Shown one piece after another: positions 1-61,670 of a DNA stretch of 61,670 nt; position 1 is the stretch's first letter, and each line of letters begins with the position of its first letter. Both the position numbers and the translations under genes were made by a program. This DNA is from a virus. The notes beneath the pieces were generated by a model that did no database searches, had not been told where the DNA came from, and worked only from the letters and a program-made list of their open reading frames with translations. The DNA lies in the IMG/VR virus record IMGVR_UViG_3300042402_004691, positions 1 through 61,670 of that record; one strand, given 5' to 3'.

Positions 1-4
1 TGGT

Positions 5-112
5 ATGGCTAAAATAAAGGTTAAGTTTAAGGCTGATGAAAAACCTGAAGCAGTTAGTAGATTGATTGATGAATACATTAAAAATTTGGAAGAACCAAGT
101 ATAACTAAATAA
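5..112 (+). CDS. small charged protein, possibly the 3' end of a longer gene
   Basis: A frame of 35 codons runs from an ATG at 5 to TAA at 110. The product begins MAKIKVKFKADEKPE and is rich in Lys and Glu. I do not recognise it. The frame stays open to the window edge, so this may be only the C-terminal part of a larger protein. It ends just before a strong hairpin terminator, which supports a genuine gene end here. Function unknown. Confidence 0.45.
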   Translation: MAKIKVKFKADEKPEAVSRLIDEYIKNLEEPSITK

Positions 113-115
113 ATT

Positions 116-145
116 AAGGGAGAAGTATTATTTCTCCCTTTTTTT
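116..145 (+). terminator. intrinsic terminator
   Basis: A perfect 9-bp stem (AAGGGAGAA at 116-124 with TTCTCCCTT at 132-140), a 7-nt loop and a run of T. It separates the upstream gene from the next late promoter, which begins in the T-run. Confidence 0.85.
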
Positions 146-154
146 ATATTTATT
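145..154 (+). promoter_or_regulatory. late promoter box
   Basis: TATATTTATT, one mismatch to the TATATTTATA box found before many genes here. It ends 18 nt before the ATG at 173 and directly follows a terminator. Confidence 0.6.
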
Positions 155-172
155 ATAGTAAATAATAATAAT

Positions 173-811
173 ATGAAAAAATTACTTAAATTAGACTTAA
201 AAACTATACTAATTATAGTTTTACTCGCAGCTGTTATATTCTCTCAATTTTTTAATGGTAGTAAGGAAGAAGTTGGTGATATAGTAAAAGTAGATGGTAA
301 AAAGTATGAATTGTTAAAGCATACAATTGATACTGTTTATCAAGAAATAGAAGTGGAAGTTCCTACTTATGTACCTGAATATATCACAAAGATAGAAACG
401 GTTGAAGTACAAATACCAGCAAATGTAGACTCATTAAAGATTATAAAAGATTATTTTTCAAAGTACGAAGTTAAAGATACTTTGGTATTGGAAGGATTAG
501 GTAAGGGATATATTATTGATGTAATCTCTCAAAATAAAATAGAAAGTAGAAACATTAAGTGGGATTATAAAATACCAACTATATTAGATACTAAAATTGT
601 AAAAGAGCTTCCAAAAAATCAATTGTACTTAGGATTGAATACCAATTTTGATAGAGCTAATGTAGTGAACTCAGTTGGTATCGGTGCTATATTCAAAACT
701 AAAAGAGATAGAATATTTCAGTTGAATACCGGAATTGCTAATTCTATAACAGGTGAAACTCAACCTTTTGTTGGGGGTGGTATATATTGGAAACTTAAAC
801 TTCGTAAGTAA
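173..811 (+). CDS. membrane-anchored protein, unknown function
   Basis: 212 residues. A basic start is followed by a hydrophobic segment at about residues 9-27 (ILIIVLLAAVIF), consistent with one N-terminal membrane anchor or an uncleaved signal. The rest should lie outside the cytoplasm. Residues about 35-150 are charged and contain a Thr/Val/Pro-rich stretch. The last 65 residues alternate polar and hydrophobic residues with many Gly (GIGAIF, GGGIYWKLKL), resembling beta strands of a barrel. I cannot assign a family. An envelope role, such as a spanin-like lysis protein, is possible but rests only on topology. It has its own late promoter, and its stop is 1 nt before the next start. Confidence 0.6.
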   Translation: MKKLLKLDLKTILIIVLLAAVIFSQFFNGSKEEVGDIVKVDGKKYELLKHTIDTVYQEIEVEVPTYVPEYITKIETVEVQIPANVDSLKIIKDYFSKYEVKDTLVLEGLGKGYIIDVISQNKIESRNIKWDYKIPTILDTKIVKELPKNQLYLGLNTNFDRANVVNSVGIGAIFKTKRDRIFQLNTGIANSITGETQPFVGGGIYWKLKLRK

Positions 812-812
812 T

Positions 813-2237
813 ATGAAGAAATCTTTAAGTATAAAATCACTGATTTCGGAAATTATTATGAAAGAACAAATGAAGGATAAGTATACTCCAACTGTGTTGG
901 TTCTATCATCAATGACTTCTGACTCTAAAGGCACAATCGGTAAACTAAAAAAATCTTGTGAAAAGTTTGGATTGCCGTTTTATGCAATCCGTTCTAAGAG
1001 TGCGTTTATCGATACAACACAAAACTCCAAAAACTCATTAAGAATTGAAAATTATAATGGTAATGGAGATGTTTTGCTTATAAACCCAAGAAAAACTATT
1101 TGTTTTGTTAGGGGAAGTGCAATTAAAACAGAGGTGGGTTCCGCACTTATTCATATAATGGAAAATTATGGTGTATTTGCGGTGAATGATTATAAATCTA
1201 TGCAATTTTGTTCAAACAAGCTTGCTTCTATGATTGAGTTGGAAAGGAGAAATGTACCTATTCCAAGAACTGCGTATGTTCCATCAACAGAAAATATTGA
1301 TGTTGCTCTAAAAAAGATTGGCGGAAAGTTTCCAGTTGTTATAAAAACAATTACAGGCGCTGAAGGTATTGGAGTTTCAATTGTAGACTCATATCAATCG
1401 TTAAAATCTGTTTTACAATCTCTTTGGAAATATGAGGCTGAAGTTCTTATTCAAGAATATTTTGATGTAAAATTTGATGTTCGTACATTAGTACTTGATG
1501 ATAAAATTATAGCGAGTGCAAATAGAGTAAGAGGTTCATCTGATTTTAGAACCAACTTAGCATTGGGTAATAGTGGAGGCCCACATAAACTTACAGATAT
1601 TGAAAAGGAAACGGTATTAAAAGCCGCAAAAACATCTGGAGCTTTTTATGTTGCAGTTGACCACCTTTTAGTAGATGGAAAGCCGTATGTGTTGGAGTTG
1701 AATGGTTCTCCTGGATCCGCAAACATTTATACCAATTATTATAATTCGGAGGGAGATAGTTCAACTGTGAGTGGACAAGAATTGATTGATAATGTTGTAG
1801 AATATATTTCAGATAAATCAAATTGGGAAATAAGTGTAAATGAAGCGGGTGTAATTGAAAATGTAAAAATAGAGGGAACCCATTACGAAGCAAAATTAGA
1901 TACTGGAAATGCAGGTCATTCTTCACTACATGCAACTGATATTAAAATAGAAGAAGTGGATGGTACTAAAATGGTTAACTTTGTAGATAATTCAGGAAAA
2001 AAAATAAGCAAACCATTGATAACTATCGCTAGAGTAAGGTCTTCTCCAATTTATGAAGCCGATTCGAGACCTGTTATCGAAATGGATGTTAGTTTTAGAG
2101 GTCTTGAATTTAAGAGAGTTCAATTCAATTTGGTAGATAGAAGTAATAATACATATCCTGTCCTTTTAGGTGCAAGGTTTCTAAAAAGAGCTAGAGTTTC
2201 AGTAAATCCAAATAAAACATTTGTATTACCTGATTAA
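813..2237 (+). CDS. RimK-like ATP-grasp ligase fused to retropepsin-like (Zn_protease family) domain
   Basis: 474 residues from the ATG at 813, 1 nt after the previous stop. An in-frame ATG at 753 would lie inside the upstream gene and is less likely. Residues about 110-310 match an ATP-grasp ligase of the RimK type: a nucleotide-binding VVIKTITGAEGIGVS segment, QEYFDVKFDVR, and the metal/ATP site LELNGSPGS. RimK enzymes join an amino acid, often glutamate, to a carboxyl group of a protein or peptide. The last 120 residues look like the domain called putative ATP-dependent zinc protease (PF05618), with a pepsin-like fold: LDTGN with D363, SSLHA, then LLGARFLKRARV. In cellular genomes the two activities are usually neighbouring genes. 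The substrate is unknown. Ligase call firm, protease call moderate. Confidence 0.8.
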   Translation: MKKSLSIKSLISEIIMKEQMKDKYTPTVLVLSSMTSDSKGTIGKLKKSCEKFGLPFYAIRSKSAFIDTTQNSKNSLRIENYNGNGDVLLINPRKTICFVRGSAIKTEVGSALIHIMENYGVFAVNDYKSMQFCSNKLASMIELERRNVPIPRTAYVPSTENIDVALKKIGGKFPVVIKTITGAEGIGVSIVDSYQSLKSVLQSLWKYEAEVLIQEYFDVKFDVRTLVLDDKIIASANRVRGSSDFRTNLALGNSGGPHKLTDIEKETVLKAAKTSGAFYVAVDHLLVDGKPYVLELNGSPGSANIYTNYYNSEGDSSTVSGQELIDNVVEYISDKSNWEISVNEAGVIENVKIEGTHYEAKLDTGNAGHSSLHATDIKIEEVDGTKMVNFVDNSGKKISKPLITIARVRSSPIYEADSRPVIEMDVSFRGLEFKRVQFNLVDRSNNTYPVLLGARFLKRARVSVNPNKTFVLPD

Positions 2238-2284
2238 CTCACTAAATGGTTACAACATAAAAATAAAAATCAATAAGGGTTAAG

Positions 2285-2383
2285 ATGACTAACAAAGAAA
2301 GGGCAGCGAAAGCCAGAAAGAAAATGGCTAAACAGACTATAAAATCTCAACAGAAGAAGGGAATTTATAAAAAAGTTCAATAA
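2285..2383 (+). CDS. small basic protein
   Basis: 32 codons, MTNKERAAKARKKMAKQ..., extremely rich in Lys, Arg and Ala. The stop overlaps the start of an intrinsic terminator, which supports a real gene. It could bind nucleic acid, judging only by charge. No family recognised. Confidence 0.5.
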   Translation: MTNKERAAKARKKMAKQTIKSQQKKGIYKKVQ

Positions 2384-2413
2384 AACCTCATCCATTTGAG
2401 GTTTTTTCTTTTT
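2383..2413 (+). terminator. intrinsic terminator
   Basis: 8-bp stem AAACCTCA (2383-2390) / TGAGGTTT (2397-2404), 6-nt loop, followed by a long T-rich run. Confidence 0.85.
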
Positions 2414-2414
2414 G

Positions 2415-2424
2415 TATACTTATA
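2415..2424 (+). promoter_or_regulatory. late promoter box
   Basis: TATACTTATA, one mismatch to TATATTTATA, 23 nt before the ATG at 2448 and right after a terminator. It probably drives the tail-tip module 2448-7038. Confidence 0.6.
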
Positions 2425-2447
2425 TATAAACCAATAACTTAAAATAT

Positions 2448-2840
2448 ATGAGTGCAGAATTTGAACTTTTTCCTGGAAAGAATTTAAGTGGTCTTTTTCA
2501 GGATATATATACCAATCAAATCACCAAAAAAGAAAGAATATCTAAGTTTATAGAGGATCTAAAATCCAAAATAAAACACAATGGAGATGTTGCAATAATT
2601 GGACCTATAATTAAAGATTTGATTGATACTTCGGTTAAGAATGATGACCATTTAGTTAAGTTAGCAACTATTGCACAAAGAATAATGTTGGCAAACAATA
2701 AGGGTAGTGGTGATGATGGATTTTTAACAGATGAAGAAAAAGCACAACTTTTGAATGATTTACAAGAAGCTAAAGAGGAAGTTGAAAAAATGGATAATTT
2801 AGCAGTAGAAATTGATGAACTTAAAAAGAAAATAAAATAA
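2448..2840 (+). CDS. conserved small tail-cluster protein
   Basis: 130 residues. The N-terminus (EFELFPGKNLSGLFQDIY) is followed by helical, charged sequence. The last 35 residues (EEKAQLLNDLQEAKEEVEKM...) have heptad spacing of a short coiled coil. I do not recognise the family. It is the first gene after a late promoter and lies 2 nt before the hub gene, so a role in assembling the tail tip or baseplate is likely from context. A T4 gp53-type baseplate protein occupies a similar position in T4, but I see no sequence basis for equating them. Confidence 0.7.
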   Translation: MSAEFELFPGKNLSGLFQDIYTNQITKKERISKFIEDLKSKIKHNGDVAIIGPIIKDLIDTSVKNDDHLVKLATIAQRIMLANNKGSGDDGFLTDEEKAQLLNDLQEAKEEVEKMDNLAVEIDELKKKIK

Positions 2841-2842
2841 TT

Positions 2843-4078
2843 ATGAGTATATCATCAGGACGTTCAACAACATCAAATAATTTAGGATATCAGGATAGTA
2901 GAATATCTCAAAAAAAAATTGGAGTAGTATACGATGTTATATTAAATGAAAATAGTGAATATGCCAGAAACAATGGATATGGCTCATTAGCTGTAGGATG
3001 TATATTATACAGAACTAAGGATAATATAATAACATCCACAGATAAACTACCAATGGCTTGGCCACTCGATAAAAATTACAAATCTTTACCTGTTAAAAAT
3101 GAAGAAGTAGAAATTTATGAAATTTCTGAAAAGGAATTTGGATACAGACGAAAAGTAAATGATATAAACCCATCTAGCTCTGGAAATGATGGTGACCTTA
3201 TCCGAAGAAGATTTTCTATTGGTAAAGATGAACAGCAGAATGTAAAAGATTATCAAGAAGCTTCTGCAACTGGCATTACAACTACAAATTTTGATTTAAG
3301 TAGATTATTTGATGGATATGGAAAATATTATCAACCACAATCTGGATTACACAAATTAAAATTATATGAAGGTGATACTTTAATTGAAAGCCGTTTTGGG
3401 CAATCAATTAGGTTTAGTGGCTATAATAATGTAAATAACATATTTTCCCCTACACTAATTTTAAGAAATGGAGAAAGTGAAAGAAGTAGAAAATTAGGAC
3501 AATCTCTTACAACTGAAGAAGATATTAATAGAGATGGTAGTGTTATAGTTTTTGGATCAAATCAATACCAACTACCATTTCAACCTGGAACTGTTAATGA
3601 TAGTGGAACCTCTGATTTTGAGACTAAACCTGAGTCTTTTAGCAATTTTCCAACAAAGTTAATTGGAGATCAAATACTCATTAATTCTGGAAGACTAATT
3701 TTTTCTGCAAAGAACGCCGAAATGATTTTCTATTCAAAAAAGAATTACGGATTTATTTCGGATGGAGCAATGTCAATTGACAATAAGTTGGGAATTAATG
3801 TTAGTGTTAATGATAACATAAACATTGTGACAAACGATAGAGATGTAGTGATGTACACTGGAAATGGTTCAATATTCTTAGGTAACACTGGATTGGAACC
3901 ATTAGTTAAAGGACAACAACTGGTAGATATTTTATCACAACTAATAGATGCCATTGTAGCACAAACATTTCTAACTCCATCAGGCCCAACTGCAGATGGT
4001 CCTGTTAATATTGCAGATTTTGGAGCAATAAAATCTAGATTAAATGATATATTAAGTAAACTAAATCAAACATCATAA
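2843..4078 (+). CDS. baseplate hub OB-fold protein (gp5 N-domain-like)
   Basis: 411 residues. Residues about 22-100 (IGVVYDVILNENS...GCILYR...PVKNEEVEIYEI) have the strand pattern of the OB fold that opens T4 gp5 and VgrG-type hub proteins. The middle part (about 170-230: ESRFGQSIRFSGYN, SPTLILRNG, DGSVIVFGSNQ) resembles the following region of phage hub proteins. The last 150 residues are strand-rich with repeated INSGRLIF and DGAMSIDNKLGI patterns, as in a beta-helix spike. There is no lysozyme domain inside, unlike T4 gp5; hydrolases are encoded separately just downstream. The stop overlaps the next start (TAATG), suggesting translational coupling. Confidence 0.65.
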   Translation: MSISSGRSTTSNNLGYQDSRISQKKIGVVYDVILNENSEYARNNGYGSLAVGCILYRTKDNIITSTDKLPMAWPLDKNYKSLPVKNEEVEIYEISEKEFGYRRKVNDINPSSSGNDGDLIRRRFSIGKDEQQNVKDYQEASATGITTTNFDLSRLFDGYGKYYQPQSGLHKLKLYEGDTLIESRFGQSIRFSGYNNVNNIFSPTLILRNGESERSRKLGQSLTTEEDINRDGSVIVFGSNQYQLPFQPGTVNDSGTSDFETKPESFSNFPTKLIGDQILINSGRLIFSAKNAEMIFYSKKNYGFISDGAMSIDNKLGINVSVNDNINIVTNDRDVVMYTGNGSIFLGNTGLEPLVKGQQLVDILSQLIDAIVAQTFLTPSGPTADGPVNIADFGAIKSRLNDILSKLNQTS

Positions 4079-4398
4079 TGGCAAACGAGAATGGTGAATA
4101 TGATACAAGTGCAGTTGGAGATGCGGCATCTAATACTGCAAATGCAGCAGCAGATGCAGCTAAAGCGGCATTGGAAGCAGCTGAAGCAGCGATTAAAGAA
4201 AAAATAGAAAAAGCAAAAGCGGCTGCAGAAAAACTAAAAGCATTAAAAGATAGATTAAAAAAGAAAAAGCAAGCTCCTCCTAAATTAGCTCCTGTTCCAA
4301 AATATGAACCTAAAAAATTACCAGATGTTCCAAAATTTGAACCTAAAAAAATACCTGGTATACCAAAATTTCAACCTCCAAAATTACCAACTGGATAA
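4078..4398 (+). CDS. Ala-rich helix with Pro/Lys C-terminal repeats
   Basis: 106 residues in two parts. Residues about 15-65 are an Ala/Glu/Lys-rich helix (AADAAKAALEAAEAAIKEK...). Residues 66-106 carry about three copies of an 11-residue repeat, PK-[YF]-[EQ]-P-K/P-K-[LI]-P-x-[VI/T]. The start overlaps the hub gene stop. The context suggests a tail-tip accessory or assembly protein. The repeat recalls Pro-rich cross-linkers, but no function can be assigned. Confidence 0.65.
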   Translation: MANENGEYDTSAVGDAASNTANAAADAAKAALEAAEAAIKEKIEKAKAAAEKLKALKDRLKKKKQAPPKLAPVPKYEPKKLPDVPKFEPKKIPGIPKFQPPKLPTG

Positions 4399-4449
4399 TT
4401 TTTTAATTTTAGTAAAAAAGTAATGGTAAAATAATTATGAAACAATAAT

Positions 4450-5763
4450 ATGTCTTGGGAAACATTTAAACAAAACATTTTAAGAGTAGCAAATAATCCA
4501 CAATCTATAAATGACATAGATATTGTGGCTAAAACTTATGCAACTGAATATGATGCGGCTGTTAAAAGAGGTGGAGATACTATTAATGGAATTCCTATAC
4601 AAAGAGGAAATGTTCAAATTATGGAGCAAATATTCAAATCCGCTTTACAAAAGGGTTTATCATCAACCGAACCATATGATTTAGTTGGTGAAATGGGAAA
4701 AGGTGTTGTAGCGTATTGGACTGGTGCAACATTAGATAGTAATGTTATTCCCGAAATTCCTGCAATAGGAGCTTCACAAAACATTGGAGTTGTTACAAAT
4801 ATTGTAATTAATCCTGGAACTTGGGCACCCGTAGTGGTTTCACCACCGACCGTTTTTCAATTAACGCCTGAAGAAAAATTAGACTACGAAAATAGATTAC
4901 AGATTGAAATTTCTAAATATGAAACTGAAGTAATTACGAGTCCGCCTGACATATTAGAAGCAAGAGAAGATACAGTAAGTAAGTTTACTGGAATAATTGA
5001 AAACAATGAAAATTATAGGGTAGATATACCATTTCCTTCTCCGATTGTAACTGCTGGTAGTAAGATTGTTGATGTTAATGGTAACGAAATTACATCCACA
5101 ACAACTACAACTGCAGCTACTTTTGATGGAACTGAAGAAGAAACAATAGATATTGGAGGAATAAGTGCTCCCGTTAGACCTGTGTACTTTACACCAAGAC
5201 CTCCTACTCCTCCTGAAAATTATCCACCGGGTCAATATTTACAATATACACCGTATTTACCTGCAGGTGCATCTGTAGCCGTAAAAGCAGTTGCAATTGC
5301 ACTAACTGATATTAAAAATGAAGTAAAAGAAATTCCTGACTCAAGTAACACTGGCCATCCTAGACTATTACAAATACAAAGAACTGCTGCTAGGTCAGAA
5401 TGGACTGAGTTTCCTTGGTGTGCTTCAGCGGTATTCACTTGGTGGTATGAAGCAGGATTTCCGTTTGTTACTGATAAAAATGATCCTACTTATCTTGTAA
5501 ATCCCAAACACTGTGTTAGTTGGCAGCAATGGGCAGTAGCAACTGGAAGATGGGTAGAAAAGCGAAACGGTGCAAATCCTAATTTTATTCCTAAAGCTGG
5601 AGATGCTGTTATGTATTCTACGGATAACTCAACATTCGATCATATTGGTATGGTGTATGAATTAAAAGATGGTAAATTAACAAGTATTGATGGTAATTAT
5701 AAAAATTCAGTATCTTATAATATAGCATATACAAAATATATTGCAGGTTATGTGCAAATATAA
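4450..5763 (+). CDS. tail-associated CHAP-domain peptidoglycan hydrolase
   Basis: 437 residues. Residues about 295-437 form a CHAP domain: catalytic Cys324 in FPWCASAVFTWW, His398 in FDHIGMVYE, and Asn416 in IDGNYKN. CHAP enzymes cut peptide or amide bonds of the cell wall. The N-terminal 130 residues are specific to this protein and may anchor it to the tail. Residues about 210-255 are a Thr-rich linker followed by a segment (FDGTEEETIDIGGISAPV...) repeated almost exactly in the next gene. No signal peptide or holin is visible, and it lies between hub and gp25. I therefore infer a virion-borne wall-piercing enzyme rather than a lysis endolysin, though both remain possible. Confidence 0.8.
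   Translation: MSWETFKQNILRVANNPQSINDIDIVAKTYATEYDAAVKRGGDTINGIPIQRGNVQIMEQIFKSALQKGLSSTEPYDLVGEMGKGVVAYWTGATLDSNVIPEIPAIGASQNIGVVTNIVINPGTWAPVVVSPPTVFQLTPEEKLDYENRLQIEISKYETEVITSPPDILEAREDTVSKFTGIIENNENYRVDIPFPSPIVTAGSKIVDVNGNEITSTTTTTAATFDGTEEETIDIGGISAPVRPVYFTPRPPTPPENYPPGQYLQYTPYLPAGASVAVKAVAIALTDIKNEVKEIPDSSNTGHPRLLQIQRTAARSEWTEFPWCASAVFTWWYEAGFPFVTDKNDPTYLVNPKHCVSWQQWAVATGRWVEKRNGANPNFIPKAGDAVMYSTDNSTFDHIGMVYELKDGKLTSIDGNYKNSVSYNIAYTKYIAGYVQI
5117..5201 (+). repeat. 85-nt duplicated linker segment, copy 1
   Basis: 85 nt matching 6263-6347 with a single mismatch (CTCCCGTT against CTCCAGTT). It encodes the segment containing FDGTEEETIDIGG in the linker of the CHAP protein. Confidence 0.9.
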
Positions 5764-5778
5764 TAAAAATTATTTAAA

Positions 5779-7038
5779 ATGGCAGCAATAAATCCAACCG
5801 ATGTAACAGCATTAATTGTAGATGAATTTATAAGAAATGCAACAGATCATTTAAAAACCGTTAGTGGAATTATAAACACATTATCTTTATATCCTCCAGT
5901 ACCATCTCCTTCTCCAGGTATTATAAATTGGAGAGGATATATTGTACCCCCTGCGGTATATACAAAAGCTGAAGTTAGAGATAGAATAATATTAAACGAA
6001 ATTTTAGCAAAACCAGATGATGGAAGTGTTCAACTCGAAACTGATCCAGAAATAAATAAACAATTTAACGAAAATAAAGGCGGTAATGAGGGATATAGAG
6101 TAGATCCAGAAGCGGGTGGATTTGGAGAAAGTGTTGGAGATTTAGTTGTATCAAATATTGTCGTTCCCTCTATATTACCCGCGAGTTTAGTTTATAATGA
6201 TTTAGTAAATGTTAGTTCTACTACCACTACTACTGAAACTACAACTGCAGCTACTACCGGTACTACTTTTGATGGAACTGAAGAAGAAACAATAGATATT
6301 GGAGGAATAAGTGCTCCAGTTAGACCTGTGTACTTTACACCAAGACCAAGTCCACCATATAATTCAGGTAATGTATATTCTGGTGAAGGGTATGGGGCAA
6401 GCGTTTCTTTTGGAAAGTTATCAGTTTTATCAGGTGGACCTACGATTACTGATGGAAACGTAAAAGATGTTGGACTTACTAGAGAACAATATTTAAAAAG
6501 TTTAAATTTTGCAGATGGTCTCACAATTACAGATGTTGATATGAGTAAAGATTGGGTTACAATTGCAAGACAATATCTTGTAAAAAAAGAAGGATTTACA
6601 GAATTTGCCACAAACGATGAGGGAGATCCGAGATTAGGATATGGTACTAGTCAAATTTTAGATATAGGTGCAACTCAAACTCGTACAGTTAAATACGGTG
6701 ATAGAACTACTAGAGAACAGGCTGCTAAAGTATTAGAACTTCAGGTAAGAACTACATATAAAGATAAAGTAGTTGGAACTGGGGCTGCTCAAATAACAGA
6801 AGCGGACTGGACTGCGTTAAATGATAGACAAAGAGCGGCATGTGTATCTTTTGTTTATAATTGTGGAAGTTTTAAATTTTACCCCCAAATACCTGCAGCA
6901 ATTAAATCTAAAAATTATATAGCAGCAGCAAATGGTATATTGAACGGACCGATAGCTGGTGCTGAATCTGGAAAAGTATATTCGGGTTTGGCTAGAAGAA
7001 GAGCTGAAGAAGCTGGAATGTTTGCGTATGGATTATAA
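5779..7038 (+). CDS. tail-associated GH24 (T4-type) lysozyme
   Basis: 419 residues. Residues about 255-419 are a GH24 lysozyme: catalytic Glu271 in KKEGFTEF, Asp280 nine residues later, the GYGT segment at 287-290, LNDRQRAACVSFVYNCG, and the C-terminal GLARRRAEEAGMF typical of the family. The family cuts the glycan strands of peptidoglycan. Where T4 lysozyme has Thr26, the aligned residue here appears to be Arg285. The N-terminal 140 residues differ from the CHAP protein, but both then carry a Thr-rich stretch and the same duplicated linker. The two genes thus look like one carrier design with different enzymes. Start ATG at 5779 follows an A/T-rich leader. Confidence 0.85.
   Translation: MAAINPTDVTALIVDEFIRNATDHLKTVSGIINTLSLYPPVPSPSPGIINWRGYIVPPAVYTKAEVRDRIILNEILAKPDDGSVQLETDPEINKQFNENKGGNEGYRVDPEAGGFGESVGDLVVSNIVVPSILPASLVYNDLVNVSSTTTTTETTTAATTGTTFDGTEEETIDIGGISAPVRPVYFTPRPSPPYNSGNVYSGEGYGASVSFGKLSVLSGGPTITDGNVKDVGLTREQYLKSLNFADGLTITDVDMSKDWVTIARQYLVKKEGFTEFATNDEGDPRLGYGTSQILDIGATQTRTVKYGDRTTREQAAKVLELQVRTTYKDKVVGTGAAQITEADWTALNDRQRAACVSFVYNCGSFKFYPQIPAAIKSKNYIAAANGILNGPIAGAESGKVYSGLARRRAEEAGMFAYGL
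6263..6347 (+). repeat. 85-nt duplicated linker segment, copy 2
   Basis: Second copy of 5117-5201. Upstream similarity also extends into the Thr codons, interrupted by a 12-nt insertion in this copy. Confidence 0.9.
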
Positions 7039-7067
7039 TAATTAAAAAAACCAAAATATTTCATTTG

Positions 7068-7077
7068 TATATTTATA
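7068..7077 (+). promoter_or_regulatory. late promoter box
   Basis: Exact TATATTTATA, 21 nt before the ATG at 7099. It is the only such box I saw ahead of the baseplate genes 7099-18480. Confidence 0.7.
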
Positions 7078-7098
7078 TTGGTATAAACTATAAAAAAA

Positions 7099-7599
7099 AT
7101 GGATACTGATAAATTATTAAAAGCTATTCAAATTTTGGTTGAAGCTGAAGTTAAAAAACAATTACCTAAAATTGTAGCTGAAGTTGTGGGCTCAACTCAA
7201 AAAAGGAGAATGGTTGAAACTACAAAAGAAACTCCAACAACTACTGTAAAGAAAGCTCCATCTATTGCAAAAGCGATATTAGGAGAAACTAAAGTAAGTA
7301 AGGTAAACGATGTTCAATACACTAAAAATCCAGTATTGAACCAGATACTAAATGAAACGAGAGCAAACACTTCGTATGTAGGAGGAACTGAAAGTGGTTA
7401 TGAAGAATGGCCTACTATGAATGCTTCAATACCAACGCCATCAAACGGAATGGATATTAATAGTGTTCGTTCTCAAATGGCATCTAAAATGGGATATGGT
7501 GATATGAACACAGGCGGAGGTTTGGGTGTAAAAACTGGAAACGATGCATTGGATAAAGCATTGAACCGAAATTATAGTGAGTTGGTAAAACGATTTTAA
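7099..7599 (+). CDS. conserved baseplate-cluster protein
   Basis: 166 residues, not assigned. The first 35 residues form an amphipathic helix (LLKAIQILVEAEVKKQLPKIVAEVV). Then comes a Thr/Lys-rich stretch, a Gly- and Asn-rich middle, and a C-terminal helix ending RNYSELVKRF. It lies 2 nt before gp25, so it probably belongs to baseplate assembly. No enzymatic motif is visible. Confidence 0.65.
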   Translation: MDTDKLLKAIQILVEAEVKKQLPKIVAEVVGSTQKRRMVETTKETPTTTVKKAPSIAKAILGETKVSKVNDVQYTKNPVLNQILNETRANTSYVGGTESGYEEWPTMNASIPTPSNGMDINSVRSQMASKMGYGDMNTGGGLGVKTGNDALDKALNRNYSELVKRF

Positions 7600-7601
7600 T
7601 T

Positions 7602-8030
7602 ATGGCTGTAGTATTAGGTAGTAAAAAAGTTCAAGACTTAGAGCAATTTAATGATACTGCAATTGGTATTACATTACCTTTGCAAATAACTAATACTGCC
7701 TTCAATCAATCATTTCAAACTATAGATCAAGTTAGAACAAATATCAAATCATTACTTTTAACAAAAAGACGAGAAAGAGTAATGCAACCTTTTTTGGGTA
7801 GCGGGCTAACTGAATTATTATTTGAACAAAACGATGAAGAACTAGAAAGTAGAATTGAAAATACTATTTTACAATCTTTACAAAATTGGTTACCCTATGT
7901 TGTTATAGATACTATAATAATAGAACAAAGTAATGAATTAAAAGATAGGAATTCTGTAGAAGTTTCAATTACATTTAGGATAAATGGAAACCCAACTTTA
8001 GAAACTGTTACTTTTAATGTAGAAGAATAA
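7602..8030 (+). CDS. gp25: baseplate wedge protein gp25-like
   Basis: 142 residues, the normal length for the GPW/gp25 family. Typical features are AFNQSFQTIDQVRTNIKSLL near residues 27-50, the RRERVMQPFLGSGLTELLFE segment, and a helix-strand ending with DRNSVEVSITFRINGN. gp25 joins the gp6-gp7 wedge of the baseplate and its core is shared with type VI secretion TssE. It lies directly upstream of gp6, as in T4. Confidence 0.88.
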   Translation: MAVVLGSKKVQDLEQFNDTAIGITLPLQITNTAFNQSFQTIDQVRTNIKSLLLTKRRERVMQPFLGSGLTELLFEQNDEELESRIENTILQSLQNWLPYVVIDTIIIEQSNELKDRNSVEVSITFRINGNPTLETVTFNVEE

Positions 8031-8035
8031 ATCGA

Positions 8036-10075
8036 ATGGCAACTAATAATACAACAAATAACAATTTTAGGAATAAAGGAAAAGATATTAAATATCTAAA
8101 TACAGATTTTGCTGGATTTAGATCAAATTTAATAGAGTTCTCTAAAACATATTTTCCAAAAACCTATAATGATTTCAATGAAACATCTCCTGGTATGATG
8201 TTTATGGAACTATCATCTTATATTGGTGATGTACTTTCATATTATATAGATGATACATTAAAAGAGTCCTTACTTCCATTTGCTGAAGATGAGAGAAGTG
8301 TTATTGCATTAGCACAATTTTTAGGTTATAAACCAAAAGTAACATCACCCGCTTTAACAACACTTTCTATATATCAATTAGTACCTTCAGTTGGAACGGG
8401 TCAAAATAATGTACCAGATGAAAGATTTTATTTGAGAATAAAAGAAGGAATGCAAGTTGAGTCTACAAACAATGCAACTCAATTTAGAACAACGGATATT
8501 ATTGATTTTGGAGATCCATTTGAAAGAGAAACAACTGTATATAGTAGAGATGTAAATACAGGAGAACCTAATTTTTATTTAGTAAAAAAACAAATTCAAG
8601 CAATCTCATCTACAATAACTGAAAGACAATTTACATTTGGTACATATCAACCATTTAGAACTATTGATTTGCCCGAAACTGATGTTATACAAATTGTAGA
8701 TGTTAGAGATAGTAATGGTGCTAAATATTATGAAGTTCCTTATTTAGGACAAGAAATGGTTTTCATTAACGAAACTAATACTATATCAAATAGTTCAGAT
8801 CTATATCAGTTTAGAAATACCGTTCCTTACTTACTAAAAACATTAAAAACTGCTAGAAGGTTTACACTTAAAATAAATGAGAATAGAACTACTACTATTC
8901 AATTTGGAGCTGGAGACCCATCAGCAAGTGATGAACAATTAATTCCTAATCTTAAAAATGTTGGATTGGGATTGCCTAATTCAATTAGTAGATTGGAAGA
9001 GTCATTTGATCCAACAAACTTCTTAAAAACAAAAACTTATGGTACATCACCATCTAATACAACTATCAATGTAAGATATTTAGTTGGTGGTGGAGTTCAA
9101 ACTAATGTATCGCAAGGATTATTGACTAGAATAAGTGGAGTACAATTTGAGGAGGATTTATTAACATTCACTCCCAGTCAAAGAATAGTATACAATAGAG
9201 TTAAAAACTCATTAGCAGTAGATAACGAAGTTCCTGCAGTAGGTGGTAGGGGTTCGGAAACTTTGGAAGAAATCAGACAAAACGCTTTAGCTAATTTTGG
9301 TTCACAAAATAGAGCAGTGACTGCCAGAGATTATCAAGTTAGAGCGTTATCTCTTCCTTCTAAATATGGAGGTATTGCGAAAGCGTATGCAAGTGCGGAT
9401 GGTACATTGGATAACAATTCTCCATCTTCAATCCTTGCATCTCCAAACGCTCTACAACAATTTACTGATATAGTAATGGATTTTGTGGAAAGAGCGGATA
9501 ATGCTGAACCAACTGAAGGTGAAGTAAAAGAGCAGATTAAAAATTTTCTAATAGGAAAAACTGATAATGTAAATGAAACTAACAACCCATTTGCAATTAA
9601 TTTATATCTTTTGGGGTATAACCAAAATGGAAACTTAACACCTATTAATCAGGCAATAAAACAAAATCTAAAAACATACTTAAATGAATACCGAATGTTA
9701 ACTGATGGTATAAATATTTTAGATGGATTTGTTGTTAACATAGGAGTTGAGTTTGAAATAATTACATTAGAAGGATATAATAAAAGTGAAGTAGTAACTG
9801 ATTGTATAAATGAAATTAGAAATTTTTTCCAAATTGATAATTGGTCATTCAATCAAACTATCAATCTAAGTGAATTGGAATTGGTTATAGCAAATGTGGA
9901 GGGCGTATCATCGGTTCCTAAATTACATATATCAAATAAATGTAAAGGACAATATTCTATAAATTCATATAATATTGATGCGGCTACAAAAGATAAGATT
10001 ATTTATCCATCTTTAGACCCTTGTGTTTTTGAAATTAAGTTTCCGAATTCGGACATTAAAGGAAGAGCAAGATAA
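8036..10075 (+). CDS. gp6: baseplate wedge protein gp6-like
   Basis: 679 residues (T4 gp6 is similar in size). The N-terminus contains the family hallmark: DIKYLNTDFAGFRSNLIEF, SPGMMFMELSSYIGDVLSYYID, and SVIALAQFLGYKPK. The middle has a P2 gpJ-like region (LEEIRQNALANFGSQNRAVTARDYQ). gp6 builds the iris-like ring of the baseplate that changes shape at contraction. The stop overlaps the next start by one base. Confidence 0.9.
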   Translation: MATNNTTNNNFRNKGKDIKYLNTDFAGFRSNLIEFSKTYFPKTYNDFNETSPGMMFMELSSYIGDVLSYYIDDTLKESLLPFAEDERSVIALAQFLGYKPKVTSPALTTLSIYQLVPSVGTGQNNVPDERFYLRIKEGMQVESTNNATQFRTTDIIDFGDPFERETTVYSRDVNTGEPNFYLVKKQIQAISSTITERQFTFGTYQPFRTIDLPETDVIQIVDVRDSNGAKYYEVPYLGQEMVFINETNTISNSSDLYQFRNTVPYLLKTLKTARRFTLKINENRTTTIQFGAGDPSASDEQLIPNLKNVGLGLPNSISRLEESFDPTNFLKTKTYGTSPSNTTINVRYLVGGGVQTNVSQGLLTRISGVQFEEDLLTFTPSQRIVYNRVKNSLAVDNEVPAVGGRGSETLEEIRQNALANFGSQNRAVTARDYQVRALSLPSKYGGIAKAYASADGTLDNNSPSSILASPNALQQFTDIVMDFVERADNAEPTEGEVKEQIKNFLIGKTDNVNETNNPFAINLYLLGYNQNGNLTPINQAIKQNLKTYLNEYRMLTDGINILDGFVVNIGVEFEIITLEGYNKSEVVTDCINEIRNFFQIDNWSFNQTINLSELELVIANVEGVSSVPKLHISNKCKGQYSINSYNIDAATKDKIIYPSLDPCVFEIKFPNSDIKGRAR

Positions 10076-11151
10076 TGGCATATTATTTTATAACAGCATC
10101 AAAAGATGCGAGTATATACTTACAACAACCTGATCAAAATACAGGTTTGGATGAGATATTGGACATTAGTAAAGTTTATTTTGGAAATATAAAGGATATT
10201 TCTAGAGCATTAATTAAATTTGATTTAGATGCATTGGCACAATCAATATCTAATGGAGATGTTGTAATTGATAGTGTTAAACTTTCATTAAGAGAAACTG
10301 AGAGCCAAGAAATACCATTAAGATATACAATTCTAGCACATCCAATATCTGGAAGTTGGGAAATGGGTAATGGTACTCGATTTGATAAAATATCTACAAC
10401 TGGTGTAAACTGGAAATATAGAGAAGGTGATTCCAAAGTTGATTGGCTACCCAACGAATTAGCAAGTGGTAGTGATAGTAATCCAAACGATGGTACTGGT
10501 GGAACATGGTATACTGCATCAGCAGCATCTCAATCATTTAATTATGAAAGTTCTGACCTAAATATCGATGTTAAAAACACGGTTAATTTGTGGTTAAGTG
10601 GTAGTTTACCAAATGATGGATTTATACTTAAACATACCAATGAATATGAAAACGATACCAACGATTATGGAATACTAAAGTTTTTTGGAAAAGAAACTAA
10701 TACAATATATCAACCTAAATTAGTAATAGGTTGGGATGATCAAATCTTCAATACTGGTTCATTGCAGCCAGTGGATTTGGAAGATGGAGAAGTTGTAATT
10801 AGAGTTAAACCATTAACTAAAGAATATAAATTGAATACAACTAAAATAATTAGATTAGTTGGTAGAGAGAAGTATCCATTAAAAACTTTTACAAATGCGT
10901 TTGCAACTGATGTTGTTAAGTATTTACCATCTACAACTTATTATCAAATAAAAGATTATCAATCAAACGATGTTATTATACCTTTTAGTGAATACTCAAA
11001 AGTAAGTTGTGATAGTAAAGGGAATTACATAAAATTTGATTTTACAAATTGGCAACCAAATAGAGTTTACAAAATAGAATTTAAGGTTGAAAGCGATGGT
11101 GATACTATTCACTTTGATGATAAAATTACGTTTAAAATTGTTGAAAACTAA
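10075..11151 (+). CDS. DNRLRE-type beta-sandwich baseplate/virion protein
   Basis: 358 residues. The first 225 residues have the pattern of DNRLRE domains found in surface and structural proteins: ASKDASIYLQ, ISRALIKFDLDAL, SVKLSLRE, NIDVKNTVNLWLSG, DYGILKFFGKETNTIYQPKLVI. The C-terminal 110 residues look like a further immunoglobulin-like sandwich. It sits where T4 has gp7, but resemblance to gp7 is not visible. Probably an outer wedge component. Start overlaps the gp6 stop (TAATG). Confidence 0.6.
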   Translation: MAYYFITASKDASIYLQQPDQNTGLDEILDISKVYFGNIKDISRALIKFDLDALAQSISNGDVVIDSVKLSLRETESQEIPLRYTILAHPISGSWEMGNGTRFDKISTTGVNWKYREGDSKVDWLPNELASGSDSNPNDGTGGTWYTASAASQSFNYESSDLNIDVKNTVNLWLSGSLPNDGFILKHTNEYENDTNDYGILKFFGKETNTIYQPKLVIGWDDQIFNTGSLQPVDLEDGEVVIRVKPLTKEYKLNTTKIIRLVGREKYPLKTFTNAFATDVVKYLPSTTYYQIKDYQSNDVIIPFSEYSKVSCDSKGNYIKFDFTNWQPNRVYKIEFKVESDGDTIHFDDKITFKIVEN

Positions 11152-11156
11152 TAGTA

Positions 11157-12209
11157 ATGAGAAACAACGGATTAAGAAATGAAAGTTTTGTTGATAGGCT
11201 TAATATAAGTGGATCTACCGCCATACGAACAAAAAATGATTTCGGTGTACATATATTTTCAGGTTCAGTTTCAGATGATGGTGTAATCGGTTCAAAGTTA
11301 GTAAAACCAAAATACAATTCAGATGAGATTGAAAAATCCATAGATACTACAATAATTGAACTTATACCAGTAATTCCTCCTGAACTACCTGATACTGTAT
11401 TACGAAGTGTATATAATATAGCTTTAGCTGAGATAGCTAATTTAACCCAAGAGGTTGCAACTTTAAATGGTGTTATATTAAGTTTACAATCAAATATTAC
11501 CGAATTAGAAATTGTAACTCAATCTTTAAGAGTTGAAATTGATGGTAATGATATAACTGTTGCTACTCTTCAAAATCAATCCGAACAATTAGGACTGAGA
11601 ATTCAAAGTAGTATTACGGATTTACAAAACTCAATTCAAAGAGCAACTTCGGAAGCAATTCAAAGAGTATCACTTACCGCAAGAAACGAAGCATTAATTC
11701 AGGAAGCAAATGGATTACGATCAGAACTCGAAGCAACAAGAGAACGATTGGAAACTACCATTAAAGACCTTCAAAAAGAAGCTTCTGTTGGAGCTCAATT
11801 AGCGGATGGTGCCTTTGGTGGTGGTGATTTAACTGCAAACCCAAGTCCTATAAGTGATAGCTCTATATCGGCGATAGCATGGAGAGGAAGACCTCAAGGT
11901 GATTATAGAGATGGTAGATTTATAAACGGAAGTAGTTTAAGTATATTTAATCCAACCGATGCAGATGTTAGAGTTGAATTTACACAAAATGGAATTGATT
12001 TTCTTCAAACTATATCTGCTGTAACTGTAAGAGCTAAGGGATTTGCAAATGTTAATCTTAAAGTTGATGTAAGGAAAGTTGATAAATATAAAAAAGGAAG
12101 TGACTCTCTAAATGTAGGCGAATTATCAGTTAGTTCACCAACTACCACATTCCCTATACCTATGGAATTGCAAATACAAAGAGCAGGAAATTATAGAAGA
12201 CCTTCTTAA
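11157..12209 (+). CDS. coiled-coil virion protein (short-fibre-like)
   Basis: 350 residues. Residues 1-60 are mixed. About 95-220 form a long heptad-patterned coiled coil (EIANLTQEVATLNGVILSLQ..., ATRERLETTIKDLQKEA). The last 110 residues are a strand-rich head with a WRGRPQGDYRDGRF segment. This layout, small base, trimeric rod, globular tip, is typical of short tail fibres or baseplate pins. No family match. Starts 5 nt after the previous stop. Confidence 0.6.
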   Translation: MRNNGLRNESFVDRLNISGSTAIRTKNDFGVHIFSGSVSDDGVIGSKLVKPKYNSDEIEKSIDTTIIELIPVIPPELPDTVLRSVYNIALAEIANLTQEVATLNGVILSLQSNITELEIVTQSLRVEIDGNDITVATLQNQSEQLGLRIQSSITDLQNSIQRATSEAIQRVSLTARNEALIQEANGLRSELEATRERLETTIKDLQKEASVGAQLADGAFGGGDLTANPSPISDSSISAIAWRGRPQGDYRDGRFINGSSLSIFNPTDADVRVEFTQNGIDFLQTISAVTVRAKGFANVNLKVDVRKVDKYKKGSDSLNVGELSVSSPTTTFPIPMELQIQRAGNYRRPS

Positions 12210-12224
12210 TAAAATTATTTTAAA

Positions 12225-13472
12225 ATGGCAATACAAAATATTAAAGAAATAATTAATAACAGAGGATATGTAATTAATCCGGATGATAGAAAAATCTTCG
12301 AAGAGGGAGATTTACAATCATTTTTTGGATTTAGTGAAAATGATGCGATTGAGTTTGTAATATATGATGTTAATAACAATCAATTACCACAATTAGATGG
12401 TACATCGGTTAGATATATAAAATTAACAAATGAAAATATAAATGATTATTTTTTAATACCTGAAGGAACTACATTTCAACGATATCAATTACCTAAAGAA
12501 TATTTTATTGATATCGAACGGTTGATGAGTGAAGCTGGATATACTAATGGAATTTTTAAAACTCAAGTAACATTAATTAATAAAAGAGCTGGTAGTGAAA
12601 AGCAGTATGATAAATTGTGGATACAAGAAATATCACCATCTAGAACGGAAGTTAGATTGTTTCCATTAAAAGAGGGTGTAGCGTTAAGTCCTGAATTGAA
12701 AATAAGATTTGATGCATTTATAAACGATAGAGAGTTTAGAGAAGATACTATTGCTTATTTATTTGAGTTTATTGAAAACATAAAACCAATTGAAATATCC
12801 ACATTTTTAAAATCTAAGTATTCAACATTTTGGTTAGATAATTTAGTTAATGAATTTAAAATAGCAAGTTTTGAATTGTTTGTAACTACTATATATGAAA
12901 AGTTTGTTCAATCTTGTTTATATGAGTTTACAAACAGAGTATCGGATTTGACTAATTTAAATTACGGTAAATATAAATCTACAAAACCACCAATTACTTT
13001 ATCTAAAGAGTTGGTAGTTTCCATTTGTAACAAAATTTTGGTAGAAACAATTAATTATTATTTACCAAGACAAGATAATAGAAATCAAACAAATACTATA
13101 GCAGATTTTTCACCATCAGTAGATGAAGTTGGTGAAATTTTACAAAGTAAAACAAGCGATACTGTATATAATGCGAAAACGGTTGAAATTAAATTTGCAG
13201 AAATAACATATCCAGTTATTACAGAAAAACAAGCTACATTAGCAGCCGCTATAAATAACGAAATGGATAACTCAAACACCACCGTTGCAACTGCGGATGG
13301 TGAAGCTGCATACAACCCAACTGATCCACCTACTGAAACTGGTACAACCGGTGGTGCTAGTGGTCCTACTACTACAACTGGAGATGGTGCAGCTGAAGAT
13401 ACTAAAGGACAGACTGGTCAATTTAATTATGGACTAGCTAATGGACCAAAACCAAGAGTTGGATTTCAATAA
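12225..13472 (+). CDS. baseplate-cluster structural protein, unassigned
   Basis: 415 residues. Residues 1-155 are strand-rich, 155-300 are helical (FREDTIAYLFEFIENIKPIEIS..., SFELFVTTIYEKFVQSCL). The last 70 residues are a Thr/Gly/Pro-rich tail (TGTTGGASGPTTTTGDGA) that is probably disordered. It is the gene before the giant 13492 protein. It may replace T4 gp8 in position, but I see no sequence evidence for that. Confidence 0.6.
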   Translation: MAIQNIKEIINNRGYVINPDDRKIFEEGDLQSFFGFSENDAIEFVIYDVNNNQLPQLDGTSVRYIKLTNENINDYFLIPEGTTFQRYQLPKEYFIDIERLMSEAGYTNGIFKTQVTLINKRAGSEKQYDKLWIQEISPSRTEVRLFPLKEGVALSPELKIRFDAFINDREFREDTIAYLFEFIENIKPIEISTFLKSKYSTFWLDNLVNEFKIASFELFVTTIYEKFVQSCLYEFTNRVSDLTNLNYGKYKSTKPPITLSKELVVSICNKILVETINYYLPRQDNRNQTNTIADFSPSVDEVGEILQSKTSDTVYNAKTVEIKFAEITYPVITEKQATLAAAINNEMDNSNTTVATADGEAAYNPTDPPTETGTTGGASGPTTTTGDGAAEDTKGQTGQFNYGLANGPKPRVGFQ

Positions 13473-13491
13473 AATATTTTAATAAAAATAG

Positions 13492-16400
13492 ATGACAGAT
13501 TTACAATACATTATTAATTTAAAATCAAATGTATCTGATGCTGAGATATTATTAAATGGTGAGCCCAAAGGAACCTCTCCAAAGAGTATAACTTTAACTA
13601 CAAAGGAAGTACAGGACAACTATAGTGGGCGTGTAAATATAACATTACAAAAAACAAATTATACTCCTAGTACTAGATATGAATTGTTTCTTGATAGAAA
13701 TCCTGCCTATGATAGCTTTGTAGTACAACAAAGTCAGCAGCAAGGACGTGATTTTGATCCCACTCAAGATAACACTGAAGTTTATTCAAATATCCCTCAA
13801 TTTATTTTAAGAGTAAATAAATATGAAAATAATGTTTTAGCACAATATCAACAAGATCTTACTAATCAATTACTTGAGTTAGATTTTAACTTAACTGCTT
13901 CACAAAATAATAATGCAGGTGATGATAGTGGACAGGATGAGGAACTACAGGGATTTAAGGTAGCTGTAAATGGATTATTATCTTCTGCTAAATTTATTGT
14001 TAATAAAACTGAACAAATAGTAATTGACAAAAATGCAGCAGTATATAATTTCAAAACAGGTGATGCTATAGAAATTGTATCTTCAGATATTACTAAATTT
14101 AGAGTAACTCAAATTACGGCTAGAGGAATTGGAATAGACTCTTCTCAAAAAGTTGAAAATGACTTACAAAGTTTAAGATTTGCAGTTGCAGTTACTAGAC
14201 CATTATCAATAACAATTGATACTACCGAAGTCCCTCCAATTCAGACCGAAGTTCCTAATATAAGTTTGGTGAAGCCGGATGAAAATAGAAAATATAATAT
14301 AAATGCTAAGGGGGATTACCCAATAGGAATAAGAAAAAATGGTGTAGTAACTAGATTACGAGTTGTTGTTGGAGAACAAGTTATAACATATAGTGATATT
14401 CCTGCAGTTGAAACGGAATTTGTAATCACAATACCTGAAAAATATTTAACATCAATTGGTGCATATAATATACAAATTATTCCTGCTAATAATCAAGGTG
14501 ATGGTCCTCCTATTAATGTTCTACTAAATGTAGTTAATGAAGTATGGGTTGGTGTGCCTGATATAAAAAATATAAGATTTCCATCTAGAATAGAAGGACC
14601 TGATTATGTTGGATATGATGTAGATTTTGAAATTGGATATGAAAGTGTTAATACCGATTGGGTTAAGATAGCTCTTGCTGCTTCACTTGTGGATGGTCAA
14701 AGCCCTTCTTTTATTAAAGGACCGGCTACTGGAAAAATTACACTAAATATTAAAAAGTTATTAGAATTGCCAGGAGTTCAATTTTCTGAGAATGAAACTG
14801 AAATCGGTATAACTCTTAACTTAATTCCTTATAACGAAAGTGGTATATCTGTTGTAACAGGTAAAACGGAAACTTTACAAATCGCATTTTCTAAAAGTTC
14901 TCTTACGATACCTAGAAATATCGCCGTAAACAGAATTGCTGAAGGATTTGTATCTCAATTTGATGCTAAAATACTAGAAACCGAGTCCTCTAAATATTTA
15001 ACACATGCACTCCATTTAGGTAGTGGTAATAATAAAGTAATTACAACTTGGACAGGTAGTCAAGGTTCTCTTATTTTAAAATTATATGAACCAATACCAA
15101 CATCGGTTCAACCAAATCAACAAGTTTGGATTTCTAAATATCAATCTAATCCAGTAATAGAAACTGTAACTCTTAGTGGATTAGAAATCGAATTTTGCTC
15201 TCCATTAAAAGGACCTAATTTTTCATTAGAGCCTGATAATGGTATTGGATATAGTATATACGATGAATTGATTGCAAGTGGAAGTCAAACTTCTAATGAC
15301 TTGGTTTTAAAGTATTTAAAATCTAGAACTATTGATACTAGTAAGCTAAATATAGAATATGTATCAGGTTCTAATGAATACTTATTTGAAAATTTTGTAA
15401 ATTTCGGTTCGGCTGAAGAAAGAATACATAATTTTTTCTATAAAATAAAATTAATAGAAAATTATCAAGCAAAACTGCAATCATTAACATACGCAATTAG
15501 TGTGACTGATGGAAATCTATTAACAGAAGATTTGTATCTAATGATAACTGAATTTGGTGATTTTAGTATTGACATTGAAAAAATAACATTTTCAAATCCA
15601 TCCGAAGAGGCTGAAGCTAAAAAAATTATTCAACTAATTTATAATATACTTAAATCATTTGATGGGTTTGAAAAATATTTATTAAAAGCATCACCAAATG
15701 ACGTATTGGGATATCCTAAAGATGTGGTAGTTAGTGAATTTCCATTAACAATTACACCTGCCATCGATAGTAGCGCTCCTGTTATTTCATTTAAATTAAA
15801 ACCAACAGATGATGTAGATGTTATAAGTTGGTACGAATTTGCGATTGATACCGCATCTGAATTTGATAAATACAATCCGAATTATATAATAAATAATATA
15901 CCAGAGTTTATATATAAAGATAATGATAATGCAGATTTCCTATTATTTTTAGATATGATAGGTCAGCACTTTGATACAATTTGGGTTCATATAAATGGAT
16001 TAACTCAAATGAAAGTTGTTGATGAAGCTGGTATAAAGGGTATTCCAAAAGATTTTGTATTAAATATGCTTAAATCTTTAGGTTGGAATGGTAGAAGAGC
16101 ATTTGACTCTCAATTCCTTTGGGAATACGCATTAGGACAAAATAAAGATGGTTCACCTAAATACTCAACATCATTAGAAGATGCAAATAATCAAGTTTGG
16201 AGAAGAATACTAAATAACTTACCATACCTATTAAAGCATAAGGGAACTTCTAGAGCTATGAAAGCTATTATGGCGTGTTATGGTGTTCCACAATCTATGT
16301 TGACAATAATGGAATTTGGTGGACCGCAAGACCCAACCGCGGGAGGAGTAACAGAATTTACATTTGATGATAGAACCGCTGCATTAAGATTAGAACCTAG

Positions 16401-18480
16401 TGCATCAGTTGTAATACCTTGGAAAAATATACCATCTACTGGTCTTAAACCTCAAGGAATTGAGTTTCTGGTTAAACCAAATCAAATTAAAACATCTAAA
16501 ATATTACAAAGTGATACATTTGAAATATCTTTCGAACAAACAACAGGTTCATTTGTAAAATTTGATTTTAAGTTAATAGGTTCTGGTAGTATAGTAGGTG
16601 GATATATAGATGAACCATTTATTAGTGCATCTGTTGAAACATATTATTTTGATACTGCTAGTTTCTCACCATATGTTTTGGGTCCTTCCTTTGAAACTTC
16701 TTCTTTAGAATTTCCATTATCAACTCAATATTATAGTAATGTATTATTTAATAAAATACCGGAAATATCAGGTGGCTCTAAATATGAGTTAAGCATTAAA
16801 ACATCAAATGGTGAGCAGATAATAGCCGATGTAAAATTATCCATAGTAACATCTGCCACACCTTGGGAAAGTGGTAGTTATATTTCTATTGGAAATGATT
16901 TTGATGGAAATATAGACGAAATTCGTTTGTGGAGAATACCATTACAAGATAGTAAATTTGAAAACCATACACTATTTCCAGACGCTATAAATGGAAACTC
17001 AATTTCATCTTCAACAGAGGATTTGATGTTCCGTTTGGATTTTGAATATCCAAAAGATAGAATACTGGATCCATACATTAAAAATGTGGCGATAAATCAA
17101 TCGTATGGTGAAAGTTTTGCAACTGCAAGTAATTTTTATTCTGCAAGCAATTACCCATATCAATATTTTCCATACGAAAGAACTGTAACTGCAAAAGTTC
17201 CATCTTTGGGATTTAATGTATCTAATAAAATACGATTTGAAGATCAAGAATTAGTTACTGAGTTATCATATAAGCATCGAGCAACTAAAAAGGCATTCGA
17301 TAGAGCACCAATTGATAGTAACCGTTTAGGATTATTCTTATCTCCTATAAAGGAATTGAATATGGATATAGTTAAAGCATTTGGCGATTTTAACATTGAT
17401 AACTATATAGGTAATCCGGCCGATCAATACAAAAATGGATATAAAGAGTTGGATACTCTTAGAGAATATTACTTTGAGAGACTGAGCTTAAATGTTAGTG
17501 AGTATATTCAGTTAGTTAAATATATTAACAAATCTCTGTTTGATGTTTTAGGTGATTTGGCACCAGCTAGAGCAAAGGTATCAAAAGGTTTGTTAATTGA
17601 ACCACATTACTTGGAAAGAAGTAAAGTACAGTGGAACAAACCTGGTGCAGAAAATATAAGTTATGTTGGTAATATACATATAGAGGATGTAGAAAGTATT
17701 GAAATGGAATACAATACTTTTGAAGCTAATATAGATGAAAAAGATGATACTATTGTAGAAGGTGAATACAGAACATTTTTAGCAGAAATTAATGAAGAAG
17801 ATGAAATCGTATTAACCGCAGAGACTGCATTCTATGTGGGTGAATTTGAATACATAACAGATGATTTTATTGTGGCGGATATACCTACATACGAAGGAGA
17901 TATAACATACGAATTGAGATATGAGTTATTGGGTGAACTAGAAACTTTTGGTAAATACGAAAGTGTTGGTAATCAGGCAAACTCTATGGATAATTTAGGA
18001 TTTGGATTATACGCAGAAGATACTACCACAATTTGGAAGAGATATGATTTTAATTCAAATTATACTGAAAGCAGAGCAAATGTATATTTAGTAGAAAGTG
18101 AGCGGATTAAAAATGTACTTACTCAAGTTTCTGGTTATCCAAGAGCAGGAGCTGCTGCTGATGAGCAAGTTGAGTACGCCTTAGTTCCTACACCTTTTAA
18201 GGAATATGTGGTATCATTATTACCTTATCCAGATACTTTGGGAGCGAGTGGTAATATTACAAATGTTACACCATTAAGAGGATATTTTCCAACTCATTAC
18301 AAATACAAAAATAATTTATACGAAGGGTTACAGAGATCATTCTATAAAGGTTCTGTACAATCTTCTACAACTACACCTGATGGGTTATCAGCTGTTGAAA
18401 CCTTTACAACCAATCCTAATATACTTAGAGTTGCTAATACTGGAAGAGGTAGTGGTGAACCGATATTGATAGTAGATTAA
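13492..18480 (+). CDS. giant baseplate/tail protein with PEGA-like, gpI-like and LamG-like parts
   Basis: 1662 residues. Parts in order: a PEGA-like repeat at about 1-75 (SDAEILLNGEPKGTSPKSI), several immunoglobulin-like sandwiches, then about 800-940 a helical region with RRILNNLPYLLKHKGTSRAM and KAIMACYGVPQSMLTIMEFGG. That segment resembles P2 gpI-like tail proteins, which link baseplate to fibres. About 960-1165 is a LamG/concanavalin-like sandwich (GNIDEIRLWRIPLQ), followed by a helical part near 1300-1385 and an acidic strand-rich region. Large size and position match T4 gp7/gp10 territory. Role in baseplate periphery and fibre attachment is inferred. No proteolysis or enzyme motif seen. 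Confidence 0.65.
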   Translation: MTDLQYIINLKSNVSDAEILLNGEPKGTSPKSITLTTKEVQDNYSGRVNITLQKTNYTPSTRYELFLDRNPAYDSFVVQQSQQQGRDFDPTQDNTEVYSNIPQFILRVNKYENNVLAQYQQDLTNQLLELDFNLTASQNNNAGDDSGQDEELQGFKVAVNGLLSSAKFIVNKTEQIVIDKNAAVYNFKTGDAIEIVSSDITKFRVTQITARGIGIDSSQKVENDLQSLRFAVAVTRPLSITIDTTEVPPIQTEVPNISLVKPDENRKYNINAKGDYPIGIRKNGVVTRLRVVVGEQVITYSDIPAVETEFVITIPEKYLTSIGAYNIQIIPANNQGDGPPINVLLNVVNEVWVGVPDIKNIRFPSRIEGPDYVGYDVDFEIGYESVNTDWVKIALAASLVDGQSPSFIKGPATGKITLNIKKLLELPGVQFSENETEIGITLNLIPYNESGISVVTGKTETLQIAFSKSSLTIPRNIAVNRIAEGFVSQFDAKILETESSKYLTHALHLGSGNNKVITTWTGSQGSLILKLYEPIPTSVQPNQQVWISKYQSNPVIETVTLSGLEIEFCSPLKGPNFSLEPDNGIGYSIYDELIASGSQTSNDLVLKYLKSRTIDTSKLNIEYVSGSNEYLFENFVNFGSAEERIHNFFYKIKLIENYQAKLQSLTYAISVTDGNLLTEDLYLMITEFGDFSIDIEKITFSNPSEEAEAKKIIQLIYNILKSFDGFEKYLLKASPNDVLGYPKDVVVSEFPLTITPAIDSSAPVISFKLKPTDDVDVISWYEFAIDTASEFDKYNPNYIINNIPEFIYKDNDNADFLLFLDMIGQHFDTIWVHINGLTQMKVVDEAGIKGIPKDFVLNMLKSLGWNGRRAFDSQFLWEYALGQNKDGSPKYSTSLEDANNQVWRRILNNLPYLLKHKGTSRAMKAIMACYGVPQSMLTIMEFGGPQDPTAGGVTEFTFDDRTAALRLEPSASVVIPWKNIPSTGLKPQGIEFLVKPNQIKTSKILQSDTFEISFEQTTGSFVKFDFKLIGSGSIVGGYIDEPFISASVETYYFDTASFSPYVLGPSFETSSLEFPLSTQYYSNVLFNKIPEISGGSKYELSIKTSNGEQIIADVKLSIVTSATPWESGSYISIGNDFDGNIDEIRLWRIPLQDSKFENHTLFPDAINGNSISSSTEDLMFRLDFEYPKDRILDPYIKNVAINQSYGESFATASNFYSASNYPYQYFPYERTVTAKVPSLGFNVSNKIRFEDQELVTELSYKHRATKKAFDRAPIDSNRLGLFLSPIKELNMDIVKAFGDFNIDNYIGNPADQYKNGYKELDTLREYYFERLSLNVSEYIQLVKYINKSLFDVLGDLAPARAKVSKGLLIEPHYLERSKVQWNKPGAENISYVGNIHIEDVESIEMEYNTFEANIDEKDDTIVEGEYRTFLAEINEEDEIVLTAETAFYVGEFEYITDDFIVADIPTYEGDITYELRYELLGELETFGKYESVGNQANSMDNLGFGLYAEDTTTIWKRYDFNSNYTESRANVYLVESERIKNVLTQVSGYPRAGAAADEQVEYALVPTPFKEYVVSLLPYPDTLGASGNITNVTPLRGYFPTHYKYKNNLYEGLQRSFYKGSVQSSTTTPDGLSAVETFTTNPNILRVANTGRGSGEPILIVD

Positions 18481-18505
18481 CAACTGAACGAAAAATAAAA
18501 AATAA

Positions 18506-18515
18506 CATATTTATA
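18506..18515 (+). promoter_or_regulatory. late promoter box
   Basis: CATATTTATA, 23 nt before the ATG at 18539; nine of ten positions match TATATTTATA. Confidence 0.6.
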
Positions 18516-18538
18516 CTATATAAAAGAAACAAAAAATT

Positions 18539-19165
18539 ATGGCATATTTAGATAATACCGCTGGAATTACCGTAGATGCAATCCTTACAAAAAAAGGTAG
18601 ACAAAAATTAGCATCTGGACAGGCATTAAACATTACAAAATTCGCATTAGGTGATGATGAAGTGGATTACACTTTATTCGAACCTGCCCACCCAAAGGGT
18701 TCTGCTTTTTATGACTCTGCTATTAGAGCTCTTCCTGTGACGGAAGCATCTCCTGATGAGACTTTGATATTGAGATATAAAATAGTTACTCTACCAAAAG
18801 GAACTACACAAATTCCGTTGGTTAGATTAGGTATTTCTTCTATTGCAGTAACTCAGCAAGAAGGTGGAGTTGGGTTAACACCTACTACATCTCCATCTGG
18901 AAATACTGCTGCTGGATACACTGTAATATTGGCAGACCAAAGTGCAGGAACATTAACTGTGACTAGAGGAGCTACTGCATCTGGTACTACACCTGTATTC
19001 TTAGGAGAGGAAGTTTCTGCAACCGCACAGGTAGTTAGTGGTTTAGAATTCCGTTTTACACCAAATCCTAATTTAACAGGTGATGTGATTACTACTATTA
19101 CTGTTTATGGTAATGAGACTGGTGGTTCACAAACTATTCCTGTAATTATAACATACAAAGCATAA
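18539..19165 (+). CDS. virion structural protein (tail-associated)
   Basis: 208 residues. The start, MAYLDNTAGITVDAILTKKG followed by RQKLA and FALGDDEVDYTLF, is a recurring opening of structural proteins in marine T4-like phages. The C-terminal 110 residues are Thr/Gly-rich with strand alternation (TLTVTRGATASGTTPVF, TITVYGNETGGSQTIPVIITY), like an immunoglobulin-like domain. It has its own late promoter and leads a three-gene structural set. Exact place in the virion unknown. Confidence 0.6.
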   Translation: MAYLDNTAGITVDAILTKKGRQKLASGQALNITKFALGDDEVDYTLFEPAHPKGSAFYDSAIRALPVTEASPDETLILRYKIVTLPKGTTQIPLVRLGISSIAVTQQEGGVGLTPTTSPSGNTAAGYTVILADQSAGTLTVTRGATASGTTPVFLGEEVSATAQVVSGLEFRFTPNPNLTGDVITTITVYGNETGGSQTIPVIITYKA

Positions 19166-19177
19166 AAAACATAAAAA

Positions 19178-20401
19178 ATGGCACTAATAAACGATCCTAA
19201 TGTAACCGCACAAATTAGAGATTTGGCAAACACCGGAACGATTGATACTACTCAAATTTTATCAATCCTTAATTCAGTGTTACCTGCCGGTCAACAAATT
19301 ACAGTCGGTTCTGCAATAACAACTGGAATTTATAAAAGATTTGGAGATTTCGATAAAATAAATGCAAAAGTTGAAGTAGTAACTACTGGTATATGGAGTG
19401 GTGATGCTGGACAATTAACTCAATTTTTCACATCATCTACACAAACTACATCTACTGATGGACAATTCTATTGGAATGTATTTGATAAAAATCCTCTAAC
19501 CGATGAAACTGCTGAAGTTCAATTTGCAGTAGCATACGGACATAAAGATGGAAGTGGTTCAGTATCACTATCAACTAATCCAGATGCATTGTTACCAACC
19601 AAATCAACATACGCACAATATAGAGCTATGTTATTGGATAATCCATCTCTACCATTTCAGTTTGAAAACTCTACTGGAACATTAACCGATACAAACGGAA
19701 TATATGTAATAAACATTGGAAGAGCGAGATATAGAGAAGAAATGGATGCTGGTAACTGGGAATTGACATTGGCTGGTTCTAATGGAACTTTCCGTTTTAT
19801 CGATGATAGTGGTAAGAAGTTTGGAGATACTTTTGGTAAAGCAGGTAGAGTATTTAAGGTAGTATCTGGTTCATTAAACTTAGGTTCTCAAAGTGAAGCA
19901 ACTGTTGTAAATAGTGCAGCTCCCGGTAACGGATTGGGATACGGATTGTTTTATCCAGACAGAGGTATCGTTGTACTTAACGCAGCAGCTTTTGGTAGTG
20001 TTGTAGGTAATGTGACCTTCTCAACTGGATCTGGACATACTCAAACTGCAACTTTGGCAGGTGGTGAAGGAACTACATTCAATGCTTACAACCAAGCTAG
20101 ATTGTTATCAGCAATTCAAGGTGGTGCGGATTTCGATGCTAGAAGAACTGAAAATGTTTCTACACAACATTTCTTTGTAAGAGCAACCAATAGAGAGTTC
20201 AACTACTCAAACAACCCAACTTATGTAGATGTGAATGGTAATTTTACAGAACCAACATTTGAGACAGACCCAAGAACATTTATTACAACAATTGGTTTAT
20301 ACAATGATAGTAATGAGTTAGTTGCGGTGGCTAAAACATCTCAGCCAGTTGCTAAATCGTTTGATAAAGAAGTATTGGTAAAAGTTAAATTATCTTTCTA
20401 A
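19178..20401 (+). CDS. virion structural protein, paralogue of 20490-21395
   Basis: 407 residues. The last 80 residues (FVRATNREFNYSNNPTYVD, then FITTIGLYNDSNELVAVAKT and KEVLVKVKLSF) align with the end of the next gene, so the two are related. The middle is Gly/Ser/Thr-rich beta sequence. Codon choice (more AAC, TTC, GCT) looks biased towards strong expression, as for the capsid protein. I considered a sheath or tube protein and rejected it. Likely abundant tail or neck component. Confidence 0.6.
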   Translation: MALINDPNVTAQIRDLANTGTIDTTQILSILNSVLPAGQQITVGSAITTGIYKRFGDFDKINAKVEVVTTGIWSGDAGQLTQFFTSSTQTTSTDGQFYWNVFDKNPLTDETAEVQFAVAYGHKDGSGSVSLSTNPDALLPTKSTYAQYRAMLLDNPSLPFQFENSTGTLTDTNGIYVINIGRARYREEMDAGNWELTLAGSNGTFRFIDDSGKKFGDTFGKAGRVFKVVSGSLNLGSQSEATVVNSAAPGNGLGYGLFYPDRGIVVLNAAAFGSVVGNVTFSTGSGHTQTATLAGGEGTTFNAYNQARLLSAIQGGADFDARRTENVSTQHFFVRATNREFNYSNNPTYVDVNGNFTEPTFETDPRTFITTIGLYNDSNELVAVAKTSQPVAKSFDKEVLVKVKLSF

Positions 20402-20431
20402 TACAAAACTTACAATTAGTTAATTTATATC

Positions 20432-20458
20432 AAATCCCCCTCTGTTGGGGGATTTTTT
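20432..20458 (+). terminator. intrinsic terminator
   Basis: 9-bp stem AAATCCCCC (20432-20440) / GGGGGATTT (20447-20455) with loop TCTGTT and a T-run. It ends the 18539-20401 unit. Confidence 0.9.
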
Positions 20459-20465
20459 ATTTGAT

Positions 20466-20475
20466 GATATTTATA
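20466..20475 (+). promoter_or_regulatory. late promoter box
   Basis: GATATTTATA, 14 nt before the ATG at 20490, immediately after a terminator. Confidence 0.6.
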
Positions 20476-20489
20476 CTAAATAATAACAG

Positions 20490-21395
20490 ATGTTTAAGGA
20501 AATACCAAAAAGTGATATAGTAACCCGTCCGTTTAAGGTATATAAAGAATGGATAATAGATGAGGAGGATACTGATATTAGTATACTATATGGAGTTTCA
20601 TCTTCATTTGGTGCATTTGATCCAGATACCGATGATTTGAGTGGTGTTATATATCGTTCTATTCAAGCACAATTTTATAGAGACTCAACAAATGCATCTA
20701 TTCTCACCGAAGTGGGTAAACGAAAGTCATACGCATCTAATGATGAGAGAAATTTAGAAAGTGAATTTGGACTTATATCTATACCACAACATAAGTACGG
20801 AGAGGGTATTAAAGTGGGTACTGTTAAGTTTACTGATAATAATAATGATAAGGTGTACCTTGATGATGGATACTCTAATTTGGTAAGTGGAAGTACTATA
20901 TGTGGAAACATAATGTACGATAGAGGTTTTGTGATATTAACAAAAGATACTCCATCAGGATCATTAACCGATTTTAGAATAGAATATAATTCTACACAGA
21001 CTATATATGAAAATGAAATATTCATTCCTGTTTTAGAAAATGAATTTAATGTTTCACAAAATCCAACATCGTTAGTTAATGTTGATTATGATAGTGGTAG
21101 TATAATAATAAAAAACCAAAATCCAGAGCGTTCACGACCAGGAGGGATTGCAACTACTATAAATTCATATACTCAATCATATACAAACTTACGTTCTGCA
21201 AGAATAAATCCTTTGTTTAATCATTATGATGTTTCAGCATCTTTAGATCCAACAGGTTCTTATTTAGCTCCGTTTATTACAACAATCGGTTTATACGATA
21301 ATGAATTGAATATGGTAGCGGTGGCTAAATTAGCTAGACCTATGAAATCACTTCCAGATTATCCATTAAATTTTATAATTCGATTTGATACTTAA
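20490..21395 (+). CDS. virion structural protein, paralogue of 19178-20401
   Basis: 301 residues. The C-terminus (SYLAPFITTIGLYDNELNMV, AVAKLARPMKSLPDYPLNF) matches the end of the preceding gene. The N-terminal part differs (FKVYKEWIIDEEDTDISILYG). It also carries the NPTSLVNVDYDSGSIII segment. Tandem paralogues with a shared end suggest two proteins docking to the same partner by a common C-terminal domain. Function beyond structure unknown. Confidence 0.6.
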   Translation: MFKEIPKSDIVTRPFKVYKEWIIDEEDTDISILYGVSSSFGAFDPDTDDLSGVIYRSIQAQFYRDSTNASILTEVGKRKSYASNDERNLESEFGLISIPQHKYGEGIKVGTVKFTDNNNDKVYLDDGYSNLVSGSTICGNIMYDRGFVILTKDTPSGSLTDFRIEYNSTQTIYENEIFIPVLENEFNVSQNPTSLVNVDYDSGSIIIKNQNPERSRPGGIATTINSYTQSYTNLRSARINPLFNHYDVSASLDPTGSYLAPFITTIGLYDNELNMVAVAKLARPMKSLPDYPLNFIIRFDT

Positions 21396-21398
21396 TTT

Positions 21399-21408
21399 GA
21401 TATTTATA
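21399..21408 (+). promoter_or_regulatory. late promoter box
   Basis: GATATTTATA, 15 nt before the ATG at 21424. Confidence 0.6.
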
Positions 21409-21423
21409 TAAAAGAAAACTAAT

Positions 21424-22032
21424 ATGAAACTTATATCTATATTATCTGAGGATCTTGGAAAGTGGTTTGGTAGTGGAAAGACCGGTGGTTGGGATAGATA
21501 CAATACCAAAGGAGAGAAAGTTGGAAAATGTGGAGATGCTGAAGAAGGGGAACCTTATGTGGCGTGTTTATCTAATGAAAAAGCTGCTAAGTTAGGACCT
21601 AAAGGAAGGGCTTCATTTGTAAGAAGAAAGAGAGAAGCTCAGAAGAAATCAGGTGATGCTAAAAAAGGTGGAGAGCAATCTAAAGGTCAAAAGCCTGTTC
21701 TTGTAAAAACTGGTGCAAGTGAAAATGTAAAAGAAGATTGGAGTCAAAAATATAAAAACTCTATTGATTGTAGTAACCCAAAAGGATTTTCACAAAGAGC
21801 ACATTGTGATGGAAAACAAAAGAATGAAAGTATGAAATTAACATTAGAACAAAAACTAAACCTATTTTTGGAAAAGAATGTTCCAAACGATCCTGAAAAA
21901 TGGTCTTATGCTACATCACAAGCAAAAGAAAAATTTGATATTTACCCATCTGCTTATGCAAATGCTTGGGCAGCAAAAAAATACAAAGAGTTAGGTGGAA
22001 CTTGGAAAACGGAAGAAGGTTACAAAAAATAA
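21424..22032 (+). CDS. DUF5872-like protein with Cys-pair modules
   Basis: 202 residues. After MKLISILSEDL comes a module GKWFGSGKTGGWDRYNTKGE, then KCGDAEEGEPYVACLSN and a very basic stretch (RASFVRRKREAQKK), which resembles DUF5872-type modules of viruses. A second short module has DCSNPKGFSQRAHCDGKQ, and a third (YPSAYANAWAAKKYKELGG) is a small helical repeat common in phage virion clusters. The N-terminal ILSE resembles the prohead-protease site proposed for other genes here, so it may be a packaged protein. Biochemical role unknown. Confidence 0.6.
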   Translation: MKLISILSEDLGKWFGSGKTGGWDRYNTKGEKVGKCGDAEEGEPYVACLSNEKAAKLGPKGRASFVRRKREAQKKSGDAKKGGEQSKGQKPVLVKTGASENVKEDWSQKYKNSIDCSNPKGFSQRAHCDGKQKNESMKLTLEQKLNLFLEKNVPNDPEKWSYATSQAKEKFDIYPSAYANAWAAKKYKELGGTWKTEEGYKK

Positions 22033-22059
22033 TTAACAGATAAATTAAATAAAAAAAAT

Positions 22060-22272
22060 ATGAGCATATTAAGTTTGTACGAAAAAGAAAAACCTATTAC
22101 CGCTAAAGCGGATACAAAAGGTGGAGATAAAACACTTATTGAAGGTGATGGTGGTTTAGACCTATCAAAGGATGAAAAGGCATTAAAGCAGGCAAGAGGT
22201 GGTGAAATAGGAAAGGGAACTCCTAGAGGATACAATCCAAAGTTCAACTATAGTTCCATCCAAAGAGATTAA
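22060..22272 (+). CDS. small hydrophilic protein
   Basis: 70 residues, MSILSLYEKEKPITAKADTK..., rich in Gly, Lys and Asp and probably disordered. It starts after an A-rich leader and lies 6 nt before the next gene. Not recognised. Confidence 0.55.
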   Translation: MSILSLYEKEKPITAKADTKGGDKTLIEGDGGLDLSKDEKALKQARGGEIGKGTPRGYNPKFNYSSIQRD

Positions 22273-22278
22273 TACTGA

Positions 22279-22737
22279 ATGAATTGGTTACAAAATGGTG
22301 CTGAAGTTACAGAAGATATAATACCAGATGAAGCGATTGGGTTTATCTATATGATAACCCACGTCCCATCTGGAAAATACTATATTGGTAAAAAATCACT
22401 AGAAAGTGTTCGTACTGTTAAAATTGGAAAGAGAGAACTCCAAAAAATAAAAGAGGAACGAAAAGCAGTTGGAATGGGTGGAAGGGCTCCTCTTAAAAAG
22501 AAAGTTCGTAAAGCATCTGATTGGGAAAAATACTATTCATCAAACGAATGGATAAACGAACAAGTTAAAGAAGGTAAAGAGGGCGAATTCAAACGAGAAA
22601 TAATTCAGTTCTGTAATTCCAAAAAATCACTATCTTATTACGAAGTATATTGGATGTTTAAGTACGATGTGCTTTTAGATGATAACTGCTTAAACGGAAA
22701 CATTAGTGGAAAATTTTATCGAAAAGACTTGGTATAA
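22279..22737 (+). CDS. GIY-YIG domain protein (putative endonuclease)
   Basis: 152 residues. GFIY (21-24) and YYIG (34-37) with the spacing of a GIY-YIG nuclease, followed by KK, a basic loop and a conserved SDWEKYYSSNEWI segment, then FKREIIQFCNSKKSLSYYE. GIY-YIG enzymes make single- or double-strand cuts. There is no long DNA-binding tail as in Seg homing enzymes, so it may be a resident phage protein of the type seen in many T4-like phages rather than a mobile element. Residues for catalysis other than the tyrosines were not verified. Confidence 0.65.
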   Translation: MNWLQNGAEVTEDIIPDEAIGFIYMITHVPSGKYYIGKKSLESVRTVKIGKRELQKIKEERKAVGMGGRAPLKKKVRKASDWEKYYSSNEWINEQVKEGKEGEFKREIIQFCNSKKSLSYYEVYWMFKYDVLLDDNCLNGNISGKFYRKDLV

Positions 22738-22759
22738 TGTAAAATATTTCGTATATTTG
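22729..22759 (+). promoter_or_regulatory. Bacteroidota-type (host sigma) promoter
   Basis: TTGG at 22729-22732 and TATATTTG at 22752-22759, with 20 nt between TTG and the -7 box. The ATG of the next gene is at 22789. A perfect palindrome (ATTTGTTT-T-AAACAAAT, 22755-22771) overlaps the -7 box and expected start site. Confidence 0.75.
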
Positions 22760-22788
22760 TTTTAAACAAATCTTATAATAGAAAAAAT

Positions 22789-22989
22789 ATGAACTTACAA
22801 CAAATAGGACAGAAGTACAAAGTATCTGACAATTTTTTAAACTCAAAGGATGATGCGTTATCTATAGCAGCTACATCTATTGATGATTTGATATTCAAAC
22901 TGCAGTATAACATTCCAAAAGAGGAGCTTATAAAAAATCTAAAAACTTTATCCTCTTTTTTAAGAGATGTGAAAAAATCTACTTTTTAA
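22789..22989 (+). CDS. small helical protein, probably early
   Basis: 66 residues, predicted mostly helical (ALSIAATSIDDLIFKLQYN, ELIKNLKTLSSFLRDVKK). Its host-type promoter suggests early or middle expression, unlike the late genes upstream. Not recognised. It lies ahead of the primase gene, which has its own promoter. Confidence 0.6.
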   Translation: MNLQQIGQKYKVSDNFLNSKDDALSIAATSIDDLIFKLQYNIPKEELIKNLKTLSSFLRDVKKSTF

Positions 22990-22990
22990 T

Positions 22991-23021
22991 TTGGAATAAC
23001 AAATAATTTTTATTATATTTG
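22991..23021 (+). promoter_or_regulatory. Bacteroidota-type (host sigma) promoter
   Basis: TTGGAA at 22991-22996 and TATATTTG at 23014-23021, 20 nt between TTG and the -7 box; ATG at 23041. Drives primase and the gp47-gp46 fusion. Confidence 0.75.
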
Positions 23022-23040
23022 TGAATACCAAATTATACCT

Positions 23041-23976
23041 ATGATAAGCGGAAAGAAAAAACTAACCGTAATTACAATACTAAATTCTGCATTAGGAACT
23101 GGTTCATCCTTAAAGGGAAATGAGCAAGCACATCATTGTCCATTTTGTAATCATCATAAAAAGAAACTTCAAATCAACTTAGATACTCAACGATGGCATT
23201 GTTGGGTATGTGACTCAAAGGGTAGAAGTATTCACTCTCTATTACATAAACTCAGTATAGATGTAAAGGACCTTAATAAGATTAGGGAAATCTATGGAGA
23301 TGAACCCGAATATGATGCAAAGGAAGAGTATGTAGCTAAATTACAGTTACCGAAAGAGTTCAAACAACTCTACATTAAACCAAAGGGTATCAATCCTTCA
23401 TATAATCAAGCTCTTCACTATCTAACCAAAAGAGGCATCAAACATGCCGATATAGTAAAGCATAACATTGGGTATTGTGACGATGGCTTATATGGGGGTA
23501 GAGTTATAATACCTTCATACGATGGGAATGGAGAACTGAATTATTTTGTAGCCCGTTCCTTTTATGAAGATGAGCCATACAAATATAAAAATCCACCAAT
23601 CAGTAGAGATGTAATTGTATTTGAGAACCAAATCAATTGGAATGAACCTATTACTTTAGTAGAAGGGGTATTTGACTCGTTCTCTGTAAAACGAAATGTA
23701 ATTCCAATGTTAGGAAAGTTTTTACTTCCAAAACTTAAAAATAAAATAAGGGAAATGGGAGTAAGTGAAATAACAATGTTACTAGATCCAGATGCAATTA
23801 CAGAAAGTATAAACCACAGTCAATATTTTATAAAAAACGGAATACGGGTTAAAAATGTAATGCTCCAAAATACAGATGCTGGTGATTTGGGATTTGAAAA
23901 AACAAATTCTATTATTAAAGAAAGTAAACAAACCCATTGGGATGATTTAATCCTTATGAAAATACAAAATATATGA
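23041..23976 (+). CDS. gp61: DNA primase, gp61-like
   Basis: 311 residues, close to T4 gp61 in length. A zinc-binding finger lies at the N-terminus: Cys33-x2-Cys36 (HHCPFCNHH) and Cys54-x2-Cys57 (WHCWVCDS). A TOPRIM domain follows, with Glu208 in LVEGVFDSF and Asp249-x-Asp251 in LLDPDA. It makes RNA primers for lagging-strand synthesis, working with a gp41-type helicase not in this window. The stop overlaps the next start by four bases (ATGA), so translation of the recombination protein is probably coupled. Confidence 0.88.
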   Translation: MISGKKKLTVITILNSALGTGSSLKGNEQAHHCPFCNHHKKKLQINLDTQRWHCWVCDSKGRSIHSLLHKLSIDVKDLNKIREIYGDEPEYDAKEEYVAKLQLPKEFKQLYIKPKGINPSYNQALHYLTKRGIKHADIVKHNIGYCDDGLYGGRVIIPSYDGNGELNYFVARSFYEDEPYKYKNPPISRDVIVFENQINWNEPITLVEGVFDSFSVKRNVIPMLGKFLLPKLKNKIREMGVSEITMLLDPDAITESINHSQYFIKNGIRVKNVMLQNTDAGDLGFEKTNSIIKESKQTHWDDLILMKIQNI

Positions 23977-26900
23977 GTGAAACTAAAATAACACACATTT
24001 ATCATCTTGCTGATTTACACATAAGAAACTTAAAAAGACATAGTGAATACAGATTAGTATTTCAAAGTTTTTTAGATAAGGTTAGACAAGATGGTATCCA
24101 AACCTCAATCATTTATTTAGCGGGAGATATTGCCCATGCTAAAACTGAAATGAGTCCGGAATTGGTAAGAGAGATAAGTTGGTTCCTTGCAGAATGTGCT
24201 TCGTTAAGAGAAACCATACTTATAACTGGAAATCACGATTGTAACTTAAATAACAATAACAGATTAGATGTTTTAACCCCAATAATTGAAAACTTAAATA
24301 ATGAGCGAATTCACTATCTTAGAGATACTGGCACTTATGTTATCCACAATCTTACCTTTGTTGTATATTCCATATTGGATAAAAGGGAAAATTGGACAAA
24401 AGGAAACCTGGTAAATGGAGAAAACAAAATCTGTCTTTTCCACGGTCCTGTAAATAAATCACAAACTGATATTGGATATGTAGTATCATCTAATTCATTC
24501 ACTACAGAAATGTTTGATGGATTTGATATGGTGATGATGGGTGATATTCACAAAAGACAAGTATTGCAGGAGTATGACCCTATAAACCAAAAACCAATAG
24601 TAGTTTATGCGGGTTCTATGATACAACAGAACCACGGTGAAATGTTGGAAGGACATGGTTACCTACTATGGGATGTTGAAAGTAGAACATTTGAAGAGTT
24701 TGATTTACATAATGATTATGGATACCTCACAGTTGATATAGATAAGGGTAAGGTTCCTACATGGGTGTATGATGAAATAAATACCAAACTTCCAAAATAT
24801 CCAAGACTTAGATTGAGATTTAACGAAACGGATGCTACAACTACTAAAGAATGCATCACAGAGTTTAATCGCCTATTTAAGAATAGTGAAATAACTGTGA
24901 GTAGATTGGATGCTATGAGTAGGTTACGCTCTAATCATGGTTTGAATAAAAACATAGTTGGTAATACTAAAGATGAGACATTCCAAAATCAACTAATTAG
25001 AGATTACTTAGATAGGAGATATCTTTTAGATGAGGATATTTTAGATGAAATCGTAGAGCTAAACAAATTGACCTCACAGAAAGTTGATAAAAGTGAAGAG
25101 GTTGAAAATATATTATGGATACCTAAAAAGTTAGAGTATTCAAATATGTTTTCCTATGGAGATGGCAATTGTGTAAAGTTTGATAACGCTAAAGGTATTG
25201 TTGGTATTTTTGCACCAAATGCAAGTGGTAAATCCTCTCTATTTGATATTCTTTCGTTTTGTATCTTTGATAGAACGTCTCGAACAAATTCGGCTAAAAA
25301 TATAATGAATAATCAAAAAGATACTTTTCATTGTAAGTTTGAATTTGAGATTGATGGTATTCCGTATTTTGTAGAACGAATTGGAAAAGCAAACAAACAA
25401 CAAACGGCAGTTAAAGTAGATGTTAATTTTTGGAGAGAAGTTGATGGTATAACCGAGTCACTAAACGGTGAGCAACGAAGGGATACCAATCGAATGATTG
25501 AAAAGTATTTAGGTAAGTTTGATGATTTTATCCTAACCACATTATCTTTACAGGGAAATAATGCTCTATTCATTGATAAATCACAGAGTGAGCGGAAGGA
25601 AGTTCTATCCCAATTATTGGGAGTGGATATTTTTGATAAACTATATCAAATTGCAGCAGAGGATAACAAAGAAACTGCAACCCTAATTAAAAAGTTTAAG
25701 CAAGATGATTTCCCCCAAAAGTTATCGGTAATTGAAAGTGATTTGGATGTATATGGGAAAAAGTTAAAAACTCTAAACGAAGAGTTAGGAAACTATACAA
25801 CTCAAAAGGAAACTATAAATGAGGAAGTAATTCAACTGAAATCAAATATTGCAGATACTGGAAGTTTTGAGTATGATATAAAGGAGTTGGAAACTTCATC
25901 TGTAAAGCATACTAACACACTCACAACCATAGATAGTGAAAGGGAAGAGTTGGATGATAGATACGATAAGTTATTGAAATTGGAAGTAACTTTGACAAAT
26001 CTTATGGATGAATATAATGTAGTGGAAATAAAGGAATACATAAGTGAGTTAAATAAAACTACAGATAAAATTAAGGATACCAAAAACACAATAGATAAAT
26101 TAGGTATAAAGAAAAGTTCATTAGATGATAAATTACAACATTTAGAGTCACATAAGTATAATCCACAATGTGATGTGTGTATCGAAAACTCTAAATCTAT
26201 AATAACTTCAAAGGAAGATGTTGAAATTCAGTTACAAACCTTAAACGATGAATTGGTGCAATCTAATGTATTGTTATTGGAATTGGAAGGTAGTAAAAAT
26301 AATCTTACACAATATACCAAACTATTAGAAGAGTATTCTACTTTAGAAGTTAAACATAACAAAGTTGATAAAGATATCTACAATGTAAAATCTCAAATAT
26401 CTTCTTTGGAGACTAAACATCTAACTACCACTTCTAGTTTAGAAAAGGCAACATTGTTAATTGAGGAATACTATAAAAACGAAGAGCAGATAAAAATAAA
26501 CCAGTCAATTAAAGCCGAACTAAAGATTGCCGAAAAGGGATTGAAGGATATAGTTTCCACTATTGATACAAAAAATAAAGAACTGATGGAAGTGTTTAAG
26601 AAACAAACTACATTGGAGTCTCAAAAGGAAACCATAGAGGAACGGATTGATGAGGTTAAGGAATTGGAAGATAAGAATAAACTATATGAGTATTATCTTA
26701 ATTCGTTAGGAAAAGATGGGGTATCGTTAGAACTAATCGAAAAGGCAATTCCAATGCTTGAAGGTGAAATAAATAACATCCTTTCTCAAATAGTTGAGTT
26801 TGGAATGGAGTTGGAATTGGAAGGTAAGAACATAAATGCAAATTTGGTATACGGAGACCAAAAGTGGAGTTTAGAACTATGTAGTGGAATGGAAAGATTT

Positions 26901-27152
26901 ATATCAGGTCTTGCAATTCGTATCGCTTTAATAAATGTATCAAATCTACCTAGACCAAATTTCTTAGTAATCGATGAAGGATTTGGGACATTGGATAATG
27001 AAAATCTCACATCTCTGTATATGTTATTCGCTTATCTTAAAACTCAATTTGATTTCGTAATGATTATATCCCATATAGACTCGATGCGAGATGTAGTGGA
27101 TATGCTTATGGAGATTAAAAAAGAAAACGGATTTAGTAAAGTTAAATTTTAG
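23973..27152 (+). CDS. gp47-gp46: single-chain Mre11-Rad50 (gp47-gp46 fusion)
   Basis: 1059 residues, equal to T4 gp47 plus gp46 joined. Residues 1-340 are the nuclease: Asp14 and His16 (LADLHIR), Asp52 and His55 (GDIAH), GNHD at 86-89, FHGPV and GDIHKR. Residues about 375-1059 are the ATPase: Walker A with Lys420 (APNASGKSS), long coiled coils, a zinc hook Cys733-x2-Cys736 (CDVC), the signature LCSGMERFISG, and Walker B FLVIDEGFGTLD with Asp1001 and Glu1002. In T4 the pair resects DNA ends for recombination-dependent replication and host DNA breakdown. The frame is continuous with no stop or slippery site at the junction, so fusion rather than a sequencing artefact is likely. Confidence 0.9.
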   Translation: MSETKITHIYHLADLHIRNLKRHSEYRLVFQSFLDKVRQDGIQTSIIYLAGDIAHAKTEMSPELVREISWFLAECASLRETILITGNHDCNLNNNNRLDVLTPIIENLNNERIHYLRDTGTYVIHNLTFVVYSILDKRENWTKGNLVNGENKICLFHGPVNKSQTDIGYVVSSNSFTTEMFDGFDMVMMGDIHKRQVLQEYDPINQKPIVVYAGSMIQQNHGEMLEGHGYLLWDVESRTFEEFDLHNDYGYLTVDIDKGKVPTWVYDEINTKLPKYPRLRLRFNETDATTTKECITEFNRLFKNSEITVSRLDAMSRLRSNHGLNKNIVGNTKDETFQNQLIRDYLDRRYLLDEDILDEIVELNKLTSQKVDKSEEVENILWIPKKLEYSNMFSYGDGNCVKFDNAKGIVGIFAPNASGKSSLFDILSFCIFDRTSRTNSAKNIMNNQKDTFHCKFEFEIDGIPYFVERIGKANKQQTAVKVDVNFWREVDGITESLNGEQRRDTNRMIEKYLGKFDDFILTTLSLQGNNALFIDKSQSERKEVLSQLLGVDIFDKLYQIAAEDNKETATLIKKFKQDDFPQKLSVIESDLDVYGKKLKTLNEELGNYTTQKETINEEVIQLKSNIADTGSFEYDIKELETSSVKHTNTLTTIDSEREELDDRYDKLLKLEVTLTNLMDEYNVVEIKEYISELNKTTDKIKDTKNTIDKLGIKKSSLDDKLQHLESHKYNPQCDVCIENSKSIITSKEDVEIQLQTLNDELVQSNVLLLELEGSKNNLTQYTKLLEEYSTLEVKHNKVDKDIYNVKSQISSLETKHLTTTSSLEKATLLIEEYYKNEEQIKINQSIKAELKIAEKGLKDIVSTIDTKNKELMEVFKKQTTLESQKETIEERIDEVKELEDKNKLYEYYLNSLGKDGVSLELIEKAIPMLEGEINNILSQIVEFGMELELEGKNINANLVYGDQKWSLELCSGMERFISGLAIRIALINVSNLPRPNFLVIDEGFGTLDNENLTSLYMLFAYLKTQFDFVMIISHIDSMRDVVDMLMEIKKENGFSKVKF

Positions 27153-27312
27153 CAGATAGTATTTTTTTTGGTAGAGGGTTTTTGGAAGTTTCTATTTTAT
27201 CTTTTATTAAACTCTCTACCAATCCACTTATTTTGTAACCCCTTTGATTGCAAAATTCTTTTAGAGATGAGTGTAACTCGGCATCAATTTGTATCATTGA
27301 ATATTTTTTCAT
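27142..27312 (-). CDS. ribbon-helix-helix (CopG/Arc-type) regulator
   Basis: 56 residues from the ATG at 27312, 11 nt after the stop of the upstream - strand gene; an earlier in-frame ATG at 27339 overlaps that gene and is less likely. One strand (YSMIQIDAEL) then two helices (HSSLKEFCNQRGY, KISGLVESLIKDKIE) form a ribbon-helix-helix DNA-binding unit that acts as a dimer on inverted repeats. Its last 11 bases overlap the end of the gp47-gp46 gene on the other strand. Target unknown; the palindrome at 35080-35110 is one candidate. Confidence 0.6.
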   Translation of the reverse strand: MKKYSMIQIDAELHSSLKEFCNQRGYKISGLVESLIKDKIETSKNPLPKKILSAKI

Positions 27313-27323
27313 AAATTTTTTAT

Positions 27324-27995
27324 TTAAGGGTTCATGCAATAATCTATTTCATTTACCAACACCCCTCTTAATTTTAGAGGTATGGTAGTTCTCATTAATC
27401 CAAACTTTAATCCATCTAAATGATATTTTAGCAATCTTTCAGGATGAATGAGCTCACCCTCTGTAATATAATCTACTAATTTATTAAAAAGAGAACTATA
27501 ATAATTCATAGTATCACTTTTTCCATACGCAAATAAATCATTATATCCACCTCTGTGATCTGATCCAATGGGTATGAATATACTATTATTTATATTTTTT
27601 AATTTTACTGGATTTAATATATGTGTATCAAATCTACACCTAACAACTAAATCATACTGAAATGAATTATCATTTTCGTATTTTATTTTTAATTCATTTG
27701 CTTTCATTATTCCGTACCACATATAAAATATTGATGTAGTGTTACTTTCTTCAGCTTTAGGAAAATCCTTTACACTATTTACAAATTCATTTATTTTATC
27801 CGGATACTTTTCAAATTCTATGTGTATTGGATTATATAAATCAATCAAATCTTTTTCCTTTATATCTAACTCACCATTATGTGTGTAACATATGAATACA
27901 TCTGCGTTATACAAATCTATTAAATTTTTTTTAATTGTTTCATATTGTTCATAACTATTCCTAAATTGACCAGATAATAACACCGCAATCTTCAT
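27324..27995 (-). CDS. glycosyltransferase-like protein
   Basis: 223 residues. The start MKIAVLLSGQFRNS and the central DLVVRCRFDTHI resemble a family of putative sugar transferases (WavE/DUF7796-like) in which a R-x-D segment takes the place of a DxD metal site. A HRGGYNDLFAYGKSD segment follows. It is read opposite to its neighbours from its own late-type box (28024-28033), together with the downstream RHH gene. It may act with the sugar cassette at 35120-39603 or on the tail fibre encoded divergently. Family call tentative. Confidence 0.5.
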   Translation of the reverse strand: MKIAVLLSGQFRNSYEQYETIKKNLIDLYNADVFICYTHNGELDIKEKDLIDLYNPIHIEFEKYPDKINEFVNSVKDFPKAEESNTTSIFYMWYGIMKANELKIKYENDNSFQYDLVVRCRFDTHILNPVKLKNINNSIFIPIGSDHRGGYNDLFAYGKSDTMNYYSSLFNKLVDYITEGELIHPERLLKYHLDGLKFGLMRTTIPLKLRGVLVNEIDYCMNP

Positions 27996-28023
27996 AAAGT
28001 TTTATATTTCTTTAGTATTCTAA

Positions 28024-28033
28024 AATAAATATC
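28024..28033 (-). promoter_or_regulatory. late promoter box on - strand
   Basis: Reads GATATTTATT on the - strand, 28 nt before the start of the 27995 gene. It is the only - strand copy I found with a gene behind it. Confidence 0.45.
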
Positions 28034-28052
28034 AAAGAAATTATTTTTTAAT

Positions 28053-28062
28053 TATATTTATA
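28053..28062 (+). promoter_or_regulatory. late promoter box
   Basis: Exact TATATTTATA, 21 nt before the tail-fibre ATG at 28084; back to back with the - strand box 20 nt away. Confidence 0.7.
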
Positions 28063-28083
28063 GTCAAATTGTAATTTTTACAT

Positions 28084-31000
28084 ATGGCTAGAATAAAAAA
28101 ATTTGGGGATACCCGATCGGAAAAATTATCAACATTTCAAACTTTTTTAGTAGATGATAATCCAAATTCTACTTATTTTAGAATTAGTGAATTCAAAGAC
28201 ACTTTTTCAGGTGGTAAAAATGGATTTCTTATAGAAGGATCTGAATTTCTAAAAGAAACTACTGAAATTAAAATTGAAATACTTGATGTTGAAGGTAACC
28301 CAATTTACTTTGAACCAGGAGATGGTATACCTGAATATTACGAAGGTGTATCCAAATTACTATCAGTTCACATATATGAGGATGTTCCGATAGGTATAGG
28401 TAAAATAACCATATTAGGTGAATTAAAAAATTATTTAGATAGCGGAGATGTTATTAGACCAATTCCTGATGATTGGAAAGGCTTGTATAATGTAAAGTGG
28501 GAAAGGGATTTCAAAATAAACCGATTACTATCTAACGAAGATAAAGTTAGGTTTTATAGAAGACCTGTAATTGAGATTGATGAAATTACTAGACCTATAT
28601 TTACTGCAACTCCTACAGAAATCCAACAGAGTGGAATTGTTAATGGATTACCAATAGTTCCAAATGCTGGAACTAGATTGACAGATTTTTCATTACCAAC
28701 ATCTTACTTACTTACAATTGCAGATAATTCAAATTGGACGGCATCGGTAGTTGGAAATCCAGTAGTGCTACCTAATTTGGGAGTTCAACTACAAAGTAGT
28801 GATGTTATTACAAATAAACAACTTACAGTAACAACTCCATATACTGTAAATGGAATTGTACAACCATTTTTTAATCAGCCATATACCGCGAGTTTTAATT
28901 ATTTAGAATTAGACTCTACATTGGGAACTGCGTTGAGTGGATCATTTGCTAAAATAAACATTACAGAATTAACTACTTTTGTTGGAGATGTAGCTAGGGT
29001 GAAGGTATTTAGAAAATCTCAATCCGAAGTATCCGATTTCCAATTTGTACAAGAAATACCATTGGAGTCTAATGAAATACTAATTGATTTAGAGTCATCA
29101 CAACGAAATCAGGAGTTATATGGATTATTCACTCCGTTTGTATTACAAAATTATTGGGTTACATCTTCTAACAATTTGACAATTGATTTTAATCAAGATT
29201 TTTTATATAACTCCGTAGAACTAAATAGTGTTGGTACTAATAGATTTTCTAGTGTAAAAGATGTTCCTATAAATTTGGGAATAGAATATACATTTGGATT
29301 TAATATTAGATTAGAAGAAAACATATCATCGCAAAATTCTTTGATAGTTTATTTAGAGGGTATTCGAAATGGTTTAACCACACGACAACCAATCGTAACA
29401 CTTCAGTCATCAAACGCTATTTTACAGAAATCAAATATAACTGCAAATTTTATAGCAGAAGGATTGGATAACGCTAAACTAATTTTTGAAGTAAGTGGTA
29501 ATGGTTGGTATATATCCGATGTTAGTTTAAGAGCATCTCAAGAAAGTTCATTTTCACCTGATGAGATTACATTTATACAACCTGTCCCTAGAACATTAGA
29601 AACTGAAACATTTGATTTCCGTTTTGAGTTTTATGACATAAACAACAACTACATACCTGTACTGGTAGAAAAAACAAAAACCTTTGATGGTGGTAACCTA
29701 AACCGAATAGCTAAACGATTGGAATTAGTACCATCTTCTTTATATTTTCAATTTGACTCTGGATCTGGAACGGGTAACCCGTTACCACCAAGTGCAATCT
29801 TTATAGATGTTGTTAAGGAGTTTTTGACAGGTTCAACTAATTTTACATCCCGTTCATTTGATTTGGATAATAATGAGTTATCTGCCTCCGTTTATATTGG
29901 AGAACAATATCCAGGTCTTTTAATAGATGAAGGAGATGACAGGTATAGATTGACAGTCCAAAACTTTACGGGTTCAAAAATTGATACCATAGTTCAATAT
30001 ATAGAATATGTTGCAGAATGTGAGGGTGTAAGTGATACTATTGTTATAACTAGAGTTAGTGATGGTAAGGGTGGAGTTAATTTTGAGATAAGACCTTATA
30101 GAGGAACTGTAATTAGAAACAGTGATGAATTCGCTACATTGGAAGTTCAAGCGGTTAGAATTGATGGTATAAATGAAACCAATTTAGTTAGTGGATTACC
30201 ATTAAATCAGTCTGATACTAAACTATTCGTACAATCGGGTTCTAATTATCTAACAATTACTGAAGCAAGTAGTTCTGGATTTTTATTAGGAGTTACCGCC
30301 GGAACAACAGGTTCTACTGAACTTGATTACAATCCAGTATTTAATAGAGATAGTATAGTTGGGCAATTAGTGCTTTACTTAATACCATCATCTTCCGTAA
30401 ATAGAGAAGAAAATATTGTATCAACACTAACCTTAACTGATATTTTGGATGGTTTGGATGCCGGATTTATTGAGTATGATATAGATGTGTTTACTATTAA
30501 CCCTCGTACTGAAACGATATTCACACCTGTATCCGCTAGTGTAACTGCATCTTATTATAGAAGAGGAACTAGTGAAAATCCAATATCAGCATCCGTTATT
30601 GTATATCCATCCATGTCCATAAACGAAGATTTTATACCTGAATTTTGGATGAACTATTTTACTGGAAGTATAAACTCTGATATTATTGTAAGTGGGTTTG
30701 ATGAATTAGGAAATTTAATGACTCCTGTATTACCTTCGAACTTTGTTGGAGATCCATTATTTCAAAACAAACAATTAACTTTAAGTTTTAATTACATAGA
30801 ACCATATACTTCGGAGAGTGTATTGGTGGAGCATACATTTAACATTATTCCAGAAGGAGTACCTGGACAAGATGCAATTATTTATGAAATAATACCTTCT
30901 AATGTGACATTAAATGCGAATGAAAGTGGAATTGTAACTAATTTCAATCCATCCGCAACCGAAATAAAAGTTAAGCAAGGATTTGATTATCTTGCATTTA

Positions 31001-34000
31001 CTGGAAGTGGAAAACCTGGAACTTTCTTCATATCATCCGCATCTGTTATCGGTAATAATGTAACTCCAGGTGAGGTTTATTTTGATAATACATATACACA
31101 ATCACTTTTGGTATCTGCTTCAACTGCGTTTGATGTACTTGCATTAAGTGGTAGTGTAGAATACCTAATAGAAGTTCATCCATTTTTCACATCTTCATTC
31201 TTTACACAAAGTTTAGTTCAACCATATATTAAAACATTTGATGGTGAAACTGCAAGGAGTGTTACACTACAGGCATCATCTAATATAGTTAACTTTGATG
31301 GGAACGGTATAGTGATATCACCAGAAGGAGATATTGTACTAACTGCTACCGCCTTTGGAGCAACTGGTTCTGTATTTTATCAATTCTATAGAAATGATAT
31401 ACCATATTCAACAGTTCAATCATCTAATATATTTGAGGTAGGATCAGGTGATGCTGCTCTAATAGGTGAAACCGCATTGTGGAGTGTAGAAATTAGAGAT
31501 GGTGGTGCGACATCGGTGGTAAGAGCGGAAGGTAGTGTAACTATTGCGGGTGTGCAAGGTGGTGCAGATGCATACAATGTTCAATTAACTAATGAAAACT
31601 CATCCGTAGTATCTAGTGTATTTGATGTCCTAACATTAAGTGGTAGTGGTACTGATATATTAGCTACAAAAGGAGATGTGGCGTTGCAAGCAGTAACTTC
31701 GTTTTCTTCACCAACATTTGATCAATTAGGAAGTGAGATACCAAATGGAGAATACAGAGTTAAAATTGCATCCAAACCTTCGTATATAACATTAGCAGGT
31801 GGATTGGTAAGTGGTAGTACAGTTCCAGTAGTAAGTGGTATAGCTAGAATTGGTGATATAACTGCATGGAGTACTCCTAGAGAAAATACAACTGCTCAAA
31901 TTGTGTATGAGGTTAATTTAGAAAACGGAAGAAGAACAACATTTAAGACACAATCCCTATCAGTTCAGTTCGAAGGAGCAATCGGTCCGGGTCTAATTAT
32001 GAGAGGAGTTTGGACTGGCTCTTTACAATACATATTTGATACTCCTAGTAAAAGAAGAGATAGTGTAATCTATCCAGGAGGTATAAATGAAACTTATTAT
32101 TGGGCATCATTGACATCTTCACTAAACCAACCACCTCCAACTATTGTGGGTGAGCCGAGTGAAGATCCGAGAGATGCGAATGAGTATTGGGAATACTTGG
32201 GTAAGGAAGAGTTTTTTGTTGCTGCTAAATTGGCAATTTTTGAGGAGTCCTTTGTTAAGAACACTATAAATGTTGGAAACAATCCTGGTAGTGCATTTGC
32301 TAATATCGTAATCGCTGGAGGTAGAATTGATCCTTATTTTGCAATAGGACAAAACGGAACTGTTGGATTGGATGGAGACCAGACTGGGAGTGGTATAATT
32401 GGTTATGACCGACCTGGTATTTTTATGGGTACATTTGATAGTGGTGGAACTAAAACTGCACGTTTCTCATTAAAAAATGGAGCCGGTGATAGATACATGC
32501 GTTGGAATGGTTCTGACTTAGAATTAAGTGGAGTATTGAATGCGGGTGGTATGAAATTAGGACCTGATGTAAGTGGGTCTAATGATGGATTATTCATTGG
32601 AGATACTAACTACTGGTATGACAATGGTAATTTTAAGGTAGGTGCTAGTAATAACTATATGGAATGGGATGGTTCTGCTTTAATAATAAAAGGTAGTATC
32701 AGGCAAACCGCAGCAGGGCAGCCAGAAGGAAGGGCATTGGGTGCGTGGAGTGCTAGCTTTGCATATTTAGTAAATGATATAGTATCACACAATGGTAGAA
32801 CTTGGTATTGTAAAGTAGCACATAATTCTGGAACTACACCTGATGATGAACCTTTAGTTGGTTCTAATTACACAACTTATTGGGAAATTGCAGCTGATGC
32901 GGGTACTTCGGGAACTGCCGGTGCGTCTGGAACAAGTGGTACAAATGGAGCGGCTGGGGCAGCTGGAGATCCTGGTCCAGGTGTAGTTTTTAGAGGTCCA
33001 TATTCTGCAAGTGAAAACTATTTTTATACTACAGCTAGAAGAGATATTGTAAGAGGAAGTGATGGTGCTTTTTATTTAGCAAATAATTTAGCAAAAAATG
33101 GATTAAATACTTGGCTTGACCCAACAACAACACCTGCCGATTGGACTGCATTTGGAGCACAATTTAGTTCTGTTGCAACTGATGTTTTATTAGCACAAGA
33201 TGCTACTATAACTAGGGGATTGGTTATGGGTGCAGGTGACGGTGGTTCATCGTTTATTAGAAGTTCTGGAGCAACTTCATTAACTACTGGCACTGGATTT
33301 TTTATGAGTAGTAGCGGAAATTTTAGATTTGGTGAAAGTATAAGTGATAGTGGTAATTTTGTTTATTGGGATGGCTCTCAATTGGAAGTAGGTGGTACAC
33401 TTAAAACACGAGGTGGGAATAGTGAATTAGGTAATTGGTTAGTAGATGATCTGGGAAGATTTAGAGACTCTGGTTCTAAACTTATATTAGATGCGGAACA
33501 AAAATCAATAAAAATAGCAAACTCCGCGGGAGAACTGAAACTGAGCGTTAGAACAGGTGCATTACAATCTTTGACGGGTGGTGCGGTTACCAACACACCA
33601 AATACAATAAGTAATTCCGCATTAACATATTCAACTAATCAAAGTTTTACACAAACATTTACAACAACTGCATTTAGTACAACATTAAATGCAGGACAAT
33701 ATAGCTATAATATAAATTCAACTTCAATGGCGGGTAGTATAACCCACTCATCTCCTACATCTGGATTTTTTACTATCAGCTATTTTTATCAAGTATTGAA
33801 TGCTTCAAACGAAAGTGTATCAACTATATCACTAGCATCCGGTACGAGTTTCGGAACAGGTGGTAGTATATTTGGTCAAAGTGGATTGAATGTAATAACT
33901 ATACCAGTAACTGGAACATATACAATAAGACCAGTATATGTTGTAACTGTAAGTTTTAGTTCTCCTGGTAATGTAACTTTTCCTATCCAAAGCTTTTCAC

Positions 34001-34734
34001 CTGGAACTGTTACATTTTCTCCTTCAACTAATTTTGCAGAATTAACTGACAGCGGACTTCAGGTTGTGAGTAGCAATAATAGATTTGTAAAATTAGAAAG
34101 AGGCGATGGTACTAGTGGATACGAAATTACAGCAAAAGGATTGTGTTATTTTGAGCAGTCTAATGTTAATAGTAGTACTACGGTTATTGCTATTGATGGG
34201 GATATAGTTCCTAATAATGTCATAACATCTTCATTGGGAAAGATTGGAAACCGATGGGAACAACTTCATATAAATGAAATATTTTCCCCATCATTACCAA
34301 CAACTGCAACTGCAGCTAATCTTAATATAGATACCACAGCTGGTACTACATTAGGAAGATTTAGACGTTCTACTTCATCCGAGCGGTATAAATTAAATAT
34401 TGAAGATTTGGACAAACCATTAGTTGATAATTCAATAATGAATTTGAGACCTGTTTGGTATAGAAGTAATCCAGATACTACTGTTGATAGACCTGATTGG
34501 AGTTATATTGGATTAATCGCCGAAGAAGTTGCTGAAATTGAACCTAGATTAGTTCAATATAATATAACAACTGGTTCAAACGGTCAGGAAGTTTTGATAC
34601 CAGAGAGTGTTCAATATGATAGAATTGGAGTATTGTTATTATCGCATATACAATCTCAAACAAAAATAATAGATGAACTTTCTAAAAAAGTAAATGATTT
34701 AGAATTGTCGATAAGTAGTTCAAATAATTTATAA
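28084..34734 (+). CDS. giant tail fibre with collagen-like segment and peptidase S74 chaperone
   Basis: 2216 residues, the largest gene here. Residues 1-1500 are strand-rich, apparently many immunoglobulin-like or fibre repeats (ASVTASYYRRG, VTLQASSNIV). About 1550-1600 is a small carbohydrate-binding-like module (LVNDIVSHNGRTWYCKVAHN), about 1605-1635 a collagen-like stretch (GTSGTAGASGTSGTNGAAG). The C-terminus, about 2090-2216, is an intramolecular chaperone (peptidase S74): SSERYKLNI with Ser2098 and Lys2103 as likely dyad, then YIGLIAEEV and a coiled coil. Such domains trimerise the fibre and cut themselves off, here probably just before Ser2098. It is the presumed receptor-binding fibre and lies next to the sugar cassette. 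Confidence 0.85.
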   Translation: MARIKKFGDTRSEKLSTFQTFLVDDNPNSTYFRISEFKDTFSGGKNGFLIEGSEFLKETTEIKIEILDVEGNPIYFEPGDGIPEYYEGVSKLLSVHIYEDVPIGIGKITILGELKNYLDSGDVIRPIPDDWKGLYNVKWERDFKINRLLSNEDKVRFYRRPVIEIDEITRPIFTATPTEIQQSGIVNGLPIVPNAGTRLTDFSLPTSYLLTIADNSNWTASVVGNPVVLPNLGVQLQSSDVITNKQLTVTTPYTVNGIVQPFFNQPYTASFNYLELDSTLGTALSGSFAKINITELTTFVGDVARVKVFRKSQSEVSDFQFVQEIPLESNEILIDLESSQRNQELYGLFTPFVLQNYWVTSSNNLTIDFNQDFLYNSVELNSVGTNRFSSVKDVPINLGIEYTFGFNIRLEENISSQNSLIVYLEGIRNGLTTRQPIVTLQSSNAILQKSNITANFIAEGLDNAKLIFEVSGNGWYISDVSLRASQESSFSPDEITFIQPVPRTLETETFDFRFEFYDINNNYIPVLVEKTKTFDGGNLNRIAKRLELVPSSLYFQFDSGSGTGNPLPPSAIFIDVVKEFLTGSTNFTSRSFDLDNNELSASVYIGEQYPGLLIDEGDDRYRLTVQNFTGSKIDTIVQYIEYVAECEGVSDTIVITRVSDGKGGVNFEIRPYRGTVIRNSDEFATLEVQAVRIDGINETNLVSGLPLNQSDTKLFVQSGSNYLTITEASSSGFLLGVTAGTTGSTELDYNPVFNRDSIVGQLVLYLIPSSSVNREENIVSTLTLTDILDGLDAGFIEYDIDVFTINPRTETIFTPVSASVTASYYRRGTSENPISASVIVYPSMSINEDFIPEFWMNYFTGSINSDIIVSGFDELGNLMTPVLPSNFVGDPLFQNKQLTLSFNYIEPYTSESVLVEHTFNIIPEGVPGQDAIIYEIIPSNVTLNANESGIVTNFNPSATEIKVKQGFDYLAFTGSGKPGTFFISSASVIGNNVTPGEVYFDNTYTQSLLVSASTAFDVLALSGSVEYLIEVHPFFTSSFFTQSLVQPYIKTFDGETARSVTLQASSNIVNFDGNGIVISPEGDIVLTATAFGATGSVFYQFYRNDIPYSTVQSSNIFEVGSGDAALIGETALWSVEIRDGGATSVVRAEGSVTIAGVQGGADAYNVQLTNENSSVVSSVFDVLTLSGSGTDILATKGDVALQAVTSFSSPTFDQLGSEIPNGEYRVKIASKPSYITLAGGLVSGSTVPVVSGIARIGDITAWSTPRENTTAQIVYEVNLENGRRTTFKTQSLSVQFEGAIGPGLIMRGVWTGSLQYIFDTPSKRRDSVIYPGGINETYYWASLTSSLNQPPPTIVGEPSEDPRDANEYWEYLGKEEFFVAAKLAIFEESFVKNTINVGNNPGSAFANIVIAGGRIDPYFAIGQNGTVGLDGDQTGSGIIGYDRPGIFMGTFDSGGTKTARFSLKNGAGDRYMRWNGSDLELSGVLNAGGMKLGPDVSGSNDGLFIGDTNYWYDNGNFKVGASNNYMEWDGSALIIKGSIRQTAAGQPEGRALGAWSASFAYLVNDIVSHNGRTWYCKVAHNSGTTPDDEPLVGSNYTTYWEIAADAGTSGTAGASGTSGTNGAAGAAGDPGPGVVFRGPYSASENYFYTTARRDIVRGSDGAFYLANNLAKNGLNTWLDPTTTPADWTAFGAQFSSVATDVLLAQDATITRGLVMGAGDGGSSFIRSSGATSLTTGTGFFMSSSGNFRFGESISDSGNFVYWDGSQLEVGGTLKTRGGNSELGNWLVDDLGRFRDSGSKLILDAEQKSIKIANSAGELKLSVRTGALQSLTGGAVTNTPNTISNSALTYSTNQSFTQTFTTTAFSTTLNAGQYSYNINSTSMAGSITHSSPTSGFFTISYFYQVLNASNESVSTISLASGTSFGTGGSIFGQSGLNVITIPVTGTYTIRPVYVVTVSFSSPGNVTFPIQSFSPGTVTFSPSTNFAELTDSGLQVVSSNNRFVKLERGDGTSGYEITAKGLCYFEQSNVNSSTTVIAIDGDIVPNNVITSSLGKIGNRWEQLHINEIFSPSLPTTATAANLNIDTTAGTTLGRFRRSTSSERYKLNIEDLDKPLVDNSIMNLRPVWYRSNPDTTVDRPDWSYIGLIAEEVAEIEPRLVQYNITTGSNGQEVLIPESVQYDRIGVLLLSHIQSQTKIIDELSKKVNDLELSISSSNNL

Positions 34735-34748
34735 CAATTAAAATAATA

Positions 34749-34758
34749 TATATTTATA
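34749..34758 (+). promoter_or_regulatory. late promoter box
   Basis: Exact TATATTTATA, 24 nt before the ATG at 34783. Confidence 0.7.
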
Positions 34759-34782
34759 TATACAAATAAAACAAAAAAGTTT

Positions 34783-35064
34783 ATGACACAAATTAAAGAA
34801 GTATTACAAACTGAAGTAATTGAAAAATTAAAATTCAACCAAGCTCAAGCAAACGAAGCGGTGGTAAATTTAGGACAAATTGAATTGAGAATTATTGATT
34901 TGAAAGATGAGTTAGATGCAGTTCAACAATTTAAAGAAGATGTTCTAAAATCTTATAGAACCGCAGTTGATACAATCAATACCGAACTTAAAGTATTGGA
35001 AGAAAAATATCCAAACGGTGAAGTTGATTTGAATGAAGGGGTTGTCATTTTCGAAAAAGAATAA
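34783..35064 (+). CDS. coiled-coil protein, paralogue A
   Basis: 93 residues, almost wholly helical with heptad spacing (NLGQIELRIIDLKDELDAVQ). It ends LEEKYPNGEVDLNEGVVIFE, which matches the end of the 39817 gene (LQEKYPGGRINLQEGTIQYQ). Both have exact late promoters and flank the sugar cassette. The shared K-Y-P-x-G-x-[VI]-[DN]-L-x-E-G ending is the clearest signature. Role unknown; a small virion or assembly protein is plausible given late expression. Confidence 0.65.
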   Translation: MTQIKEVLQTEVIEKLKFNQAQANEAVVNLGQIELRIIDLKDELDAVQQFKEDVLKSYRTAVDTINTELKVLEEKYPNGEVDLNEGVVIFEKE

Positions 35065-35073
35065 ATAAATAAC

Positions 35074-35104
35074 TAGGAATTGTAACAAATTTTTACTATA
35101 TTTG
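35074..35104 (+). promoter_or_regulatory. Bacteroidota-type promoter of the sugar cassette
   Basis: TATATTTG at 35097-35104, with TAGGAA at 35074-35079 in the -33 position (TAG in place of TTG, 20-nt gap). ATG of the first cassette gene at 35120. An 11-bp inverted repeat covers the -7 box. Confidence 0.65.
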
Positions 35105-35110
35105 TTACAA
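35080..35110. promoter_or_regulatory. perfect inverted repeat over the cassette promoter (operator candidate)
   Basis: TTGTAACAAAT (35080-35090) and ATTTGTTACAA (35100-35110), 11 of 11 complementary, 9-nt spacer. The right arm overlaps the -7 box. It could be a repressor site or a terminator-like hairpin, but no clean T-run follows. Confidence 0.6.
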
Positions 35111-35119
35111 AGTATTTTT

Positions 35120-36763
35120 ATGAAAAAAAGGTTACTATACATCTGCCCACACTTATCCACTGGTGGGCAACCACAATATGTTTACAAACAAATAGAAAGT
35201 TTCAAAGATGAATTTGAAATCCAAGTTGTAGAAATACATAATAGTGGAGGAACTGCATTTGTGGTTCAAAAAAATAGAATAAAAAACACAGTACCACTTC
35301 ATACATTGGGTGAAGATAAAAATGATGTGTTAAAGGTAATAGAAAACTTTTCACCTCATATTATTCACTTTCACGAAATTCCACAATTCGATTTATCGCA
35401 CGAAACATTAGATGTTATATTCAGTGAGAATAGAAATTATCACATAGTAGTAACAACACATGGTTCATTGACTAATCCAGATGAGATAATTTATCAACCT
35501 GATAGATATGTTTTAGTTAGTGAGTGGAGTAAAAGAAAGTTTGAAGGATTGGGTATCGAAACTGATGTGTGGCAATATCCAATTGAAAACTATGCATTTG
35601 ATAAAGCCGAAGCTAGAAAAAAGCTGGGGTTTGAAGATGATTGGAAACACGTCTTAAATGTAGGTTTATTCGCTCCTGGTAAAAATCAAAAAGAAATATT
35701 TGATATAGCTAGAGAATTAGAACAATACAAAATAAAGTTTCACTTCGTAGGAAATCAGGCAATGAACTTTGAACATTATTGGAAACCACTATTGGATACA
35801 AAGCCTGATAATTGTATAGTGTGGGGGGAGCGAAACGATGTTGATACTTTCTACGCGGCATCCGATATCTTTTATTTTTCATCTATATTGGAATTAAACC
35901 CATTATCCATAAAAGAAGCATTATCATATAAACTACCATCACTATTCCGTAGATTACACACTTATTTAGATACCTACGATAACAACCGATTAGTACACTA
36001 TATTACTAACGATTTGGGTGATACTAAAAATAGATTGTTGAAATTGTTAGGATTGGAAACTACAAAGAGTGTAAAACCTAAAATACAGATAAAGCATCTA
36101 TTGACGAGACCTGATGATGAAAGGGAAATGTTGAGTATGAAATCCATAAGCACTTTACAGAGATATGGGATAAATTATCAACCAATCGTTAATCAAGTAT
36201 ATGAGGGATTGGCTCCTGCTGAAAATTGTAGAAGACCTGAGCATATTAGTAAAGATAATAAACCAGGAGAATTATATCCTGGCGCTGGGTTAGGTTGGAT
36301 GACAGGTAGACATTACGGGTGCTATCTTGCACATAGAGGAGCATTGGAAACAATCGACAGTGAATATGATTACACGCTAATCTTTGAGGCAGATGCGTAT
36401 GTACATTCAACAATGGATGAGTTTGTGGATATTATATACAAAGGGTGTGAAATTATGGAAAGAGATGATGTTTATTTCCTATCCTTTGCGGATAATCCAT
36501 CTAGATACAAAGAGAGGATTAATGAATACTTTTCTAAAACAGGTTCTAATCAAGACCTTGCCCACGCTTATATTGTGAGAAATAAAGATAAAGAATGGTG
36601 GATGGAACGATTAAAAGATTGTGGATGGGATGTGGGAGACCTTTGGTACAATCATGTATTTGCAAATCATCCTAAACCTCGATACACAACAAATAAAGTT
36701 TATTCTAATCAGGGTGCTGGGTATTCTTTGTTAGATGAGACTATAAAAAAATGGGAGTTATGA
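35120..36763 (+). CDS. two-domain glycosyltransferase (GT4-like plus GT25-like)
   Basis: 547 residues from ATG 35120. An upstream in-frame ATG at 35102 falls inside the -7 box and cannot be used from that promoter. Residues 1-310 are a GT-B, GT4-like fold: LLYICPHLSTGGQPQYVYKQ, VTTHGSL, VLNVGLFAPGKNQKEI, then a C-terminal lobe with EALSYKLPSLF. Residues about 330-547 look like a GT25-type transferase: GRHYGCYLAHRGALETI, LIFEADAYV with Glu423/Asp425 in place of the EDD site. So one chain may add two sugars in series. It opens an operon in which every following gene overlaps its predecessor by ATGA. Confidence 0.75.
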   Translation: MKKRLLYICPHLSTGGQPQYVYKQIESFKDEFEIQVVEIHNSGGTAFVVQKNRIKNTVPLHTLGEDKNDVLKVIENFSPHIIHFHEIPQFDLSHETLDVIFSENRNYHIVVTTHGSLTNPDEIIYQPDRYVLVSEWSKRKFEGLGIETDVWQYPIENYAFDKAEARKKLGFEDDWKHVLNVGLFAPGKNQKEIFDIARELEQYKIKFHFVGNQAMNFEHYWKPLLDTKPDNCIVWGERNDVDTFYAASDIFYFSSILELNPLSIKEALSYKLPSLFRRLHTYLDTYDNNRLVHYITNDLGDTKNRLLKLLGLETTKSVKPKIQIKHLLTRPDDEREMLSMKSISTLQRYGINYQPIVNQVYEGLAPAENCRRPEHISKDNKPGELYPGAGLGWMTGRHYGCYLAHRGALETIDSEYDYTLIFEADAYVHSTMDEFVDIIYKGCEIMERDDVYFLSFADNPSRYKERINEYFSKTGSNQDLAHAYIVRNKDKEWWMERLKDCGWDVGDLWYNHVFANHPKPRYTTNKVYSNQGAGYSLLDETIKKWEL

Positions 36764-37899
36764 TATACGATAATTTAGTTAAAAACGAAAACAATAAAGT
36801 AGTACCTAAAAATACTATAAACATAAACTTTGTAAAGGGTGCGTTTGTTGAAGTTAAAGGTTCTAAGGAAGCAAATTATAGGATACGATTTGTAAATAAC
36901 ATAACTGGTGAGATGCCTTACGAAACTACTATTAGAAATAATATGTGGACTAGATGTACCATTGAATATTTTATAGAGTGGAGAATTGAGGTATATGAAA
37001 ACGAAGAGAGAATACATACCCATATTTACAATGCAGCTGATAAAAGAGTTTATATAGCATTTGACTCTAAAGCGTTAGGTGATACGATGGCATGGATACC
37101 TTATGTTGATGAGTTTAGAAAACAACATAAGTGTGAGGTTATATGCTCTACCTTTATGAACGAATTGTTTGTGGATACCTATCCTGAAATAGAGTTCGTA
37201 AAACCAGGTGTGGGAGTAAATAATCTCTATGCTATGTATTCATTGGGATTGTTCTATACTGAAGATGGTAGTATCAACAAACAAAAGAACCCAACCGATC
37301 CAAAATATCAACCAATGCAAAAAATGGCAACCGATATATTGGGAGTACAATACGAAGAGATAAGACCTAAGTTAAAGTACAATAAGTTAGATAGAAAAAA
37401 ACAAATCGCTATTGGTATACATGGAACTGCTCAATCTAAGTATTGGAATAACCCTACTGGATGGCAAGATGTTGTAGACTGGTTAAATCGTAAAGGGTAT
37501 AATGTAAAACTTATATCCAGAGAAGGAGATGGGTATATGGGTAATCGTCATCCAAAAGGAATTACTAGATTACAATCGGGTTCCATAGAGGGTGTTATAG
37601 ATGAATTAAAGAGTTCTGAGATGTTTATAGGTATCGGTAGTGGGTTGAGTTGGTTGAGTTGGGGATTGGGTGTTAAAACCGTTCTTATTAGTGGATTTTC
37701 GTATGACTGGGCAGAGATGCGGGACTGTATTCGTATATCTCCACCAAAAGGAAAATGTGAAGGTTGCTTTAACCGATTGAGATTAGATGCGGGTGATTGG
37801 AATTGGTGTCCCGATCACAAAGGAACTCAAAGACAATTTGAGTGTACTAAATCCATAACCTCTGAGATGATAATAAAAGAATTGGAAAAGGTACTATGA
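36760..37899 (+). CDS. BAHT-type protein O-heptosyltransferase
   Basis: 379 residues from ATG 36760, which overlaps the previous stop (ATGA). The N-terminal 90 residues (NFVKGAFVEVKGSKEANYRI, NNMWTRCTIEYFIEWRIEVY) and the following YIAFDSKALGDTMAWIPYVD match the autotransporter heptosyltransferase family (Aah, TibC). The GT9-like half has IGIHGTAQSKYWNNPTGWQD and GIGSGLSWLSWGLG. The iron-finger cysteines of that family appear as Cys333-x2-Cys336, Cys350 and Cys362. Known members use ADP-heptose to glycosylate serines of beta-solenoid adhesins. With HldE-like genes downstream, heptose transfer to a protein, perhaps the neighbouring fibre, is the best inference. Confidence 0.82.
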   Translation: MIYDNLVKNENNKVVPKNTININFVKGAFVEVKGSKEANYRIRFVNNITGEMPYETTIRNNMWTRCTIEYFIEWRIEVYENEERIHTHIYNAADKRVYIAFDSKALGDTMAWIPYVDEFRKQHKCEVICSTFMNELFVDTYPEIEFVKPGVGVNNLYAMYSLGLFYTEDGSINKQKNPTDPKYQPMQKMATDILGVQYEEIRPKLKYNKLDRKKQIAIGIHGTAQSKYWNNPTGWQDVVDWLNRKGYNVKLISREGDGYMGNRHPKGITRLQSGSIEGVIDELKSSEMFIGIGSGLSWLSWGLGVKTVLISGFSYDWAEMRDCIRISPPKGKCEGCFNRLRLDAGDWNWCPDHKGTQRQFECTKSITSEMIIKELEKVL

Positions 37900-38279
37900 G
37901 GATTTGGATAAATGGTTGTTTTGATGTTCTTCACTATGGTCATTTTCGTATGATAGAATATGCTGCATCTTTAGGTGAGATGCTGGTAATCGGAATTGAC
38001 TCGGATGAAAGGGTTAAAAAAATGAAAGGAGAGGATAGACCATTCCATACAGAAACACAGCGTAAGTTTAATTTAATGCAACTCAAAGGGGTTAGTAATG
38101 TTGTGATATTTGATAGTGATGAGATGTTAAGAAGTCAAATTGAATTATACAAACCAAACATATTCGTAATCGGAAGCGATTATACAAACAAACCTATTAT
38201 TGGAGGAAACCACGCAGATGAAATTCGTTTTTTCGATAGGATAAAAGATTTTAGTACAACAAAAATATTAAAAAAATGA
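37896..38279 (+). CDS. HldE C-domain-like nucleotidyltransferase (RfaE2-like)
   Basis: 127 residues, the size of a single cytidylyltransferase-fold domain. GCFDVLHYGHFRMIEYA contains the HxGH signature in the form H-Y-G-H, then IGIDSDERVKKMKGEDRP, FVIGSDYTNKPI and a C-terminal DFSTTKILKK that closely parallels the end of HldE/RfaE. HldE's C-domain joins AMP to heptose-1-phosphate. TagD-type glycerol-phosphate enzymes are the main alternative, but FSTTxIxKK favours HldE. Start and stop both overlap neighbours by 4 nt. Confidence 0.78.
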   Translation: MRIWINGCFDVLHYGHFRMIEYAASLGEMLVIGIDSDERVKKMKGEDRPFHTETQRKFNLMQLKGVSNVVIFDSDEMLRSQIELYKPNIFVIGSDYTNKPIIGGNHADEIRFFDRIKDFSTTKILKK

Positions 38280-38872
38280 TTGATGAAATTGTAGTAATTG
38301 ATAATGTTATACCGTCTTCTATGCAAAATCAAATAGAAGATTTATTTACATCGGGTAGATTAGCTTGGATTTTCTTTAAGGATATTGCGGTATCTCCGGA
38401 AGATATAAAAAGATTGAATATAAAAAAATTAACACCTGGAATTGCTTGTTATATAAAGCAAGATAATCCTAATTTTCTAAATGGGCAGTTGTATAATCTT
38501 GTAAAGATGATACCTGAAGCAGCGTGTAAACAAATAGATAAGCAATGTCTTGAAATCCATAATGCGAGAAGTTTTATGCATTTTCCGTTAAACGATGAGA
38601 TGCGGAAAGAATACGATAATGTGCATATCGATGTTCATTATCCACATTTAGTAGTTCTGTATTATGTAAACGATACGGATGGTGATACATTTATTTTTGA
38701 TAAAACTACTGTTGATTGTAAATACATAACAAAAGATACGAAACTCAATGTACTCAAAAAGGTGAGTCCTAAAAAGGGTAGAGTAGTTATGTTTAATGGT
38801 AATAGGTATCACTCTAGTTCTGGACCAACTAAGGATGTTAGATGTATTATAAACTTTAATGTTAAAATATGA
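38276..38872 (+). CDS. 2-oxoglutarate/Fe(II)-dependent oxygenase
   Basis: 198 residues. Iron ligands His117-x-Asp119 (VHIDVHYPHLVVLYY) and His179 (GNRYHSSSGP), with Arg189 ten residues on (RCIINF) to bind 2-oxoglutarate: the standard facial triad plus arginine in a double-stranded beta-helix. VVMFNGNRYH is typical. Such enzymes hydroxylate proteins, sugars or bases. It sits between two heptose-nucleotide genes in a fully overlapping operon, so it may hydroxylate the acceptor residue or the sugar. The substrate cannot be told from sequence. Confidence 0.82.
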   Translation: MIDEIVVIDNVIPSSMQNQIEDLFTSGRLAWIFFKDIAVSPEDIKRLNIKKLTPGIACYIKQDNPNFLNGQLYNLVKMIPEAACKQIDKQCLEIHNARSFMHFPLNDEMRKEYDNVHIDVHYPHLVVLYYVNDTDGDTFIFDKTTVDCKYITKDTKLNVLKKVSPKKGRVVMFNGNRYHSSSGPTKDVRCIINFNVKI

Positions 38873-39603
38873 GTAAAGTATTAATAATAGGGGAAAATTG
38901 TATAGATGTATTTGTTTATGGACATTCAAAAAGAAAATCACCAGAGGGAGCAGGACCAGTCTTTACTCCAATTGAAGAAGTATATGCAGATGGAATGGCA
39001 TATAATACGGCTAACAACATTGTTGCAATGGGGTTGGATGTAGATATCATAACTAACGCTGAAGAAATGATAAAGCGTAGATATTTGGATATGGATACCA
39101 ATCATTTATTTTTAAGAGTGGATGAAAACGATAAAGTATCTCAATATGATATCAACGAACTGCCAGATTTATCAAACTATTCTGCGGTTTTAATATCGGA
39201 CTACCACAAAGGTTTCTTAACCGAAGATGATATTAGTTATATAGCAGAAAGACATCCGTTGGTGATAGTTGATACTAAAAAAATATTGGGTGATTGGTGT
39301 AAGGAAATTAACTTTATAAAAATAAACCGAACCGAATACTTAAATAATGCAGAAGTTATTAACAACAACCAATGGTTGGTGGATAAACTACTAATTACAT
39401 TTGATAAGGATGGTACAATCCATAAAGGCGTTAGGTATCCTGCCGAAAATGTAGAAGTGGTGGATATATGTGGTGCAGGTGATACCTTTGTAGCAGGATT
39501 TACCAAAGAATACATCGAAACTGAAGATGTTGATAAATCCATAGTTTTTGCAAATAAAGCCGCATCCGTTGTTATACAAAAAAGAGGAGTAGGGATTTAT
39601 TAA
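38869..39603 (+). CDS. HldE N-domain-like PfkB sugar kinase (RfaE1-like)
   Basis: 244 residues, short for a PfkB kinase. The opening VLIIGENCIDVFVYGHSKRK then SPEGAGPVFTPIEEVYADGM parallels the heptose-7-phosphate kinase half of HldE (SPE.P.PV...GGA). LISDYHKGFL and the catalytic CGAGDTFVAGF with Asp205 are present. In E. coli, kinase and adenylyltransferase form one protein; here they are separate and in reversed order with the oxygenase between. Together they could turn heptose-7-phosphate into an ADP-heptose precursor, with the intermediate phosphatase and epimerase from the host. Some lid residues may be missing. Confidence 0.78.
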   Translation: MSKVLIIGENCIDVFVYGHSKRKSPEGAGPVFTPIEEVYADGMAYNTANNIVAMGLDVDIITNAEEMIKRRYLDMDTNHLFLRVDENDKVSQYDINELPDLSNYSAVLISDYHKGFLTEDDISYIAERHPLVIVDTKKILGDWCKEINFIKINRTEYLNNAEVINNNQWLVDKLLITFDKDGTIHKGVRYPAENVEVVDICGAGDTFVAGFTKEYIETEDVDKSIVFANKAASVVIQKRGVGIY

Positions 39604-39621
39604 AAAAAAAGTAAAAAAGAC

Positions 39622-39652
39622 TTGGAATTACAAAAATACTTTCGTATATTTG
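39622..39652 (+). promoter_or_regulatory. Bacteroidota-type promoter for the RNA candidate
   Basis: TTGGAA at 39622-39627 and TATATTTG at 39645-39652, 20 nt between TTG and the -7 box, followed within 10 nt by the paired region of the proposed RNA. Confidence 0.7.
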
Positions 39653-39655
39653 TTC

Positions 39656-39770
39656 TAAGAAAATGAGAAAAGGTAGTTGAAGCCAACAACTAATAAAACC
39701 GATTGTGTGATGCCCAGTCATATTTAAGTATGACACGCTAAAAAGCCGGATACTACCGCCTCTCATTTGA
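39656..39770 (+). ncRNA. candidate structured RNA
   Basis: No open frame. Closing stem AAATGAGA (39661-39668) / TCTCATTT (39761-39768), then GGTAGT (39672-39677) / ACTACC (39752-39757), CCG (39699-39701) / CGG (39747-39749), GTGT (39705-39708) / ACGC (39735-39738) and an apical hairpin GTCATA (39717-39722) / TATGAC (39729-39734). It starts just after a host-type promoter and stops before a late promoter. No family recognised; it lacks the hammerhead core. Noticeably richer in G+C than flanking intergenic DNA. Confidence 0.6.
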
Positions 39771-39785
39771 AAAATTAAAAAATTA

Positions 39786-39795
39786 TATATTTATA
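39786..39795 (+). promoter_or_regulatory. late promoter box
   Basis: Exact TATATTTATA, 21 nt before the ATG at 39817. Confidence 0.7.
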
Positions 39796-39816
39796 TACAA
39801 ACTAAAAAAAAATAAT

Positions 39817-40143
39817 ATGTCACTAGAAAATGTACCTGTAAAAAATTCAATTGAAATCGAAACTGTTAAGTTGGACGAAAATATTTTGAATGAACTTAAA
39901 GAATTCAACCAATCAATTGCTAACACTTTAACTGGATTGGGTGAGCTTCATGTAAGAAAGCAAGAACTGCACGAGGAACTTACCAGATTGGAAACTCTAA
40001 GAGGTGAATTGGAGCAAGAGTTCAAAGATAACAATAATTCTTTGAAGAAGAAAATTGATAAGCTTCAAGAAAAGTATCCAGGTGGTAGAATTAACCTACA
40101 AGAAGGAACTATCCAATATCAGCCTGAAGCAAATCAGCGATAA
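39817..40143 (+). CDS. coiled-coil protein, paralogue B
   Basis: 108 residues. Helical (LGELHVRKQELHEELTRLET, LRGELEQEFKDNNN) and ending LQEKYPGGRINLQEGTIQYQ, the same ending as the 34783 gene on the other side of the sugar cassette. A 13-bp terminator follows. Longer N-terminus than paralogue A. Function unknown. Confidence 0.65.
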   Translation: MSLENVPVKNSIEIETVKLDENILNELKEFNQSIANTLTGLGELHVRKQELHEELTRLETLRGELEQEFKDNNNSLKKKIDKLQEKYPGGRINLQEGTIQYQPEANQR

Positions 40144-40165
40144 TAAATAGTTAGCACTAAAATCT

Positions 40166-40202
40166 AAAAGAATTGGAAAAATCATAAATTCCAATTCTTT
40201 TT
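40166..40202 (+). terminator. intrinsic terminator
   Basis: 13-bp perfect stem AAAAGAATTGGAA (40166-40178) / TTCCAATTCTTTT (40189-40201), 10-nt loop, T-run that merges into the next late promoter. Confidence 0.88.
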
Positions 40203-40211
40203 ATATTTATA
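40202..40211 (+). promoter_or_regulatory. late promoter box
   Basis: Exact TATATTTATA, directly abutting the terminator, 27 nt before the ATG at 40239. Confidence 0.7.
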
Positions 40212-40238
40212 GGGTATAGAGACATACTCATTCAATAA

Positions 40239-43200
40239 ATGAATAATTTAGGAAAATACTTAGTTGAAGAATTATTAAAAGAAATTGAAAATATTACAAA
40301 TTATGTTGTAGTATATTCAGGTAGATTTCAACCATTTCATAAAGGGCATTACGCAACTTACGAACATTTAGTTAAAAAGTTCGGAAAAGATAATGTTTAT
40401 ATTGGAACCTCCGATAAAACAGATAATCAAAAATCTCCATTTAATTTTAAGGAAAAGAAAACCATTATGACTAAAATGTTTGGAATATCTCCAAATAAAA
40501 TAGTTTTGGTTAAAAATCCTTATGCTCCAATGGAAATCCTAAAAAACTATGATGAAACTACAACTGCATTTATTACTGTAGTTGGTGAAAAGGATGAGCA
40601 GAGATTAGGTGGTAAGTATTTTACTCCATACAAAGGAGATTTGGATAGTGGATATAAAGATAAGGGATATGTGTACGCTTCACCTGCACAACCAAACGCA
40701 ATTAGTGGAACTGATGTAAGAAATTGGTTAGGAAAGGGTGAGATGGAAGATAGAAAACAACTTTTTAATAAAGCGTATCCAAAGTTTGATAAAAATATAT
40801 TTGATTTAATAACTAAAAAGTTAGATACCTTAAATGAGTCTAGTTCAATTGACTCGGGTGAACCTGACGTGGGATATTATGCGGATGGTACTAAACGAAT
40901 ACTGAATGGAGCTAAGCCAGAAATATGGTTTAAGCAAGGTGGATACATTCAGTTAGATAAACCTAAATCCGATTACATGAGAGGAAAGGGTAAGAATAAA
41001 GATACTGAGTCTCAATTCCGTAAAGTTACTTATGCGTTAAAGGGAGTTACCGCTCCAAAAACTGCTAAAGATAGTAAATCCAAAGTTGCACCATATCAAG
41101 TTGATAAATGGAAAAATGTAACATCTAAAAATGTAAAGAAAAAAGAAGATAGGTATTGGGATTTGGATAAAGTTAATGAAAGGATTTTTATACCAAAAGA
41201 GTTTATCGAAGAATGGGTTACTGAAAACTTAAATAGGATTTTAAGTGAAATATCAACATCAACTGCGGGACCTGCTACTAATAATGGGAAGATAGTAGAT
41301 GATGGACCTAATTTATTTTTTCCAAACTATGATACATTTAATGCTGTATCAAAAGTAAGAGCGGAGCAGATTGGATACACAATTTTCCAACAGATAATGG
41401 ATAAAAAGTATGAGGATTATTACGAACATCCAATATATCCAAAAGGACCACCATCAGTAGTTTCACCATTTCCTGCCGGAGTTATCGATGATGCATCCAA
41501 TGAAAAAGATTTAGCGGGTATTGAAGCATACGATGAATGGTATACTCACATCACTCGTTCTATGGCATTAGTGGGATATGAATTAGTTAAAGATTTTGAT
41601 AAATCATTTAAGGATTTGGCAATTAAAGATGCTGATAATATGAAGAAAGATGCTGGTGTAGAAAAAATAAAAAATACTGTTGTGGAAAGTGGTATGGGTT
41701 TGGCAATGGGTTACCCATCAAAAGAGCAACTCCTTCAAAAGAAAAAGGAAAGAGATGAGTTGAGAAAGAAAATGGATAAGGAAAGTGAATACTACCAAGC
41801 AGTAGAAGAAGATATTACTATACCATTGAATGTGGGTGATACGGTTTTAGGTGGCAAGTTTAAGAATAAAAAAATTGTGGTTAAGGATATAAGTAAAAAC
41901 GAAAAGGGAGAAGTGACAGTAAATGGAAAATCCCTATTAAAATACAGATTGATTGATGAAGCATACGATGAAGTAATTGCTGAATTGATGAAAGACCCAC
42001 AATTTGAAGGATTGTTGAGTGAAATACCAATGGCTGATTTACAACAACTTGATAAATTTGCAGATAAACAATTAGACCCTATTGATGTTGTATTAACCGG
42101 AAGACACTTTTTAGAAAGATTAGTTGATCCACGAAATAGTAAACCAATATCAGCTGCAGAACTTACTGGATTTTTTAAGAGATTGGCAAGAAAAAAGAAT
42201 GAGTTTGTGGAATTTCTTAAAAAATATGGTGAAATAGTTGCAAAGGATAACAGAACTAAAATCAACATTCCATTTATGCAACAGGCTAATAAGGCGATTG
42301 CAAAAACAATAATGAGAAAGGATGATTTTAAGACTCCATCACCTGAATTAAAGTTTGAAGTCATAACTGAAGATACTATAAAATACTTATCCAAATCATT
42401 GGGTATGAGTAGAAAAGATATGCCACAAATTAGTTCCAAACACATAGGAGATTTTGTGAAGTATCTAAACGATAAAGGAGTATCAGTATCACCATCAGTA
42501 ATAGATGTATCTAAAATTGGAATGACCCAAAAGGATATAAATGTGGATAAGGTAAAGGATTTATTGGGAGTGGAAAAATCCAACTTAGCAAAACCTGTTA
42601 TCATATCAAACGATGGATATATTTTGGATGGTCACCACAGAGTTGCAGCATTGTATAATGTGGATAAAAACTTTAAGTTAAAAACTATAAAAGTAGATCT
42701 AGGAATTAAGGATTTATTGAAAGCTGCGGGTGAGTTTCCAAAGGTATCATATAAGGGGATAGAAGAATATGCTGGATTTAAGACAAGTCATATTCAACCT
42801 GCTCCACCTATGAAAGGATTGGATGATCCTGATGATAATTGGAAAGATGTAAAAGAAGGATTGATTACAGAAGGTGGAGCGTATGGTCATATGAACCATC
42901 CGTTTGATACCGATATTAACTTAACTTTTGGGCAACTAAAGGATATTGTTAAAAAGGCATTGAATGGTGAATTGGAATTGACGAGAGAAAAAACCGATGG
43001 ACAGGCATTAGCAGTTAGTTGGGTAAATGGTAGATTGGTAGCAGCTAGGAACAAATCACACTTAAAGGATAAAGGTAAAGGTGCGATGGATATAAACGCA
43101 GTTGCTGCTAAGTTTGGTGGTAGAGGTGGATTAACCGATGCATACAACTTTGCAATGAAAGACCTTTCTGTTGCGGTTGATAAATTATCACAAAAGCAAA

Positions 43201-44069
43201 AAGATAAGATATTCGGTGGTGGTTCTAAGTTTATGAACTTGGAAGTTATATACCCATCATCAGTAAATGTTATACCATACGGACAGGCATTATTAGTATT
43301 TCACGGTACATTTGAGTACGATGAGGCTGGTAATATCATAGGTGAAGACCAGAATGCGGGTAAGATATTAGCGGGTATGATTAAACAGATAAATCAAAAT
43401 GTTCAATCCAAATATACTATACAAGGACCTCCTGTTGTAAAACTACCAAAGAACAAAGAGTTGAGTAAATCCCAACCTAAGTACTTTGCTATGATTTCTA
43501 AATTACAAAGTGAGTTTGGATTGAACGATAATCAAGGAGTAGCTGAATATCACCAAAAATGGTGGGAACAATTTATAGATAAAAATGCAAAAGGATTAGA
43601 TGCTCAACAAAAAATTGGATTAGTTAAGAGATGGGCATTTGGGGATAAAGGATTTAGATTAAAAGATATCGAAGATGAAACTATCCGTAATTGGGCAGAA
43701 GGAATTGATAAAACTGATCACTCAAAAATAAGTAAAGATAACTTAATGAAGTTTGAGAGAATATTTTTAGGAGTGGGAGCAGAAGTTCTATCATTTATGA
43801 GTTCAGTTCTAACTGTAAATCCGGATAAAGCAAAAAGAGCAATGGTTGATAGGTTAGAAGCCGCTATAAAGGATGTTGAAGCTAAAGGTGATGAAAAGCA
43901 GATACAAAAATTGAAATTGGAATTGCAAAGATTGCAAGATTTGGGAGGAGTTGATAAGATTGTTCCTAATGAAGGTATTGTATTTGTTTATGGTGGAAAT
44001 ACGATGAAACTAACTGGAGCATTCGCTCCTCTTAATCAACTATTGGGGATATTTTTTGATGGTAAGTAA
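40239..44069 (+). CDS. giant multi-enzyme protein: nucleotidyltransferase, ParB-like and ligase-type domains
   Basis: 1276 residues. N-terminus: cytidylyltransferase-like fold with YSGRFQPFHKGHYATYEHL (HxGH at 34-37) and ISGTDVRNWL. Residues about 580-800 end in a ParB/Srx-like module with DGHHR (797-801) after VIISNDGYIL. Residues about 885-1276 look like a covalent nucleotidyltransferase of the RNA/DNA ligase superfamily: KTDG with Lys918, NLEVIYPSS, EGIVFVYGG and MKLTG in the expected order. The start MNNLGKYLVEELLKEIE resembles a capsid-targeting helix, and LITEGG just before the ligase part resembles a prohead-protease site. It may be a packaged polyprotein. Repair or modification of DNA/RNA ends is a guess. 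Confidence 0.7.
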   Translation: MNNLGKYLVEELLKEIENITNYVVVYSGRFQPFHKGHYATYEHLVKKFGKDNVYIGTSDKTDNQKSPFNFKEKKTIMTKMFGISPNKIVLVKNPYAPMEILKNYDETTTAFITVVGEKDEQRLGGKYFTPYKGDLDSGYKDKGYVYASPAQPNAISGTDVRNWLGKGEMEDRKQLFNKAYPKFDKNIFDLITKKLDTLNESSSIDSGEPDVGYYADGTKRILNGAKPEIWFKQGGYIQLDKPKSDYMRGKGKNKDTESQFRKVTYALKGVTAPKTAKDSKSKVAPYQVDKWKNVTSKNVKKKEDRYWDLDKVNERIFIPKEFIEEWVTENLNRILSEISTSTAGPATNNGKIVDDGPNLFFPNYDTFNAVSKVRAEQIGYTIFQQIMDKKYEDYYEHPIYPKGPPSVVSPFPAGVIDDASNEKDLAGIEAYDEWYTHITRSMALVGYELVKDFDKSFKDLAIKDADNMKKDAGVEKIKNTVVESGMGLAMGYPSKEQLLQKKKERDELRKKMDKESEYYQAVEEDITIPLNVGDTVLGGKFKNKKIVVKDISKNEKGEVTVNGKSLLKYRLIDEAYDEVIAELMKDPQFEGLLSEIPMADLQQLDKFADKQLDPIDVVLTGRHFLERLVDPRNSKPISAAELTGFFKRLARKKNEFVEFLKKYGEIVAKDNRTKINIPFMQQANKAIAKTIMRKDDFKTPSPELKFEVITEDTIKYLSKSLGMSRKDMPQISSKHIGDFVKYLNDKGVSVSPSVIDVSKIGMTQKDINVDKVKDLLGVEKSNLAKPVIISNDGYILDGHHRVAALYNVDKNFKLKTIKVDLGIKDLLKAAGEFPKVSYKGIEEYAGFKTSHIQPAPPMKGLDDPDDNWKDVKEGLITEGGAYGHMNHPFDTDINLTFGQLKDIVKKALNGELELTREKTDGQALAVSWVNGRLVAARNKSHLKDKGKGAMDINAVAAKFGGRGGLTDAYNFAMKDLSVAVDKLSQKQKDKIFGGGSKFMNLEVIYPSSVNVIPYGQALLVFHGTFEYDEAGNIIGEDQNAGKILAGMIKQINQNVQSKYTIQGPPVVKLPKNKELSKSQPKYFAMISKLQSEFGLNDNQGVAEYHQKWWEQFIDKNAKGLDAQQKIGLVKRWAFGDKGFRLKDIEDETIRNWAEGIDKTDHSKISKDNLMKFERIFLGVGAEVLSFMSSVLTVNPDKAKRAMVDRLEAAIKDVEAKGDEKQIQKLKLELQRLQDLGGVDKIVPNEGIVFVYGGNTMKLTGAFAPLNQLLGIFFDGK

Positions 44070-44091
44070 AATATCTAAAATCTAATTTATA

Positions 44092-44101
44092 TATATTTAT
44101 A
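44092..44101 (+). promoter_or_regulatory. late promoter box
   Basis: Exact TATATTTATA, 17 nt before the ATG at 44119. Confidence 0.7.
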
Positions 44102-44118
44102 TATAAACGGAAAAGTTT

Positions 44119-44796
44119 ATGGCAAAAGAGTTTAACAAAAAGTTCATGCACCCAACTCGTAGAAAGTTGGTAGATATGGTTTTGTATGGTAAAGAATATG
44201 ATACTGATGCTAGAATTGGATATGAGGGTGAGAGTTCTAAAAAAAGAGAAGTTGGCGAAGTTTGGACAGATGGTGATGGTGTAACTTGGGAGCAACACTC
44301 ATATGGAAGAGTTCAGCAATCAGACCTAACCGATACAATGAAGGAAGTCCGAAGTTGGTTGCAGAAACAGAAGGAGTGTAAAAATGAAACCTGTTCTAAA
44401 ACTGAGTTTGGTTATACTGATAAGAAGTTAATTAAAAAGACTGGATATTGTGTTGATTGCCTCGTTGATAAAGAAGCTATAATTAAAGGAGATGGATTGT
44501 GGATAGAGTATTCACAATACAGAATGGCTCAAAATATGATTTCACATGGAAACGAAGTCCTATTACAATTAGATCAAGCATTAAGAGATGTAAAAGAAGA
44601 ATACGAAATTGTAAATGAGGATGGTAGTATTGAGAAATGGAAAATGGAAAAAAGTGTGGATGAAATTAAAGGTGAAATAAATGCCGATATAAGTAAAATA
44701 CACGATGAGTTAAAAGATATTATTTCAATTAGGGATGCAGCTTGGGAAAAGCTAAAGGATAAGAATTACGATTTAGTATCTCCTCCAATTGTGTAA
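44119..44796 (+). CDS. conserved terminase-adjacent zinc-ribbon protein (small terminase candidate)
   Basis: 225 residues. MAKEFNKKFMHPTRRKLVDM and EVWTDGDGVTWEQHSYGRV are followed by two Cys pairs (CKNETC, CVDC) that could hold zinc. The C-terminal 90 residues are helical (NEVLLQLDQALRDVKEEYE) and end WEKLKDKNYDLVSPP. It ends 3 nt before the large terminase, where T4 places small terminase gp16, so it is a candidate for that role. No sequence similarity to gp16 can be claimed. Confidence 0.6.
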   Translation: MAKEFNKKFMHPTRRKLVDMVLYGKEYDTDARIGYEGESSKKREVGEVWTDGDGVTWEQHSYGRVQQSDLTDTMKEVRSWLQKQKECKNETCSKTEFGYTDKKLIKKTGYCVDCLVDKEAIIKGDGLWIEYSQYRMAQNMISHGNEVLLQLDQALRDVKEEYEIVNEDGSIEKWKMEKSVDEIKGEINADISKIHDELKDIISIRDAAWEKLKDKNYDLVSPPIV

Positions 44797-44799
44797 AGT

Positions 44800-46389
44800 A
44801 TGAGTATTCAAAAAAAATCATTAAAGGAAATTGTAGCGGATGAATATGTAAGGTGTTCAAAAGATCCTATACATTTTATGCGAAAGTATTGCATGATACA
44901 ACATCCTGTTAGAGGAAAAGTTCCATTTCACTTATATGAATTTCAAGAAAAAACTTTAACTGAATTATCAAACAATAGATTTAACATTATTCTAAAATCT
45001 AGACAGACTGGTATATCAACTCTTTCTGCTGGATTTTCTTTGTGGAAAATGTTATTCAACTCAGACTTTAATGTGTTGGTTATTGCTACAAAGCAGGAAG
45101 TTGCTAAAAACCTAGTAACCAAAGTAAGGGTAATGCATGAACTTCTACCTACCTGGTTAAAGGGTGGGAGTTTAGAAGATAATAAACTTTCCCTACGATT
45201 AAAAAATGGTTCCCAAATTAAAGCAATTGCTTCTTCACCAGATGCTGGGCGTTCTGAAGCACTCTCCCTACTAATTTTTGACGAAGCGGCATTCATTGAT
45301 GATATTGATGAAATATGGGCATCTGCTCAATCTACCCTTTCAACTGGTGGTAGTTGTATTGCGTTATCTACTCCTAATGGTGTGGGTAATTGGTTTCACA
45401 AAACTTGGGTAGGTGCTGAAGAAATGACAAATCCGTTTGTTCCAATTTCACTTCATTGGACATTACATCCGGAGAGAGATCAAAAATGGAGAGATGAGCA
45501 AAGTAAATTGTTGGGGGTTAAAATTGCAGCACAAGAATGTGATTGCTCATTTATTTCATCTGGTGATACTGTAATTGATCCTGATACATTGTTATTCTAT
45601 AAAGAAACATATTGTAAGGAGCCTGTTGAAAAGGGATACATAGATGGAAACTTATGGAAGTGGGAATATCCAGACTTCCAAAAATCATATATGGTTGTAG
45701 CTGACGTTGCAAGAGGTGATGGAGCTGACTTTTCAACTGCTCATGTCATTGATGTAGATACTGCAACTCAGGTAGCAGAATACAGAGGTAAGTTGGAAAC
45801 GAGAGATTTTGGAAACTTTTTAGTATCAATATCCACAGAATACAATGATGCTCTCCTAATAATTGAAAACGCAAACATTGGTTGGGCAGTAATTCAACAG
45901 GTGATAGATAGGGGATATAAAAACTTATTCTATATGAGTAAGGACTTGAAGTATGTAGATGTTGAGCATCAAATAACTAATAAATACAGAGCAGAAGAAA
46001 GGGGATTGGTTGCAGGATTTTCAACTACATCTAAAACACGTCCTTTAATTATATCCAAATTAGATGAATACTTTAGAGAAAGGACTGTTATAATTCGTTC
46101 TATACGATTGATAGATGAACTATTTACATTTATATTCATAAATGGTAGAGCAGAAGCAATGAGAGGATATAATGATGACTTGGTAATGGCGTTTGGAATT
46201 GGATTGTGGGTTAGGGATACCGCATTGAGATTGAGACAGCAGGGTATAAATCTAACTAAACACGCATTAGGTGGTATAGGATCGAACACTTCAATATACG
46301 ATGGAATGTATGGTGGAGTTGAGATGGATGAGAACCCTTGGAAAATGAAAGTGGGTGATAGTATTGAAGATTTAACAAAATGGTTGTAG
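44800..46389 (+). CDS. gp17: terminase large subunit, gp17-like
   Basis: 529 residues. ATPase: Walker A region KSRQTGIST (66-74), Walker B LLIFDEAAF with Asp161-Glu162, and the SSPDAGRSEA and SCIALSTPNG segments typical of T4-type terminases. Nuclease: Asp302 in VVADVARGDGADFST, then ENANIGWAVIQQV and a final acidic stretch GYNDDLVMAF. It pumps DNA into the prohead and cuts it. Slightly shorter than T4 gp17 (610). Confidence 0.95.
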   Translation: MSIQKKSLKEIVADEYVRCSKDPIHFMRKYCMIQHPVRGKVPFHLYEFQEKTLTELSNNRFNIILKSRQTGISTLSAGFSLWKMLFNSDFNVLVIATKQEVAKNLVTKVRVMHELLPTWLKGGSLEDNKLSLRLKNGSQIKAIASSPDAGRSEALSLLIFDEAAFIDDIDEIWASAQSTLSTGGSCIALSTPNGVGNWFHKTWVGAEEMTNPFVPISLHWTLHPERDQKWRDEQSKLLGVKIAAQECDCSFISSGDTVIDPDTLLFYKETYCKEPVEKGYIDGNLWKWEYPDFQKSYMVVADVARGDGADFSTAHVIDVDTATQVAEYRGKLETRDFGNFLVSISTEYNDALLIIENANIGWAVIQQVIDRGYKNLFYMSKDLKYVDVEHQITNKYRAEERGLVAGFSTTSKTRPLIISKLDEYFRERTVIIRSIRLIDELFTFIFINGRAEAMRGYNDDLVMAFGIGLWVRDTALRLRQQGINLTKHALGGIGSNTSIYDGMYGGVEMDENPWKMKVGDSIEDLTKWL

Positions 46390-46402
46390 TTTTAAGTTTT
46401 TT

Positions 46403-46412
46403 TATATTTATA
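46403..46412 (+). promoter_or_regulatory. late promoter box
   Basis: Exact TATATTTATA, 17 nt before the ATG at 46430. Confidence 0.7.
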
Positions 46413-46429
46413 GTATAACCTAAATAACT

Positions 46430-46993
46430 ATGAGATTACTTACTGAAAATAAAAGGGTTCGTATAAGTGAAGGATTGAATTGGCATATAACTAATAAAAC
46501 TCCTTTGTATGAGAATGTATATAGATTTGGTAGTAAAAACTATTTTCGTCTTTTCAATGAAGCGAGAAAATTATATAATAAGGGGTTGTTAGAAATAAGT
46601 TCTTCAACTGATAGATGGTTAATGAAAACCGATATTGGAAAATTGGGTTTATATGAAGGTAAGTTGGTAATGTTGGATATACCAATACAGATAAACGAAG
46701 CTGAATATCAAGGTAAAGATGTTGAACTCAATAAACCAAAAAGAAGTTCGGGTCCAAAGAAATACAAAGTGTATGTAAACAACGATAAGGGAAATGTAGT
46801 AAAAGTAAACTTTGGGGATGTTAAAGGCGGATTAAGTGCAAAGATAGATGACCCGGAAGCGAGAAAGGAATTTGCAAATAGACACGATTGTAAAAGTAAA
46901 AAAGATAAAACTAAAGCAGGTTATTGGAGTTGTAATCTCCCACGCTATTGGAAAGCACTGGGTGGTAGTGATAATATGAATACTTATTGGTAA
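46430..46993 (+). CDS. head-cluster protein with YWSC module
   Basis: 187 residues. After MRLLTENKRVRISEG comes an unassigned 90-residue part. A C-terminal module then follows: YKVYVNNDKGNVVKVNFGD, GGLSAKIDDPEARKEFANRH, and a Cys pair in DCKSKKDKTKAGYWSCN. This module recurs in phage structural clusters, but its function is unknown to me. RISE near the N-terminus fits the proposed prohead-protease site. It takes the place where T4 has sheath and tube genes. Confidence 0.65.
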   Translation: MRLLTENKRVRISEGLNWHITNKTPLYENVYRFGSKNYFRLFNEARKLYNKGLLEISSSTDRWLMKTDIGKLGLYEGKLVMLDIPIQINEAEYQGKDVELNKPKRSSGPKKYKVYVNNDKGNVVKVNFGDVKGGLSAKIDDPEARKEFANRHDCKSKKDKTKAGYWSCNLPRYWKALGGSDNMNTYW

Positions 46994-47253
46994 TGAAAGC
47001 GTATACTGAAAGTATAAAGAGTGAATATATAATAAGAGAGTTTGATGCTAATATAGATGTTAGTGAATTAGTTTGGCATAGAGATAAAAAGGATAGAGTA
47101 GTTGAAGTGGTAAGTGGAAATGGTTGGAAGTTTCAAATGGATAATCATTTACCATTAGAATTGAAAGAGGGAATGGTGTTACAGATACCTAAAGAAACTT
47201 TCCATAGAATAGGTAAGGGGGATACGAAATTGGTTATAAAAATTAAAGAATAA
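46993..47253 (+). CDS. small cupin-fold protein
   Basis: 86 residues from ATG 46993, overlapping the previous stop (TAATG). A TTG 6 nt upstream is a less likely start. WHRDKKDRVVEVVSGNGWKF, LKEGMVLQIPKETFHRIGKG and KLVIKI form the strand pattern of a cupin, with His as possible metal ligands. Small cupins are seen near portal genes in environmental T4-like phages. N-terminal SEYIIRE may be a processing site. Function unknown. Confidence 0.65.
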   Translation: MKAYTESIKSEYIIREFDANIDVSELVWHRDKKDRVVEVVSGNGWKFQMDNHLPLELKEGMVLQIPKETFHRIGKGDTKLVIKIKE

Positions 47254-47258
47254 AAAAA

Positions 47259-49037
47259 ATGGCAGAAGAAACTGATAGAAACTTTTTTGGTAGATTAAAG
47301 AAATTATTTTCAACAACTGCAATCGTAAGGATTGATAAGGAAGGTAACCGAAAGGTTGTAGATGTTGAGGAACGTCAAACAAACACAAACCTTTTACAAC
47401 TAAAAGATAGATATACCAAACTACAACGCTCTTTTTACGAAACGCATGCAGGTGCTCAATCGATGGCGTATCATCAGGTTCGTAAAGAACTATTTAGAGA
47501 TTATGATGCAATGGATAATGACCCAATCATTTCTTCTGCATTGGATATATATGCGGATGAGAGTACAACTAAAAATGAGTTTGGTGATGTATTACAAATC
47601 CGCTCATCAAATGAAAATGTAAGAGAAATACTACATAACCTATTCTATGATATTATAAATATTGAATTTAATCTCTGGCCTTGGACAAGAAACATGGTAA
47701 AGTATGGTGACTTCTTTTTAGGACTGGAAATTGCAGAAGGTAAGGGAGTTATAAATGTAATACCACAATCGGTATATTATAGTGAAAGAGTTGAGGGAGG
47801 AGACCCTAACAATGCAAACTCTGTAAAGTTTAAGGTAGAGCAGGATAGAACTGGTAAACTTGAATGGGAGAACTATGAAATGGCTCACTTCCGTTTATTA
47901 TCGGACACTAACTTTCTCCCATACGGTAAATCTATGATTGAAGGTGGTAGAAGGATTTGGAAGCAATTATCCCTAATGGAAGATGCGATGCTAATCCATA
48001 GAATTATGAGAGCACCTGAAAAGAGGGTATTTAAGATTGATATAGGTAATATACCACCGCAAGAAGTGGATAACTATATGCAGAAGATTGTGAATAAAAT
48101 GAAGAAGGTTCCCTTTGTAAATAAAGATACCGGCGATTATAACTTAAAATATAATATGCAAAATCTAACGGAGGACTTTTATTTACCGGTTAGAGGGGGT
48201 GATAGTGGAACATCTATTGAAAACCTAACAGGATTAGAATATGCTGCAACAGAGGATATTGAATTTTTACAGAAGAAATTATTTGCAGCACTTAGAGTTC
48301 CAAAAGCGTATTTATCTTATGATGAAAATATAAATGGTAAGGCTACCCTAGCGGCAGAAGATGTAAGATTTGCAAGAACGATTGAAAGAATACAGAGAAC
48401 CATCGTAAGTGAGTTGACGAAAATTGCAATAGTTCACTTAGCAGCTCAAGGGATTGATGATGCTGAAATGGTAAATTTTGATTTATCATTAACAAATGCA
48501 TCTACTATATATGAGCAAGAAAAAGTAAATCTTTGGTCTGAAAAGGTAAGATTGGCAACCGATATGGCGGCATTAAAGATGTTATCTAAAGAGTGGGTTT
48601 ACTCCAATGTATTTGGTATGAGTAACGATGAAATGGATGATGAGAGAGGTAAAATAGTAAATGACTTGAAGGATACATTCCGTTACAACTCTATAGAGAA
48701 TGACGGTAACGATCCAGCAGCTCAACCAGAACCAACAAAAGTGGAGGAAGAGTTGGAAGAATTAAAAAGAGAAATCTCAAACAGAGGATCTGGTGGAGCT
48801 GAAGGTGGTAGACCTAGAGAAGGTAACACCTATGGTAAGGATAAACATCCGTATGGTAGAGACCCATTGGGTGATAAAGAAAACCATACAGAAAGGAAGA
48901 GAGAAAACTACAATGGAGTAAGTAATAAAAAAATAGCACGTGAATATATAAATGGAATTTCATCAAAAAAGAAAATAATTATAGAAAAAAGTAACCTTTT
49001 AGATGAAAAAAATTTGTTAGATGATGATAAAATTTAA
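47259..49037 (+). CDS. gp20: portal protein, gp20-like
   Basis: 592 residues. LFRDYDAMDNDPIISSALDI, ADESTT, FNLWPWTRNMVKYGDFFLGL, AHFRLLSDTNFLPYGKS and RIMRAPEKRVFKIDIGNIPP are strong T4-type portal signatures. It forms the dodecamer at one head vertex, through which DNA passes, and nucleates head assembly. The C-terminus (from about 500) is charged, with a Gly-rich stretch and Lys-rich end. Length close to T4 gp20 (524), with a longer tail. Confidence 0.95.
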   Translation: MAEETDRNFFGRLKKLFSTTAIVRIDKEGNRKVVDVEERQTNTNLLQLKDRYTKLQRSFYETHAGAQSMAYHQVRKELFRDYDAMDNDPIISSALDIYADESTTKNEFGDVLQIRSSNENVREILHNLFYDIINIEFNLWPWTRNMVKYGDFFLGLEIAEGKGVINVIPQSVYYSERVEGGDPNNANSVKFKVEQDRTGKLEWENYEMAHFRLLSDTNFLPYGKSMIEGGRRIWKQLSLMEDAMLIHRIMRAPEKRVFKIDIGNIPPQEVDNYMQKIVNKMKKVPFVNKDTGDYNLKYNMQNLTEDFYLPVRGGDSGTSIENLTGLEYAATEDIEFLQKKLFAALRVPKAYLSYDENINGKATLAAEDVRFARTIERIQRTIVSELTKIAIVHLAAQGIDDAEMVNFDLSLTNASTIYEQEKVNLWSEKVRLATDMAALKMLSKEWVYSNVFGMSNDEMDDERGKIVNDLKDTFRYNSIENDGNDPAAQPEPTKVEEELEELKREISNRGSGGAEGGRPREGNTYGKDKHPYGRDPLGDKENHTERKRENYNGVSNKKIAREYINGISSKKKIIIEKSNLLDEKNLLDDDKI

Positions 49038-49053
49038 CAAACATAAAAATTAT

Positions 49054-49063
49054 TATATTTATA
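49054..49063 (+). promoter_or_regulatory. late promoter box
   Basis: Exact TATATTTATA, 41 nt before the ATG at 49105, the second-longest box-to-start distance here after the gp22 leader. Confidence 0.65.
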
Positions 49064-49104
49064 TGTGTTATATAGAATTCTAAAACAAAATATAGGGTAA
49101 TTAA

Positions 49105-49980
49105 ATGAAAAGAATTAAGCACTCAAAAGTGAAGAACACTGGGGTGTTATTTGAATTATTAGTAAGACAGATAACATTGGAGGTTCTAAACGGAGATAAA
49201 ACGGAAAATGCAAAGAAGATTGTTAAAGAATTCTTTGCACCAGGAAAAGAGTTAAATAACGAATTACGTCTTTATGAATTATTATTAAAGGAAAAGTATA
49301 GCTCTGAAGTTAGAGCTGAAAAGTTTGTTGATACTGTATGTGAAGCATATAATAAGTTAAATCCCAATAAACTAAACAAAGAAAAATACAATTTAATAAA
49401 ATCAATTAAAGAGAATTTTGACGTAGAACAATTTCTTTCTTCCCCTATAAGTAATTACAAAGTTCTTGCTTCAATATATAAAGTATTTGAGTCAAAGAAA
49501 TTACAAAATTACGATGTAAAAGATGTATTTAATTCTAAAATTAGTATTATAGAAAATATAACATCAAAGCCATCTATTAAAAAATCTAATGAGAGTGATG
49601 AAGCGGCTGAATTGGTTGAAATGTATAAGAAGCAAGATAAGGATATTCGTTTATTGACTTACAAAATCCTTATAGAAACTTTTAATGAGAAGTACACCAA
49701 TTTAGATGTAAAACAAAAAGAAATATTAAGAGAGTATATAAATAATATCAGTAACACTTCTAAATTTAAGGATTATTTTTCAGTAGAATTGAAAAAATCC
49801 ATAAATGAACTAACTGATTTGAATAAGAAAATCTGCGATGCCGTTACTAATATAAAATTAAACGAAACCATTTCAGTACTAAAATCTCAAAAAATTGGAA
49901 AAAGTGTAAGTGATGAACAAGTTTCAGTACTAATGCTATCTAAAGAGTTAGTTAAAGAACTAAAATCAAAACTAAAATGA
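49105..49980 (+). CDS. conserved head-cluster helical protein
   Basis: 291 residues, nearly all helical. KHSKVKNTGVLFELLVRQIT, KKIVKEFFAPGKELNNELRL and YELLLKE form a recurring opening in T4-like phages of marine origin, always close to portal and protease genes. Position matches T4 core proteins gp67/gp68, but no similarity is visible. Stop overlaps the next start (ATGA). Possibly a prohead core or assembly factor. Confidence 0.65.
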   Translation: MKRIKHSKVKNTGVLFELLVRQITLEVLNGDKTENAKKIVKEFFAPGKELNNELRLYELLLKEKYSSEVRAEKFVDTVCEAYNKLNPNKLNKEKYNLIKSIKENFDVEQFLSSPISNYKVLASIYKVFESKKLQNYDVKDVFNSKISIIENITSKPSIKKSNESDEAAELVEMYKKQDKDIRLLTYKILIETFNEKYTNLDVKQKEILREYINNISNTSKFKDYFSVELKKSINELTDLNKKICDAVTNIKLNETISVLKSQKIGKSVSDEQVSVLMLSKELVKELKSKLK

Positions 49981-50417
49981 ATTCAGCTAAGTTAAAGGAA
50001 ATCATACGAACTATTATTGGTGAAATCCAGAGTGAAGAAGAAATTGAAGAGGTTTCAACTACCGGCAGTGTATCTGGATATAATACTCCAAAAGCATTCG
50101 GTAAGGCTGGTGATGAAAAGGAAAAGGCTAAACGAATGGCTAAATCTGCTGGATACTCTGTAGTACATGAAGTAACTAATAGATATCATCAACTACGAAA
50201 GGAAGATGCAACTCCAAATCAAAAAATTGGTGTTGGTATTCGTAATATGAGAACTCAATTGGAAGAAATTGAAAAGTTTGTTGAATGGTATTCTAAAATA
50301 AAAACAGAAAGTGACTTGAACGGGTCCGATTATTGGAAACGAACTCAAAAACACTTAAATGTTATTAGAGAAAGATTAAATAAAATCTCACAAAAAATAC
50401 AAAACTTATCAGTATAA
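49977..50417 (+). CDS. head-cluster protein with candidate capsid-targeting helix
   Basis: 146 residues. MNSAKLKEIIRTIIGE is an amphipathic helix ending in IIGE, resembling the T4 capsid-targeting sequence cleaved by gp21. Then TTGSVSGYNTPKAFGK and a helical domain (NQKIGVGIRNMRTQLEEIEK, RERLNKISQKIQ). Probably packaged in the prohead core. No enzyme motif. Start overlaps the upstream stop, and its stop overlaps the next start. Confidence 0.6.
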   Translation: MNSAKLKEIIRTIIGEIQSEEEIEEVSTTGSVSGYNTPKAFGKAGDEKEKAKRMAKSAGYSVVHEVTNRYHQLRKEDATPNQKIGVGIRNMRTQLEEIEKFVEWYSKIKTESDLNGSDYWKRTQKHLNVIRERLNKISQKIQNLSV

Positions 50418-50959
50418 TGAAATTATCTCAATTAAAAGAAGAAATACGAAATATAATTAGAGAAGTAAAATTAGAAGAAGGTTTTACCAATCCTAAAGTA
50501 TCCAATCCAACTGAATTAGCTAAAATTGTGTTGGGTTGGTTTGATTTTTATACTGATTACATTGATGATGGTGGGCAGAGAAGACGAGCAATACAAAAGA
50601 ATGATAATACGCTAGAATGGTTCGGTTCTCATCCAGTAGATGTTAAGGAGAAAGCTTACAAGATAATCTTAGCACAAGCTAAAGGAGATAAATCTAAAAT
50701 TGAAAGAACTTTTGGTAAACATCTAAAAGAAGTAGTAACCGAAGAAAAGAAATACGACATCGGTTCTGGTTGGATGGGTAATGGTTTAACTATTTGGAAT
50801 AGAGCTGAAGAAAAAAATGGTGAATATAAAATAATTGCTCATATCAGTAAAGATGGAACACTAAAGATTTACGATAAGGCGTTGCCAAACGATATTAAGA
50901 AGATGTTTCAAATGTGGGCAGATACTATGAAAAAAGGTGATAGACCTGGTACATACTAA
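50417..50959 (+). CDS. head-cluster protein with candidate capsid-targeting helix
   Basis: 180 residues. MKLSQLKEEIRNIIREV repeats the helix-plus-E opening of the previous gene (IIRE). The rest has two parts: TELAKIVLGWFDFYTDYIDD with a SHPVDVKEKAYKIILAQAKG helix, and a strand-rich end, GNGLTIWNRAEEKNGEYKII. Not recognised. Context suggests an internal head protein. Confidence 0.6.
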   Translation: MKLSQLKEEIRNIIREVKLEEGFTNPKVSNPTELAKIVLGWFDFYTDYIDDGGQRRRAIQKNDNTLEWFGSHPVDVKEKAYKIILAQAKGDKSKIERTFGKHLKEVVTEEKKYDIGSGWMGNGLTIWNRAEEKNGEYKIIAHISKDGTLKIYDKALPNDIKKMFQMWADTMKKGDRPGTY

Positions 50960-50983
50960 CAATAAAATAAAAACAATACAGAA

Positions 50984-53317
50984 ATGAATAAAGAAACTTT
51001 GAAAGAGCTGGTAAAAAACATTTTGGGCGAAGAGTCTGAATATAAAGAATTTTTCAAAAAAGCATTAGATAAGGCTGGAAAATCTATACCTGATATGAGT
51101 GATGACGAGAAAAAAGCATTCTTCACTAAAATTGATGCCGCATGGGATGGTAAGGGTGAGAAGAAAACTGAAGGAAATACTTTCGGTGCAGAAAGAGCTA
51201 AAGCTATTGCCAGTGGTGATGACTCATTTAAGGTTGATGGAAAACCTTTCAAAGTAACTGGAGTTGATGCTGAAGATAAAGAAAATGCTGAAAAGTTTGC
51301 AAACGAAAGTGAATTACCCGCAGCAACATTACCAGCTTCAATCAAAGCAAAGTTAAGTATGGCTGTTGATAAAATTAAAGACTCTAAATTATCCTATAAC
51401 CAAAAAGTTCAAGTAGTTGGACAGGTAATGGATGGTTTGGGTATTGATAAGAGTGAGTTCACTAAAATGAGTTCAAAGTTAAAAGGTGCTATGGATGCTT
51501 CAAACGAAGGAAATACTTTTGGTGCAGAAAGAGCTAAGGCAATTGCTAAAGGTGATGACTCGTTTAAGGTTGATGGTAAACCTTTCAAAGTGACTGGAGT
51601 TGATGCTGAAGATAAAGAAAACGCTGAAAAGTTTTCTAACGAAAGTATTGTAAAAGAAGCTTCAGAGCCATTAAAGTTAAAAGGTATTAAAATTAACAAA
51701 AAGAGTGATATTACTTTTATTTTAGAAATTAGTTTCCTTATTGGTGAAGAAGTTGTTATTAGTTATTTAACTACTGGAACACAACAGGATGCACAAAAAC
51801 TAAAAAGTAAAATTGAAAAAGCATTCAATGCTGGAAAAATAGTTTCTCCATCAGGTATCGGTTATTACGCATACAATGAGTCAGTAATGAACGAAGAAAA
51901 ATATACTGTAATTGACCCAAATGGTAATCAAATGGGAGCTAGTGATAAAATGCAAGCTACAATGATTGCTAAGAAAAAGGGTGGTGAGAAAGCTGGATAC
52001 TTTGTAGTTTCTAATAAAAACGCATTGAAGGCTAGAAGAGCATTGGAAAAGTTTAAGGGAGATTTCACAAATCCAAAACTTAAAGATATGATGGCTGACC
52101 TTTTCTATGAGTCCGTAAACGAAGATTACGATGGACCTGCTATATTAAAAACTGGTGATAAAAACGCACTTAAAGTAGGTGAAACAATAACTATGAATAC
52201 AGGCGGTAAGAAAAAAGAATATAAAGTAGTAAAATCAAATGGTAATGGTGATTTTGTTCTACATTTAGTAGAGTCAGTAGAAGAAGCAACCACATCATCT
52301 GCACCTGGAGAATGGGTAGCATATTTATCAATGACAAGAGGTAAAAAGTTATTAAACACTTTTGATACCGCTAGAGGTGCTAAGCAGTTTTTAAGTAAAA
52401 ATGTGGATAAATTATTGGGTGGTGCTAATGTTGAGAGTGTAGGTATAATGACCAAACAACAATGGGATGAGAGAGAAGCCAAATACGCAGTAGAAGGTGT
52501 AAACGAAGCTGTTGATGTTAAAGCTGGGGGATATCGTCTTGTATCAAAACCTGATGAAGGAGTTAAACTATATTATGGTGGTAAAGTAATTGCAACCGGA
52601 TTTTATGATATGGATGATTGGTATTTTTGGATGAAGCATTCTAATTGGAAAGGAAGTGATATGGGATTTAATAATCCTAAAGAGATAATCAACTATTTTA
52701 GAGCAAAAAAGATTACAACCGAGTCAGTAAACGAAGCAGCAAAACCAACTATTAAAGTTGTAAATAAACTTAAAAATGAAGAAGGTATCCAGATAGTAGT
52801 AACTAAAACTACTGATGGTGATACAATGTATGGTGGGTTTGTAGTTCGTGGTAAACTTCAAAAAGTTATTCCAGTTGGTGCAAATAGTTCTAAAGAAGGT
52901 GTTAAAAAGAGAGCATTACAGATTTGGGACGAATTTGGAAAACAATTGGGTGAGAAGATAAACGAGGATAAAATTGACTGGGCAGATTTTTACAAAATGG
53001 CTAAAGATACTTCAGGATACAATCCTAATTTTGAAAAAAAATATGGAAAGGTATTGAGTAGACCTCATGTTGCAGATGCAGTAAAAACAGCAAAAGATTT
53101 CAAATCATTTATGCAATTTATACAAAAATTTGAAAACATAAACGAAGGAAATGCTTTTGGAATGGCGGTAACTGCGGCTAAAAAAGAAGGATTGAAAGAG
53201 TTTGAGTTTAACGGAAAAATGTATAAAGTTAAGCAAGGTTCTTATGAGAAAAACGAAGCCGCTAAAAAGCCAGTAGTTTTATCTGGATTTACTTTAGTGC
53301 CTGAAAAGAAAAAATAA
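50984..53317 (+). CDS. 777-residue modular head-cluster protein (beads on a string)
   Basis: 777 residues. It opens MNKETLKELVKNILGEE, again a helix ending ILGE. The body is a chain of small domains separated by short linkers containing NE followed by Ser, Ala or Gly (for example YNESVMNEE, YESVNED, VEGVNEAV, TTESVNEAA). Two 47-residue copies (EGNTFGAERAKAI, DDSFKVDGKPFKV, TGVDAEDKENAEKF) lie near residues 63-109 and 175-221, and a third, shorter copy near 721-755. No catalytic motif recognised. Linkers could be sites for the prohead protease; this is inference. Confidence 0.65.
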   Translation: MNKETLKELVKNILGEESEYKEFFKKALDKAGKSIPDMSDDEKKAFFTKIDAAWDGKGEKKTEGNTFGAERAKAIASGDDSFKVDGKPFKVTGVDAEDKENAEKFANESELPAATLPASIKAKLSMAVDKIKDSKLSYNQKVQVVGQVMDGLGIDKSEFTKMSSKLKGAMDASNEGNTFGAERAKAIAKGDDSFKVDGKPFKVTGVDAEDKENAEKFSNESIVKEASEPLKLKGIKINKKSDITFILEISFLIGEEVVISYLTTGTQQDAQKLKSKIEKAFNAGKIVSPSGIGYYAYNESVMNEEKYTVIDPNGNQMGASDKMQATMIAKKKGGEKAGYFVVSNKNALKARRALEKFKGDFTNPKLKDMMADLFYESVNEDYDGPAILKTGDKNALKVGETITMNTGGKKKEYKVVKSNGNGDFVLHLVESVEEATTSSAPGEWVAYLSMTRGKKLLNTFDTARGAKQFLSKNVDKLLGGANVESVGIMTKQQWDEREAKYAVEGVNEAVDVKAGGYRLVSKPDEGVKLYYGGKVIATGFYDMDDWYFWMKHSNWKGSDMGFNNPKEIINYFRAKKITTESVNEAAKPTIKVVNKLKNEEGIQIVVTKTTDGDTMYGGFVVRGKLQKVIPVGANSSKEGVKKRALQIWDEFGKQLGEKINEDKIDWADFYKMAKDTSGYNPNFEKKYGKVLSRPHVADAVKTAKDFKSFMQFIQKFENINEGNAFGMAVTAAKKEGLKEFEFNGKMYKVKQGSYEKNEAAKKPVVLSGFTLVPEKKK
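51170..51310 (+). repeat. 141-nt coding repeat, copy 1
   Basis: Near-identical to 51506-51646 and in the same reading frame; differences are mostly single, largely synonymous bases. Confidence 0.85.
51506..51646 (+). repeat. 141-nt coding repeat, copy 2
   Basis: Second copy of 51170-51310. A diverged third copy of the protein motif is encoded from 53144 to about 53250. Confidence 0.85.
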
Positions 53318-53330
53318 GTTATAGCTAAAT

Positions 53331-53340
53331 AATATTTATT
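53331..53340 (+). promoter_or_regulatory. late promoter box (weak)
   Basis: AATATTTATT, two mismatches to the consensus, 12 nt before the TTG at 53353. Confidence 0.4.
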
Positions 53341-53352
53341 TATTATGTGTAA

Positions 53353-53577
53353 TTGGAAACTTCACCATATAACTATCTAGCATTTAAGTTAGTATTAACT
53401 AATTCTATAATAGAAAACTTTATTATAGATAACAATATTGACATTTTAGCTTTTGTAGCCTATATTAGGAAAACAAATGATGTAGAGACCAGATTTATAA
53501 AAAATACAATAAACAATAAAAATGATATTTATTATAAAGAAATTTTGATAAGTAGATTTAGAAAACTAAATAAATAA
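53353..53577 (+). CDS. small protein with probable TTG start
   Basis: 74 residues, rich in Ile and Asn (LTNSIIENFIIDNNIDILAF). No in-frame ATG is available near the beginning; the frame appears to start with TTG at 53353. A weak late box 12 nt upstream and its stop 2 nt before gp21 support expression. Not recognised, and somewhat less certain than its neighbours. Confidence 0.5.
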   Translation: METSPYNYLAFKLVLTNSIIENFIIDNNIDILAFVAYIRKTNDVETRFIKNTINNKNDIYYKEILISRFRKLNK

Positions 53578-53579
53578 AA

Positions 53580-54176
53580 ATGAATAAGGGATTATTAATA
53601 GAAACTCAATTATTTGAAGGCAAAGTTCAAGAAGATGCTAGTGGTAGAGTCTTGGTAAACGGAGTTTTACAGAGAGCTGGTGCAGAAAACCAAAATGGTA
53701 GAGTGTATCCTAAATCCATTCTTGAAAGAGAAGCTAAAAAGTATGAGCAACTAATTAAAGAGAGAAGAGCATTGGGGGAATTAGACCATCCAGACTCTTC
53801 AGTAATCAACTTAAAAAATGTATCACACAACATTAGAGAAATACATTGGGAAGGTGATGATTTAGTTGGAACTGTTGAAATACTCCCTACTCCATCTGGT
53901 AACATTCTAAAAGAGTTATTGAACGCTGGAATACTTTTGGGTATATCATCTAGAGGTATGGGTTCAACTAAACCTGTTGGAGGTAATAAGGTGGAGGTTC
54001 AAGAAGACTTTGAATTAGTTGGTTGGGATTTCGTATCTAACCCTTCAACTCATGGTGCATTTATGAGACCTATGAATGAGAGTGTGAGTAAAAAACTGCA
54101 AGAGCAGACGAATGTATGTGGAGATTATTGCAGAGCGCAAGACCTTATGAGAGAAATAATAACTGAAATTGGATAA
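53580..54176 (+). CDS. gp21: prohead protease, gp21-like
   Basis: 198 residues, the usual length. LGELDHPDSSVINLKNVSH contains His70 and LLGISSRGMGS contains Ser123/Ser124, the catalytic pair of the gp21 (S78-like) serine protease. QNGRVYPKSILER and DFELVGWDFVSNPSTHGAFM are strong family signatures. It cuts scaffold, capsid protein and internal proteins after Glu during head maturation, so the E-ending sites noted in nearby genes are its expected substrates. Confidence 0.93.
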   Translation: MNKGLLIETQLFEGKVQEDASGRVLVNGVLQRAGAENQNGRVYPKSILEREAKKYEQLIKERRALGELDHPDSSVINLKNVSHNIREIHWEGDDLVGTVEILPTPSGNILKELLNAGILLGISSRGMGSTKPVGGNKVEVQEDFELVGWDFVSNPSTHGAFMRPMNESVSKKLQEQTNVCGDYCRAQDLMREIITEIG

Positions 54177-54180
54177 CAAA

Positions 54181-54915
54181 ATGGCAAGAGAAGAATTTGA
54201 TATATATAATTATGTTCATAAGAACAAATTTAACTTAAAAGTTGAAGAACCTGCTCATGCAACTAAAGTTGCTAAAGCGTATAATGATATTCGTAAAACC
54301 AACATCAATGAAATTAAAATTGTTGATGGTAAGTTTTCATTATCAGAGTCATTAAGTTCTAATACAGATAGACCATTTGCAACTGAAGTTAAAAAGCACT
54401 TTTTGGAAATCATTTCTACATACACATCATTCCACGAACAAATGAAGAGAAACTCTGACATTGTGGAAACTGCTGATACATTAGGTGGTGTAATTGAGGC
54501 TGCTAAAACTCTCACATTGAAAGAAGCTGGTGATTGGTTTGATAAAGTAACGGTGAAGCGTAACATGAAAGAATTGGATAGGCTGGATACATCATTTGAT
54601 AAGGTAGCAAAAGAAGCCAGAGCATTAGACCAAAGATTACACGCACTTTACGAAGATATGGGTAACATTTTGGGAAGATACTACGAAATCTCAGACTTAG
54701 ATCCTAATGTAATGAGAGAGAGATTGGGATTAAAAGAAAAAGTTGAAGAGTCTGTATATAGTGTAGTTGTATCACAGAATGGTAAAAAGATTGGCAAGAA
54801 AACTGCATCTAAATCTCAATTAAAAGAAACTGTTTCTAGATTAAAATCAAAATATACTAACTCTACCATTTCTATATTAAATGAGAGTGGTAAGGTTGTA
54901 AAGATTGTAAAATAA
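54181..54915 (+). CDS. helical head-cluster protein
   Basis: 244 residues from ATG 54181, 4 nt after the protease stop; a TTG at 54169 overlaps that gene and is less likely. Long helices (PFATEVKKHFLEIISTYTSF, KRNMKELDRLDTSFDKVAKE) precede a C-terminal 55-residue module (SVYSVVVSQNGKKIGKKTAS) that begins after VEES. Likely a prohead core or internal protein by position. No known motif. Confidence 0.65.
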   Translation: MAREEFDIYNYVHKNKFNLKVEEPAHATKVAKAYNDIRKTNINEIKIVDGKFSLSESLSSNTDRPFATEVKKHFLEIISTYTSFHEQMKRNSDIVETADTLGGVIEAAKTLTLKEAGDWFDKVTVKRNMKELDRLDTSFDKVAKEARALDQRLHALYEDMGNILGRYYEISDLDPNVMRERLGLKEKVEESVYSVVVSQNGKKIGKKTASKSQLKETVSRLKSKYTNSTISILNESGKVVKIVK

Positions 54916-54922
54916 TATACCG

Positions 54923-55732
54923 ATGATAAAATTAGGTGGTTTAATTAAAGAAGCATTGGGAAAGCCAGGACAACTAATCCCAAATCCTTATGCTCGAGCA
55001 TTTGCTCCTATAAAAGAAGCAGATGAGGATCATGAAGTTAAAATGGCTCAAGGGCAGTTGGATTACATTATAAAAACCGCTAATGAATTAAAACAAAAGC
55101 TGGGAAATGCTGAAAAGAATATTCCAGGTTGGATACAAGACCATATAAGTAAAGCACATAGTTATTTACACCAATCCAATTCAGGTTATCACGAATACAA
55201 TGGTGGTATGAACGAAGAGGCACCGTGTTGGAAAGGATATAAGCAAGTTGGTATGAAAGATAAGGGTGGTAGACAAGTTCCAAATTGTGTACCTAATGAG
55301 TCTGTAGTGAATGAGAGTGATTATAACTTCGGTTCTACGGAGTACACACTTAAAAATATGACTCCATCTCAAATACAGGATTTGGCATTAGCGTATCAAC
55401 AAGCAAATATTACTAGAATAACTGGAAAAACTATGGATGGTAGAATTAGAGCTTCTAGGGATTTGGCTAGGTTAGTTGGTAAAAACCCAATAAAACCTGA
55501 TGAAAAATCTAAAGAACCCGCTTTATTACTACAACTATATAAATCAAAACTTATTAGTTTGGATGATTATAAAAAATTATATAATGAATTATTGACTAAG
55601 TTGAAAAGCGTAAATGCAAAATATATATTAAAGTATGATCCAGCTGGTAGAAATGATAAAACACTTGATAAAGTGTTGGCAAAAGCAGCCGCTAAAGCAG
55701 ATATGAGGCAAGATTTTAATTATAGGAGATAA
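54923..55732 (+). CDS. head-cluster protein with recurring phage core module and CxxxY/NC module
   Basis: 269 residues. MIKLGGLIKEALG is a short helix like the other openings. Residues about 38-90 (MAQGQLDYIIKTANELKQKL, IPGWIQDHISKAHSYLHQ) are a helical module seen repeatedly in head clusters of T4-like marine phages. It is followed by a Cys-pair module (PCWKGYKQVGMKDKGGRQVP then NCVP) and an NESVVNES linker. The C-terminal 140 residues are helical. Probably a prohead core or packaged protein. A strong terminator follows. Confidence 0.65.
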   Translation: MIKLGGLIKEALGKPGQLIPNPYARAFAPIKEADEDHEVKMAQGQLDYIIKTANELKQKLGNAEKNIPGWIQDHISKAHSYLHQSNSGYHEYNGGMNEEAPCWKGYKQVGMKDKGGRQVPNCVPNESVVNESDYNFGSTEYTLKNMTPSQIQDLALAYQQANITRITGKTMDGRIRASRDLARLVGKNPIKPDEKSKEPALLLQLYKSKLISLDDYKKLYNELLTKLKSVNAKYILKYDPAGRNDKTLDKVLAKAAAKADMRQDFNYRR

Positions 55733-55744
55733 ATTAAAAAATTG

Positions 55745-55772
55745 AAAAGGTTTGGAAATCCAAACCTTTTTT
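55745..55772 (+). terminator. intrinsic terminator
   Basis: 11-bp stem AAAAGGTTTGG (55745-55755) / CCAAACCTTTT (55760-55770), tetraloop AAAT, T-run. The TTG of the next promoter's -33 box lies inside the stem. Confidence 0.9.
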
Positions 55773-55782
55773 CGTATATTTG
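55752..55782 (+). promoter_or_regulatory. Bacteroidota-type promoter, overlapping the terminator
   Basis: TTG at 55752-55754 within the terminator stem, 20 nt, TATATTTG at 55775-55782. The methyltransferase ATG at 55788 would sit at or next to the transcript start, giving a leaderless mRNA. Confidence 0.75.
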
Positions 55783-55787
55783 TGGGT

Positions 55788-57128
55788 ATGAATATAAAAC
55801 CATTTTCCATATTAGATACGAGAACTAAAGAGTGGCAGGATAGAAAGCGGTGGTGGATACGAACCCATAACATCCAGTCCGAATTAGGTAGAGAGGAGAC
55901 TCAATCCAATAGTAAGTTTTGGGAAACTGATGAAGTATCTGTATCCATATTTGATGCTACTCTATGTGAGTTGATGTATAAGTGGTTTGTTCCAAAGGGT
56001 GGTAAGGTATTGGACCCATTTGCGGGTGGTAGTGTTAGAGGTATAGTTGCGGAGGAAAGTGGATACGAATACATCGGCATAGATATATCCACAACACAGA
56101 TAGAAGCGAATAAATTACAATCTTCTAAACCAACCTATTTCGAAGGTGATAGTGAGGTTCTGTTGCAAACCCATATACCGAATGGTTCTGTTGATTTTGT
56201 CTTCACCTGCCCCCCTTATTATGATTTAGAGGTATACTCCAATAATCCCAACGATTTATCCAATTTATCCGTAGAAGATTTTGATAAAAAATATCGTTCC
56301 ATACTCAAAAAATCTGCGGATAAGTTAAAAGATAACCGATTTTTTAGTGTAGTGGTAAGTGAAGTGAGGGAGCAATCCGTAACTGGAAATTACAAAATTG
56401 GAAAGTACAAAGGGTTAGTTTGGAAAACGATACAATTTTTAGAGGAGTGTGGATTATCATTCTATAACGATATGGTACTCTTTAATTCACAACATCAAGC
56501 ATCTAGAGTAGTGGATACTTATTTTGAGAGAAACCGAAAGGTGGCATCGGTGCATCAAAACATATTGGTATTTGTGAAAGGTAATCCTGATATAGCAACC
56601 GAAGTCATAAAAAATGGTGATAACTTTGTGTGTAGAGTAAACGGAACTCCATATCGTTCATTTAGAGAAGCTGCAATCCATATAAATCCAAATGAGTTGG
56701 TAGCAACTGAAGTCCAAAGAAGGTGTCTCTCTACCAAATCCAAATACAAAGAGTGGCAGATAATTGGTGAAGAAACCAAACCCGTAATACGATATGAGAT
56801 TGATGGGATACCATTTGAGTCACCATTACAAATGACGGATTTAATTGGAGGTGATATTACAGAAGGTCAAATAAGAGGTTGGATAAACTCAAACAATCCA
56901 CAATGGAGACATTGGAAAGTGGTAGATGATGGGAAGTGGGATATTACCTATGATGAAATGGAAACCCTATGGGGAGAAGATATTCGGTTTGAGTTACCTA
57001 TTATAGAATGTGATGGTAGAGAGTTCATTTCACAAAAAGATGCGGCAGAATACTTTGGTATAAGTGTTGAAAGGGTTAGACAAAAACTGAAATCGGACAA
57101 ACATACCGATTGGAAATATCTTTTTTAG
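55788..57128 (+). CDS. DNA methyltransferase with NUMOD-like DNA-binding repeats
   Basis: 446 residues from ATG 55788. An upstream in-frame ATG at 55752 lies before the -7 box and cannot be used. Methylase motif I is VLDPFAGGS with Asp76, and motif IV is TCPPYYD at 140-146, an amino-methyltransferase type (N6-adenine or N4-cytosine). Residues about 275-446 hold three copies of a short module with I-x-[YC]-x-[IV]-[DN]-G-x-x-[FY]-x-S and a helix ending in W (EWQIIG, RHWKVV, DWKYLF), resembling the NUMOD repeats of homing endonucleases. It has its own terminator and host-type promoter inside a late head operon, so it looks inserted. Confidence 0.82.
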   Translation: MNIKPFSILDTRTKEWQDRKRWWIRTHNIQSELGREETQSNSKFWETDEVSVSIFDATLCELMYKWFVPKGGKVLDPFAGGSVRGIVAEESGYEYIGIDISTTQIEANKLQSSKPTYFEGDSEVLLQTHIPNGSVDFVFTCPPYYDLEVYSNNPNDLSNLSVEDFDKKYRSILKKSADKLKDNRFFSVVVSEVREQSVTGNYKIGKYKGLVWKTIQFLEECGLSFYNDMVLFNSQHQASRVVDTYFERNRKVASVHQNILVFVKGNPDIATEVIKNGDNFVCRVNGTPYRSFREAAIHINPNELVATEVQRRCLSTKSKYKEWQIIGEETKPVIRYEIDGIPFESPLQMTDLIGGDITEGQIRGWINSNNPQWRHWKVVDDGKWDITYDEMETLWGEDIRFELPIIECDGREFISQKDAAEYFGISVERVRQKLKSDKHTDWKYLF

Positions 57129-57135
57129 AAACTAA

Positions 57136-57145
57136 TATATTTATA
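57136..57145 (+). promoter_or_regulatory. late promoter box
   Basis: Exact TATATTTATA, 24 nt before the ATG at 57170, restoring late transcription after the methyltransferase. Confidence 0.7.
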
Positions 57146-57169
57146 TCTATAAAATAAACAGATATAAGT

Positions 57170-58291
57170 ATGCCAGCAACATCACAACAACAACAAAAAC
57201 TTTTTGGATTAGCACTATCGGTGAAAAGGGGTGAAACTCCACGAAGTGAAGCCAGTGATGAGGTATTGAATATAGTAGATACTATGAGTGAAAAAGATAT
57301 TGAAGATTTTGCAGCAACATCTTATAGTGGATTACCTACAAAAGTAGAAAGTTTAATACGAAACTTGGTAAGAGAAACTTTTAGAAACGAAATCCTAAAC
57401 GAAGAAGAAGAGCAGTTAGATGAAAAACTAATTACATTCTCAAATCGTTCACCTTATGGGCAGATTGTGTTTATAGCAGGTGGAGCTGGTAGTGGTAAAG
57501 GATTTGCAGTATCAAACTTTTTGGACTCATCTGGATTTAAGGTGAGAGATGTGGATGAGATGAAAAAGCAAATCCAAAAGTTAAACGCTATTGGTAAAAT
57601 CTCAATTCAGCAGATATTAGACAAATTTAGCAGAAATATCGCACCAAAGGATATCGATATTATAAAGAAAATACAGGCAGATGGGTTTGAGTTAAAAACA
57701 ATGAACTTAAAAAACCCAGATCATGTGTACGCATTACATATTCTCGTAGATGCTATGGGTATCAAAGATAAAACTTTGGAAAATATGTTAGCTGCAAAAT
57801 CTAATCCAGAAACATTACCAAATATTATTTTTGATATTACTGCTAAAAAAGTCACTTCAATAACTGAAGTATTACCAGCATTGGAAAGTGTAGGATACAA
57901 AGCTGAAAATATACATTTAGTTTGGGTTCTTACTGATTACAACATTGCAATCAAACAAAATGCGGATAGAGAAAGAGTTGTTCCTGCTGATATTATGTTA
58001 CAGACTCATGTTGGAGCTGGAAACACAATTTGGGGAATTGTAACTTCTGCATTACCAAAAGGTATGAATGGTAGAGTTGATGTGATACTAAACAATCAAG
58101 AAAACACTATATTCTACATCCAAAGAACAACTGATAAAAAGACTGGAAAGAAAAAACCTGTTGTATCTGGGTTCTTATCCTTACCTGTTAAAAAGCAGGG
58201 TGGTGGAATACTTCCAGAAAAAGTATGGAGAGATATACTCTATAAGTGGATTAAAGATAACGGTCCAGAAGAATTAACATCTAATATGTAA
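57170..58291 (+). CDS. DUF3008-like plus P-loop kinase protein
   Basis: 373 residues. Residues 1-60 (MPATSQQQQKLFGLALSVKR, SEKDIEDFAATSYSGLP) match the short DUF3008-type module of T4-like phages. Then VESLIRNLVRETFRNEILNE is a helix with Glu sites. From about 95, IVFIAGGAGSGKGFAVSNFL gives a Walker A with Lys110; a DVDEMKK segment follows, as in zeta-toxin or polynucleotide-kinase-like enzymes. It is a phosphotransferase by fold; the substrate is unknown. Its place between protease and scaffold genes hints that it is packaged. Confidence 0.75.
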   Translation: MPATSQQQQKLFGLALSVKRGETPRSEASDEVLNIVDTMSEKDIEDFAATSYSGLPTKVESLIRNLVRETFRNEILNEEEEQLDEKLITFSNRSPYGQIVFIAGGAGSGKGFAVSNFLDSSGFKVRDVDEMKKQIQKLNAIGKISIQQILDKFSRNIAPKDIDIIKKIQADGFELKTMNLKNPDHVYALHILVDAMGIKDKTLENMLAAKSNPETLPNIIFDITAKKVTSITEVLPALESVGYKAENIHLVWVLTDYNIAIKQNADRERVVPADIMLQTHVGAGNTIWGIVTSALPKGMNGRVDVILNNQENTIFYIQRTTDKKTGKKKPVVSGFLSLPVKKQGGGILPEKVWRDILYKWIKDNGPEELTSNM

Positions 58292-58298
58292 TCAAACT

Positions 58299-58326
58299 AA
58301 AGAGGTCCAAATAGACCTCTTTTTTT
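58299..58326 (+). terminator. intrinsic terminator
   Basis: 9-bp stem AAAGAGGTC (58299-58307) / GACCTCTTT (58314-58322), 6-nt loop, T-run. Separates the kinase from scaffold and capsid genes. Confidence 0.9.
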
Positions 58327-58372
58327 ATTTCTAAAGAAAAAATTATATTTTTTATTGTTTTATAAAAAAGTA

Positions 58373-58382
58373 TATACTTATT
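58373..58382 (+). promoter_or_regulatory. late promoter box of gp22-gp23
   Basis: TATACTTATT, two mismatches to the consensus and close to the box at 2415. It would give an untranslated leader of roughly 135 nt before gp22, by far the longest here. Confidence 0.45.
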
Positions 58383-58403
58383 ATTATAATAATCCATTAT
58401 CAT

Positions 58404-58493
58404 ATGGGTTTATTGGTTAATGAATACCCACCAATTTTTTATGTGAGGTCACCGAACAACCAATCCTTAACAATTTTTATTGTGGTTTTTTAA
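58404..58493 (+). CDS. possible leader peptide in the gp22 leader
   Basis: 29 codons, MGLLVNEYPPIFYVRSPNNQ and a hydrophobic end. It covers the hairpins of the leader. An open frame of this size can arise by chance in AT-rich DNA, so this is tentative. Confidence 0.25.
   Translation: MGLLVNEYPPIFYVRSPNNQSLTIFIVVF
58412..58464 (+). promoter_or_regulatory. alternative hairpins in the gp22-gp23 leader
   Basis: ATTGGT (58412-58417) can pair with ACCAAT (58430-58435), which is followed by six T, or, extended to ATTGGTT, with AACCAAT (58458-58464). The two pairings exclude each other, as in an attenuator. A third small hairpin lies at 58483-58499. Confidence 0.35.
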
Positions 58494-58527
58494 TAACCAT
58501 AGAAGAGACAAAACAAAGGATTAAACA

Positions 58528-59652
58528 ATGTCTAAAAGTAAATTATTGAAAGAAGCTATTGCTGATGCCAAAGCGGTAAGAGAAACTGCTATTGCAAACG
58601 CTAAAATAGCATTGGAAGAAGCATTTACTCCACGATTACAAGCAGTCTTATCTAGAAAACTCCAAGCAGAAATGGAAGGAGAAGAAGAAGAGGCTGATTT
58701 GGGCGAAGAGTATGGTGCAGAAGATGTAGAAGCTACTGACTCATCTGAGTTAGGAGCAGGTGAGGGTGGTACAGGAAGTGGAACAACTGGAGCAGAGCCT
58801 GAAGGTGACGCAACAGATGCTCATACTGAATTAGACCCTGAAACTGATGCGGAAACCGCAGCTGCTGGTGAAGAAGATGAAAATATGCCAGTTGCTGAAG
58901 GTGAAGATGAATTCGATTTCGAAGATGAAATGGGTGGAGAAGAAGACGAAGATGAGATGGATTTGGAAGCTATCATTAGAGAATTAGAAGGTGAAATGGA
59001 CGGTGAAGAAGAAATGCACGAAGAGGAGGAAGAATTCGCTGGTGCTGATGCAGCCGTAGCTCCTGAAGTGGACGAAAAAGAAGCTGAAATTGCCGAACTA
59101 AAAGCTAGATTAGCTGAATTAGAAGGTGAAGATGCTGAAGAAGTTCCTGCTGGAGAAGAAGAAATGGATTTCGATCAAGAAATCGATTTGGATGAAATCC
59201 TAAGAGAAATGGGATATGGTGATGACGAGGAAGTTACCGAAGAAGAAGAAGCAGATGCAGCTCATACAGCTGAATTGGAAGCTGATTTGGAAGAGGCTTA
59301 TAAGACTATCAAATCATTAAGAAGTACAATCAATGAAGTAAATCTTCTAAATGCAAAATTACTTTACACTAACAAATTGTTCAGAGGTTACAACCTTACA
59401 AATGAGCAAAAAGTAAAAGTAGTTGAGAACTTAGACAGAACTTCATCTGTAAGAGAAGTAAAATTGGTTTACGCTACACTTGCTGAAAGTATGAAATTCA
59501 CAGGTACAGAGAAGAAAGCATCTATTAAGAAAAGCATAACCGAAGGTTTAGCTTCTAAGAAAACTGCTTCAACTGCACCTAAGAAGGAAATTATCACAGA
59601 AAGTGCCGATACAATGGCTAACAGATTTAAGAAATTAGCTGGTATCATTTAA
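58528..59652 (+). CDS. gp22: prohead core scaffold, gp22-like
   Basis: 374 residues. MSKSKLLKEAIADAKAVRET begins a helical N-terminus. The middle is extremely acidic (long Glu/Asp runs between about 50 and 250). A coiled coil (HTAELEADLEEAYKTIKSLR) leads to the T4-like C-terminus: LLNAKLLYTNKLFRGYNLTN, VREVKLVYATLAESM, and a final FKKLAGII. The scaffold guides capsid assembly and is digested by gp21. It lies immediately before gp23, as in T4. Slightly longer than T4 gp22. Confidence 0.9.
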   Translation: MSKSKLLKEAIADAKAVRETAIANAKIALEEAFTPRLQAVLSRKLQAEMEGEEEEADLGEEYGAEDVEATDSSELGAGEGGTGSGTTGAEPEGDATDAHTELDPETDAETAAAGEEDENMPVAEGEDEFDFEDEMGGEEDEDEMDLEAIIRELEGEMDGEEEMHEEEEEFAGADAAVAPEVDEKEAEIAELKARLAELEGEDAEEVPAGEEEMDFDQEIDLDEILREMGYGDDEEVTEEEEADAAHTAELEADLEEAYKTIKSLRSTINEVNLLNAKLLYTNKLFRGYNLTNEQKVKVVENLDRTSSVREVKLVYATLAESMKFTGTEKKASIKKSITEGLASKKTASTAPKKEIITESADTMANRFKKLAGII

Positions 59653-59679
59653 TATTAAATAAAAAACAAAAAAAATAAA

Positions 59680-61299
59680 ATGGCAAATTTTGATTTAACT
59701 AAATTAATGGAGGGTAAAAACCCACAGTCCGTAATGTTGGAACAAACAAGAGGATTGAAAAGTAAATGGACCAAAACTGGTCTATTAGAAGGCTTGAAAG
59801 AAAGAGATCAGCATGCAATGTCTGTTCTTCTTGAAAACCAAGCTAAGCAATTATTGGATGAGGCAACTCAAACTGGTACTGCTGCTGGTTCTGAAGAGTG
59901 GAGTGGTGTTGCTCTACCTTTGGTAAGACGTATCTTTGGTGATATTGCATCAAAAGAATTCGTTTCTGTACAACCTATGAACTTACCATCTGGTCTTATT
60001 TTCTATCTAGACTTCAAATATGGTAACGCTGTAGCTGGAAGAACTGATACTGAATCACTTTTCGGTGGTGATGCTAACGCTAAATTGGGATCTACTAACG
60101 TAGCTGCTAACGGTCTTTATGGTGAAGGACGATATGGTTATTCAGTAAACGAAGACTCTGATAGTGGAGTAACTTTCACTTCTGCTTCTGCAACTTGGAG
60201 TGAAGTTGGATATGATGGAGCACTTTCTGCATCTATTGTAGCTGGACAAATCTTCAAAGTAACTGTAGCTTCTACTCAATTGACTCCAACTTTGGCTGGT
60301 TCAACTGTTGATGCTGAAGCTGTTCGTTCATTCGTAGTTTCTGGTTCTAATGTTATTTCTAACATTTCTCAGTTCCACGCTAAAGCTGGTTCTAACTTCG
60401 TATTCTTTGTTTCTGGTTCTGCTTCTGCAGCTATTGCAGGTGTTAAGGTAACTTACTCTGTAGTTCCTGCTGATTACAACAGAGGTGATTTCGAAGATAA
60501 AGACCCTATCAATGGAACTGGTACTTCTGGTTTGAATGATGGAACTGACCTTCAGATCCCAGAAATCGATTTGGAACTTCGTTCTGAAGCCATCGTTGCT
60601 AAGACTCGTAAGTTGAAGGCAGTATGGACTCCTGAATTGGCACAAGATTTGAATGCTTACCATTCAATCGATGCTGAAGCTGAATTGACTTCTATGTTAT
60701 CTGATTACATCTCTTTGGAAATCGATTTGGAAATCCTTGATATGTTGAAGGCTAACGCTTTGACAACTGATTACTGGTCCGCAACCGTTGGTGAGGAATT
60801 GGTAAATGGTACTTGGGTAGCTGGAACAAACGCTTTGGCTTACCAGAAGAACACTTGGTTCCAAACTTTGGGTGTTAAATTGAACAAAGTATCTAACAAA
60901 ATCCATCAGTTAACTCTTAGAGGTGGTGCTAACTTTATCGTAGCTTCTCCAGATGTATGTACTATTTTGGAATCAATTCCTGGTTTCGTAGTAACTTCTG
61001 AGAAGGATAGCATGAAGTTCGCTGCTGGTGTAACTCAAGTAGGTGCACTTTCTAACAGATACACTGTATATAAGAACCCTTATATGACTTCTAACGAAAT
61101 CTTATTGGGTTACAGAGGAAATAACTTCTTGGAGACTGGTGCGGTTTACGCTCCTTATGTACCGTTGATTATGACTCCTTTGGTGTACGATCCTCAAAAT
61201 TTCACCCCAAGACGTGGTGTGATGACAAGATACGCTAAGAAATTAGTTCGTCCTGAGTACTATGGTAAGATCTACATCAAAGATTTGAATTCTTTGTAA
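59680..61299 (+). CDS. gp23: major capsid protein, gp23-like
   Basis: 539 residues (T4 gp23: 521). The N-terminal 61 residues are a delta-domain of amphipathic helices ending LLDE, with probable gp21 cleavage after Glu61 before ATQTGTAAG; T4 gp23 is cut after Glu65. Then VALPLVRRIFGDIASKEFVS and VQPMNLPSGLIFYLDFKYG, the hallmark of the family, and late ELAQDLNAYHSIDAEAELTS and MTPLVYDPQNFTPRRGVMTR. Codon use differs from its neighbours: AAC, TTC, GCT, TCT and CGT replace the AT-ending or AGA codons, consistent with very high expression. Confidence 0.97.
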   Translation: MANFDLTKLMEGKNPQSVMLEQTRGLKSKWTKTGLLEGLKERDQHAMSVLLENQAKQLLDEATQTGTAAGSEEWSGVALPLVRRIFGDIASKEFVSVQPMNLPSGLIFYLDFKYGNAVAGRTDTESLFGGDANAKLGSTNVAANGLYGEGRYGYSVNEDSDSGVTFTSASATWSEVGYDGALSASIVAGQIFKVTVASTQLTPTLAGSTVDAEAVRSFVVSGSNVISNISQFHAKAGSNFVFFVSGSASAAIAGVKVTYSVVPADYNRGDFEDKDPINGTGTSGLNDGTDLQIPEIDLELRSEAIVAKTRKLKAVWTPELAQDLNAYHSIDAEAELTSMLSDYISLEIDLEILDMLKANALTTDYWSATVGEELVNGTWVAGTNALAYQKNTWFQTLGVKLNKVSNKIHQLTLRGGANFIVASPDVCTILESIPGFVVTSEKDSMKFAAGVTQVGALSNRYTVYKNPYMTSNEILLGYRGNNFLETGAVYAPYVPLIMTPLVYDPQNFTPRRGVMTRYAKKLVRPEYYGKIYIKDLNSL

Positions 61300-61316
61300 G
61301 ATTTGAATAAATAATT

Positions 61317-61347
61317 AAAAGGGGGGTTTTTAACTCCCCTTTTTTTA
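61317..61347 (+). terminator. intrinsic terminator
   Basis: AAAAGGGG (61317-61324) / CCCCTTTT (61336-61343), loop of 11 nt, T-run. It follows gp23 and faces a - strand gene, so it may serve both directions, though the - strand T-run is short. Confidence 0.85.
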
Positions 61348-61354
61348 TGTCCAA

Positions 61355-61645
61355 TTATTTCTTAAAAACTGATACTTTCCACGCTTCATTCAATTCCTCT
61401 TTACTAAATCCATGTTCCAAAAAGAAAGGGAATAGTTTAGTTTTTTTCCATTCCGTCAATTCTTTATTGTAATTCGTATTGGGTACAGTCACTTGTCCTG
61501 CGGGTGTGTAGGTATTACCCATATTAGTCCGAAGCCGTTCTTTGGGTGCGGGACTGATAAGAGATGAATAATACATCATCGCTTTTCGTAATCCTTCTTC
61601 AGTTACACTCCTCAAAACTTTGGAAACTCTTTCGGTACTAGTCAT
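61355..61645 (-). CDS. small protein of unknown function on the - strand
   Basis: 96 residues, MTSTERVSKVLRSVTEEGLR and a final WKKTKLFPFFLEHGFSKEEL. Residue composition is that of a soluble helical protein, not of a frame antisense to a gene (no gene lies opposite). It converges on gp23 at a shared terminator region. Not recognised; its promoter would be at or beyond the window edge. Confidence 0.6.
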   Translation of the reverse strand: MTSTERVSKVLRSVTEEGLRKAMMYYSSLISPAPKERLRTNMGNTYTPAGQVTVPNTNYNKELTEWKKTKLFPFFLEHGFSKEELNEAWKVSVFKK

Positions 61646-61670
61646 AATATAGGGGTTTGGGGGTTGTACT

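Follow-up and report, generated by a model that had tools for sequence, protein, structure and literature searches.

A BAHT-family enzyme of a T4-like phage lineage and its candidate collagen-like fibre substrates

Gene content of the locus

The window, by which we mean the whole stretch of DNA analysed here, is the entire IMG/VR record IMGVR_UViG_3300042402_004691 (61,670 bases), classed as virus. Terminase, portal, major head, baseplate and primase genes marked it as T4-like, and the source phage was freshwater. According to the terminase, the nearest isolates were Flavobacterium phage immuto and Microcystis phage Mel-JY01 (55% each). A Megablast search against phages returned no match. These isolates have genomes of 160 and 190 kb, which makes it very probable that the record is a piece of a larger genome.

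Five open reading frames were found on the plus strand (35120-36763, 36760-37899, 37896-38279, 38276-38872 and 38869-39603). All were open, and ATGA overlaps were confirmed at the four junctions (36760, 37896, 38276 and 38869), so that the five-gene operon proposed in a sequence-only reading of this DNA is real. Upstream, on the same strand, lies the gene of a giant tail fibre of 2216 aa (28084..34734), which possesses a CBM5/12 domain (aa 1554-1600), a short collagen-like tract and a C-terminal S74 chaperone. The fibre gene had been described as directly upstream of the operon. It is upstream, but an ORF of 93 aa (34783..35064, +), which is conserved in the relatives and probably encodes a coiled-coil protein, intervenes. 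A second, similar small coiled-coil-like protein follows the operon (39817..40143, +), and then a large protein with an N-terminal NMN-adenylyltransferase-like domain (40239..44069, +), which served as a syntenic marker.

Close relatives of the BAHT protein (36760-37899) were encoded on 379 viral contigs. Over 80 viral loci the same order was kept, namely fibre, small ORF, glycosyltransferase (GT), BAHT, HldE genes where present, small ORF and nucleotidyltransferase. This conservation is far above chance. In relatives with enough upstream DNA, the fibre gene was syntenic upstream of the GT-BAHT pair.

The first gene of the operon (35120..36763, +) encodes a double glycosyltransferase, as had been read from the sequence, with a GT4 domain (PF00534, 1.3e-11) and a weakly matching GT25-like domain (PF01755, 0.016 in the window and 3.7e-5 at best), the latter detected in 10 of 13 aligned members. 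Nine of the 13 had a Methyltransf_24 domain between the two. The fourth gene (38276..38872, +) was likewise correctly recognised as a 2OG-Fe(II) oxygenase (PF13640, 1.8e-4; phrog_274, 6e-32), and its PHROG label, “endonuclease V”, is probably wrong, given the 2OG-like Pfam match. It is an insertion peculiar to the window phage and was absent from all 66 classified lineage loci. The oxygenase was thus discarded as a component of the system, and the earlier suggestion that hydroxylation forms part of it was not supported.

Identity of the BAHT-family enzyme

The protein encoded at 36760..37899 (+) matched the BAHT model TIGR04414 with 278.6 bits (7.1e-83), over the cut-off of 200 bits. Matches to GT9 models were weak (Glyco_transf_9, E 0.006; heptsyl_trn_I, E 0.004), and an ordinary GT9 or WaaC identity was rejected on these scores. 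PF21129 (TibC_1st) was also weakly matched (E 0.009). Among solved structures TibC was the only relative found by sequence (1e-50). An AlphaFold2 model (pLDDT 89) was compared with TibC using Foldseek, a comparison that the sequence-only reading had proposed, and the two aligned over the whole length, including the N-terminal beta-barrel (TM 0.84-0.85, 371-374 columns), whereas TM was about 0.45 against WaaC. The protein is therefore a bona fide BAHT by sequence and fold, as had been suggested.

In TibC, Asp110 serves as the base, and donor binding involves Thr226, Lys230, Trp305 and Arg286. Arg286 contacts adenine, and its mutation to Ala abolishes or largely diminishes activity (PMC4358343). 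We observed D111, T226, K230, W301 and the four iron-binding cysteines in the window enzyme. The Asp, Lys and Trp were invariant in 71 phage rows and in all clades, and all four cysteines of the iron finger were present in every full-length row of every clade. The position of Arg286 was occupied by Arg in 10/10 autotransporter-type enzymes and by Val in 65/71 phage enzymes, including that of the window. Because of this replacement of the adenine contact in the clade of the phage enzyme, we regard ADP-heptose as only the probable donor of this predicted O-heptosyltransferase.

The split HldE pair

The third gene (37896..38279, +) encodes an adenylyltransferase resembling the HldE C-domain, with the motifs NGCFDVLHYGH and STTKI (HxGH and STTxI). 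Its best family was rfaE_dom_II with 104 bits, below the TIGR02199 cut-off of 181.5, vs 56 bits for the TagD model TIGR01518. The fifth gene (38869..39603, +) encodes a short kinase resembling the HldE N-domain, with the motifs RKSPEGAGPV and GAGDTF. Here rfaE_dom_I was the best family with 98 bits, below the TIGR02198 cut-off of 345. GAGDTF was found in 32/32 kinase copies and SPEG (R-x-SPE-xx-x-PV) in 30/32. The two domain assignments made from the sequence were therefore confirmed by the best profiles, at scores beneath both equivalog cut-offs, and the same scores ruled out the identities that the sequence-only reading had named as refuting it, TagD for the former protein and a non-heptose kinase for the latter. 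The window kinase is 244 aa long, and we rejected the possibility that it is truncated, as all phage orthologues are equally short (244-253 aa). The pair is orthologous to the cyanophage genes GC304/GC305 (GC305, or phrog_8133, for the kinase), and split HldE genes are thus already known in phages from public annotations.

The distribution of the pair was patchy. In 66 distinct lineage loci, both genes were found in 31, the adenylyltransferase only in nine and neither in 26, while the kinase never occurred alone. BAHT, on the other hand, was present in 19/19 terminase-selected contigs in which the region was visible, and also in a more distant 266-kb contig selected in the same way (20/20 in total). 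GT was observed too wherever the contig extended that far. The GT-BAHT pair is therefore core to this phage lineage and the HldE donor genes are accessory.

A search that covered gmhA and hldD found neither in the window or in its IMG/VR relatives, which are fragments. A gmhA match over the cut-off occurred only in the huge phage LR756504. The idea that the phage makes ADP-heptose by itself was thus not supported, the fragment having neither gene.

Collagen-like tracts beside BAHT genes

The tract in the fibre of the window (GTSGTAGASGTSGTNGAAGAAGDPGPG, aa 1607-1633; 32902..32982, +) is a candidate acceptor. It is short and the only one in the window, and no strict tract was found within the 61.7-kb fragment. 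Long collagen-like tracts in the window were therefore ruled out. Of 51 relatives with enough upstream sequence, 26 had a short collagen-like tract in the adjacent fibre. Relatives of the window phage also encoded giant virion-type proteins, the longest of about 4,500 aa, in which as many as 284 G[ST][ST] triplets were counted. Three relatives (G005, G007 and G013) had the genes of these proteins some 20-45 kb away from BAHT, on the side where the window record is about to end or has already ended.

Methylococcales and the order to which the Polaromonas genome belongs were searched with TIGR04414. By score, the matches formed a high class (484-663 bits) and a low class (304-327 bits). At loci of the low-score class (second clade), a (Gly-Thr/Ser-Ser)n tract was located at most 1.3 kb away in 9/10 cases, vs a Gly-Ser/Thr tract in 0/9 loci of the high-score, autotransporter-type class, in which several kb on each side were inspected (p=1.2e-4). 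This linkage between clade and tract was observed directly. Bacterial relatives of the phage enzyme adjoined small secreted or lipoprotein-like ORFs rich in GTSGTSG triplets. Pfam Collagen was detected in the neighbours of 4/4 second-clade enzymes tested, and an AIDA stalk domain in the neighbours of 5/6 autotransporter-type enzymes tested and beside that type only. No Gly-Ser/Thr tract was found in 133 kb of GT9 loci, and one bacterial second-clade locus (L166) also had none.

In the maximum-likelihood tree, the AIDA-linked enzymes formed a single clade (100/100), and the phage enzymes and the collagen-linked bacterial ones were placed on the other side. The phages of the window's group clustered with Methylobacter and Polaromonas enzymes (99/97). 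In three bacterial genomes the tract pattern occurred nowhere but beside the BAHT gene. Throughout the Methylobacter order (Methylococcales, 201 genomes) a strict tract was found in 5/7 genomes with a second-clade enzyme vs 3/194 others (p=4e-7). A search of the class around G024 recovered no second-clade genomes besides G023 and G024.

The association was also approached from the opposite direction in viruses. Viral contigs of at least 40 kb were chosen solely by a four-triplet Gly-Thr-Ser pattern (n=29). The 28 control contigs, none shorter than 30 kb, were picked with an arbitrary 14-mer or 15-mer, the 14-mer being used as the 15-mer yielded just 13 contigs. TIGR04414 proteins were encoded by 15/29 tract-chosen contigs (14 over the cut-off) vs 0/28 random ones (p=5e-6; related phages are partly non-independent data points). 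In the remaining 14/29 tract-bearing contigs no BAHT was seen, and some of these may be fragments. Four of 50,697 annotated phage records had a BAHT. Three were examined and two of them, Mel-JY01 and LR756501, had tracts, while in the huge phage LR756504, which has BAHT and GmhA, no tract was found. The association of BAHT with tracts recurred across several bacterial groups and in phages that are unlike each other.

Proposed function and alternative explanations

Taken together, these sequence and model data make it reasonably likely that the BAHT O-glycosylates Ser/Thr of collagen-like virion fibres, that GT extends the glycan and that the split HldE boosts the donor. The BAHT-clade enzyme would move a sugar, most likely D,D-heptose from ADP-heptose, onto Ser/Thr of the Gly-Ser/Thr-Ser tracts, with the fibre encoded upstream as the candidate substrate in the window. 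The GT4/GT25-like neighbour would probably lengthen the glycan, which in most relatives may be methylated by the methyltransferase domain fused in GT. Where present, the kinase and adenylyltransferase would supply more donor from host heptose-7-phosphate. The purpose might be, for example, to stabilise or shield a collagen-like stalk. We infer the order of these steps, their purpose and, from gene linkage and family, the acceptor and donor.

One alternative concerns the donor. A BAHT-like enzyme could use another nucleotide sugar, with the HldE-like pair making a different activated sugar or not being its donor source. The replacement of Arg286 by Val, Ile or Leu in most of the clade would fit this, as would the HldE-like scores below the equivalog cut-offs, the proximity of the adenylyltransferase to cytidylyltransferases as well, and the 26/66 lineage loci in which the pair is missing. 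We nevertheless consider it unlikely. The equivalents of Lys230, Thr226 and Trp305 and the fold are conserved, the rfaE domains clearly outscore the other profiles, the HldE motif RKSPEG-GPV is kept in most kinase copies, and phages lacking the pair could use ADP-heptose of the host.

Two other explanations concern the target. Classic BAHTs modify beta-helix autotransporters (PMC4358343), and the fibre gene adjoins the operon in loci with enough upstream DNA, so heptose might be added, in the manner of AIDA-I, to the fibre's beta-rich domains. This is improbable, as the phage enzyme lies outside the AIDA-linked clade, a profile search of the 2216-aa fibre found no match to the AIDA-type repeat family, and the link throughout the clade is to collagen-like tracts. 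The earlier proposal of a beta-rich fibre as acceptor is supported as regards the virion fibre and not as regards beta-rich domains generally, the evidence favouring collagen-like Gly-Ser/Thr tracts. Alternatively, the operon could change a glycan on the surface of the host (LPS or capsule), for instance to exclude other phages, and the HldE pair could be an LPS auxiliary module, as has been supposed for cyanophages, whose sugar clusters hold the pair without a BAHT. The GT4 partner is similar to polysaccharide enzymes. However, the BAHT family comprises protein O-heptosyltransferases, and the operon is core, sits between structural genes and belongs to a family of loci linked to tract proteins. 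We regard a host glycan target as quite improbable, and the preference of the sequence-only reading for the virion fibre was supported by the linkage and the location.

The collagen-like reading can be extended, more tentatively, beyond this lineage. It is possible that there exists an undescribed second BAHT clade, shared by bacteria and diverse phages, whose members act specifically on collagen-like (Gly-Thr/Ser-Ser)n proteins, and that phages use it to attach sugar to hundreds of Ser/Thr residues in giant virion fibres of the collagen-like type. The triple helix could then be stabilised by the sugar instead of hydroxyproline, with the split HldE of some phages serving as a feed. BAHT and HldE themselves are known families. 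A literature search with incomplete journal coverage found no paper linking BAHT with phages or with collagen-like proteins. If true, the proposal would bring viruses and a new class of substrate within the range of a family that modifies bacterial adhesins, and provide the first enzyme candidate for modifying the Gly-Ser/Thr collagen-like tracts that many fibres of environmental phages contain. It would then also be worth re-examining, as virion-modifying enzymes, some of the phage “heptosyltransferases” whose genes have been described as LPS auxiliary genes (e.g. PMC10747093, PMC8066274). Since the Microcystis phage Mel-JY01 is cultured and carries both BAHT and tract, the idea is directly testable.

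Relation to known systems

In glycosylated bacterial collagen-like proteins of the BclA type and in mimivirus collagen, sugar is attached to Ser/Thr or hydroxylysine of Gly-X-Y. The enzymes are unrelated and no BAHT is involved. The TibC/TibA and Aah/AIDA-I systems (TIGR04414) share with the phage enzyme the fold, the catalytic Asp and Lys, the Trp and the four-Cys iron finger, as well as an enzyme gene placed beside that of a likely repetitive substrate. Unlike them, the phage enzyme belongs to a separate clade, in most members of which Arg286 is lost, and occurs together with a GT4/GT25-like protein and, in some phages, HldE genes. Its clade's putative substrate gene encodes a collagen-like protein or virion fibre and not an AIDA autotransporter.

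HldE (RfaE) of Gram-negative bacteria is the best family for both window proteins, but in the window these are two separate genes, with a kinase of 244 aa and scores below the curated cut-offs. The orthologous short kinase and adenylyltransferase (GC304/GC305) of T4-like cyanophages (P-SSM2, S-SM2, P-TIM68 and others) are found near tail fibre genes in several of these phages. However, BAHT is missing from the cyanophages, in which short GmhA-like, cupin and epimerase genes are present, whereas in the window the reverse was observed.

The double glycosyltransferase of the window (35120-36763) lacks a Methyltransf_24 domain, unlike most of its relatives, in which, as in the protein at 5839-8010 of viral locus L014, this domain lies between the two glycosyltransferase domains. 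One small coiled-coil-like protein is encoded on each side of the glycosylation module (34783-35064 and 39817-40143); the two are similar to each other and possibly represent a duplication. The window protein at 38276-38872 belongs to a probable 2OG oxygenase family that phrog_274 and cyanophage records (P-SSM2 and S-SSM7, loci L092 and L094) name "DNA endonuclease V". For this 2OG-type family the label is probably a wrong annotation.

Among the 80 viral loci with an autotransporter heptosyltransferase (BAHT; L005-L084), the HldE-C-like proteins were of two motif types, NGCFD-x-LHYGH versus NGTFD-x-LHIGH. Where the adenylyltransferase occurred without the kinase, its copies were low-scoring in nearly all loci.

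In the 636-kb huge phage LR756504.1 (loci L085 and L004), about 26 kb separate a BAHT gene from one for GmhA, a strong match at 251 bits, but no Gly-Ser/Thr tract was found. The three-triplet Gly-Ser/Thr pattern had 1,642 matches in the 735-kb huge phage LR756501.1 (L003), whose BAHT is a fusion, placed behind a glycosyltransferase-like domain. In the Microcystis phage Mel-JY01, a protein of 1,226 aa (L002, 4750-8430) resembles a glycosyltransferase in its N-terminal part and ends in a BAHT domain, which is masked by the annotation "methyltransferase FkbM".
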